This document shows positions 1 to 33,340 of a stretch of DNA of 33,340 nucleotides, in pieces. Made by a program: the position numbers and the translations under genes. The first letter of the stretch is position 1; each line of letters starts with the position of its first letter. Location: IMG/VR virus record IMGVR_UViG_3300030107_002740, positions 1 through 33,340 of that record; one strand, 5' to 3'. This DNA is from a virus. The notes under the pieces are model-generated. The model saw only the letters and a program-made list of their open reading frames with translations, did no database searches and was not told the origin of the DNA.

Positions 1-153
1 ATTGGGGTAATAAATTAGAATCACTTACAAACCTTGATGGTGTTTTTTCATTACAAATTGAAAAAGGTTTTGATGAATTGTTTTGGTCAATTTATGAAGT
101 TAAACTTCAAAAAAATAAAAATTTTGTTGCAAAGTTTAAAAAAATTAATGAAG
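1..153. repeat. Terminal direct repeat, left copy (same as 33188-33340)
   Basis: Bases 1-153 match 33188-33340 with two differences (T78 versus C33265 and T128 versus C33315). Both differences are synonymous in the reading frame that crosses the junction (Leu TTG/CTG and Val GTT/GTC). The repeat lies in the middle of a gene, so it is best read as assembly or clone overlap of a circular or circularly permuted genome, not as a dedicated packaging repeat. Confidence 0.9.
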
Positions 154-194
154 CAAAAGCATTTTTAAAAAATAAATACAAGGTGGCTCTTTAA
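1..194 (+). CDS. Hypothetical early protein, C-terminal part (continues from 33088 across the circle junction)
   Basis: This is the 3' portion of a reading frame whose start is at 33088 near the other end of the window. The first complete codon here is TGG at 3-5 and the stop is TAA at 192-194. Joined through the 153-base overlap, the protein is 97 residues, lysine- and phenylalanine-rich, with no recognised motif. It ends in a basic tail (KNKYKVAL). It precedes the gene at 221 and follows the one at 32872, all of which use the same purine-rich start site, so it belongs to the small second early operon. Function unknown; the frame continuity across the junction is directly visible. Confidence 0.75.
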   Translation, partial: WGNKLESLTNLDGVFSLQIEKGFDELFWSIYEVKLQKNKNFVAKFKKINEAKAFLKNKYKVAL

Positions 195-220
195 TAGAGT
201 TATTTCCTAAAGGAGAAAAA

Positions 221-466
221 ATGGAAGATATTATAATAAAAGATAATTTAAAATTTATACAAATTCCTAGACCTTTAAGAAAGCAAAGACTTATATGGGA
301 AGCTGAAGCATTACAAGAAGGTCAAGAAGGAGAAGAAAATTATACAAAAGATATTAAACCTTATTATAGAGATATATGTTTTAGTAGATATTATTATGAT
401 TCTTATAAATGGCGAATAATTAAATGCCCATATACAAAAGAAATTTCTTGCGAAATATCTGATTAA
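221..466 (+). CDS. Hypothetical protein, 81 aa
   Basis: The start at 221 is preceded by AAAGGAGAAAAA, the same start-site pattern used throughout the early region, which fixes the start. The product is 81 residues, mixed charged, with a glutamate-rich stretch around residues 26-40 and an aromatic, tyrosine-rich segment at about 48-64 (KPYYRDICFSRYYYDSYKWR). The C-terminus carries two cysteines (KCPY and SCEI). No signal peptide or membrane segment. It is the last gene before the terminase promoter and looks like the end of the small early operon that starts at 32872. Function not recognised. Confidence 0.7.
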   Translation: MEDIIIKDNLKFIQIPRPLRKQRLIWEAEALQEGQEGEENYTKDIKPYYRDICFSRYYYDSYKWRIIKCPYTKEISCEISD

Positions 467-474
467 GCAATTTT

Positions 475-500
475 AATAGCCGCCTATTTCTATTGCTATT
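475..500 (+). terminator. Possible weak terminator hairpin after the early genes
   Basis: AATAGC at 475-480 pairs with GCTATT at 495-500 around a 14-base loop, just after the stop at 466. The sequence downstream is TCCTCTAAAA and not a clean T-run, so termination would be weak. The right arm overlaps the -35 element proposed for the terminase promoter. Speculative. Confidence 0.3.
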
Positions 501-521
501 TCCTCTAAAAATATTTAAAAT
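493..521 (+). promoter_or_regulatory. Candidate sigma70-type promoter for the packaging/structural operon
   Basis: TTGCTA at 493-498 and TAAAAT at 516-521 are separated by exactly 17 bases. The -10 matches the consensus at 5 of 6 positions and the -35 at 4 of 6. Predicted initiation near 528 would leave about 30 bases of leader before the terminase small subunit, including its AGAGG ribosome site. It lies in the only gap (467-557) between the small early operon and the late genes. The region is AT-rich, so a chance match is possible. Confidence 0.5.
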
Positions 522-557
522 AACACAAAACCTACACTCTAGGTAAAAGAGGATATT

Positions 558-860
558 ATGGCACGACCAAAAAAATACGACATCAAAGGAGAACAAGTAC
601 AAAAACTAGCACAATATGGATGTACTAATATAGAAATAGCTGGTTATTTTGGCTGTGATGAAAGCCTTATTAGGAAAAGTTATTCCGAATTTTTGACAAA
701 AGGACGATCAGAACAAAAGTTAAGGCTTAGACAACTGCAATGGAACTCAGCAGAAAAGGGTAATGTGGTCATGCAGATATGGTTAGGCAAACAAATGCTA
801 GGGCAATCCGAAACACCAATAACAGAAGATAATGAGCCTTTAGCTTGGTCTATTGAATAG
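558..860 (+). CDS. terS: Terminase small subunit (TerS)
   Basis: 100 residues. It begins MARPKKYDI and carries a helix-turn-helix of the type QKLAQYGCTNIEIAGYFGCD at about residues 15-34, followed by a charged helical segment (GRSEQKLRLRQLQWNSAEKG) and IWLGKQMLGQSE, a typical arrangement for small terminase subunits of siphoviruses. TerS recognises phage DNA and presents it to the large subunit for packaging. AAGAGG five bases upstream of the ATG serves as ribosome site. Its stop TAG overlaps the GTG start of the large subunit by one base, and the pairing with TerL immediately downstream supports the call. Confidence 0.85.
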   Translation: MARPKKYDIKGEQVQKLAQYGCTNIEIAGYFGCDESLIRKSYSEFLTKGRSEQKLRLRQLQWNSAEKGNVVMQIWLGKQMLGQSETPITEDNEPLAWSIE

Positions 861-2074
861 TGCCATTATCTGATCCTCAAAGACAAGTAATACTCTGTAA
901 TAAACGATTTAGAATACTATTTGCTGGTAGAAGATTTGGTAAAACATTTGTTGCTATCCAAGAATTAGCTAAATTTGCTAGATTTCCTAATCAAAAAGTT
1001 TGGTACATATCACCAAGCTATCGTCAAAGTAAGAATATCTGCTGGACTATGCTCAAAGAACAAATGATTAATCACAGGTGGGTTAAGAAAATTAATGAAG
1101 CAGATTTATCTATTATTCTCAAAAACAATTCTATTATCCAGCTTAAAGGTGCTGATAACGAGCAATCTCTTAGAGGAGTTGGTTTAAACTTTATCTGTAT
1201 AGACGAATTTCAGGACATTAAACCTCAGGCTTGGTTTGAAGTTATACGACCAACTTTATCTGATAAAGGAAAAGAAGGTCATGCTTTATTTACAGGAACA
1301 CCTAAAGGCTATAATTGGGCTTACGATTTATACACTAAACAAAACAAAGAATGGCAAGGCTTTAAATTTACAACATTAGAAGGTGGTCAAGTCACACAAG
1401 AAGAAATAGAACAGGCTAAAGACGACCTAGACGAAAGAACTTTCCAACAAGAATATTTAGCAACATTTGTAAATTATTCAGGAGTTATTTATTATAATTT
1501 TGATAGAAATTTACATATTATAGATAATCATGAAGTCGTTAATGCTACAATTCATATTGGTATGGACTTCAATATTGATCCTATGGTATGTGTTTTAGCT
1601 CAGAAAAGGGATAATGACTTAATAATTTTTGATGAAATACAAATATGGAGTTCTAATACAAGTGAAATGATTGAAGAAATTAAAAGACGATACAATAAGT
1701 TTAATATAGTTATTTATCCTGATCCAGCCGCAAGACAAAGAAAAACATCTGCTGGTGGTTTTACTGATTTAGCTTTGTTAAGAAATGCTGGGTTTGAAGT
1801 GAGAGCAAGATCAACACATCCTTTAGTTAGAGATAGAATTAATGCAGTAAATTCTAAATTGAAAAATACGAATGGAGTGTCAAGTCTTTTTGTTATAAAA
1901 TCTTGTAAAAATGTAATTAAAAGTTTAGAAAGACAAGTATACAAAGAGGGAACTCATGTACCAGATAAAGATAGCGGTCATGATCACATGAATGATGCTT
2001 TAGGTTATATGGTTGAGTATATGTTTCCTTTGCGTAGAGAGTTTAAACCAAGCAAACCTACTAGGTGGAGTTAA
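860..2074 (+). CDS. terL: Terminase large subunit (TerL): packaging ATPase and nuclease
   Basis: 404 residues, starting at GTG 860, which overlaps the TerS stop; no later start would keep the ATPase motif. Walker A is GRRFGKT at residues 23-29 and Walker B is FICIDE at 111-116, followed by the coupling segment LFTGTPKG near 143-150. The C-terminal RNase H-like nuclease shows GMDFN (D236), IFDEI (D258/E259), YPDP (D288) and HDHMNDALGY near residues 374-383. TerL pumps DNA into the procapsid through the portal and cuts the concatemer. Length and motifs fit a compact T4/P22-like terminase, suggesting headful packaging, which agrees with a circularly closing sequence. The stop overlaps the portal ATG (TAATG). 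Confidence 0.95.
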   Translation: MPLSDPQRQVILCNKRFRILFAGRRFGKTFVAIQELAKFARFPNQKVWYISPSYRQSKNICWTMLKEQMINHRWVKKINEADLSIILKNNSIIQLKGADNEQSLRGVGLNFICIDEFQDIKPQAWFEVIRPTLSDKGKEGHALFTGTPKGYNWAYDLYTKQNKEWQGFKFTTLEGGQVTQEEIEQAKDDLDERTFQQEYLATFVNYSGVIYYNFDRNLHIIDNHEVVNATIHIGMDFNIDPMVCVLAQKRDNDLIIFDEIQIWSSNTSEMIEEIKRRYNKFNIVIYPDPAARQRKTSAGGFTDLALLRNAGFEVRARSTHPLVRDRINAVNSKLKNTNGVSSLFVIKSCKNVIKSLERQVYKEGTHVPDKDSGHDHMNDALGYMVEYMFPLRREFKPSKPTRWS

Positions 2075-3495
2075 TGGCAGATTACAACAGGGAATATTTA
2101 ATATCAAAACATCAGGACTATAAGGATAGTTTGCATAATTGGAATTTCCATTATCGTTCTTATCTTGGTGGAGATGATTTTTCTCTTGGTAATTTTTTAA
2201 ACAGATACATACTAGAAACAGATGAAGAATATTTAAAAAGATTAGACTTTACACCTTTAGATAATCATTGCCGAAATGTAGTACAAATTTATTCAAGTTT
2301 TTTATTTCGTGTTCCTCCTACGAGAGATTATGGCTCTATGAGTGGCGATCCACAATTAGAGTCATTTCTCAAAGATAGTGATTTAGATGGTAGGTCTTTT
2401 GCAAATGTAATTAAAGAAATGCAAACTCAGGCTTCTATTTATGGTCATTGTTGGGGAATTATAGATAAGCCAAACATTATTACCAAAACAAGAGCCGAAG
2501 AATTACAACAAGACATACGACCTTATATGTCTATCTATTCACCAGAGAATGTAACTAATTGGACATATGAAAGATTAGCTAATGGCAAATATTATTTAAC
2601 ATCATTAATTATTATAGAGGACATTAATCCAGAGAGAGCCATATTAAAAGTTTGGAGTCTTGAAGATATTTGTACTTATCATGTTGACGATTACATGACC
2701 GACCACAGTACAGCTAAACCAAAATTATTAGATGAACAACCAAATGCTTTAGGAGAAATACCAGCAGTTATTTTATACAATCAAAAATCACAAAGAAAAG
2801 CTATTGGTATATCTGATTTGTCAGATGTTGCAGAATTACAACAGTCTATTTACAATGATTATTCTGAGATAGAACAACTAATAAGATTATCTAACCATCC
2901 TAATTTAGTTAAAACACCTAATGTTCAAGCGAGTGCTGGTGCTGGTAGCATTATTGAAATGCCTGAAGATATGGATGCAAACTTAAAGCCTTATATTATA
3001 CAACCTTCTTCTCAATCATTAGAAAGCATAATGAAAACAATTCAAATGAAAGTAGATGCAATTAACAGAATAACACATATGGGAAGTGTAAGAGGAACAG
3101 AAAAAACAGTTAATAGTGGCATAGCTTTACAAACAGAGTTCCAATTATTAAATGCTAGGCTATCTGAAAAAGCTGATTTATTAGAAAATACAGAGGAAAG
3201 AATATGGTCTTTATTTGCTAAGTGGCAAAATAAAGTATTTGATGGTGAAATTGATTACCCAGATACTTTTGATTTAAGAGATTATGCGGCTGACTTACAA
3301 TTTTTACAAACAGCAAAAGCAAGTGGAATTAAATCAGAAACATTTATGAAAGAGGTTGATAAACAAATTGCAAGGTCAGTTGTAGAAGAAGATGAAACTA
3401 TTAGTACCATTAATGATGAAATTGATAATTCTACTGTGGCTATTGGACAATTCTCTACACCAGCTATTGAAGGTGTTGAAACAGCCGAAGAATAA
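2074..3495 (+). CDS. Portal protein
   Basis: The ATG at 2074 overlaps the TerL stop and follows AGGTGGAG; the frame is also open from a GTG at 2065, but the ATG has the better ribosome site. The product is 473 residues. The N-terminus (YLGGDDF, then HCRNVVQIYSSFLFRVPP) and the stretch AELQQSIYNDYSEIEQLIRLSNHP resemble siphovirus portals of the DUF4055-like kind, and the tail is acidic and low in complexity. Twelve copies would form the ring at the capsid vertex through which TerL moves DNA and to which the connector attaches. Position between TerL and the MuF protein is the standard one. Confidence 0.8.
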   Translation: MADYNREYLISKHQDYKDSLHNWNFHYRSYLGGDDFSLGNFLNRYILETDEEYLKRLDFTPLDNHCRNVVQIYSSFLFRVPPTRDYGSMSGDPQLESFLKDSDLDGRSFANVIKEMQTQASIYGHCWGIIDKPNIITKTRAEELQQDIRPYMSIYSPENVTNWTYERLANGKYYLTSLIIIEDINPERAILKVWSLEDICTYHVDDYMTDHSTAKPKLLDEQPNALGEIPAVILYNQKSQRKAIGISDLSDVAELQQSIYNDYSEIEQLIRLSNHPNLVKTPNVQASAGAGSIIEMPEDMDANLKPYIIQPSSQSLESIMKTIQMKVDAINRITHMGSVRGTEKTVNSGIALQTEFQLLNARLSEKADLLENTEERIWSLFAKWQNKVFDGEIDYPDTFDLRDYAADLQFLQTAKASGIKSETFMKEVDKQIARSVVEEDETISTINDEIDNSTVAIGQFSTPAIEGVETAEE

Positions 3496-3500
3496 AATGA

Positions 3501-5153
3501 ATGTCAAGACAATCTATATTAGACAAATTAACTCTTAATCATGAAACACAGATTAAGAAAACATTAGAAGATTTAGAAGCACAAATAATATCCGATATTG
3601 CAGAGCATAAAAAACTTTTATCTACCCAGCCATTTAGTCCTGAACTATTACGACAAAAAACAGCAATCACTATTCAACTACGAAACGACTTTAAAAAACA
3701 ATTCCAAAACATCTTCCTAGCCGAATCTGACTCTCTTATTAGGGAATACGATCAATTAGTAGGTGAGTTTATGAAAGAATTTGGCAAATTAAACATACCA
3801 GATAAATTTAAGAACTTAACAAAGGTTGATTTAGATACAATTAGTGCATTAAAAACACAAACATTTCAGGGTTTTGAAGAAGTAGCTAATACTTATTTAA
3901 CTGAAATTAATACTAATGTTTATCAGAATGTTATTGGCGGTAGGTCTTTTGATGATATGGTAAGAGATATATCAGGCAAATTAACAGGAGCAGTTGATGC
4001 GGCTGGACGACCAATGTCAAGTCATGCTGGACAATTAGCACATGATTCTATCATGCAATTTGATGCTCAATTTGTTAAGGCTAAAGCTAGTTCTGCTGGA
4101 CTAACACATTTTAGATATGCTGGTACAGCCATAACAACAACAAGAGATTTTTGTCAAAGACATATAGGACAAGTATATTCTGAAGAAGAAATTAGAAGTA
4201 TTTGGTCTGGTAGTTGGACAGGCAAATCAAGTGGTGATCCATTTGTTGTTAGAGGTGGTTATCGTTGCCGACATACTTGGAATCCTGTTGATCCAGATTG
4301 GTTAGAAAAAGAAGAAAAGAAAGAAGAAGAAAAACCTAAGAAAAAACCTAAATCTAAAATTACTGCAATTAATCCTACAAGAAATTATGCAACAGGAAAT
4401 TATAATGAATCAAGTATTAACAATGTTTTAGAAAATTTATCAGGTCAGGAAAAATCAATAGATTTATTAAATCAATTTCTTAATTCAAAAAATATTGTTT
4501 CTTTATTTCTTTCAAGAGAAATGAAAATGAAACCATTTAGAAAAAATCACGATACAAAAATTTATGAAAAATATAAAAAATCTCACAAAGAAGGTTTAAC
4601 AGAATATTCTATTAAACCACCTAGATCAGCTTACGGATATACACAATCAACTAAAAATTATGTTGCCACAGTAATAGATGGTAATATTGATTTTGCTACT
4701 GCTCGTCCAAAAAAAATTCAGACTCATATTGCAACAATATTAGCAAGAACAGATTTAGGAAAAGGAAAATACAATGCTAAATTAGCTTTTGAAAGAAAAA
4801 CTGCTGATTGGTCATTTTCAGCACCACTAGGAAGAAAAGAATTAAATACATTTATTAATAAGGCAGAATCAGATATCATTACATACTTGCATGAAGTAGG
4901 ACATCAAGTGCATTATTGGAGTGCAACAGATAGAGGAGTAAATACATTAATGGATGTTTTTAATTTTGCTGGAAGAAAAAATATTATTTTAACAAGATAT
5001 GGAAGTAAAAATGCGGCTGAATATCATGCTGAATTATTTGCTGTATGGTCAACAAATAGAAAAGCATTGCAATTATACAATCCAAAATTAGTAGAATATA
5101 TGGATAATCTTGTAGAAAAAGCAATTAAAAATAAAAAGAAAGGAGATATATAA
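3501..5153 (+). CDS. MuF-like head morphogenesis protein fused to an HExxH metalloprotease-like domain
   Basis: 550 residues in two parts. The N-terminal ~265 residues form a helical minor head protein ending in the MuF signature (TTTRDFCQRHIGQVYSEEEI near 210-230 and GGYRCRHTW at 252-260). A charged linker of Lys, Glu and Pro (about 271-288) leads to a C-terminal domain (about 289-550) with HEVGH at 464-468, the zinc-metalloprotease motif, and a downstream AAEYHAELFAVW at 505-516 whose E507 or E511 could be the third ligand. This layout resembles anthrax lethal factor-like catalytic domains. Known MuF proteins often carry toxin or enzyme tails that can be ejected with DNA; that role here is inference. 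No obvious ribosome site. A 57-aa gene follows directly. Confidence 0.8.
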   Translation: MSRQSILDKLTLNHETQIKKTLEDLEAQIISDIAEHKKLLSTQPFSPELLRQKTAITIQLRNDFKKQFQNIFLAESDSLIREYDQLVGEFMKEFGKLNIPDKFKNLTKVDLDTISALKTQTFQGFEEVANTYLTEINTNVYQNVIGGRSFDDMVRDISGKLTGAVDAAGRPMSSHAGQLAHDSIMQFDAQFVKAKASSAGLTHFRYAGTAITTTRDFCQRHIGQVYSEEEIRSIWSGSWTGKSSGDPFVVRGGYRCRHTWNPVDPDWLEKEEKKEEEKPKKKPKSKITAINPTRNYATGNYNESSINNVLENLSGQEKSIDLLNQFLNSKNIVSLFLSREMKMKPFRKNHDTKIYEKYKKSHKEGLTEYSIKPPRSAYGYTQSTKNYVATVIDGNIDFATARPKKIQTHIATILARTDLGKGKYNAKLAFERKTADWSFSAPLGRKELNTFINKAESDIITYLHEVGHQVHYWSATDRGVNTLMDVFNFAGRKNIILTRYGSKNAAEYHAELFAVWSTNRKALQLYNPKLVEYMDNLVEKAIKNKKKGDI

Positions 5154-5326
5154 TGGCTATTGATTTACACAAAGGTTTTGATGAAGCACAATTATTATTA
5201 AATCAAGTGCCTATACCAAGAGATATAATTAAACAATTAGATAGAATAAGAAAAGAAATACCAGAAAATGAATTAGAAATGTTTGACCAATTATATGATT
5301 CAATACAAGGTATTGAAGAAGAATAG
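5153..5326 (+). CDS. Small protein, 57 aa, directly behind the MuF-protease gene
   Basis: The ATG at 5153 overlaps the preceding stop (TAATG) and has a good AGGAG six bases or so upstream, inside the end of the previous gene. The product is 57 residues, acidic at the end (QGIEEE) and predicted mostly helical, with DLHKGFDEAQLLLNQVPIPR at the start. No signal peptide or membrane segment. It has no recognised family. Because genes behind polymorphic-toxin-like MuF fusions can encode immunity or inhibitor proteins, it could restrain the protease domain until packaging; it could equally be an ordinary head accessory protein. Confidence 0.75.
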   Translation: MAIDLHKGFDEAQLLLNQVPIPRDIIKQLDRIRKEIPENELEMFDQLYDSIQGIEEE

Positions 5327-5365
5327 TAATTATTGTATATTTAATAAAAACATAAAGGAGTAATT

Positions 5366-6076
5366 ATGGCTGACGAGCAAAAAACGGATACAGTTGAAAC
5401 TGCAACAACTGAAATCCAACAGGAAGAAGTAAAAGTAGAAGAAAATAAAGAAGATTCTTTTAACAAATCACAGGTTGACGATATTGTTAAAGAACGACTA
5501 GCAAGGGAACGAAGAAAAATTTACAAAGAGTTAGGAACAGAAGATATTAATGTTGCTAAATCTGCCTTGCAAGAAAAACAAGAAAAAGAATTAGAGATTA
5601 AGAAACAGCGAGGCGAGTTTGATGAAATTATTAAACAACAAGCTGATAAATCTAATGCTGAGATAGCAAATTTAAAAACACAATTAGAACAAATAAAAAT
5701 TAATGATAGTTTATTGTCTAGTGCAAGTAAGCATAGGTCAAATGTTCCAGATCAAGTTGTTCAGTTGCTAAAATCAAATGTAAAATTAAATGACGAAGGT
5801 AAAGTAGAAGTTCTTGCAGAAAACAAACAACCTCGTTATAATACTAAAGGTGAACTTTTATCAGTAGATGATTATGTTCAAGAGTTTTTGACACAGAATC
5901 CTCATTTCCAAGCAGCAACTCCTTCAGGGAGTGGAAGTGTGAGTAATGTGGGAAAGGTTGACGCAAAACCTTTTAATATTGCGGATTTAGATATGACAAA
6001 ACCTGAAGATAGGAAGCGATATGCTGAATATAAAAAGGAGAGGGATAGTAAACCCACAGTCATAAATTTAACTTAA
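5366..6076 (+). CDS. Capsid scaffolding protein
   Basis: 236 residues, highly charged and helical. The N-terminus is acidic and glutamine/glutamate-rich. A long coiled-coil region runs from about residue 32 to 115 (SQVDDIVKERLARERRKIYK, then EKQEKELEIKKQRGEFDEI), and the C-terminus is basic (RKRYAEYKKERDSKP), where scaffolds usually contact the capsid protein. It sits immediately before the major capsid gene, the normal place for a scaffold. AAAGGAG lies at 5355-5361. Scaffolds guide procapsid assembly and leave before or during DNA packaging. No protease active-site motif is visible in it. Confidence 0.8.
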   Translation: MADEQKTDTVETATTEIQQEEVKVEENKEDSFNKSQVDDIVKERLARERRKIYKELGTEDINVAKSALQEKQEKELEIKKQRGEFDEIIKQQADKSNAEIANLKTQLEQIKINDSLLSSASKHRSNVPDQVVQLLKSNVKLNDEGKVEVLAENKQPRYNTKGELLSVDDYVQEFLTQNPHFQAATPSGSGSVSNVGKVDAKPFNIADLDMTKPEDRKRYAEYKKERDSKPTVINLT

Positions 6077-6095
6077 ATATTAAAGGAGATTAGCA

Positions 6096-6947
6096 ATGGC
6101 TGATGAAACAACAAGTTCAACGATCTCGGAACTATATACAGAGATCATAGCAGAGGCAATGTTCGTAGCAAATGAGAAATCACTTATGCGAGGATTAGTC
6201 AAAAATTATACTATTGCAGGTGGCGGAAAATCGGTAGAAGTACCTATTTATGCAGCTGTAAGTGCAGCAGCAGTATCAGAGGCAGCTGATTTATCTAATA
6301 CTGCAGTAAACCCAAGTTCAGTAACAATTACTGCTTCTGAAATTGGAATTATGACAACATTAACTGATCTGGCTAGAAATAGTGCATCAAGAAATGTTGC
6401 GAGTGATATTGGTAGATTATTTGGTGAAGCAATCGCTAAAAAAATTGATGTAGATTTAATCGCTTTATTTGATTCATTTAGTAAAATCGTAGGTGGAGCA
6501 GATGTTGCTTTTTCTGCGGCAAAGATGTTTGAAGCAGTAGCTGAATTAAGAAATTTAGCAGTACCATCATCAGATTTAGCTTGTGTGGTACATCCATACA
6601 TAGCTTATGATATGAAATCAGGAGTATCTAATACTTTTGGTGCTGGATCAGGTGCAACTACAGATATTGGTAATGAAGCAATGAGATCAGGATTTGTAGG
6701 TACAGTAGCTGGTGTTCCTGTTTATGAATCTGCAAACATTTCTAACACAGGTACAACAGGTGATTATAAAGGTGCAATATTCCACAGAGATGCTTTAGGA
6801 CTTGCTATGATGCAAGACTTAAAAATTGAAACTCAAAGAGATGCTTCTCTAAGAGCAGATGAGATTGTTGCTACAGCAGTTTATGGAGTTGCTGAATTAA
6901 ACGATACTTATGGTGTTGAGTTAATGATGGATTCATCATTACTGTAA
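6096..6947 (+). CDS. Major capsid protein
   Basis: 283 residues, following the scaffold after 19 bases with AAGGAGA as ribosome site. The sequence is rich in alanine, serine and valine with features of HK97-fold capsid proteins: an N-terminal helical arm (TISELYTEIIAEAMFVANEK), a glycine-rich turn (AGGGKSVEVP) leading to an E-loop-like segment, and GFVGTVAGVPVYESANI followed by the C-terminal DEIVATAVYGVAELNDTYGV. It would form the icosahedral shell. There is no N-terminal delta domain of HK97 type, which fits the use of a separate scaffold. A perfect hairpin follows the stop. Confidence 0.85.
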   Translation: MADETTSSTISELYTEIIAEAMFVANEKSLMRGLVKNYTIAGGGKSVEVPIYAAVSAAAVSEAADLSNTAVNPSSVTITASEIGIMTTLTDLARNSASRNVASDIGRLFGEAIAKKIDVDLIALFDSFSKIVGGADVAFSAAKMFEAVAELRNLAVPSSDLACVVHPYIAYDMKSGVSNTFGAGSGATTDIGNEAMRSGFVGTVAGVPVYESANISNTGTTGDYKGAIFHRDALGLAMMQDLKIETQRDASLRADEIVATAVYGVAELNDTYGVELMMDSSLL

Positions 6948-6961
6948 ACAATTAATTAACT

Positions 6962-6982
6962 AGAGGGAGTTAATCTCCCTCT
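6962..6982 (+). terminator. Perfect 8-bp hairpin after the capsid gene, lacking a T-run
   Basis: AGAGGGAG (6962-6969) pairs perfectly with CTCCCTCT (6975-6982) around the loop TTAAT. It lies 15 bases after the capsid stop. TACAAAAG follows, so it lacks the T-run of an intrinsic terminator. It may partly terminate transcription, or protect or process the mRNA so that capsid message exceeds that of downstream connector genes. Confidence 0.6.
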
Positions 6983-6998
6983 TACAAAAGAGGATTTT

Positions 6999-7178
6999 AT
7001 GGTAATAGATAACAAAGTAACAATGAGTAAAATTATGGACGATAAAATTGAATTAACTAATGGTAAAAGAATTATCAAAAGAAAAAAAGTTGATTGGGAA
7101 AAAAATCAAAAAGTTTGGGAATTTAGAGGTTGGAGTTTAGTAGAAGATAAACCTAAAAAGAAAAAAGGTAAAAAATAA
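6999..7178 (+). CDS. Small basic protein, 59 aa, head-tail region
   Basis: ATG at 6999 with AAGAGG five bases upstream, and stop TAA at 7176-7178 overlapping the next ATG. The product is 59 residues, very basic, ending in a lysine-rich tail (PKKKKGKK). A middle segment KKVDWEKNQKVWEFRGWSLV has the Trp/Phe spacing of a small beta domain. Small genes of this kind are common between the capsid protein and the connectors and may be head or connector accessory proteins; that is inference from position only. A second in-frame ATG lies at 7023. Confidence 0.7.
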   Translation: MVIDNKVTMSKIMDDKIELTNGKRIIKRKKVDWEKNQKVWEFRGWSLVEDKPKKKKGKK

Positions 7179-7654
7179 TGGCTACTACACAATTCGGAGT
7201 AGCTAATAGTGATGTTCAGGGCATACAACCTGATATATTAGGTTATGGGATTACTGACTTTGGTACTCAACTACAATATGCAGAAGATGATGTACTAAGA
7301 AAAATAAGAGCCGAATGGTGGGAAAGATACAGACATACAGTAAGATTTAAAGACATTACAAAAGTTACATCTGTTGAAATGACAGACACCAAACTAACTG
7401 ATGCACAATGGAAAAGATCAGTAGTATATAGAGCATTAGCAGAGTACATTTTTCCTCAGCTAACTAAATGGAAAGATGGAGATTCAGGAGATGGAAAAGA
7501 CTCTTTTCAAGTGCAAATAGATTTTTATAGAGATAGATTTAACGAGGAGTTTCAATCTGTTTTAAAAGATGGTGTTGAGTATGATGAAGATGGTGGTGGC
7601 TCTGTTTCTAATAGTGAGAAAGAAGCTATACATACTTTACGACTTGTTAGATAA
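7178..7654 (+). CDS. Head-tail connector (adaptor) protein
   Basis: 158 residues starting at the TAATG junction. Composition is mainly helical and charged (DDVLRKIRAEWWERYRHTV, then WKRSVVYRALAEYIFPQLTKW), compatible with gp6/gp15-like adaptor proteins that bind the portal ring. It lies in the standard order of capsid, adaptor, gp10-like protein, tail terminator. No catalytic motif. The assignment is from position and secondary-structure character, since connector proteins diverge strongly. Confidence 0.6.
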   Translation: MATTQFGVANSDVQGIQPDILGYGITDFGTQLQYAEDDVLRKIRAEWWERYRHTVRFKDITKVTSVEMTDTKLTDAQWKRSVVYRALAEYIFPQLTKWKDGDSGDGKDSFQVQIDFYRDRFNEEFQSVLKDGVEYDEDGGGSVSNSEKEAIHTLRLVR

Positions 7655-8106
7655 TGGTTGCAGATGTTAAGATTAAAGCCAATACAATAGATGTTTCTAA
7701 TTATATAAAGAAACTACAAAAAACAATACCAAGAGATATTACTAAAGCATTAAATAAAGTATCTGCATATGCAGTAGATCAAATTCAAACCAAAACACAA
7801 AAAGGACAAACACCAGATGGTGGGACTTTTAAACAATATTCTGAAGCATATAAAAGATCAGAACAATTTAAAAAGAAAAAAAATAAATTTGTTGACTTAA
7901 CTTTTCATGGTCATATGTTCAATTCTTTAACATGGAAGGTAAGAAGAACAACATCTACATTATTTTTTAGAAGAAAATCAGAGCAAATTAAGGCTTATGT
8001 TCATGATGAAGGTGTAGGACAAATGCCTAGACGACCTTTTTTTGCTATTGGACGAAGGGATGAAGATAAGATAAGAGATATGTTTTTAAGGAATATTAAA
8101 TTATGA
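7654..8106 (+). CDS. Virion morphogenesis / HK97 gp10-like neck protein
   Basis: 150 residues, basic. It starts at a TAATG junction and its stop is in an ATGA overlap with the next gene. The segment YIKKLQKTIPRDITKALNKV near the N-terminus and the C-terminal HDEGVGQMPRRPFFAIGRRD match the signature of phage virion morphogenesis/tail completion (Mu gpG-like, HK97 gp10-like) proteins, in which a conserved PxRPF motif closes the fold. The protein would sit at the head-tail joint or help finish the tail. Confidence 0.75.
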   Translation: MVADVKIKANTIDVSNYIKKLQKTIPRDITKALNKVSAYAVDQIQTKTQKGQTPDGGTFKQYSEAYKRSEQFKKKKNKFVDLTFHGHMFNSLTWKVRRTTSTLFFRRKSEQIKAYVHDEGVGQMPRRPFFAIGRRDEDKIRDMFLRNIKL

Positions 8107-8546
8107 GTGAAAGAGAAGATATTGCTGGTGATATAATTACAAAACTAGATGCTGTTTCTAGTCCTATTGAATTAAAAAAGATAACGAGAGAGCCATTTGA
8201 TCCTGAAGAATTATCAAATGCTCAGTTCCCAGCCTGTTATGTGCAAAGTGGTGATGAAACTAGAGAGCCTAGTACAATGGGAGCAGTTGGAACAGGAAAA
8301 AGGCAAGGAACAATAGATTTTGTTGTTGTAGGGTTTGTTAAAGGAACAACAAGCAATATTGACACATTAAGAAACCAATTAATTGAGGTTGTAGAAGAAA
8401 CACTTGATAATGATATAACCAGAAATGGCAATGCTTTAAATACTGAAATTGTTGAAGTTAGCACAGATGAAGGAGAAATTTTTCCTTATGGTGGTATTAG
8501 AATTGTGGTAAGAGTTTTATATCAATTTGTTAGAGGCACAGCATAA
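8103..8546 (+). CDS. Tail terminator protein
   Basis: 147 residues, overlapping the previous gene by four bases (ATGA). The alternating beta and helix pattern (REDIAGDIITKLDAVSSP, then GTIDFVVVGFVKG, then GGIRIVVRVLYQFVRGTA) is that of tail terminator/completion proteins of the lambda gpU type: an N-terminal helix, a central sheet and a closing strand. It would cap the tail tube when the tape measure length is reached and provide the face that joins the head. Position just before the tail tube gene supports this. Confidence 0.7.
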   Translation: MSEREDIAGDIITKLDAVSSPIELKKITREPFDPEELSNAQFPACYVQSGDETREPSTMGAVGTGKRQGTIDFVVVGFVKGTTSNIDTLRNQLIEVVEETLDNDITRNGNALNTEIVEVSTDEGEIFPYGGIRIVVRVLYQFVRGTA

Positions 8547-8612
8547 TTGATAAAATATATTTTGACTAATTTTGTAAAAAAGGTTAGTTAAGATGAAACA
8601 AGAAAGTAAATT

Positions 8613-8774
8613 ATGGGAACAAACAGAGTTATTTTAGTATCGCCAAATAATGGAACTGAAAGAGAAGTTTTTTCTTATGAAGTTGAAAATCTTGTTAAGC
8701 ATGGGTGGAAAGTGAAAGGCACAAAGCCTCAACCGAAACCAGAAACTAAACCTAAACCAAAAACAGAGGAGTAA
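8613..8774 (+). CDS. Small protein with Pro/Lys-rich tail, 53 aa
   Basis: ATG at 8613, stop TAA at 8772-8774, four bases before the tail tube start. The product has 53 residues: an N-terminal half (NRVILVSPNNGTEREVFSYE) that looks like a small beta unit, then HGWKVKG and a repetitive proline/lysine tail. The ribosome site is poor (AGAAAG). The frame and the clean fit between neighbours argue that it is a gene. Comparable short proteins with a KGWK-like motif occur before tail tube genes in other phages as I recall; function unknown. Confidence 0.6.
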   Translation: MGTNRVILVSPNNGTEREVFSYEVENLVKHGWKVKGTKPQPKPETKPKPKTEE

Positions 8775-8777
8775 GAT

Positions 8778-9167
8778 ATGGCTAACCATACAGGACAAAG
8801 TGGTACAGTTAAACTAGGCTCAAATGCTGTCGGTAGTGTTTCAGGATTTTCACTTGACACTACAGGAGATGTAATTGAGAACTCAAATTTAGGATCAACA
8901 GCTAGACAATATTTAGCTGGTAGAACAAGTTGGTCTGCAAGTGTTGAAGCACATTTTGACGAAACAGATTCAAGTGGACAACAAGCATTAACAGTTGGTA
9001 GTTCAGTTGTGTTAAATCTTTACCCAGAGGGTGCAGATTCAGGCGACTACTATTGGTCTGGAACAGCTTTAGTGACAGGAGAATCTCATTCTGTAACATT
9101 AGATGATACAATTAAATCATCTTTTACAGCACAAGGCACAGGAGTATTAACTAGAAGTACAGTATAA
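8778..9167 (+). CDS. Major tail tube protein
   Basis: 129 residues, start at 8778 with AGGAG eight bases upstream. It is rich in Gly, Ser and Thr with a regular beta pattern (VKLGSNAVGSVSGFSLDTTG, then TSWSASVEAHFDETDSSGQQ, then GTALVTGESHSVTLDDTIKS). That pattern, and the place before the tail assembly chaperone and tape measure genes, is characteristic of small tail tube proteins related to the GTA/TP901-1 type. Hexamers would stack to form the inner tail tube. No Ig-like extra domain is present. Confidence 0.8.
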   Translation: MANHTGQSGTVKLGSNAVGSVSGFSLDTTGDVIENSNLGSTARQYLAGRTSWSASVEAHFDETDSSGQQALTVGSSVVLNLYPEGADSGDYYWSGTALVTGESHSVTLDDTIKSSFTAQGTGVLTRSTV

Positions 9168-9171
9168 TTGA

Positions 9172-9516
9172 ATGGCTGAAAAAATAGACTTTTTTGAGGG
9201 AGTCAAAGGACATTTTGAATCTCTTGAAACAAAAATTATAGAAGTTCCTGAATGGGGATTAACAGGCGACAAAGCTATTTATAGTAAGCCATTTAATATG
9301 TCTGAAAAGGCAAAAATATTCAAAGGTGCTAACGACAGCGATCTCAATGTTCTTATTGATGTTATTATAACTAAATCCTTAACTAAAGATGGCGATAAAA
9401 TGTTCACATTAGAACATAAAATGCCTTTCAAATTAAAAGCCGATACAGATGTTATTGCAAAAGTTGCTTCTGCTATTATGGCTTCAGATGATTTCCAAAC
9501 ACTTAAAAAAAAATAA
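9172..9516 (+). CDS. Tail assembly chaperone, G form
   Basis: 114 residues, starting four bases after the tail tube stop. The product is helical and charged (DNDSDLNVLIDVII-like core, then DTDVIAKVASAIMASDDFQT) and ends in three lysines encoded by a run of nine adenines before TAA. Location between tube and tape measure, and a -1 frame that continues without a stop for 57 codons, identify it as the shorter partner of a G/GT pair. These chaperones coat the tape measure and recruit tube subunits, then leave the mature tail. Confidence 0.8.
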   Translation: MAEKIDFFEGVKGHFESLETKIIEVPEWGLTGDKAIYSKPFNMSEKAKIFKGANDSDLNVLIDVIITKSLTKDGDKMFTLEHKMPFKLKADTDVIAKVASAIMASDDFQTLKKK

Positions 9517-9689
9517 AAAATAATGCTGAGATATATTCTATCTTTGCTCTAGCCGAAACTTTACATAAGACCGCAAGTGAAATCTTGCAAATGCCTGTTC
9601 AAGAGTTTAATATGTGGATGGCTTATTTTGAACTTAAAAAAGAAGAACAAGAGAAGCAAAACAGAATTGCTCAAATGAAAAGAAGATAA
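9172..9689 (+). CDS. Tail assembly chaperone, GT frameshift form (-1 shift near 9505-9513)
   Basis: The A9 run at 9505-9513 lies directly before the TAA at 9514 and offers an A-AAA-AAA slippery site. A -1 shift there leads into a frame reading NNAEIYSIFALAETLHKTAS then EILQMPVQEFNMWMAYFELK and a charged end, stopping at 9687-9689. The T part strongly resembles the second domain of tail chaperones from GTA-like siphoviruses and has no good start of its own (the first in-frame ATG, 9591, would cut the conserved part). The fusion is about 172 residues. The stop overlaps the tape measure ATG. Confidence 0.75.
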
Positions 9690-11755
9690 TGGCTACAAAA
9701 AAAGTAAATATTGACATAGTTGCAAAGGATAAATCCAAACAGGCTCTAAAGGGTGTTCGTGGCAATCTTGATAGTGTAAAAAAATCAGTCTTTAATCTTC
9801 GTAATGCCTTTATCGGTTTAGGTGCTGGTCTAGCAATTCGTTCAATCGTTAATACAGGAAAAGAAATAGAAGGATTACAAGTTCGTTTAAAATTCTTATT
9901 TGGTACAGCAGAAGAAGGAGCAAAAGCATTTGATGAAATGGCAAAATTTGCTGGTAAAGTTCCTTTTTCTTTAGCAGAAATTCAACGAGGTGCTGGTGTA
10001 TTAGCTGTTGTTAGTAAGGATTCAAAAGAATTAGCTAATATAATGAAAATTACAGGTAATGTGGCGGCTGTTACAGGACTTGATTTTAAAACTACTGCTG
10101 AACAAATACAAAGGTCATTATCTGCTGGTATTAGTGCGGCTGATTTATTTAGAGATAGAGGTGTTAAAGCAATGCTTGGCTTTAAAGCTGGTGCTAAAGT
10201 ATCAGTAGAAGAAACAGTTGAAGCATTTGAAAGAGTATTTGGTTCTGGTGGTAAATTTGATGGAGCAACAGATCAATTAGCACAAACATTTGAGGGAACT
10301 CTCTCAATGATTGGCGATAAGATTTTTAATTTTAAAAGAACAATATTAGAAGCTGGTTTTTTTCCAGAACTTAAAAAACAATTTAAAGATTTAGATAATT
10401 TTTTAGCAAATCAATCTGATGCATTAGATAAAATGGCTATAAAAATTGGTAAAGGTTTAGCTATTGCAGTTAAAAATCTTGCTGATGCAATTATATTTGT
10501 AAAAGAAAATGTTGATTTATTTGCTGGTGCATTGGGAACTTTAATAGCTTTAAAAGTTGCTGGTTTCTTTTATGGTGCAGCTACTGCTTTAGCTGGTTTA
10601 ACTGCTGGTATGAAAGCATTTAATTTTGCTACAAAGAAAAATATAATCTTTGGAAGTGTCATGGTTTTTGCTTCTGCAATGGGTTTTTTAATTGCTAAAT
10701 TTAAAGAATTTAAAGGAGAACTTTCAACTGAATTTGATAACAAATCAATAAAAGAATTAAATGATGAATTAGACCTAATTACAGAAAACATAAAAAAATA
10801 TAAAAAAGAGGGTGCGTCTGGTTTAGATGATCTTGCAAGAGCATATCAAAATCAAGCAATATTAATTGCTCTTATTGCTGAAAAAACAAAAGAGTTAAAT
10901 ATTGAAAATGGATTTCATATTCAACAAATGCGAGATTCTTTAAAATTAGTAAATGCTAATACTGATGCTTTAGCTGCAAGAAATGAAGCTCTTGAAGAAT
11001 TTTTAGACAAAGAAAAACAATTAAAAATGATGCAAGAAGATTCTTCATTATTTGATAATCCTTTTGATCAAAGCCAAAAAGAAAAACAGGCATTTGAAAC
11101 ATCTATTGCAAATTATAAACTTTTTGCACACACAATGAATAGATTAAGAAAAAATAACGAAGATGAATATTGGAAAAGTTACACAGAAGCAATGTCAAAA
11201 AGACATAGAGCAGAGCAAGAATTAACTAAAATTAATGAAGAAAAAAAGATTGCATTAAAAAAAGAAGCATCAGATCAAATATTTGAAAATACAAAAGATA
11301 CTTTAAGAGCATTAAGTGGTTTAAATCGTACTGCTTTTGAAGCATTTAAAAGACTACAAATTGCAGAAGCGGTAATTAATGCTGTAGGTTCAGCATCAAA
11401 AGCAATGAATAGTGGTTATCCGCCACCATTAAATTTTATTTTAGCTGGAACAGCACTAGCAAAAGGTATGGCTATGGTTGCCCAAATACAAGCTACATCT
11501 TATAGACAACAAGGCGGTATGGTTAAAGCTGGTCAACCTTATATGGTTGGTGAGGCTGGAAAAGAATTATTTGTGCCAAATCAAAGTGGTAAAATTGTTC
11601 CTAATCATGAACTAGGTCAACCTGTAAATGTTAATTTTAATATTACAACTGTTGATGCTAGTGGTTTTAATCAATTATTAAATAACAGTAGAGGAACAAT
11701 AGTAAATATGATTAATAGTGCTGTAAATGAAACAGGCAGACAGGCAATAGTATGA
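9689..11755 (+). CDS. Tape measure protein
   Basis: 688 residues, one of the two largest genes. The N-terminus (DIVAKDKSKQALKGVRGNLD) and the segment LKFLFGTAEEGAKAFDEMAK then VPFSLAEIQRGAGVLA are standard for tape measure proteins. Hydrophobic segments occur at about residues 280-345 (LFAGALGTLIALKVAGFFYG and GSVMVFASAMGFLIAKF), followed by a long coiled-coil region (about 345-540). The C-terminus has the familiar QPYMVGEAGKELFVPNQSGK motif. It sets tail length, by the usual scaling roughly 100 nm, and is expelled ahead of DNA. Starts at a TAATG junction with the chaperone. Confidence 0.93.
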   Translation: MATKKVNIDIVAKDKSKQALKGVRGNLDSVKKSVFNLRNAFIGLGAGLAIRSIVNTGKEIEGLQVRLKFLFGTAEEGAKAFDEMAKFAGKVPFSLAEIQRGAGVLAVVSKDSKELANIMKITGNVAAVTGLDFKTTAEQIQRSLSAGISAADLFRDRGVKAMLGFKAGAKVSVEETVEAFERVFGSGGKFDGATDQLAQTFEGTLSMIGDKIFNFKRTILEAGFFPELKKQFKDLDNFLANQSDALDKMAIKIGKGLAIAVKNLADAIIFVKENVDLFAGALGTLIALKVAGFFYGAATALAGLTAGMKAFNFATKKNIIFGSVMVFASAMGFLIAKFKEFKGELSTEFDNKSIKELNDELDLITENIKKYKKEGASGLDDLARAYQNQAILIALIAEKTKELNIENGFHIQQMRDSLKLVNANTDALAARNEALEEFLDKEKQLKMMQEDSSLFDNPFDQSQKEKQAFETSIANYKLFAHTMNRLRKNNEDEYWKSYTEAMSKRHRAEQELTKINEEKKIALKKEASDQIFENTKDTLRALSGLNRTAFEAFKRLQIAEAVINAVGSASKAMNSGYPPPLNFILAGTALAKGMAMVAQIQATSYRQQGGMVKAGQPYMVGEAGKELFVPNQSGKIVPNHELGQPVNVNFNITTVDASGFNQLLNNSRGTIVNMINSAVNETGRQAIV

Positions 11756-12363
11756 GTGGAGCATTACCTAATACAGATTTTACAGCTATTAATATTAAAA
11801 GCAATCAAAGAACTTTAGTAAGTGAAACCGATAGTGGCAAAACATTTAGACGACAAGTTCAAGGTCAAAGATGGTCTTTTACAATTAAATATCCATCTAT
11901 GACAAGAGCCGACTTTGCACCAACTATGGCTTTTATGATTAAACAAAGATCACAAAAAGAAAATTTCACAGTTACCTTTCCAAGTTATCTTAATGCTTTA
12001 GGTAATGAAACAGGTTCACTTTTAGTTGATGGAGTTCATGCTGTTGCTGACACAACTATTGCTATTGATGGTTTTGCTGGTGATGGTGCTGGAAGATTAA
12101 AAGCTGGTGATTTTATAAAGTTTAATTCGCATAGTAAAGTTTATATGGTTGTTGCTGATGCAACGAGTTCAAGTAATGCTTGTACTGTCACAATAGAGCC
12201 ACCATTAACAACTGCTTTAGCTAATAATGGTGCTGTTACTTATGATTCTATTCCTTTTACTGTTCATATGACATCTGATGTTCAAGAATTTAATACAGGA
12301 GCAATAGATAGTTCTGGTAATCTTTTATTTAGTTATGAGTTTGATGTTATTGAGGCAATATAA
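11752..12363 (+). CDS. Minor tail protein, distal-tail-like
   Basis: 203 residues, overlapping the tape measure stop (ATGA). It opens with a beta-rich domain (SNQRTLVSETDSGKTFRRQV then RWSFTIKYPSMTRADF), contains an inserted beta domain (LLVDGVHAVADTTIAIDGFA and LKAGDFIKFNSHSKVYMVVA) and closes with PFTVHMTSDVQEFNTGAI. Order behind the tape measure corresponds to the distal tail/gpM-like protein that joins the tube to the hub. Family identity is uncertain, structural role fairly safe. Confidence 0.65.
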   Translation: MSGALPNTDFTAINIKSNQRTLVSETDSGKTFRRQVQGQRWSFTIKYPSMTRADFAPTMAFMIKQRSQKENFTVTFPSYLNALGNETGSLLVDGVHAVADTTIAIDGFAGDGAGRLKAGDFIKFNSHSKVYMVVADATSSSNACTVTIEPPLTTALANNGAVTYDSIPFTVHMTSDVQEFNTGAIDSSGNLLFSYEFDVIEAI

Positions 12364-12929
12364 TGGCAAGGGGTTTATCATCTGATGTTAAAACAGAATT
12401 AGCAACAGGAAATATACAACCTGTTCATTTAATACATCTTAATTTTGCTACACCTTTATATTTAACCGATTGTGGTTATGATTTAACCTCTAGTATATCT
12501 GGTAGTTCAAGAACTTATACATCTTCTGGTCATATTTTAGGAATTAGTAATGTTCAAGAAAGTTCAGAGCCAATAAAAAATTCTTTAAATTTATCTCTAT
12601 CAGGTGTTGACCAAACATATATTTCAATAGCATTAAATGAAAATATTATTAATGATACTGTTCAAATTTATAGAGGTTTTTTAAATAGTTCTAATGCTTT
12701 AATTGGTGATCCTTTTTTATTATACGAAGGTTTTATAAATCAATATTCAATAGAAGATGATACAAATACTGCTGGAATAGGATTAGAGATAACCTCGCAT
12801 TGGGGTAATTTTGAAAAAGTATCTGGTCGTAGAAGTTCAGATGTTTCACAGCAAAGACATTTTGCAAGTGATAAAGGTTTTGAATTTAGTGCATTAACAG
12901 TTTTAGATTTAAGATGGGGTAGAAAATAA
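12363..12929 (+). CDS. Minor tail protein (DUF2163/gpL-like)
   Basis: 188 residues at a TAATG junction. The start (MARGLSSDVKTELATGNIQP then VHLIHLNFATPLYLTDCGYD) resembles N-termini of proteins related to the GTA DUF2163 family, which binds between distal tail protein and hub. The middle (VQESSEPIKNSLNLSLSGVD) is also typical. The short C-terminus (QRHFASDKGFEFSALTVLDL) lacks the cysteines seen in lambda gpL, so no iron-sulphur cluster is expected. Confidence 0.65.
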   Translation: MARGLSSDVKTELATGNIQPVHLIHLNFATPLYLTDCGYDLTSSISGSSRTYTSSGHILGISNVQESSEPIKNSLNLSLSGVDQTYISIALNENIINDTVQIYRGFLNSSNALIGDPFLLYEGFINQYSIEDDTNTAGIGLEITSHWGNFEKVSGRRSSDVSQQRHFASDKGFEFSALTVLDLRWGRK

Positions 12930-15900
12930 TGTTTGATAGTGTTTTTAGTGGAATAAAAAAAGCATTTCTTGGAAGTGCTTTGGGTTCTGCTGTTGCAAAA
13001 TTTGTTCCTTTTTTATCACCTATACTTTCATTTATTTCTATTGTTTCAACTGCTCTTACTTGGTTGAGAAAACCTGATGAACCAGAATTTAATTTTGATA
13101 CAACTGCTGAAAATATTGCAAAAGGAATTTTAGTAAATAAAACATCTGCTAATGGTCAAATACCTATTGTGTATGGAACAAGAAAAGTAGGTGGAATAAT
13201 TTCTTTTTTAGAAACATCTGGAACAGATAATGAATATTTATATATGATATTTACTTTATGTGAGGGCGAAATAGACGATATTTCACAAATTTATATTAAC
13301 GAAAATTTAGTTACATGGTCAGGTGATTTAGCCGACAACACAGAAAGAACAGTAAATAGTAGTGATTCAAATTATTATAAAGGTAGTGAAAGTTTAATTT
13401 CTGTAAAACCTCATTATGGTTCTGATAGTCAAACTTATGACACATTGGTTGGTAGTTTAACATCTTGGACAAGTAATCACAGATTAAGAGGAGTAGCTTA
13501 TCTTGCTTTAAAGTTTAAATGGAATCAAGATGCTTTTGGTGGGATTCCAAGTGTTCATGCAGTTGTTAAAGGTAAAAAAATTTATAATCCAAATTTAGAT
13601 GGAACATTAACAGGTGGTTCTGGTTCTCATAGAGCAGATACAAGTTCAACATGGGAATATTCTGATAATCCTGTTTATCAATTATTAGATTATTTACGAA
13701 ATACTCGTTATGGTATGGGTATTGCTAATGGTTATTTTGATTCTAATTTTGCTGATTGGCAAACTGCTGGTGATGTTTGTGATGCAAATATAACACCTTA
13801 TTCTGGAGCAGATCAAATTGATTTAATAGATAGTCATGCTGTTGTTGATACATCTAAAAAATGTATTGAAAATGTAAAAGATTTTTTAACAGGATGTAGA
13901 GGTTATCTAAATTATACTGCTGGAGAATATAAAGTTTTAGTAGAAACATCTGGTAGTGCTTCTATAACTTTAACAGAAGATAATATTATTGGTGGAATAG
14001 GTGTATCTTCTAAAAATAAAAATGAAAGATATAATAGAGTTATTGTTACTTTTATTAATCCAAATAAAAATTATCAAGTAGATGAAGCACAGTTTCCACC
14101 TGTAGATGACTCTGCTCAAGCAAGTGCTGATCAACACTCAACAATGAAAACTGCTGATGGTGGAATTTTATTAGAGGGTAGATTTGATTTTCCAAGTATA
14201 ACAAGTCCATATCAAGCACAAGAAATGGCTGAAATTATTTTAAGAAGATCAAGGTCTAGTTTAGATGTTAGTTTAACAGCAGATGCAAATGCTATGGAAT
14301 TAGCTGTTGGAGATATAGTTAATGTTACTCATGCAACACCAAGTTTTAGTGCAAAACCATTTCGTGTTTTATCTGTAACTTTAAATCCTGATAGTACAGT
14401 TTCTTTACAATTAACAGAACACCAAGATTCCTATTATACTTTTGGAACACAAACAGCAGTTGCAACTATACCTGATACAACTTTACCTAATCCTTTTTCT
14501 GTTTCTGCACCAGCAAGTGTAACTCTTACTGATGAATTAATTTTATATAATGAAGGTACTGCAATAACTAGATTAAATATAGTTGTTGGTGCTTCAACAG
14601 ATAAATTTGTTCAATATTATCAAGTAGAAGCAAAATTAAGCACAGAAACAGATTATAAAATTATAGCAAAAGGTTCACAGCTTAATTATGAAATGCTTAA
14701 TGTTATAGATGATAAAACTTATAATGTAAGAGTTAAAGCTATTAATGCTTTAGGGGTTAGTTCTTCTTATACCTCTGCTAACAGATTAATAGTTGGTGCA
14801 ACTGAGCCACCAAATGATGTAGAAAATTTTTCAGTTAATATGCAAGGCTCTAATCAAATGCAATTAAATTGGGATGCAGTAAGTGATTTAGATGTATCAT
14901 ATTATGAAATTCGTTATCAAAATGTAACAAGTTCGGCACAATGGAATAAATCTAATAATTGGCTTCAAGTTCCTAGAACAAGTGGAACAACAAAAACTAC
15001 TAATGCTAAAACAGGTGCTTTTTTAATTAAAGCAGTAGATAAGCTAGGAAACGAATCAAATAACGAAACAATTATTTATTCTAATATTTCTAGTTTACAA
15101 TCTTACAAAAATATTTCTACATTAACAGAAGATTTAACTTTAGGTACTTATGATGGTGATGTTGCTTTAACAGATTCTTCTGGAACTAATTCTATTGTTC
15201 TTGATACTATAACAGACTTTGATGACACAGTTGGAAACTTTGATAGTCCTAGCGGAGATTTTGATTTAGGCGGAACTGATGTAACATCTAATCCTAATTA
15301 TTATACAGCTAATATTGACAATGAAGGTTTTTACACTTTAAATTCTTCATTATCATTAAGTGGTATTTTTGATGTTTCATTTACAAAAAATTTAACCATT
15401 GATCAAATTGAAGATCCATACGATTTATTTGACTCAGGACGAGGCTTTTCAAATTTTGATGATGCACCAGCACCTTTTGATGGTAATGATCCAACCAATG
15501 CTATACAAAGTTTGCAAGTTGCTAGTTCTACATCTAGTCTTGGAGATGCTACAAATTTTTTTGCTTTAAATGCTTCAACAACTTATAAAGGAAGATATTT
15601 TAAATTTAGATTGAGAATGGCAAACAAAAACAATAAGGTAAGAGGATTTGTAAGCGGTATTAGTGTTAGTGTTGATATGGAAAAAAGAATTGAAAGTGAT
15701 AATGATGTGGCAAGTACAACAGGTACAAAAGCTATAACTTATACTAATTCTTTTTATGCTAGTCCAGCAGTAGGTATATCTGCTCAAAATATGGCAACAG
15801 GCGACACTTACACAATTAGTTCCAAAAGTGCGACAGGTTTTTCTATTGCATTTACAAATTCATCAGGGAGTGGTATTAATCGCACATTTGATTATGTTGC

Positions 15901-15931
15901 TCAAGGTTATGGGTTGAAATCATCTAGTTAA
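12929..15931 (+). CDS. Central tail hub / host-specificity (gpJ-like) protein
   Basis: 1000 residues, the largest gene. After a hydrophobic N-terminal segment (about 25-46) comes the hub domain with IPIVYGTRKVGGIISFLETS, LCEGEIDDISQIYINENLV and LRGVAYLALKFKW, all typical of lambda gpJ-like hubs. A tail-fibre-attachment region with DYLRNTRYGMGI follows. From about residue 626 a fibronectin type III-like segment reads PPNDVENFSVNMQGSNQMQL and runs to about 720. The last ~250 residues are Ser/Thr/Asp-rich beta sequence ending in a small domain (FYASPAVGISAQNMATGDTY). It would bind the host receptor and carry the fibres. Confidence 0.85.
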   Translation: MFDSVFSGIKKAFLGSALGSAVAKFVPFLSPILSFISIVSTALTWLRKPDEPEFNFDTTAENIAKGILVNKTSANGQIPIVYGTRKVGGIISFLETSGTDNEYLYMIFTLCEGEIDDISQIYINENLVTWSGDLADNTERTVNSSDSNYYKGSESLISVKPHYGSDSQTYDTLVGSLTSWTSNHRLRGVAYLALKFKWNQDAFGGIPSVHAVVKGKKIYNPNLDGTLTGGSGSHRADTSSTWEYSDNPVYQLLDYLRNTRYGMGIANGYFDSNFADWQTAGDVCDANITPYSGADQIDLIDSHAVVDTSKKCIENVKDFLTGCRGYLNYTAGEYKVLVETSGSASITLTEDNIIGGIGVSSKNKNERYNRVIVTFINPNKNYQVDEAQFPPVDDSAQASADQHSTMKTADGGILLEGRFDFPSITSPYQAQEMAEIILRRSRSSLDVSLTADANAMELAVGDIVNVTHATPSFSAKPFRVLSVTLNPDSTVSLQLTEHQDSYYTFGTQTAVATIPDTTLPNPFSVSAPASVTLTDELILYNEGTAITRLNIVVGASTDKFVQYYQVEAKLSTETDYKIIAKGSQLNYEMLNVIDDKTYNVRVKAINALGVSSSYTSANRLIVGATEPPNDVENFSVNMQGSNQMQLNWDAVSDLDVSYYEIRYQNVTSSAQWNKSNNWLQVPRTSGTTKTTNAKTGAFLIKAVDKLGNESNNETIIYSNISSLQSYKNISTLTEDLTLGTYDGDVALTDSSGTNSIVLDTITDFDDTVGNFDSPSGDFDLGGTDVTSNPNYYTANIDNEGFYTLNSSLSLSGIFDVSFTKNLTIDQIEDPYDLFDSGRGFSNFDDAPAPFDGNDPTNAIQSLQVASSTSSLGDATNFFALNASTTYKGRYFKFRLRMANKNNKVRGFVSGISVSVDMEKRIESDNDVASTTGTKAITYTNSFYASPAVGISAQNMATGDTYTISSKSATGFSIAFTNSSGSGINRTFDYVAQGYGLKSSS

Positions 15932-15949
15932 TAATGATATAGAGGTATT

Positions 15950-16957
15950 ATGAGTCAAGTTTCAGATGTAAGTATAGCGAATCAAGGTTTCTCAGCCTTT
16001 CGTACAGAATTAAACAATATTTTAGGTGCAATAAACACTACTCATATAGGGAGTTCTGCTCCAGCAAGTTTAGCACAAGGTAGTTTATGGATTGATACAT
16101 CTGCTGGTGCTACAGGTTGGATTTTAAAATTATATGATGGCTCAGATCATATTGCTTTAGGCACAATTAACTCAACAGCAAATACTGTAGATTGGACAGA
16201 TAGCTCAGTCACTTTTGATATTGTTAATGACACAAGTCCTCAACTTGGTGGCAATTTAGATACTAATTCACATAATATTATAATTGATGATGCTCATTTT
16301 ATTTCTGATGAAAACAATAATGAACAAATTATATTTCAAACAACTGCTTCAGCAGTTAATGAATTAGAAATAACGAATGGTGCGACAGGTAATGCACCAA
16401 TATTAGGAGCAAGTGGTGAAACGAATGTTGATTTACATATTAAACCAAAAGGCTCAGGTGAAACAATTATTGGATCAGGTGGTGCGGCGGCTACTTTAAC
16501 AACAAGTGGTACTTATGATTTAGTTTTAGATACTAATAAAGGAACTAATTCTGGAAATATAACTATAACTGATGGTGCTAATGGCGATATTGATATTACT
16601 ACTAATGGTACAGGAAAAATTAAATTTAATGATTTAGCTTATATTCCTCAACAAGCATTAACATCTTCATCAAATGCTGTTGCTTGGGATACACAAGCTA
16701 AACCAAATGCTTATCATTTAACAACAGAAAATACGACTTTTTCTGCTCCGACTAATGCTGTTGAAGGTGCTTTTATTTGTTTAGAAATAAATTTTGATGG
16801 CTCTCACACTATTGGGTGGAACACTATTTTTGAATTTGCGGCTTCAACCGAACCAACTGAAACTGCAACAAATGGTAAAACTGATATTCATGTATTCAGA
16901 TACAATGGTGCTATTTGGCAAGAAGTAGGTAGAACAATGAATTTAAGTGAGAGTTAA
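15950..16957 (+). CDS. Tail fibre-like protein
   Basis: 335 residues with TAGAGG upstream of the start. The N-terminus (SIANQGFSAFRTELNNILGA then SLWIDTSAGATGWILKLYDG) is the attachment domain seen in many marine phage fibres. The middle has beta-strand repeats with Gly, Thr and Asn (PQLGGNLDTNSHNIIIDDAH, then HIKPKGSGETIIGSGG, then DITTNGTGKIKFNDL), suggesting a trimeric beta-helical stalk. A C-terminal globular part follows from about residue 240 (YHLTTENTTFSAPTNAVEGA). Likely part of the adsorption device. Confidence 0.75.
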   Translation: MSQVSDVSIANQGFSAFRTELNNILGAINTTHIGSSAPASLAQGSLWIDTSAGATGWILKLYDGSDHIALGTINSTANTVDWTDSSVTFDIVNDTSPQLGGNLDTNSHNIIIDDAHFISDENNNEQIIFQTTASAVNELEITNGATGNAPILGASGETNVDLHIKPKGSGETIIGSGGAAATLTTSGTYDLVLDTNKGTNSGNITITDGANGDIDITTNGTGKIKFNDLAYIPQQALTSSSNAVAWDTQAKPNAYHLTTENTTFSAPTNAVEGAFICLEINFDGSHTIGWNTIFEFAASTEPTETATNGKTDIHVFRYNGAIWQEVGRTMNLSES

Positions 16958-16960
16958 AAT

Positions 16961-17581
16961 ATGTATGCGATAGTAGAAGATAAAAAAGTAATTGAAACTT
17001 TTAACCACCCAAAAAAATTAATTAGAAATGATGTTCGTTATTCAACTAAAATTTATTCTTTATGGTCATTAGAGGAAAAAAAAGCCATTGGTTTATATGA
17101 AGTAGAATATGATAATTCAAAAAGAAAAGATGAAGAATGGTATACAAACACAAATGTAACTATATCTTATAAAACATCAGGCGATAAAGTTACTGCAACT
17201 TATGGAACAGCAACAGCTAAAAAAATAGCAGATACTCTATGGACAGAACAAGATAAAACTGATGGTCTAATTAGAGATGGTGAGGATGTAGGAGATGTTG
17301 CTACAGAAGGTTTAAAAACAATTAAAAAAAGAAATATAAACAATCAATGTGCTAGTTTACTTGCACCGAGTGATTGGAGAGTAATAAAAGCACAAGAAAC
17401 AGGGGGAACAATGGATAGTGGTTGGAAAACATGGAGGGCTAGTGTTAGAACAAAATGTAATTCTATGCAAACACAAATAGATAATGCTAGTAATGTTGAT
17501 GCTCTTGCTGCTTTATTTACTTATACAGAAACAGATGGAGTAAGATCAAGACCACTAGGCGAATTTCCTGTGAAGGAATAA
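16961..17581 (+). CDS. Tail fibre assembly-like protein
   Basis: 206 residues, three bases after the fibre gene. The C-terminal half contains LLAPSDWRVIKAQETGGTMD then SGWKTWRASVR, matching the DWxVIKAxExG...W..YR pattern of tail fibre assembly chaperones and DUF4376-like proteins. The N-terminal half (YAIVEDKKVIETFNHPKKLI) resembles the small domain that such proteins use to contact fibre tips. It may be a folding helper or a bound structural subunit; the sequence does not separate these. Confidence 0.6.
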   Translation: MYAIVEDKKVIETFNHPKKLIRNDVRYSTKIYSLWSLEEKKAIGLYEVEYDNSKRKDEEWYTNTNVTISYKTSGDKVTATYGTATAKKIADTLWTEQDKTDGLIRDGEDVGDVATEGLKTIKKRNINNQCASLLAPSDWRVIKAQETGGTMDSGWKTWRASVRTKCNSMQTQIDNASNVDALAALFTYTETDGVRSRPLGEFPVKE

Positions 17582-17584
17582 CCA

Positions 17585-19003
17585 ATGCCTTTAATTATTC
17601 CAGCAAATACATTATCAGATAGTGATTATGAAATAGATAATTCACTTAGAGTAGGTTCTGGTCGTAAACTATCTAGAACATTTACAGCAGTTACGGCAGA
17701 AAGAAAAAAGCATACTATATCTTGTTGGGTTAAACTATGTATACTAGATGGTGAAAACCATATGCTATTTGCTGGAAGTAGTGATAGCACCTATATAAGA
17801 TTTGATGATACACATACAATAAGATTTAGATTTTTTGCTTCTTCTGCTGATCAATCATATTTACAAACTAATAGATTATTCCGTGATCCAAATGCTTGGT
17901 ATCATGTAGTTTTAGTTTATGATTCAGCTCAAGGCACAGCAAGTAACAGAGTTAAAATTTATGTTAATGGAGTGCAAGAAACAAGTTTTTCTACCGAAAC
18001 ATATCCAGACCAAGATGAAGAATCTATTATAGGTAATAATGTTGCACATACTATACAGGGGTATAGTAGTGGAGGTGAGTTCTATGTTGCAGATTGGTAT
18101 TATATAGGCAATCAAGCATTAAGTCCAAGTGACTTTGGTGAAACAAATGATAATGGAGTTTGGATTCCAAAAAAATATACAGGTGGTTTTGGTTCTACTA
18201 ATGATACTTTTTTAGAATTTAAACAAACAGGCACAGGCACAGATGCAAGTGGTATAGGTGCAGATACAAGTGGTCAAAATAATCATATGGCTTCAACTAA
18301 TTTAGCCGCAACAGATGTTACAACAGATACACCAACAAATAATTTTGCTACAATAAATGCATTGGCAAACTATTATAATCCAGCAACTTTATCTGAGGGA
18401 AATACAAGAGTTGATTTTGCAAATGATGTTTCAACAAGTTATGTTATATCAACTATAGGTGTTGCTTCTGGAAAATGGTATTGTGAAGTAAAAGGAGTTG
18501 ATATTCCTAGCTATGGTGAAATAGGTATAGCTTCAAGACCAAGACAAGATGATGGGAATGATGATAAACTGACAGTTAATGTTAACAACTATGGATATAC
18601 TGCAAATAATGGAAATGTTAAATCAAATGGTACTGCTGGTTCTTCATATGGAAATAGTTATTCAGATGGCGATATGATTGGAATAGCAATGGATTTAGAT
18701 AATAATAAATTATATTTTTCTAAAAATGGCACTTGGCAAAATTCTGGTGATCCAACAAGTGGCTCAACAGGCACAGGAGCATTTTCTATTGCAGAAGCAA
18801 CAACTACACATGATGGATTTTATTATTTTGCAGGAGGCAGTAATATAAATAATGATAACACACGAATGGATTTTAATTTTGGCAATCCATCTTTTTCAAT
18901 ATCAAGTGGTAATGCAGATGCAAATGGATATGGAAATTTTGAATATGCAGTACCTAGTGGGTACTATGCTCTATGTACCAAAAACCTAGCGGAGTATGGA
19001 TAA
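17585..19003 (+). CDS. Fibre/adhesin protein with LamG-like and SPRY-like domains
   Basis: 472 residues. Residues about 20-200 look like a concanavalin/LamG fold (KKHTISCWVKLCILDGENHM, then NAWYHVVLVYDSAQGTASNR, then VKIYVNGVQE). Residues about 295-450 resemble a SPRY domain (SGKWYCEVKGVDIPSYGEIG, then GDMIGIAMDLDNNKLYFSKN, then FNFGNPSF). Both folds bind sugars or proteins, so this is a probable receptor-binding component. It ends with GYYALCTKNLAEYG, an ending I associate with marine phage fibres. No signal peptide. AAGGAA before the start; the stop overlaps the next ATG. Confidence 0.75.
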   Translation: MPLIIPANTLSDSDYEIDNSLRVGSGRKLSRTFTAVTAERKKHTISCWVKLCILDGENHMLFAGSSDSTYIRFDDTHTIRFRFFASSADQSYLQTNRLFRDPNAWYHVVLVYDSAQGTASNRVKIYVNGVQETSFSTETYPDQDEESIIGNNVAHTIQGYSSGGEFYVADWYYIGNQALSPSDFGETNDNGVWIPKKYTGGFGSTNDTFLEFKQTGTGTDASGIGADTSGQNNHMASTNLAATDVTTDTPTNNFATINALANYYNPATLSEGNTRVDFANDVSTSYVISTIGVASGKWYCEVKGVDIPSYGEIGIASRPRQDDGNDDKLTVNVNNYGYTANNGNVKSNGTAGSSYGNSYSDGDMIGIAMDLDNNKLYFSKNGTWQNSGDPTSGSTGTGAFSIAEATTTHDGFYYFAGGSNINNDNTRMDFNFGNPSFSISSGNADANGYGNFEYAVPSGYYALCTKNLAEYG

Positions 19004-20067
19004 TGGCTTATACAACAATAGATGATCCATCAGTTTATTTTCAAACTAAAATTTATACAGGAAATGCTACTGACGATACAGCTTATACAAATGATGGTAA
19101 CTCAGATTTACAACCTGATCTTTTATGGGTAAAAAATAGGAGTGTAGCAGTTGACCATGTTTGGTTTGATTCTACTAGAGGAGTAACAAAAAATATTAGA
19201 AGTAATAGTGCTAATACAGAAAGCACTAATTCTAATTATTTAAAAAGTTTTAATAGTGATGGTTTTACTATGGGTACATCTAGTAGAGTTAATGGTAATA
19301 CAAATAATATGGTAGCTTGGCAATGGAAAGCTAATGGTGGAACAAGAACAACTTTTTCTGAAAGTGGAAATAACCCTGCTGGTGGTTATCAAGCTAATAC
19401 AACATCAGGATTTTCTATTGTAGATTATACAGGAACAGGTGGAAATGGAACTGTCGCACATGGATTAGGAGCAGTACCTCATGTAATGCTTTTTAAATGT
19501 AGAAGTGTTGGTTATCATTGGATAATGTATCATCAGAAACTTACATCAGCACCAGAAACAGATGGTATAAAACTTGATGTAGCAGAGTCAACAGGCGATT
19601 ATATTTTTTATTTTCAAGATACAGCTCCTACATCAAGTGTTTTTACTTTAGGAACATCAGGTGCAGGTGATAGTGGATTTAATGATGATGGTGCAACCAA
19701 TATGGCTTATCTTTGGACAGAAAAACAAGGCTTCAGTAAATTTGGTACTTTTAAAGGTAATAATAAAGCAGATGGAGTGTTTATCTATACAGGATTTAAA
19801 CCTGCATTTTTTCTGTGGAAACGATATGATCATTCATCAGGTTGGGGATTGATAGATAGTACAAGAAACCCTACTAATCAAGGATTTTATCAAGCATTTC
19901 CACATGACACAGGTGAAGGTAATTATGCTTTAGGTGATTTTGTAAGTAATGGTATAAAAATGAGAAATACATTTGGTGATACTAATAGTGAGAACCCTTA
20001 TATTTATATGGCATTTGCAGAAAATCCTTTTGTATCTAGTGAGGGAGTTCCATGCACAGCAAGATAA
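19003..20067 (+). CDS. Second fibre/adhesin-like tail protein
   Basis: The ATG at 19003 overlaps the previous stop and follows GGAG at 18991; the frame is open from an ATG at 18973, but 19003 fits the local pattern. The product is 354 residues, beta-rich and low in charge: VYFQTKIYTGNATDDTAYTN, DLLWVKNRSVAVDHVWFDST, then FSIVDYTGTGGNGTVAHGLG. It ends FAENPFVSSEGVPCTAR, a conserved ending in marine phage tail proteins as I recall. It presumably works together with the LamG/SPRY protein in adsorption. Confidence 0.7.
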   Translation: MAYTTIDDPSVYFQTKIYTGNATDDTAYTNDGNSDLQPDLLWVKNRSVAVDHVWFDSTRGVTKNIRSNSANTESTNSNYLKSFNSDGFTMGTSSRVNGNTNNMVAWQWKANGGTRTTFSESGNNPAGGYQANTTSGFSIVDYTGTGGNGTVAHGLGAVPHVMLFKCRSVGYHWIMYHQKLTSAPETDGIKLDVAESTGDYIFYFQDTAPTSSVFTLGTSGAGDSGFNDDGATNMAYLWTEKQGFSKFGTFKGNNKADGVFIYTGFKPAFFLWKRYDHSSGWGLIDSTRNPTNQGFYQAFPHDTGEGNYALGDFVSNGIKMRNTFGDTNSENPYIYMAFAENPFVSSEGVPCTAR

Positions 20068-20138
20068 ATCCTAAATGCCCTGAATGTGGCTGTGATAATT
20101 GTATCTGTGAAGATGGTTGCGATTCATGTGGAGCATAA
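20052..20138 (+). CDS. Cysteine-rich microprotein, 28 aa
   Basis: ATG at 20052 with a strong GAGGGAG four bases upstream, overlapping the last 16 bases of the fibre gene; stop TAA at 20136-20138 abuts the next ATG. Of 28 residues, seven are cysteines (9, 12, 14, 17, 19, 23, 26) in the order CPECGCDNCICEDGCDSCG. The spacing suggests a tiny metal-binding (metallothionein- or zinc-knuckle-like) protein. The good ribosome site and exact fit between neighbours support it despite its size. Function unknown. Confidence 0.6.
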   Translation: MHSKINPKCPECGCDNCICEDGCDSCGA

Positions 20139-20369
20139 ATGAAAATAGAATTATCAATAAAAAATATTTTAATAGCTGTAGGATTAATAAGTGCCGCTTG
20201 TGGTAATGTTTTTATAGTAGGTAAATTATTTTCTGACTTTGAATTATTAAAAACAAACATAGAAGATGTTCAAGCTAATCAAAATGTGCTTGAATTAAAA
20301 AATGAAATTTTAGAAAACTCTTATAAGATCAAATCTCTAAGATTAGAAATAGATGGTGATTTTGAATGA
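20139..20369 (+). CDS. Small membrane protein with coiled coil, 76 aa
   Basis: 76 residues starting right after the previous stop with GTGGAG upstream. A hydrophobic segment at about 9-30 (ILIAVGLISAACGNVFIVGK) is followed by an extended charged helix (about 33-76) predicted to form a coiled coil. One membrane anchor plus a helix recalls inner-membrane spanin or holin-accessory proteins. It overlaps the next gene by four bases (ATGA). Role in lysis is inference from topology and from the nearby glucosaminidase. Confidence 0.65.
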   Translation: MKIELSIKNILIAVGLISAACGNVFIVGKLFSDFELLKTNIEDVQANQNVLELKNEILENSYKIKSLRLEIDGDFE

Positions 20370-20917
20370 GGACTACTTTTTTTGTATTAACTTTTGTTCT
20401 TGTTATAAGTGCTGTAATAAGTGCAAAAGGTGCTGACACAAATACTGTTTCTTCAACAGTAGTAACGGACAAAGCTCCACCAACAGCTAATGCTCCAAGT
20501 GTTGTTGTAAATAATTCTGATATTTGCAAAACTGCTACAAGTGGTGCTGTGCAAACTCAAATATTCGGTATCGCTAGTGGTATCACAATTACAGATGAAA
20601 ACTGTGAAAGAATTAAACTTGCTCGTAGTTTATATTCTATGGGAATGAAAGTTGCGGCTGTTTCAACATTATGTACTGATCATAGAGTGTTTGATGCTAT
20701 GTGGTTTGCTGGAACTTATTGTCCTTATGATTCAAAGATAGGAACAGAAGCAAAACAAGGTTGGGAAGAAAATCCAGAATTAGTTCCAGAAGGAAGTGTT
20801 GTATTTGCTAATAAAGAATTAACTAAAAAAGAAATAAAGGAAGTCAAAAATGACCAATTTGCGAAATTTATTATATCTGCTATGGCTTTGTGGATCGGTT
20901 TCCCTATCCTTTTCTAG
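20366..20917 (+). CDS. Exported protein with C-terminal membrane segment, marine-phage family
   Basis: 183 residues. The N-terminus (TTFFVLTFVLVISAVISAKG) is a signal peptide or anchor. The mature part carries a conserved-looking block NNSDICKTATSGAVQTQIFG then ENCERIKLARSLYSMGMKVA, with four cysteines (DICK, ENCE, TLCT, TYCP) that could form disulphides in the periplasm. The C-terminus (KFIISAMALWIGFPILF) is a probable membrane helix. I recall similar proteins in other marine phages near the lysis or fibre genes, without known function. Its last 68 bases are shared with the next gene. Confidence 0.65.
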   Translation: MRTTFFVLTFVLVISAVISAKGADTNTVSSTVVTDKAPPTANAPSVVVNNSDICKTATSGAVQTQIFGIASGITITDENCERIKLARSLYSMGMKVAAVSTLCTDHRVFDAMWFAGTYCPYDSKIGTEAKQGWEENPELVPEGSVVFANKELTKKEIKEVKNDQFAKFIISAMALWIGFPILF

Positions 20918-22373
20918 TAAAGCTGTAGATTGCACAACTGACACCATAGGTCTTTGTACTCCAACGATAGAAGAAATAATTGAAGAATCTATAACAGAAG
21001 AAATTATTCATGAAGCAGATGGAATAACAATAATAACAACTACAACAACTGACATTACAACAACTACTATTATTAATGAGGACTCTGGAGATTTATTAGA
21101 TGGTGATAATAATTATGTAACCTCAAAATTTGAGGGCGATATGGATATTGATTGGGGTGGTCAAGGTTCTGCTTCAATGCCTAGTGGTTCTGGTTGCGGA
21201 AATTTAGGAACTGATAAATGTGCTAGAATTACAGGTTCAGGCAATTCTACATCAATAATGGGTGTTCCTAATATGGGAACTACTTTTATTCAAACAGTAG
21301 ATATATCAAATCTTAACATAACTAAAGGTGGTGAAACTAACTATACAATTAAGGTAGATAAACAAGATGCAAATGATTCTATTTATATGCACATTACAGG
21401 TAAAAATGGAAATACAAATGTTTTTTCAGGCACAGATGTTTTGTCAGCTAGTGGAACAAATTCTGGTTATCAATCTTATGAAGGTGGTTGGGATTTTTCA
21501 GGAAGTTTAACTACTGTCATTATAGAAATAGGAGGTAGGGATATTAGTCTAAGCATTTCTCCCTTGTTTGATGATGTATCAGTCTCCGTGTTATATAATG
21601 TTGTCAATACCATTATCAGCCAAGAAATAACATCAGTAGAAATGTTTATTGCTTTAAATATAGATGCACCTGAAGATGTTATTGATTTTGTTGAAGATGT
21701 ATTTGAATCAAATGATATGGTTGAAACTAATGAAGGATATGAATTAGAACCAATTACTATTGATGAACCTACTTATAATGAGGTTGAACTAGAAATTCAA
21801 GAAATAGAAATTGCTGAAATTGAAGTTGAGGTTATGGAAATGGAAATAGAAGTTGAAGCAGAGTTAGAGTTAGAGATTGAGGAAGTTGTTGAAGAAACCA
21901 TTGAGGTAGCAGAAGATATAAAAGAAGAAGCACCGCAAGAATTGGAATCACAAAAAGAAACAAAAGAGGAAGAAACTGAATCAACAAACGAAGTAGTTGA
22001 AGAAAAAAAAGAACAACCAATAGAAAAAGAACAAGAAAAAAAAGAAGAAGTTGAGAAACCAAAAGAAATAGCGAAGAAAGAATCATCTAAAGAAAAAGCT
22101 GTTAAAAAGATTATGAAAAAAATTGATGATAAGAAAAGATATGATGATGTAAGCCAAACTAAAACATTGGTGGTTATGCAAGTATTAGGCAACACTAAAA
22201 CTTTTTTTGATACTCAACAAGCACTAAATGATAGGGTTGATTTTTTTTCAGATGTTACTTTACCAGATACAGTTATATCTGATAATAATATAGCGAGTTA
22301 TTTTTTATTTGCGGGAAGTGATGGATTAATGAACGATATGATAATGCAACAATGGCAGACGGATTCGGAGTAG
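20850..22373 (+). CDS. Large exported protein with Glu-rich repetitive region
   Basis: 507 residues, start at 20850 with AAAGGAAG upstream and within the preceding gene. A signal peptide (LLYLLWLCGSVSLSF) is followed by a Thr/Ile-rich stretch, a beta-rich domain (about 75-265; GNLGTDKCARITGSGNSTSI, then KVDKQDANDSIYMHITGKNG) and then a very acidic region (about 300-420) dominated by Glu with Ile/Val and later Lys, suggesting an extended helix. A final segment (about 430-507) is less biased. It may be a periplasmic or surface protein of infected cells or a virion component; nothing decisive. Confidence 0.65.
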   Translation: MTNLRNLLYLLWLCGSVSLSFSSKAVDCTTDTIGLCTPTIEEIIEESITEEIIHEADGITIITTTTTDITTTTIINEDSGDLLDGDNNYVTSKFEGDMDIDWGGQGSASMPSGSGCGNLGTDKCARITGSGNSTSIMGVPNMGTTFIQTVDISNLNITKGGETNYTIKVDKQDANDSIYMHITGKNGNTNVFSGTDVLSASGTNSGYQSYEGGWDFSGSLTTVIIEIGGRDISLSISPLFDDVSVSVLYNVVNTIISQEITSVEMFIALNIDAPEDVIDFVEDVFESNDMVETNEGYELEPITIDEPTYNEVELEIQEIEIAEIEVEVMEMEIEVEAELELEIEEVVEETIEVAEDIKEEAPQELESQKETKEEETESTNEVVEEKKEQPIEKEQEKKEEVEKPKEIAKKESSKEKAVKKIMKKIDDKKRYDDVSQTKTLVVMQVLGNTKTFFDTQQALNDRVDFFSDVTLPDTVISDNNIASYFLFAGSDGLMNDMIMQQWQTDSE

Positions 22374-22858
22374 CTATGGCAGAAATGGAATTTGCTGGAA
22401 TAAAGTTTAAAGGTGGCAAGATATTTGTTATTATTACTGCCTTAACTACTCTTGGTGGTGGTTTATGGGCTGGTTTTGAGTTTTATAAAGATTATCTTGA
22501 TATGAAAGACAAGATAGAGCATTATTCAGCACCAGATTTAAGTGGTTTTGATAAAAGATTAGAATTACTACAACAAGAAACTGAAATGATAACTCAAGAA
22601 ATGAGTATGATAATTCAGGAAGTACAATTAGTTTCTGATGTTGCTAACGAGTTAAAGAATGATCTTAGACAAGATGTAAGACGAATTGAAAAAATTGTTA
22701 ATGATGTAGAGCAACAAGTTAAAGAGGATGGTAGAGAAAATTCTAAAGATTTAAAAGAAACTGTTAATGATTTAAAAGATGAAATGAAATCATTAGAAGA
22801 AAAAATTGATAAAAAAATAAAACTTGCTTTAGAAAATCCATTATCAAATATGAAATAA
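22352..22858 (+). CDS. Membrane-anchored coiled-coil protein, 168 aa
   Basis: 168 residues, overlapping the previous gene by 22 bases; a second ATG in frame lies at 22376. One hydrophobic segment (about 24-45; FVIITALTTLGGGLWAGFEF) precedes a long coiled coil (about 65-160) rich in Gln, Glu and Lys. Such topology (short inside, one helix, long charged helix) resembles inner-membrane spanins or mechanical linkers, but length and lack of proline are not decisive. Placed just before the exported glucosaminidase, so envelope function is likely. Confidence 0.6.
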   Translation: MADGFGVAMAEMEFAGIKFKGGKIFVIITALTTLGGGLWAGFEFYKDYLDMKDKIEHYSAPDLSGFDKRLELLQQETEMITQEMSMIIQEVQLVSDVANELKNDLRQDVRRIEKIVNDVEQQVKEDGRENSKDLKETVNDLKDEMKSLEEKIDKKIKLALENPLSNMK

Positions 22859-23001
22859 TGGCAAAACAAACTTTAGTTCAAAAATCAATTTTTGATAAAG
22901 TAGTTAAAAGAACATCAATAGGAAATTCTTCTCGTTCCAAGCCAAAAAATAAACATAAATTAAAATCATGGAAAAAATATAACAGGCAAGGCAAAACATG
23001 A
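22858..23001 (+). CDS. Small very basic protein, 47 aa
   Basis: Begins at a TAATG junction at 22858 and ends in an ATGA overlap with the gene at 22998. The 47 residues are strongly basic: AKQTLVQKSIFDKVVKRTSI then GNSSRSKPKNKHKLKSWKKY. No cysteine and no membrane segment. Short proteins of this composition recur in marine phages to my recollection. It could bind nucleic acid; no function assigned. Confidence 0.7.
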   Translation: MAKQTLVQKSIFDKVVKRTSIGNSSRSKPKNKHKLKSWKKYNRQGKT

Positions 23002-23552
23002 TTAAAACAATTTGTGCAACTTTAGTTCTATTGTGTAGTCCTTTTAATTATGAATGGGACTTTACTTATAAAAATAAAGATGAATTTGTTTATGGTATTA
23101 CAGAATGTACGATTGAATTTAATTCTAAAATACCACCACAATCAAGAGTAATAGTAGTTGTTTCTGTTGCACAAGCTATACTTGAATCTAATTGGGGTTT
23201 ATCAAGATTTGCTTTAGAAGGTAATAATTTTTATGGAATGATAGAAACTGACAAAACAAAACCTCATATAAAAGCATTAAATAGCAATGTAATGATAAAA
23301 AAATATGAAAGAAAATGTGAAAGTGTTGCTGATTATATTACCTTACTTAATAGAGGTACAGATTTTAAAGAATATAGAGAACTAAGAAATAAACAAACAC
23401 TATTACAAGAAGTAAATTTAGATGAATTAATTAATAGCTTACATACCTTTGCAATAGATAAAAATTATACAAAAAAGATTAGTAAAACAGTTTATTTTCT
23501 ACTACAAGAATACCCAGAAATTTTTCAAATAGAAAGTATGCAAGATGTCTGA
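22998..23552 (+). CDS. Exported glucosaminidase-like peptidoglycan hydrolase (Bax/FlgJ type)
   Basis: 184 residues. The N-terminus (IKTICATLVLLCSP) looks like a signal peptide. The catalytic segment is VAQAILESNWGLSRFALEGN then NFYGM, with E63 in the position of the acid of GH73/Bax-like N-acetylglucosaminidases. Further blocks (KYERKCESVADYITLLNRG and ELINSLHTFAIDKNYTKKI) follow the order seen in that family. It would cut the glycan strand in the periplasm, either at infection or at lysis. It overlaps the next gene by eight bases. Confidence 0.8.
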   Translation: MIKTICATLVLLCSPFNYEWDFTYKNKDEFVYGITECTIEFNSKIPPQSRVIVVVSVAQAILESNWGLSRFALEGNNFYGMIETDKTKPHIKALNSNVMIKKYERKCESVADYITLLNRGTDFKEYRELRNKQTLLQEVNLDELINSLHTFAIDKNYTKKISKTVYFLLQEYPEIFQIESMQDV

Positions 23553-23748
23553 TTGGGAAAAAGAAAGAGTTATTATTGCTGAATTAAAAACAGATGTTAA
23601 ATATATTCGTGAAGATATAAATATTATGCAAAAACAAATTCGTGATCTTAATTCTATATCTAATAAAGGAATGGGCGGATTAAAAGTTGCTTTATTTATA
23701 GGAACAATTTTAGCTGGAATTTATACTTTTGTTAAATTACTAAAATAG
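23545..23748 (+). CDS. Small holin/hemolysin XhlA-like membrane protein
   Basis: 67 residues with an N-terminal amphipathic coiled coil (about 1-38; ERVIIAELKTDVKYIREDIN) and a C-terminal membrane helix (about 44-62; LKVALFIGTILAGIYTFVKL) ending in lysines. This order matches XhlA-like proteins, which act with holins and peptidoglycan enzymes. Overlaps the glucosaminidase gene by eight bases, favouring a joint role at the envelope. It is the last gene before an internal promoter. Confidence 0.6.
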   Translation: MSDWEKERVIIAELKTDVKYIREDINIMQKQIRDLNSISNKGMGGLKVALFIGTILAGIYTFVKLLK

Positions 23749-23755
23749 CCATTTT

Positions 23756-23790
23756 TTGCAAAATTTTAAAAATTAGTATAATAATCTTCT
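23756..23790 (+). promoter_or_regulatory. Promoter with perfect TATAAT, probably giving a leaderless mRNA
   Basis: TATAAT at 23777-23782 is a perfect -10. TTGCAA at 23756-23761 is a candidate -35 at 15-base spacing (or TTTGCA at 16). Initiation about seven bases after the -10 would be at 23789-23790, one or two bases before the ATG at 23791. There is no Shine-Dalgarno sequence in front of that ATG (it is preceded by AATAATCTTCT), consistent with leaderless translation. Confidence 0.6.
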
Positions 23791-24870
23791 ATGGAAGATA
23801 AGGAATGGGACGAGCTTAAACTTATCCAAGAAAAGCTACATGAGGCTTTAGATAAAGGTTATCCGCCTGTTGGCAAAGGTGGTTTAAATAATCCTACAGG
23901 TGCAAAAAAAATAGTTGAAGATGTTTTAGATATTCCACGAACAACACTACAAAGAAAAATAGATAAAATAGAAAAGTTAGCATTAGGTAGTTCTCATTGG
24001 ACTATTGAATGGCACAGGTACAAAGATACTAAGCCGCAAGTTATTATAGAAGAATATAAAAAACCGATTGTAAGAATAGCCGCACAAACAACTAGCTTCT
24101 CACAGCCAACAAAAGTATTTGTAATTCCAGATGCTCATGTTTCACCAGATGAAAATTTAGATAGATTTTATTGGATAGGAAAACAAATAAATGAATATAA
24201 ACCAGATTATGTTGTTTGCATTGGAGATTTTTGTTCTTTTGATTCAGTTAATACTTTTGACAAAAACCATACTGTTAAGGGTGGAGCAAAACCACCTATT
24301 TCAGCAGATATAGAAGCAACAAAAGAAGCATTAATATTATTACATGAAGGTATGGGCGATCATCAATGTTTTAAACATTATTGTTTAGGCAACCATGAAC
24401 TACGATTATATAAATATGAAAACGAACACAAAGAAGTTGTTGGTGCATTTTCACAACAATATGAAAACTTATGGCGATTAAGAGGTTGGGGAATTTCTGA
24501 ATATGGAGATTTTTTCTTTATTAAAGGAGTTGCTTTCGTTCATGTTCCTTTAAATGAAATGGGTAGAGAAATTGGCGGTAAAATGGCAGAAGCAAGTCAA
24601 ATATCTAATTCTGCTACACATGATATAGTTTTTGGTCATAGTCATAGGGAACGATCTTGGAGAGCAAGTAAATTAGGTAGAGGTAATTATGTTAAAATTG
24701 TGAATGTAGGAACAGCAATGAACTTTGGTCATATTGAAAGTTATGCTATAAATAATGCTAATGGATGGAGTTATGGTATTTCACAGTTATTGTTAGCTGA
24801 TGGACATATACAAGGTCATAATTTTGTCAGTATGATAGAACTAAAGGAGAAGTATGAAAACACCAGATAA
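23791..24870 (+). CDS. Calcineurin-like metallophosphoesterase with N-terminal HTH-like region
   Basis: 359 residues. The N-terminal ~70 residues include GAKKIVEDVLDIPRTTLQRK, which reads like a small helix-turn-helix. The phosphoesterase domain has all metal-binding motifs: DAH (D114, H116), GDFCS (D146), GNHE (N201, H202), H251 and GHSH (H283, H285). It hydrolyses a phosphoester bond; substrates in phage homologues are mostly unknown and could be nucleic acid, a nucleotide or a protein. The start lacks a ribosome site and is next to a strong -10. Its end overlaps the MazG-like gene by 17 bases. Confidence 0.85.
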   Translation: MEDKEWDELKLIQEKLHEALDKGYPPVGKGGLNNPTGAKKIVEDVLDIPRTTLQRKIDKIEKLALGSSHWTIEWHRYKDTKPQVIIEEYKKPIVRIAAQTTSFSQPTKVFVIPDAHVSPDENLDRFYWIGKQINEYKPDYVVCIGDFCSFDSVNTFDKNHTVKGGAKPPISADIEATKEALILLHEGMGDHQCFKHYCLGNHELRLYKYENEHKEVVGAFSQQYENLWRLRGWGISEYGDFFFIKGVAFVHVPLNEMGREIGGKMAEASQISNSATHDIVFGHSHRERSWRASKLGRGNYVKIVNVGTAMNFGHIESYAINNANGWSYGISQLLLADGHIQGHNFVSMIELKEKYENTR

Positions 24871-25132
24871 ACTTGTTAAAAGAGTAATGGATAAAATGGC
24901 TTTACGAGCAAATCAAGGAATGATTAAGTTTGGTAATACTATGGAAGAAACTAAAAAAACTAAAATACAATGGTTAAAAGAAACTCAAGAAGAATTATTA
25001 GATGCCGCAGTTTATTTAGAAAAGTGTATTGAAGCTGAATACAAAAGAACTGAAAAAATTGTTTCTTGGGAAGGCGAAAAAGTTAATATTAAAGATTTAG
25101 ATGAAAATGAAAGTTATGGGGGAACGATATGA
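24854..25132 (+). CDS. MazG-like nucleoside triphosphate pyrophosphohydrolase
   Basis: 92 residues, start at 24854 after AAAGGAGA. The sequence KFGNTMEETKKTKIQWLKET then QEELLDAAVYLEKCIE shows the helical EExxD pattern that binds magnesium in all-alpha NTP pyrophosphatases; phage relatives often hydrolyse dNTPs. It would cleave an NTP to NMP and pyrophosphate, adjusting nucleotide pools or alarmones. Compared with full MazG it is a single short domain. The stop overlaps the lysozyme start (ATGA). Confidence 0.7.
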   Translation: MKTPDKLVKRVMDKMALRANQGMIKFGNTMEETKKTKIQWLKETQEELLDAAVYLEKCIEAEYKRTEKIVSWEGEKVNIKDLDENESYGGTI

Positions 25133-25560
25133 ATATAGAAAAATTAAAAGACGAAATACAAAAAGAAGAAGGTTACAGAGATACTATATACAAAGATCAT
25201 CTTGGCTTTGCTACAATAGGATATGGACATTTAGTTAGACCAAGTGATAATTTTAAAGAAGGTGTAAAATATGACCGAAAAAGATTATTAAAGGTTTTTG
25301 ATTATGACTTTCAAATTTCTTATCAAGATTCAATGGATTTATGTAAAGATTTAGATATTCCTGATGAAGCAAAAGAGATTATAATTCATATGTGTTTTCA
25401 ACTTGGAAAGCCAAAAACCACCAAATTTAAGAAGATGTTTGAAGCATTACGAAATAAAGATTATATTGAGGCTGGATTACAAATGGAATCAAGTTTATGG
25501 GCGAAACAGACACCAAACCGAGTGATGAGATTAAGCGAGAAAATGAAAAAATTGACATGA
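25129..25560 (+). CDS. Endolysin, T4-type lysozyme (GH24)
   Basis: 143 residues. EEGYRDTIYKDHLGFATIGY then GHL contains the full catalytic set at the T4 spacing: E14, D23 and T29. The rest of the helical domain (DIPDEAKEIIIHMCFQLGKP, then LWAKQTPNRVMRLSEKM) also follows the family, in which WxxQTPxRxxR is conserved. It cleaves the MurNAc-GlcNAc bond of peptidoglycan. No signal peptide or anchor, so export depends on a holin, likely the one at 26087. Overlaps the upstream gene by four bases. Confidence 0.93.
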   Translation: MNIEKLKDEIQKEEGYRDTIYKDHLGFATIGYGHLVRPSDNFKEGVKYDRKRLLKVFDYDFQISYQDSMDLCKDLDIPDEAKEIIIHMCFQLGKPKTTKFKKMFEALRNKDYIEAGLQMESSLWAKQTPNRVMRLSEKMKKLT

Positions 25561-25697
25561 GAACAATGCGAAAAAGATTAACAACACCAGAGGAAATAAA
25601 AGAGATACATGATAATAGAAAAAAATATAGAGAAGAAGATTTAAGAGCAAAAATGCAAAGAATATCTAATCAATTAAGAGAGTGTGGCAAATTATGA
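25557..25697 (+). CDS. Small charged protein, 46 aa
   Basis: The ATG at 25557 overlaps the lysozyme stop as ATGA, the usual junction in this genome. An in-frame ATG at 25497 inside the lysozyme gene would add 20 residues but has no ribosome site. The product (RTMRKRLTTPEEIKEIHDNR then KKYREEDLRAKMQRISNQLR) is highly charged and helical. It ends in an ATGA overlap. Unknown function. Confidence 0.6.
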   Translation: MRTMRKRLTTPEEIKEIHDNRKKYREEDLRAKMQRISNQLRECGKL

Positions 25698-25828
25698 AAA
25701 AGAAAAAAATAGTTAAAAAAAAGAAAAAAGAAATTAAAAATAAAAAATTAAATGAATTAGGTTATCCTGTTAATGATCCTTATGGTTTGTTTGCCGCTTT
25801 TCATAGAGCATTTAATGGAAAAAAATAA
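25694..25828 (+). CDS. Small lysine-rich protein, 44 aa
   Basis: ATG at 25694 overlaps the previous stop, and the stop TAA at 25826-25828 overlaps the next ATG. The first 20 residues are almost all lysine with a few isoleucines; the second half reads ELGYPVNDPYGLFAAFHRAF then NGKK. The two-part layout suggests a nucleic-acid-binding tail attached to a short motif. Junctions on both sides support it as a real gene. Function unknown. Confidence 0.7.
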   Translation: MKKKKIVKKKKKEIKNKKLNELGYPVNDPYGLFAAFHRAFNGKK

Positions 25829-26085
25829 TGGCTAAATATCAAGGCAGAACAGTTAAATTAAATAAAATTCAACGAGGAGATGTTAAAAAATTTAAAGTTT
25901 TTGTAAGAGATAGATCAACAGGTAACATTAAAAAAGTAAATTTTGGTGATAAAACTATGCGAATTAAAAAAAATATTCCAGCAAGAAAAAGAAGTTTTAT
26001 GGCTAGAATGGGTGGAGTATTAAAAAAAGTTAAAGGTCAAAAAAATTTAAGTCCAGCATATTGGGCGATTAAATCGTGGAGGTAA
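25828..26085 (+). CDS. Conserved basic marine-phage protein, 85 aa
   Basis: 85 residues, basic. YQGRTVKLNKIQRGDVKKFK then VFVRDRSTGNIKKVNFGDKT and PARKRSFMARMG then SPAYWAIKSW follow a family I have seen in marine phages (GDxxMxI+++xPARR+SFxARH... YWSxxxW). Here the usual cysteine-containing centre is replaced by GGVLKKVKGQ. Family function is unknown to me. Starts at TAATG. Confidence 0.65.
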   Translation: MAKYQGRTVKLNKIQRGDVKKFKVFVRDRSTGNIKKVNFGDKTMRIKKNIPARKRSFMARMGGVLKKVKGQKNLSPAYWAIKSWR

Positions 26086-26086
26086 A

Positions 26087-26503
26087 ATGGTACTAGGTAA
26101 AATATTTGGTGGTGATACAATTAAAACAGTTGGTAATGTAATAGACGATCTTCATTTCTCAGGAGAGGAAAAAGAAAAGCTAAAATTACAAATGAAAGAG
26201 ATTGATGCAAAGTTAAAAGAAAAACAAATGTCAATTAATTTAGCAGATGCTCAATCAACTGCTGGAGGATTAAGTGGTTTTATGCAAAGAAGCTGGAGGC
26301 CGTTAATAGGCATGAGTGCGGCCATATCCATATTTTGGGAATTTGTTTTATCAAAATTTATTTTATTTATATGTGGTTTATTTCAGTATGAAGTGTTAAA
26401 TGTTCCTGAACTTGACATGGGAACTCTTATGCCTCTTGTCATGTCGCTTCTAGGTATGGGAGCATTACGAACTTTTGAAAAAACAAAAGGAGTTGCAAAA
26501 TGA
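26087..26503 (+). CDS. Holin, GTA three-transmembrane type
   Basis: 138 residues with TGGAGG five bases before the ATG. After an N-terminal amphipathic helical part (about 1-65) comes MQRSWRPLIGMSAAISIFWE then FVLSKFILFICGLF, and finally LMPLVMSLLGMGALRTFEKT then KG. The RSWRP and GALRTFEKxKG blocks are the signature of the GTA_holin_3TM family, found in gene transfer agents and phages of alphaproteobacteria. It would permeabilise the inner membrane and release the lysozyme at 25129. Overlaps the next gene (ATGA). Confidence 0.85.
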   Translation: MVLGKIFGGDTIKTVGNVIDDLHFSGEEKEKLKLQMKEIDAKLKEKQMSINLADAQSTAGGLSGFMQRSWRPLIGMSAAISIFWEFVLSKFILFICGLFQYEVLNVPELDMGTLMPLVMSLLGMGALRTFEKTKGVAK

Positions 26504-26613
26504 GAGAGAGAATTGAAAAGTGGTGGGATTCATTTATTTCTTTAAAGTGGTGGGTTCAAGCAATTATTATTGTAATAATAACTATTGCTATTCATAATTG
26601 GATTTTACATTAA
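26500..26613 (+). CDS. Single-span membrane peptide, 37 aa
   Basis: ATG at 26500 overlaps the holin stop, and its stop TAA at 26611-26613 overlaps the next ATG. It reads RERIEKWWDSFISLKWWVQA then IIIVIITIAIHNWILH: a tryptophan-rich interface followed by a membrane helix. Coupled to the holin gene, it could be a holin partner or antiholin; that is inference. Confidence 0.7.
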   Translation: MRERIEKWWDSFISLKWWVQAIIIVIITIAIHNWILH

Positions 26614-26693
26614 TGCCGAAGGGCAAGGGGACTTATGGCTCTAAAAAAGGCAGACCTCCTAAAAAAAAATCTAAAAAAAGAAAAAAAAAGTAA
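26613..26693 (+). CDS. Tiny basic protein MPKGKGTYGS-type, 26 aa
   Basis: ATG at 26613 in a TAATG junction, stop TAA at 26691-26693. The sequence PKGKGTYGSKKGRPPKKKSK then KRKKK has a form I know from many marine phages, where short proteins starting MPKGKGTYGS recur next to lysis genes. GRPPKKK resembles an AT-hook, so DNA binding is possible. The 3' part overlaps another gene in the +1 frame from 26635. Confidence 0.7.
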   Translation: MPKGKGTYGSKKGRPPKKKSKKRKKK

Positions 26694-26940
26694 TCAAGTA
26701 ATAGGCGACAAGTCTTATAATTTTTATAAAATAATTTGGGAAGATATTACAGGCGATTCAACGATTGTAAGTTTTAATGATTTTGACAAAATGGAAACTT
26801 CAATAATTACAACCTTCGCTTACATATACAAAAAAAACGATAAATATTTATGGACTTTCGCCTCTTACTCAGAGGATGGATTTTTTGGTGATAGAAATAT
26901 TATTCCTGTTGGATTAGTTAAAAGCATTACACAACTCTAG
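26635..26940 (+). CDS. Conserved hypothetical protein, 101 aa, overlapping start
   Basis: The ATG at 26635 lies inside the preceding 26-aa gene in another frame and has AAGGGG four bases upstream. The conserved-looking part starts at about residue 23: GDKSYNFYKIIWEDITGDST then IVSFNDFDKM and KYLWTFASYSEDGFFGDRNI then IPVGLVKSI. I recall related small proteins in marine phages. The first 22 residues are mostly lysine because they share DNA with the lysine-rich reading frame. Converges with the minus-strand nuclease gene, sharing 14 bases at the ends. Confidence 0.65.
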   Translation: MALKKADLLKKNLKKEKKSNQVIGDKSYNFYKIIWEDITGDSTIVSFNDFDKMETSIITTFAYIYKKNDKYLWTFASYSEDGFFGDRNIIPVGLVKSITQL

Positions 26941-27292
26941 CAGCATTAGGGAACAGGGCAAAAATACCTTCTAAAAGGCTTAAATTTGCCTCTACAGAGC
27001 CTTTTAAGACATAATGGGGGGTATTTAACTGCTCAGATGTTTCTAGCCACTTTTTTTGTGTATCTGAAAGCCTTCCTTTTTCAGTTTTAATTTCTAAATA
27101 AACGATTTTTCCTTCAGGAAATTCCAGCACTAGATCAGGAACACCTGACTTTAAACCCATACGAACTAGCTTATTAAGAAACCAAACTTTTCTCTGTCCT
27201 TCATTAGGTACAGAAAAATAGCGAAATTTATAGGTTTTTTGCTTTTCTTTAAGATATTCTACTACTGCAATTTGTATGTCAGACTCTTTCAT
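26927..27292 (-). CDS. VRR-NUC domain nuclease
   Basis: 121 residues, the only minus-strand gene. It has the PD-(D/E)XK signature of VRR-NUC proteins: KESDIQ (E3) at the start, SGVPDLVL (D53), VYLEIKTEKGRLSDTQKKW with E67, K69 and Q79. Stand-alone VRR-NUC proteins in phages are small nucleases, some of which act on branched DNA, so Holliday-junction or packaging-related trimming is possible. No ribosome site is seen before its ATG (TAAATGTAGTGT on its strand). Its promoter should lie in 27293-27420, within the inverted repeat region. Confidence 0.88.
   Translation of the reverse strand: MKESDIQIAVVEYLKEKQKTYKFRYFSVPNEGQRKVWFLNKLVRMGLKSGVPDLVLEFPEGKIVYLEIKTEKGRLSDTQKKWLETSEQLNTPHYVLKGSVEANLSLLEGIFALFPNAARVV
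26972..27006 (+). terminator. 9-bp inverted repeat inside the 3' end of the nuclease gene
   Basis: TAAAAGGCT (26972-26980) pairs perfectly with AGCCTTTTA (26998-27006) around a 17-base loop. It lies 30-65 bases past the stop of the last rightward gene before the minus-strand gene, so it may stop rightward transcripts, although no separate T-run follows. It is inside coding sequence, which also shapes it. Confidence 0.4.
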
Positions 27293-27305
27293 ACACTACA
27301 TTTAG

Positions 27306-27406
27306 CATAAAAGAAGGGCAGTTATCATTAAGATTTGGAGAAAAAAATGAAAAAAAACAAGGAACACCTAAATATTTCCCTGATAAACTGCCCTATTCCT
27401 TTTATG
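27306..27406 (+). promoter_or_regulatory. Long imperfect inverted repeat in the divergent control region
   Basis: 27306-27327 (CATAAAAG, AA, GGGCAGTT, ATCA) is the reverse complement, with small bulges, of 27381-27406 (TGATA, AACTGCCC, TATT, CCTTTTATG). About 53 bases lie between the arms and contain the start of a 21-codon ORF with a strong ribosome site. It sits between the divergent nuclease gene and early operon. It could fold in RNA of either strand, act as an attenuator-type leader, or form a small RNA. Confidence 0.6.
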
Positions 27407-27412
27407 TTTTAG
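27347..27412 (+). CDS. 21-codon ORF, possible leader peptide
   Basis: ATG at 27347 preceded by TTTGGAGAAAAAA, identical to the start sites of the early genes; stop TAG at 27410-27412. It encodes KKNKEHLNISLINCPIPFMF after Met. The last two-thirds of its codons lie in the right arm of the inverted repeat, so translating ribosomes would melt that structure. May be a leader peptide or a small gene; coding status is based mainly on the start site. Confidence 0.45.
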   Translation: MKKNKEHLNISLINCPIPFMF

Positions 27413-27448
27413 GTAATTATTTATAGCAAAATAATAAAAAATTACAAA

Positions 27449-27486
27449 TTGTTAATAAATGTATTGCAAATACATAATAAATGTAT
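27449..27486 (+). promoter_or_regulatory. Early promoter with three phased operator half-sites
   Basis: TTGTTA (27449-27454) and CATAAT (27473-27478), 18 bases apart, form a plausible promoter with initiation near 27485. Over it lie ATGTAT (27459-27464), ATACAT (27470-27475) and ATGTAT (27481-27486), inverted and direct copies of one 6-bp half-site exactly 11 bp apart, so on one face of the DNA. Their position over the -10 and start suggests a repressor site. A related pair occurs at the second early promoter. Confidence 0.5.
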
Positions 27487-27516
27487 AGAAAGGTGTAAAT
27501 GAACAAGGAGAAAAAA

Positions 27517-28212
27517 ATGACAGAATATTTTTTTAGAAGTGGATCACCTGTGACAAGAAAAATTCACAAAAAAAATAACAAATTATACTCTTATCAAAAT
27601 TGTTGGAGATGTGATGGTACAGGATATACACCTTATGTTTGGGTTGAAGCTGGTTATTGTTTTAGATGTGGTAAACAAGGTTTCAATCATAGTGATTTTA
27701 AAAGAGTTTTTACTGAAGAAGAATATAATCGTCTTGAAAAAAATAGATTAGCAAGAGAAGAAAAGAAATTTGCTAAAATAAAAAAAGATAATGAATTTTT
27801 TATTGGCAAAGTTCAATTTTATCATAATCCAAATAAATTTGTTTCTAAAATAAATTCTTGGTATGATTTTCAAAACAAAAATCGTGATTATTTTTCAAGA
27901 GTTTTAGAAATTGGAGAGTCTTTAACTAAACAATATTGGCAAAAAATATCATCTAATTTTATAGAATTAGGAAAACATACTGAAAAACTTACTTTAGTTT
28001 TTAGAAAAGGTTTTGAATCTTTTTATGGTTGGTCTGAAATTCTTAAATTTGTTGATGATAAGAATAATCAATATGTTTGGTTTACGTCATCATATCCTGA
28101 TCTTGAAGTAGATGAGTCTTATAATGCTAGATTTATCGTAAAAGAAAATCAAGAGTCAGATCAATATGGAAAACAAAATATGATTAAAAATTTTAAGGTG
28201 GCTCAATCATGA
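27517..28212 (+). CDS. Zinc-ribbon protein of unknown function, 231 aa
   Basis: The frame is open from an ATG at 27499, but that would translate the ribosome site itself (AAGGAGAAAAAA); the ATG at 27517 is the correct start. The product begins TEYFFRSGSPVTRKIHKKN and has two CxxC pairs, CWRCDGTGYTPYVWVEAGY then CFRCGKQGF, at about residues 27-50, a DnaJ-like zinc ribbon. A coiled stretch (FTEEEYNRLEKNRLAREEKK) follows and the rest is aromatic-rich. First gene of the early operon, so a role in takeover or DNA metabolism is likely. Its end forms the left arm of a perfect hairpin. Confidence 0.75.
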   Translation: MTEYFFRSGSPVTRKIHKKNNKLYSYQNCWRCDGTGYTPYVWVEAGYCFRCGKQGFNHSDFKRVFTEEEYNRLEKNRLAREEKKFAKIKKDNEFFIGKVQFYHNPNKFVSKINSWYDFQNKNRDYFSRVLEIGESLTKQYWQKISSNFIELGKHTEKLTLVFRKGFESFYGWSEILKFVDDKNNQYVWFTSSYPDLEVDESYNARFIVKENQESDQYGKQNMIKNFKVAQS

Positions 28213-28219
28213 GCCACCT
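28196..28219 (+). promoter_or_regulatory. Perfect 10-bp hairpin at the end of the first early gene
   Basis: AGGTGGCTCA (28196-28205) and TGAGCCACCT (28210-28219) are exact reverse complements with the loop ATCA. The stem spans the TGA stop of the gene at 27517 and lies just ahead of the ribosome site of the gene at 28236. AACAATGG follows, so there is no T-run. Likely functions: partial termination, mRNA stabilisation or cleavage, or a protein-binding site. Confidence 0.65.
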
Positions 28220-28235
28220 AACAATGGAGAGAAAA

Positions 28236-28403
28236 ATGTTAATTAAAAAACCTTTTAAAAGAATAAAAAAATTTACTGAATATTGTAATGGTAAAAAAAC
28301 AGATTTGTTCAAAATATGGTTTTTGGACAATACTACTGAGGTTAGAAATAGCGACAATCAAGTTGTTATGTCTAGTAAAATTATAGGAGAAAAAAATGTA
28401 TAA
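28236..28403 (+). CDS. Hypothetical early protein, 55 aa
   Basis: The ATG at 28236 follows GGAGAGAAAA, the local start-site pattern; the earlier in-frame ATG at 28209 lies in the loop/arm of the hairpin and has no ribosome site. The product is basic at the N-terminus (LIKKPFKRIKKFTEYCNGKK) and then beta-like (DLFKIWFLDNTTEVRNSDNQ). It overlaps the next gene slightly. No family recognised. Confidence 0.65.
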   Translation: MLIKKPFKRIKKFTEYCNGKKTDLFKIWFLDNTTEVRNSDNQVVMSSKIIGEKNV

Positions 28404-28701
28404 ACTTATAGATTGTGGAACTTATTTGTGGTTTGTCAAAAAATCTAATAAATATTTTCATTGTGTTTATTCAGTTGATGGAGAACACAAAAAATTACCT
28501 ATTAAAAATAATTATTTAAAAAATTTAAATGACAAAACTAAATATGGTAATTTAAAATGTTTTTTAAGCTATGAGGGTTTTGAAAAACAACCATGTATTA
28601 TTAATAATAAAACTCATAAATTTTATAATAAGATTTGGAAACAATTAAACAAAACTATTTTAATGAAAGAGGTACTTAAACAAATAAAGGAGCAAGTATG
28701 A
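28396..28701 (+). CDS. Hypothetical early protein, 101 aa
   Basis: Start at 28396 right after ATAGGAGAAAAAA. The 101 residues are basic and rich in Lys, Asn and Tyr, with four cysteines (IDCG, HCVY, KCFL, PCII). TYLWFVKKSNKYFHCVYSVD near the N-terminus suggests a beta hairpin. No signal peptide, no membrane segment. Stop overlaps the next start (ATGA). Function not recognised; its place in the early operon suggests a host-interaction or DNA-metabolism role. Confidence 0.7.
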   Translation: MYKLIDCGTYLWFVKKSNKYFHCVYSVDGEHKKLPIKNNYLKNLNDKTKYGNLKCFLSYEGFEKQPCIINNKTHKFYNKIWKQLNKTILMKEVLKQIKEQV

Positions 28702-28859
28702 GTGGATTTGGAGATTGGGTTTTAGAGCAGCACGAAGGTGTTTTAAAAAAAGAACCAACAAAAAAAGAAATAAAAAAAGTTTATAAAAAGCAACCTAGAC
28801 TTTCAAAGTCAGTTGTAGTGTATAAACCTAAACTAAGTTTTGAAGGAGAAAAAAAATGA
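28698..28859 (+). CDS. Small hypothetical protein, 53 aa
   Basis: ATG at 28698 overlaps the previous stop and follows AAAGGAG at 28686-28692. It encodes SGFGDWVLEQHEGVLKKEPT then KKEIKKVYKKQPRLSKSVVV, a basic protein with a short acidic aromatic start. The end (SFEGEKK) is encoded by the ribosome site of the next gene, and the stop overlaps that gene's ATG. No known family. Confidence 0.7.
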   Translation: MSGFGDWVLEQHEGVLKKEPTKKEIKKVYKKQPRLSKSVVVYKPKLSFEGEKK

Positions 28860-29161
28860 AACCAGAAATAAGATTAGTTCCTAATAATCAAAAAAATGTT
28901 TCTGTTAGAGTTGGCAATAAAACATATTTTATTTCAGAAGAAGAAGATAAGGAATTAATTGATAAAGCTAATAAGTATAAAAAATTGTTGAGTAGAAAAA
29001 ATCCTATTCCACGAAATTATTTGTATGGTCTTTGGATAACTATTTATAAAGATTCTGGATATGATTTTTATTTAGAGCCAATACAAATGAAGCTATTTGA
29101 TTCTAAATGGAAAAGAGCAATTAATAATTTTTTTAGAAAAGAACAAAGGAGAAAAAAATGA
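28856..29161 (+). CDS. Hypothetical early protein, 101 aa
   Basis: Start at 28856 after GAAGGAGAAAAAAA. 101 residues, basic. EIRLVPNNQKNVSVRVGNKT then YFISEEEDKELIDKANKYKK suggests an N-terminal strand pair followed by a helix, a layout reminiscent of small AP2/integrase-type DNA-binding domains, but motifs are too weak to claim that. The C-terminus is basic (WKRAINNFFRKEQRRKK). Stop overlaps the lipoprotein start. Confidence 0.65.
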   Translation: MKPEIRLVPNNQKNVSVRVGNKTYFISEEEDKELIDKANKYKKLLSRKNPIPRNYLYGLWITIYKDSGYDFYLEPIQMKLFDSKWKRAINNFFRKEQRRKK

Positions 29162-29388
29162 AACAAATTAGTATTATTATTTTAATGTTAATGTTGTCTG
29201 CTTGTTCGTCATATATGCCTGTTTATGATCCTTCTGGTAGTGAGAATAAAGAGTTTTATGATGATTTAGCAGAATGTCGGTTTGTAGCACAAAGCCAAAT
29301 GAGTGGCTTTAGCTATGGATATCATGAGAAAAAAGTGGTATCAAAATGCATGGAAAATAGAGGTTACTCTATTTTAAATAACGAATAG
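29158..29388 (+). CDS. Small lipoprotein, 76 aa
   Basis: Start at 29158 after AAAGGAGAAAAAA. The N-terminus KQISIIILMLMLSACSSYMP is a lipoprotein signal with lipobox LSAC; Cys16 would be lipidated. The next residues (SS) do not resemble an inner-membrane retention signal, so outer membrane is likely. Two more cysteines sit in DLAECRFVAQ and VVSKCMENRGYSIL, a pattern seen in small bacterial envelope lipoproteins. As an early gene, it may block superinfection or alter the host surface; this is inference. Confidence 0.8.
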   Translation: MKQISIIILMLMLSACSSYMPVYDPSGSENKEFYDDLAECRFVAQSQMSGFSYGYHEKKVVSKCMENRGYSILNNE

Positions 29389-29397
29389 GAGAAAAAA

Positions 29398-29877
29398 ATG
29401 CACAGTCAAAGAACTGAATTACTTTTATCAGCCATAGAAGAAGCTAGGGTTGGTTTTAAACAACTAAATAAAAGTGGTCTTAATAGTTTTTTTAAAACTC
29501 AAAATGGGAAACCACATCAATTTAGTACATTAGATGATATATTTAATTCTTGTAAAGATTCTTTAAGAGAAAATAAATTATCTATTTTATATAATATTGA
29601 AGATAAAAACGAATTAATATTTTTGACTACTACAATTACACATTTAACAAGTGGTCAATTTATTAAATCATCATCCTCAATAGGAACTGTATCAAGTAAT
29701 CCTCAACAAATTGGAAGTGGTATTACCTATATGAGAAGGTATCATATTCAAGCTATGTTGAATCTTGAAGCAGATTTTGAAGATGATGGAAACCAAGCAT
29801 CAGGTAGAAATACTAATGAAACTTTTAGTAAGGGTGAGCCGAAAACTAAAGTAATTAATAAAGGAGTAGATATATGA
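29398..29877 (+). CDS. erf: ERF-family single-strand annealing protein
   Basis: 159 residues, start at 29398 after ATAGGAGAAAAAA. The ERF pattern is clear: HQFSTLDDIFNSCKDSLREN, FLTTTITHLTSGQFIKSSSS, then QQIGSGITYMRRYHIQAMLN and LEADFEDDGNQA. ERF proteins form rings that anneal complementary single strands during phage recombination and circularisation. The C-terminal tail is short and polar. Together with the PD-(D/E)XK nuclease at 30765 it makes a likely two-component recombination system, comparable to Red. Overlaps the next gene (ATGA). Confidence 0.88.
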   Translation: MHSQRTELLLSAIEEARVGFKQLNKSGLNSFFKTQNGKPHQFSTLDDIFNSCKDSLRENKLSILYNIEDKNELIFLTTTITHLTSGQFIKSSSSIGTVSSNPQQIGSGITYMRRYHIQAMLNLEADFEDDGNQASGRNTNETFSKGEPKTKVINKGVDI

Positions 29878-30086
29878 AAACTTACATAAAGCTATTTAAG
29901 AATGATAACAAAGTTGAAGGAGATTCAAAACCTGTTTATCAAAATAGCAAAGTTCAAATTAAAGAGAAGATAACACTTGATCCAGATAGGGTTTATTCAG
30001 CCGCAATTTGGAAGCAAGATGATGGTACTTTAAACTTTAAAATTGAACTTAAAGATGAACAGTACAATCAATCACCAGACATTTAA
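29874..30086 (+). CDS. Hypothetical protein behind ERF, 70 aa
   Basis: 70 residues from an ATGA junction with AAAGGAG upstream. KTYIKLFKNDNKVEGDSKPV then YQNSKVQIKEKITLDPDRVY and SAAIWKQDDGTLNFKIELKD suggest a small all-beta protein. Similar short proteins next to recombination genes in marine phages could bind single-stranded DNA, but no family signature is decisive. The stop overlaps the HNH gene start (TAATG). Confidence 0.65.
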   Translation: MKTYIKLFKNDNKVEGDSKPVYQNSKVQIKEKITLDPDRVYSAAIWKQDDGTLNFKIELKDEQYNQSPDI

Positions 30087-30379
30087 TGAAAAAGTACCTA
30101 CGAATGTTTATGAAATACTATGGCTATACTGAAGCTGATAGTTATGCTGAACTGTGTTGGTACTGTGTTAAAAATGTGTGGGTTGAAGTACATCATATTG
30201 AATCTAGGGGAATGGGTGGAGATAAAAAAGGACTTAGAGATAAAATTTCAAATCTCATTCCTCTTTGTAGAACTTGTCATTCAGATAGTTCTATAATAAA
30301 CAAACAAAAAGAAACACTAAAAGAAATAGTGAAAAGGAGAATGGAAAATGTCAAAGGAAAAAAGAAGCTATCCAATTAA
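30086..30379 (+). CDS. HNH endonuclease
   Basis: 97 residues. CWYC (C24, C27), VEVHHIESRG (H36, H37), ISNLIPLCRTCHSD (N56, C61, C64, H65) make a complete HNH motif with its zinc-binding cysteines. It lies between recombination genes, not beside a terminase, so a role in processing replication or recombination intermediates, or degrading host DNA, is more likely than packaging. Its 3' end overlaps the next gene by 32 bases. Confidence 0.87.
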   Translation: MKKYLRMFMKYYGYTEADSYAELCWYCVKNVWVEVHHIESRGMGGDKKGLRDKISNLIPLCRTCHSDSSIINKQKETLKEIVKRRMENVKGKKKLSN

Positions 30380-30548
30380 GCGATTTAGTACATTGGAATT
30401 ACATAAAGACTTATATAACAAAGCACGAATTAAAGTTCAGGCAAAGGTCGGAATAGATAATTTAAGTGCCGCACAAACTTTAAATGCAGTTATGCGAGAT
30501 TTTTTGGGAGAAAAAAATGATACAGAAAACAATAACCAGCCTGTTTAA
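30348..30548 (+). CDS. Small protein, possible ribbon-helix-helix-like, 66 aa
   Basis: Start at 30348 with AAAAGGAGAATGGAAA upstream, inside the HNH gene. SYPIKRFSTLELHKDLYNKA then RIKVQAKVGIDNLSAAQTLN and AVMRDFLGEKN gives one strand and two helices, compatible with a small DNA-binding protein, though a ribbon-helix-helix fold is only a suggestion. Its 3' end overlaps the following gene by 32 bases. A candidate for the regulator that reads the ATGTAT sites. Confidence 0.55.
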   Translation: MSKEKRSYPIKRFSTLELHKDLYNKARIKVQAKVGIDNLSAAQTLNAVMRDFLGEKNDTENNNQPV

Positions 30549-30768
30549 TAACTTAATAGCAGTTCAAGGTAGATATATTGATAAAGCATTAAGTCAAAAT
30601 ACAGACTTAGAATTAATTTATAGGGGGGATTCTATGGTTGTGGCTAAATCACAATTAATGAATCCTATTAAGACAAGTATTGTTCCTGATAAATTTACAG
30701 GCAAACCGAATAGATTATTTTATTTTGAATGGAAACCTAAAGATAAAAGACAAGGAGAGTTATTATGA
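30517..30768 (+). CDS. Hypothetical protein, 83 aa
   Basis: The ATG at 30517 follows GGGAGAAAAAA and is preferred to the in-frame ATG at 30484. IQKTITSLFNNLIAVQGRYI then DKALSQNTDLELIYRGDSMV gives an N-terminal helix and beta strands; the C-terminus is NRLFYFEWKPKDKRQGELL. No family recognised. It overlaps the nuclease gene by four bases and is probably part of the recombination/replication set. Confidence 0.65.
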   Translation: MIQKTITSLFNNLIAVQGRYIDKALSQNTDLELIYRGDSMVVAKSQLMNPIKTSIVPDKFTGKPNRLFYFEWKPKDKRQGELL

Positions 30769-31550
30769 TAGATAAAGAAATATTTACTAAATTTGATAAG
30801 GAATTAGATAAGTCAATGCTTCCATTTAGTATTAGTAAAGTAAAAAAATGGAAAAGTAATCAAGCACAATTTGTATTAACTTATATTTATGGCTACCCAC
30901 GAACAACAAATCATGCAATGGAACGAGGTAATGCTGTTGAGTTTGGACTACATCAAATGTTTACAAAAAGTGCAAATTCTAATGAATGTTTTGATACAGC
31001 AATTAACTATTTTAAATCAGCAACCTCATTTCTTGAAGAAGATCCAGACGATAAACAATACAATATGATTGCACCAATGGTAGAGCAATGTTTTGATATG
31101 TTATCACCTTACAAAGATAATTTTTTATCATTTCAAGGTCGCATAGATACCTCTATAATGGGAGTTCCTTTTTATGGATTTACTGATTTTGTTTTTGAAA
31201 AAGAGGATGAAATATTAATTGTAGATTTAAAAACTAAAGCAAAATTTGAGGCTAAACATGATGATATGCTGCAAATGGCGGTATATAAAAAGGCTTTTGA
31301 TGAAAACTTTGAAAAGCCTGTAAATGTTAAGCTATTAATTTGCACACCGAAAAGATGTGAGTTTGTTAATTATGTTCCTGACGAAAAATATATTAAGGAA
31401 ATAGAAATGAATTTATTTCAATGTGCTAATGTTTTTAATGCCTGTAATATAGCAGATGATTTAAAGTCATTTTGTCCGCCTAAATTAGATGATTGGACTT
31501 GGAATAGTGCTGAACTATTGGAACAAAGAAATGAAATCTGGGGAGTATAA
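30765..31550 (+). CDS. PD-(D/E)XK exonuclease (RecB/Cas4-like fold)
   Basis: 261 residues, start after AAGGAGA. SISKVKKWKSNQAQFVLTYI and ERGNAVEFGLHQMF (E59, H63) form the N-terminal helical part. The catalytic core is FYGFTDFVF (D141), ILIVDLKTKAK (D154, K156) and DDMLQMAVYKKAF (Q170). This is the RecB-like nuclease of phage recombination systems. With ERF four genes upstream it would produce the single strands that ERF anneals. There are only scattered cysteines and no four-cysteine cluster placed as in Cas4. Confidence 0.85.
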   Translation: MIDKEIFTKFDKELDKSMLPFSISKVKKWKSNQAQFVLTYIYGYPRTTNHAMERGNAVEFGLHQMFTKSANSNECFDTAINYFKSATSFLEEDPDDKQYNMIAPMVEQCFDMLSPYKDNFLSFQGRIDTSIMGVPFYGFTDFVFEKEDEILIVDLKTKAKFEAKHDDMLQMAVYKKAFDENFEKPVNVKLLICTPKRCEFVNYVPDEKYIKEIEMNLFQCANVFNACNIADDLKSFCPPKLDDWTWNSAELLEQRNEIWGV

Positions 31551-31809
31551 AATCAAGATAAGTGATATTGTAAAGATTAATTTTGAAAAATTTAATACAA
31601 ATAAAATATCAAAAATAAATACTAACAATCATGTTGAAAAGGAAATAATTTTTAAGGATGAAATAGTGTTATTAGCTGATCGTTACATGAAAATTGTTCA
31701 AGAAACGAGAAATTGGTGGAAAGGGTATCAGCAAGATTGTATAGATTCAGCTACGAAAGAATTGGAGAAAAAAAATGACAATAAAAAAGGGTTATATAAA
31801 AATAAATAG
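31531..31809 (+). CDS. Hypothetical protein, 92 aa
   Basis: ATG at 31531 with GGAAC upstream, inside the end of the nuclease gene; an earlier ATG at 31489 in the same frame lies deeper inside that gene. KSGEYKIKISDIVKINFEKF then NTNKISKINTNNH is followed by LLADRYMKIVQETRNWWKGY. The end (KKNDNKKGLYKNK) overlaps the initiator gene. No known family. Coding is supported by the lack of space otherwise between nuclease and initiator. Confidence 0.5.
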   Translation: MKSGEYKIKISDIVKINFEKFNTNKISKINTNNHVEKEIIFKDEIVLLADRYMKIVQETRNWWKGYQQDCIDSATKELEKKNDNKKGLYKNK

Positions 31810-32578
31810 AGCAATCTTACATCATCCTTCATTGCAAAGAAAAGATAGGTCTTTTTGTGAAATTGGTGCTTTTATTTGGTTATTATTAGAAGCTAGTTTT
31901 GCTAGTAGAAAATTTAGAATTAAAAATACTGAAATACATTTAAAAAGAGGTCAATTATGTTGTTCTTTAACTTATATGGCTCAAGCCTTTAATTGGCATA
32001 AGTCAAAAGTTAATAGATATTTAGAAAAGTTAATTGATAATGGAACAATCACAAGCGAAACACCAAGCGGAACACCAGCCGATACACCGAACATACTTAC
32101 AATCTGCCAATATGACGACTACCAAGATACACCAAACGAAACATCAACCGAAACTAAACATAATAAACTATATATAAATAAAGAAATAAAAGATGCTTTT
32201 GAGGAGATATGGAATAAACTTAAAATTAAACGAGGTACGAAAGCAAAAGGATTAAAATCCTACACAAAAATACATAACAAAGTAGAGCCAACAATCCTCA
32301 TAGCCAAATTTAATGAAAAATATGATTCAGTAGATGATAAACAATTTGTGCCGCATTTTAGTACATGGTTAAATTCAGAAGGCTGGACAGAAGAACTTAT
32401 AACAAAACAAACTAAAGAAGATAATTTTGGTATAGTTCCAAGAAATAAATTTGCTAACTTAACTCTATGGCAAAAAGGTATAAAAACAATTAATGATTTT
32501 GATAATGATATTATGCAAAAATATAAAGAAGGAAAAATAACAAAAGAAGCTATGGAAAAAATGGGTTTTAGTGTGTAG
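31775..32578 (+). CDS. Replication initiator-like protein with winged helix and in-gene iterons
   Basis: 267 residues, start after TTGGAGAAAAAAA. The N-terminal ~90 residues read KKGYIKINRAILHHPSLQRK, FCEIGAFIWLLLEASFASRK, LKRGQLCCSLTYMAQAFNWH then KSKVNRYLEKLIDNGTI: a winged helix typical of phage replisome organisers. Residues 94-105 and 117-128 are tetrapeptide repeats (SETP SGTP ADTP; QDTP NETS TETK) that reflect 12-bp DNA repeats. The C-terminal part (KRGTKAKGLKSYTKIHNKVE, then FVPHFSTWLNSEGWTEE) resembles the C-terminal region of such initiators, which load or contact the helicase. Comparable to lambda O with its internal origin. Confidence 0.78.
   Translation: MTIKKGYIKINRAILHHPSLQRKDRSFCEIGAFIWLLLEASFASRKFRIKNTEIHLKRGQLCCSLTYMAQAFNWHKSKVNRYLEKLIDNGTITSETPSGTPADTPNILTICQYDDYQDTPNETSTETKHNKLYINKEIKDAFEEIWNKLKIKRGTKAKGLKSYTKIHNKVEPTILIAKFNEKYDSVDDKQFVPHFSTWLNSEGWTEELITKQTKEDNFGIVPRNKFANLTLWQKGIKTINDFDNDIMQKYKEGKITKEAMEKMGFSV
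32053..32157 (+). repeat. Iteron array within the initiator gene, candidate replication origin
   Basis: 12-bp units with consensus AARCGAAACACC: three in tandem at 32053, 32065 and 32077, a 33-base gap, then three at 32122, 32134 and 32146 (the first and last more diverged). Codons here (AGC, GCC, CCG, GAC) are unlike the AT-rich usage around, suggesting selection on DNA. The adjoining 32158-32200 is extremely AT-rich (for example ATAATAAACTATATATAAAT), fitting an unwinding element. Confidence 0.6.
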
Positions 32579-32587
32579 AATTAATTT

Positions 32588-32767
32588 ATGAAAAATAAAA
32601 TTGAATTAAAAAGTTTTTTTCTTACTCTACCTGATATTGAAGGTGGATATTCTGCTGTTATTCAAGTATCTGGATTTGAAACAGAACAAGAAGCTAATGA
32701 TTATATAGCTAAAAACCACCTAATAAATGTGGAAGAAATTATAAGAGAAGGCATTACTATTCATTAA
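32588..32767 (+). CDS. Hypothetical protein, 59 aa
   Basis: ATG at 32588, ten bases after the initiator stop, stop TAA at 32765-32767. It encodes KNKIELKSFFLTLPDIEGGY then SAVIQVSGFETEQEANDYIA and KNHLINVEEIIREG, with an alternating strand-helix pattern. There is no clear Shine-Dalgarno sequence, so translation may be coupled to the initiator gene. Last gene of the long early operon; a hairpin follows directly. Confidence 0.65.
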   Translation: MKNKIELKSFFLTLPDIEGGYSAVIQVSGFETEQEANDYIAKNHLINVEEIIREGITIH

Positions 32768-32790
32768 ATGGCTGTTTTCTGCCATTATTT
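32767..32790 (+). terminator. Terminator at the end of the replication operon
   Basis: AATGGC (32767-32772) pairs with GCCATT (32781-32786) around the loop TGTTTTCT, followed by ATTT. The stem starts at the stop codon of the 59-aa gene and precedes the second early promoter, a sensible place for an intrinsic terminator, although the stem is short and the T-run weak. Confidence 0.5.
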
Positions 32791-32814
32791 AACTTAAAAT
32801 AATTACGATAATTA

Positions 32815-32850
32815 TTGACTATTACACAATAAATACATTAAAGTATGTAT
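32815..32850 (+). promoter_or_regulatory. Second early promoter with ATACAT/ATGTAT operator-like repeat
   Basis: TTGACT (32815-32820) is a 5/6 -35. TAAAGT (32839-32844) at 18 bases is a 4/6 -10; initiation near 32851 would give a 21-base leader. ATACAT (32833-32838) and ATGTAT (32845-32850) flank the -10 as an inverted pair, the same half-sites seen at the 27.45-kb promoter. This suggests control of both operons by one protein. Confidence 0.5.
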
Positions 32851-32871
32851 ATGATTAACAAGGAGAAAAAA

Positions 32872-33078
32872 ATGACTTATTTTAGTAAAAGAACTGTAAT
32901 TGATATTTTTGATTGGTCAGGAAATACAATTCACAATGCTTATGTTTACACTTATCAATGTGGAAAAAGAATATTTGAAAAAAAATATGATAACCACAAT
33001 CAAGCAATTAAAGATTTTCCAAATGCAGAAATATTTTATGACTCTGCTAATAGTGGAAAATTTGAACCAAAATTTTAG
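32872..33078 (+). CDS. Hypothetical early protein, 68 aa
   Basis: Start at 32872 after CAAGGAGAAAAAA. The frame is open from 32845, but that would translate the operator and ribosome site. TYFSKRTVIDIFDWSGNTIH then NAYVYTYQCGKRIFEKKYDN and HNQAIKDFPNAEIFYDSANS suggests a small alpha/beta protein. Function not recognised. First gene of the second early operon; the stop lies just ahead of the next gene's GGAG site. Confidence 0.7.
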   Translation: MTYFSKRTVIDIFDWSGNTIHNAYVYTYQCGKRIFEKKYDNHNQAIKDFPNAEIFYDSANSGKFEPKF

Positions 33079-33087
33079 GAGAAAAAA

Positions 33088-33340
33088 ATGCATATTAAAG
33101 GATTTCAAAGAACAACTACAAAACACAAACAATTTGTAGGTGCTGATCTAGTAAGCACTAATTATTACAGAAGTAATTTTTATAATGATTGGGGTAATAA
33201 ATTAGAATCACTTACAAACCTTGATGGTGTTTTTTCATTACAAATTGAAAAAGGTTTTGATGAACTGTTTTGGTCAATTTATGAAGTTAAACTTCAAAAA
33301 AATAAAAATTTTGTCGCAAAGTTTAAAAAAATTAATGAAG
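33088..33340 (+). CDS. Hypothetical early protein, N-terminal part (continues at 1-194)
   Basis: ATG at 33088 after TTAGGAGAAAAAA. The frame stays open to the end of the window and continues through the overlap to the stop at 192-194, giving 97 residues in all. HIKGFQRTTTKHKQFVGADL then VSTNYYRSNFYNDWGNKLES and LTNLDGVFSLQIEKGFDELF looks like a beta-rich small protein. No motif or membrane segment. It sits in the second early operon, between the genes at 32872 and 221. Confidence 0.75.
   Translation, partial: MHIKGFQRTTTKHKQFVGADLVSTNYYRSNFYNDWGNKLESLTNLDGVFSLQIEKGFDELFWSIYEVKLQKNKNFVAKFKKINE
33188..33340. repeat. Terminal direct repeat, right copy (same as 1-153)
   Basis: Right copy of the 153-base overlap; see the left copy. 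Differences from the left are C33265 (T78) and C33315 (T128). The overlap closes the genome into a circle of about 33,187 bp. Confidence 0.9.

What the first reader, a model, noticed from the sequence alone, without database searches (positions are those of the whole stretch)
27306..27412. Inverted-repeat element enclosing a 21-codon ORF between divergent operons
A 22-26 bp imperfect inverted repeat (27306-27327 with 27381-27406) holds an ORF that has the strong early-type ribosome site. Translation would run through the right arm, so ribosome movement could control folding, as in attenuation. The element also overlaps the region that must hold the promoter of the minus-strand nuclease. It is the largest stretch without a known gene and is not explained by neighbours.
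Basis: partly seen in the sequence, partly recalled or inferred. Interest (0 to 1): 0.6.

Follow-up and report, generated by a model that had tools for sequence, protein, structure and literature searches.

The report
Phage RNA hairpin antisense to early RBSs
A marine phage carries a conserved RNA hairpin whose loop is the mirror complement of the ribosome-binding site shared by its own early genes; loop and binding sites change together across related phages, so it probably silences the early genes as a set by base pairing.

Summary
The inverted repeat is real. In 42 near relatives its stem is kept by compensatory changes (5 of 8 core pairs), but the 21-codon ORF is not kept: 14 lack the ATG and the rest have unrelated frames of 4-45 codons. 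So it is not a leader-peptide attenuator. The element lies 5' of a minus-strand VRR-NUC nuclease gene in over 100 uncultured phages related to pelagiphages. Its loop carries, on the + strand, the extended ribosome-binding site (RBS) shared by the phage's early genes. In the window this is GGAGAAAAAAATG: 7 exact early sites plus 2 near ones, none among late genes. Relatives have seven further loop types (TTC, ATC, CAT, AAT, TAT, TCC, AAC after GGAG). In 89 of 94 contigs the loop type is the commonest early RBS type, over at least 8 switches. G.U evidence (28:1) shows that the distant relatives' adjoining hairpin is a leftward RNA; on that strand the loop exposes the complement, CUCC, unpaired (17/17 and 52/55). 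Best explanation: a leftward leader or small RNA, antisense to all early RBSs at once, represses early translation. Transcription and repression are inferred. A partly similar anti-RBS loop occurs in some cluster K mycobacteriophages.

The parts
27304..27406 (-). Hairpin RNA element, read leftward: 5' arm (27406-27381), U-rich loop, 3' arm (27327-27304). In 7 exact early gene sites the complement of its loop recurs
   Evidence: Folds on both strands; conserved with compensatory changes in 42 near relatives
27316..27323 (-). Core stem, 3' arm on the minus strand (AACTGCCC), followed leftward by a T-rich run (TTCTTTTATGC)
   Evidence: Covariation: 5 of 8 pairs changed on both sides among 8 stem variants
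27386..27393 (-). Core stem, 5' arm on the minus strand (GGGCAGTT)
   Evidence: As above
27337..27349 (-). Loop recognition sequence. Minus strand CATTTTTTTCTCC, the exact complement of the early ribosome site GGAGAAAAAAATG
   Evidence: minus-strand CUCC unpaired in 17/17 group 1 variants; matches early sites with 12-16 nt perfect complement
27347..27412 (+). 21-codon ORF of the finding; judged not a gene
   Evidence: Not conserved: 14 of 42 relatives have no ATG, the others 4-45 unrelated codons
27420..27447 (-). Candidate leftward promoter TTGTAA-N16-TATAAA, start site near 27413 (weak)
   Evidence: Read by eye; the same spacing recurs in several group 1 relatives; the promoter tool lists a different hit 27455-27428; leftward scores only slightly above shuffles
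26927..27292 (-). VRR-NUC nuclease gene directly downstream of the hairpin on the minus strand; no Shine-Dalgarno sequence of its own
   Evidence: Pfam PF08774, 44.4 bits; PHROG Holliday junction resolvase/endonuclease families
27507..27519 (+). Predicted target: ribosome site of the first early gene (27517-28212)
   Evidence: Exact 13-mer, 14-nt complement to loop
28386..28398 (+). Predicted target: early gene 28396
28845..28858 (+). Predicted target: early gene 28856 (GGAGAAAAAAAATG, one base longer)
   Evidence: 12-nt match
29148..29160 (+). Predicted target: early gene 29158 (small lipoprotein-like)
   Evidence: 16-nt match
29388..29400 (+). Predicted target: ERF single-strand annealing protein gene 29398
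30507..30519 (+). Predicted target: early gene starting 30517
31764..31777 (+). Predicted target: DnaD-like replication protein gene 31775 (one base longer)
   Evidence: 13-nt match
32862..32874 (+). Predicted target: early gene starting 32872
33078..33090 (+). Predicted target: early gene starting 33088, running off the window

Best explanation
The element is a structured RNA transcribed leftward, at the 5' end of the VRR-NUC message, either as its leader or as a short RNA ending at the hairpin. The hairpin holds open a loop that is antisense to the extended ribosome-binding site shared by this phage's early genes. The RNA pairs in trans with these sites (in the window SD, spacer and ATG, 12-16 bp) and blocks ribosome loading, so that one RNA turns down a set of early and replication genes while the late genes, which lack the motif, go on. 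Shown here by comparison: the structured hairpin, the loop-to-RBS match, their joint change across phages, restriction of the motif to the early region, and (in the second group) an RNA on the minus strand. Inferred: that the RNA is made, when, that it pairs in trans, and that pairing represses.
For: Stem: 5 of 8 pairs with changes on both sides, covariation 0.629 vs 0.188 shuffled, 0/500. Loop-RBS match: own loop type is the commonest of the RBS types on the early side in 69/71 contigs and rare on the late side for the two best-sampled types (16.6 vs 0.0 and 5.9 vs 0.16 sites per 10 kb); 89/94 contigs, at least 8 changes of loop type on the VRR-NUC tree, including CAT twice and a single-base case TTC to TCC in L213; 328 exact 7-mer matches. 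Whole records show the motif almost only in the early region. Window: 9 of 17 early genes but 0 of 37 late genes have a perfect complement of 12 nt or more; duplex energy -14.5 vs -8.3 kcal/mol, p=7e-5. Strand: hairpin 1 of group 2 has 28 pairs that are G.U only on the minus strand vs 1 only on the plus strand; hairpin 2 26 vs 12; whole group 2 leader more stable on minus in 41/43. Presentation: CUCC unpaired on minus in 17/17 and 52/55 variants; the SD on plus unpaired in 12/17 and 8/55. Where loop and RBS differ by one transition, it is the kind that keeps pairing through G.U in 48 of 49 sites.
Against: No transcript data. In group 1 (the window's own group) strand evidence from stability is weak (15/22) and hairpin 2 alone is ambiguous by energy. 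The matched set is not all early genes. 5 of 94 contigs disagree. The tree test by independent pairs always goes the right way but has too few pairs for significance. The one-transition bias is confounded by AT-rich sequence and by the fixed GGAG.
Confidence: 0.66

Rival explanations
1. Cis control of the nuclease: the hairpins are the VRR-NUC leader and the early mRNAs are the regulators. While early mRNA is abundant its RBSs occupy the loop; when it falls, the free CUCC loop rearranges (for example with the GGGGG arm of hairpin 1) and frees the VRR-NUC start codon. The effect on early genes would be a side effect.
For: The element is always directly 5' of VRR-NUC; in group 2 hairpin 1 encloses the AUG (CAUAGGGG..CCCCUAUG); VRR-NUC has no SD; some folds pair CUCC with GGGG.
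Against: The window's own group has one hairpin, no second arm to swap with. It does not by itself explain why many early RBSs keep one extended motif.
Confidence: 0.14
2. Plus-strand decoy: the hairpin shows the RBS motif itself and soaks up a protein (a RegA-like repressor or CsrA-like GGA binder) or 30S subunits.
For: The loop equals the RBS; GGA in a hairpin loop is a CsrA-type site; plus-strand folds are also stable; hairpin 2 energies slightly favour plus.
Against: On plus the SD is mostly paired (unpaired in 8/55); hairpin 1 is a minus-strand RNA; plus promoters on the left are worse than shuffles (24/82); at least 8 changes of specificity would need a protein to re-evolve each time.
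Confidence: 0.11
3. Relic or recombination site: a decayed first early gene cassette whose RBS persists, or a homology patch used in gene shuffling.
For: Different first early genes follow the same intergenic region in near relatives; identical RBS patches could recombine.
Against: A relic would not keep a compensating stem nor keep the motif in the loop without a start codon in a whole group.
Confidence: 0.05
4. Leader-peptide attenuation.
For: A start codon follows the SD in 28 of 42 group 1 relatives.
Against: Frame, length and sequence not conserved; ATG lost in 14 of 42; no promoter to the left.
Confidence: 0.02

Closest known systems
Staphylococcus aureus RNAIII and similar sRNAs with C-rich loops (PMC2837412)
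   Same: Hairpin loops with anti-SD sequence pair with the SD of several mRNAs and block ribosome loading; hairpin 13 of RNAIII binds the coa RBS.
   Different: RNAIII is a 514-nt host RNA (length from my own knowledge); here a phage RNA next to a nuclease gene targets a lineage-specific extended RBS shared by the phage's own early genes. No Rfam match.
Phage antisense RNAs: P22 sar, lambda OOP and aQ (review PMC12197685), P1 C4 and P4 CI RNA (own knowledge)
   Same: Phage-made RNA that acts on phage mRNA.
   Different: As listed there each acts on one phage target, mostly overlapping or nearby. Here the predicted targets are many and spread over about 6 kb.
Start-associated sequences (SAS) of cluster K mycobacteriophages (PMC3203893) and of cluster EF Microbacterium phages (PMC7302621)
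   Same: An extended, over-conserved RBS motif shared by 13-19 early or right-arm genes. In Anaya, Adephagia, Niklas, LilPharaoh and Validus the complement sits in the apical loop of a hairpin in a noncoding gap.
   Different: Other sequence (GGGATAGGAGCCC), other phages, no VRR-NUC; other cluster K phages with the same SAS have an altered loop or none.
T4 RegA (PMC3014915)
   Same: One regulator competes with ribosomes at about 30 early mRNA start regions.
   Different: RegA is a protein; here the specificity determinant is an RNA loop.

Membership tests
Trans-acting antisense RNA with anti-SD loop (works like RNAIII) | Conserved RNA hairpin | tested here: met
   Compensatory changes
Trans-acting antisense RNA with anti-SD loop (works like RNAIII) | Unpaired anti-SD sequence in a loop | tested here: met
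   17/17 and 52/55 on minus strand
Trans-acting antisense RNA with anti-SD loop (works like RNAIII) | Complementarity to RBSs of several mRNAs encoded elsewhere, maintained in evolution | tested here: met
Trans-acting antisense RNA with anti-SD loop (works like RNAIII) | A transcript of the right strand exists | tested here: inconclusive
   G.U bias in group 2 points to minus; promoter evidence weak; no RNA data
Trans-acting antisense RNA with anti-SD loop (works like RNAIII) | Represses targets | not testable with these tools
   Needs reporters
RNAIII or any other Rfam family (membership) | Covariance model match at gathering score | tested here: not met
   no match
Cis-encoded phage antisense RNA (OOP, sar type) | Encoded opposite its target | tested here: not met
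   Targets lie 0.2-6 kb away on the other side of the promoter
Cluster K SAS system | 13-bp GGGATAGGAGCCC at many starts | tested here: not met
   Motifs here are GGAGAAAAAAATG, TTGGAGTTC and others
Leader-peptide attenuator | Conserved small ORF | tested here: not met
Intrinsic terminator | Stem, short loop, T run | tested here: not met
   None found by rule in the window; by eye, group 1 has T4-T8 after the minus-strand stem, but the loop is long

The most novel reading that the evidence does not exclude
A general phage strategy: early genes carry a private RBS 'barcode', and one antisense loop RNA encoded in the same genome reads it and switches the whole set, with barcode and loop re-evolving together. 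It would have arisen independently in marine pelagiphage relatives and in some actinobacteriophages, and would explain the unexplained SAS motifs.
Probability: 0.3. Interest if true: 0.92.

Novelty: new variant of a known kind. Interest (0 to 1): 0.8.

Why it matters
[quoted passage not shown] It gives a reason for over-conserved RBS motifs in phages, whose role has been open since 2011 for the SAS motifs (PMC3203893 left open whether an RNA or a protein reads them), and makes that question directly testable in culturable mycobacteriophages. The joint switching of a loop with many RBSs also poses an evolutionary puzzle.

Tried and rejected
Leader-peptide attenuation: ORF not conserved. Known RNA family or tRNA: none. 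Simple terminator: no hit by rule. Relatives among named phages: none close at DNA level; the nearest by terminase are pelagiphages HTVC026P, 202P, 111P, 112P and phage DSL-LC06 at 52-54%. No comparably dominant RBS motif was seen in HTVC026P, DSL-LC06 and HTVC202P (HTVC111P was fetched but not scanned for this). Bacterial genomes: no relative of this VRR-NUC. The group sharing the window's first early gene but with no VRR-NUC seen near it (L030, L033) has a hairpin with GTTCTCC in its loop and RBS GGAGAAC, but too few sites to judge. A local alignment of arms over-extended and was replaced. Independent-pairs tests lack power. Cluster K: a strict anti-SAS loop in all members was not found, so the parallel is only partial.

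Full report
Observation. The repeat is at the stated coordinates and folds better than shuffles on both strands. It holds the early-type site GGAGAAAAAAATG, found 8 times in the window, 0 expected, all at 27.3-33.1 kb.

Setting. The window is a virus record. Its terminase is 52-54% identical to those of Pelagibacter phages HTVC026P, HTVC202P, HTVC111P, HTVC112P and of phage DSL-LC06. Nearly all genes run rightward; the VRR-NUC nuclease (26927-27292) runs leftward between the end of the late genes and the start of the early genes. The element lies 5' of that nuclease.

Relatives. Four protein scans of viral contigs brought in two groups of VRR-NUC neighbours. Group 1 (42 sequences with the window) has one hairpin. 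Group 2 (VRR-NUC about 50% identical) has two: hairpin 1 at the nuclease start codon and hairpin 2 to its right. No relative was found in bacterial genomes.

The structure is selected. Among eight stem variants of group 1, 94% of cells pair, 5 of 8 pairs have changes on both sides, and the covariation score is 0.629 against 0.188 in shuffles and at most 0.161 when slid. In group 2 the stems of hairpin 2 differ in sequence between clades and still pair.

The ORF is not. In group 1, 14 of 42 sequences have no ATG; the rest give frames of 4 to 45 codons with unrelated sequence. In group 2 there is usually no start codon behind the motif at all, or only a very short frame.

The loop is the early RBS. 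In every group the loop carries, on the + strand, the extended RBS of that phage's early genes. Types found after GGAG: AAAAA (window), TTC, ATC, CAT, AAT (loop GGAAAAT), TAT, TCC, AAC. Counting RBS-like sites with an open frame in the 6 kb on each side, the own type is the commonest early type in 69 of 71 contigs and, for the two best-sampled types, is almost absent on the late side. With more contigs it is 89 of 94; the loop type changes at least 8 times on the VRR-NUC tree. CAT arose at least twice. L213 differs from its neighbours by one base in the loop (TTC to TCC) and the RBS of its first early gene has the same change. Searching whole records of about 30 kb finds the TTC motif almost only in the early region. 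In the window 9 of 17 early genes but none of 37 late genes have a perfect complement of at least 12 nt to the minus-strand loop. Targets in both groups include a DnaD- or DUF1376-like replication protein.

Which strand. In hairpin 1 of group 2, 28 distinct arm pairs contain 28 A.C juxtapositions on the + strand, which are G.U on the minus strand, against one G.U on the + strand. That is the mark of a minus-strand RNA, in line with the nuclease gene. Hairpin 2 gives 26 against 12. The whole leader is more stable on the minus strand in 41 of 43, although hairpin 2 alone is ambiguous by energy and group 1 leans only weakly (15/22). On the minus strand the CUCC is unpaired in 17/17 and 52/55 variants; on the plus strand the SD is mostly paired in group 2 (8/55 unpaired). 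Promoter scores lean the same way, weakly. Where an RBS differs from the loop by one transition, 48 of 49 sites keep pairing as G.U with the minus RNA, a bias that AT-richness could partly cause.

Mechanism. I propose that the leftward RNA pairs with the early RBSs in trans and blocks initiation, as RNAIII hairpin 13 does at the coa RBS (PMC2837412). It may act as the VRR-NUC leader or as a short RNA; in group 1 a run of 4 to 8 T follows the stem on the minus strand (by eye), which could end it. Timing is unknown; a logical reading is early-to-late shut-off, with the nuclease (Holliday-junction-resolvase-like by PHROG) needed late. These steps are inference.

Rivals. Cis control of VRR-NUC by early mRNA is the strongest, because hairpin 1 encloses the start codon in group 2. 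A plus-strand protein decoy is possible but fits the strand evidence badly.

Comparison. Phage antisense RNAs listed in a 2025 review act on single phage targets (PMC12197685). T4 RegA is a protein with a like role (PMC3014915). The nearest parallel is the SAS motif of cluster K mycobacteriophages, whose reader, RNA or protein, was left open (PMC3203893). That paper notes a single reverse copy in some genomes. I found that copy in Anaya and Adephagia in a noncoding gap, inside a hairpin with CCTCCTATCC in the apical loop; the region is conserved in 177 phage records. Niklas, LilPharaoh and Validus have it too, but Hammy, Amgine and Unicorn have altered CU-rich loops and Pixie, Keshu, MarkPhew and Yuna none, with the same SAS where tested. 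So that parallel is a lead, not a proof.

Limits. All relatives are uncultured contigs, many short; the literature held is open access only; no RNA data were available.

Noticed in passing
L214:31683-32067 and L215:30448-30879 (Anaya, Adephagia); L217, L218, L228: Cluster K mycobacteriophages: the only reverse-strand copy of the SAS motif lies in a conserved noncoding gap, in the apical loop of a hairpin; lost or altered in other subclusters.
   Followed up: partly
group 2 leaders, e.g. L162, L110, L125, L169 (5' of VRR-NUC): An optional conserved insert of about 50 nt (TCTGTTTCACTTC.TATAAATACTGCGATTTATTTAAGTACCTCGAAGAA) in the loop of hairpin 1, present or absent between near relatives (L110 has it, L116 not). 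It may be a separate RNA domain.
   Followed up: no
window 27441-27484: Direct repeats with an 11-bp rhythm (ATGTnnnnnAA) in the early promoter region, also in relatives: operator or origin iterons.
   Followed up: no
group 2 early promoters, e.g. L063, L104, L162: TTGAC-type promoter with a palindrome AACCTAG..CTAGGTT around the -10 region, likely the operator of an early repressor.
   Followed up: no
L030:380-450, L033:1110-1180: In phages sharing the window's first early gene, with no VRR-NUC seen near it, a plus-strand hairpin has GTTCTCC in its loop, the complement of its RBS GGAGAAC; few sites.
   Followed up: partly
L112 and L120 (contig IMGVR_UViG_3300030106_000204): One 30-kb contig carries two different VRR-NUC genes, each with its own leader, near its two ends.
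   Followed up: no
window 26927-27292 and relatives: VRR-NUC has no Shine-Dalgarno sequence; most group 1 relatives start it with GTG.
   Followed up: no
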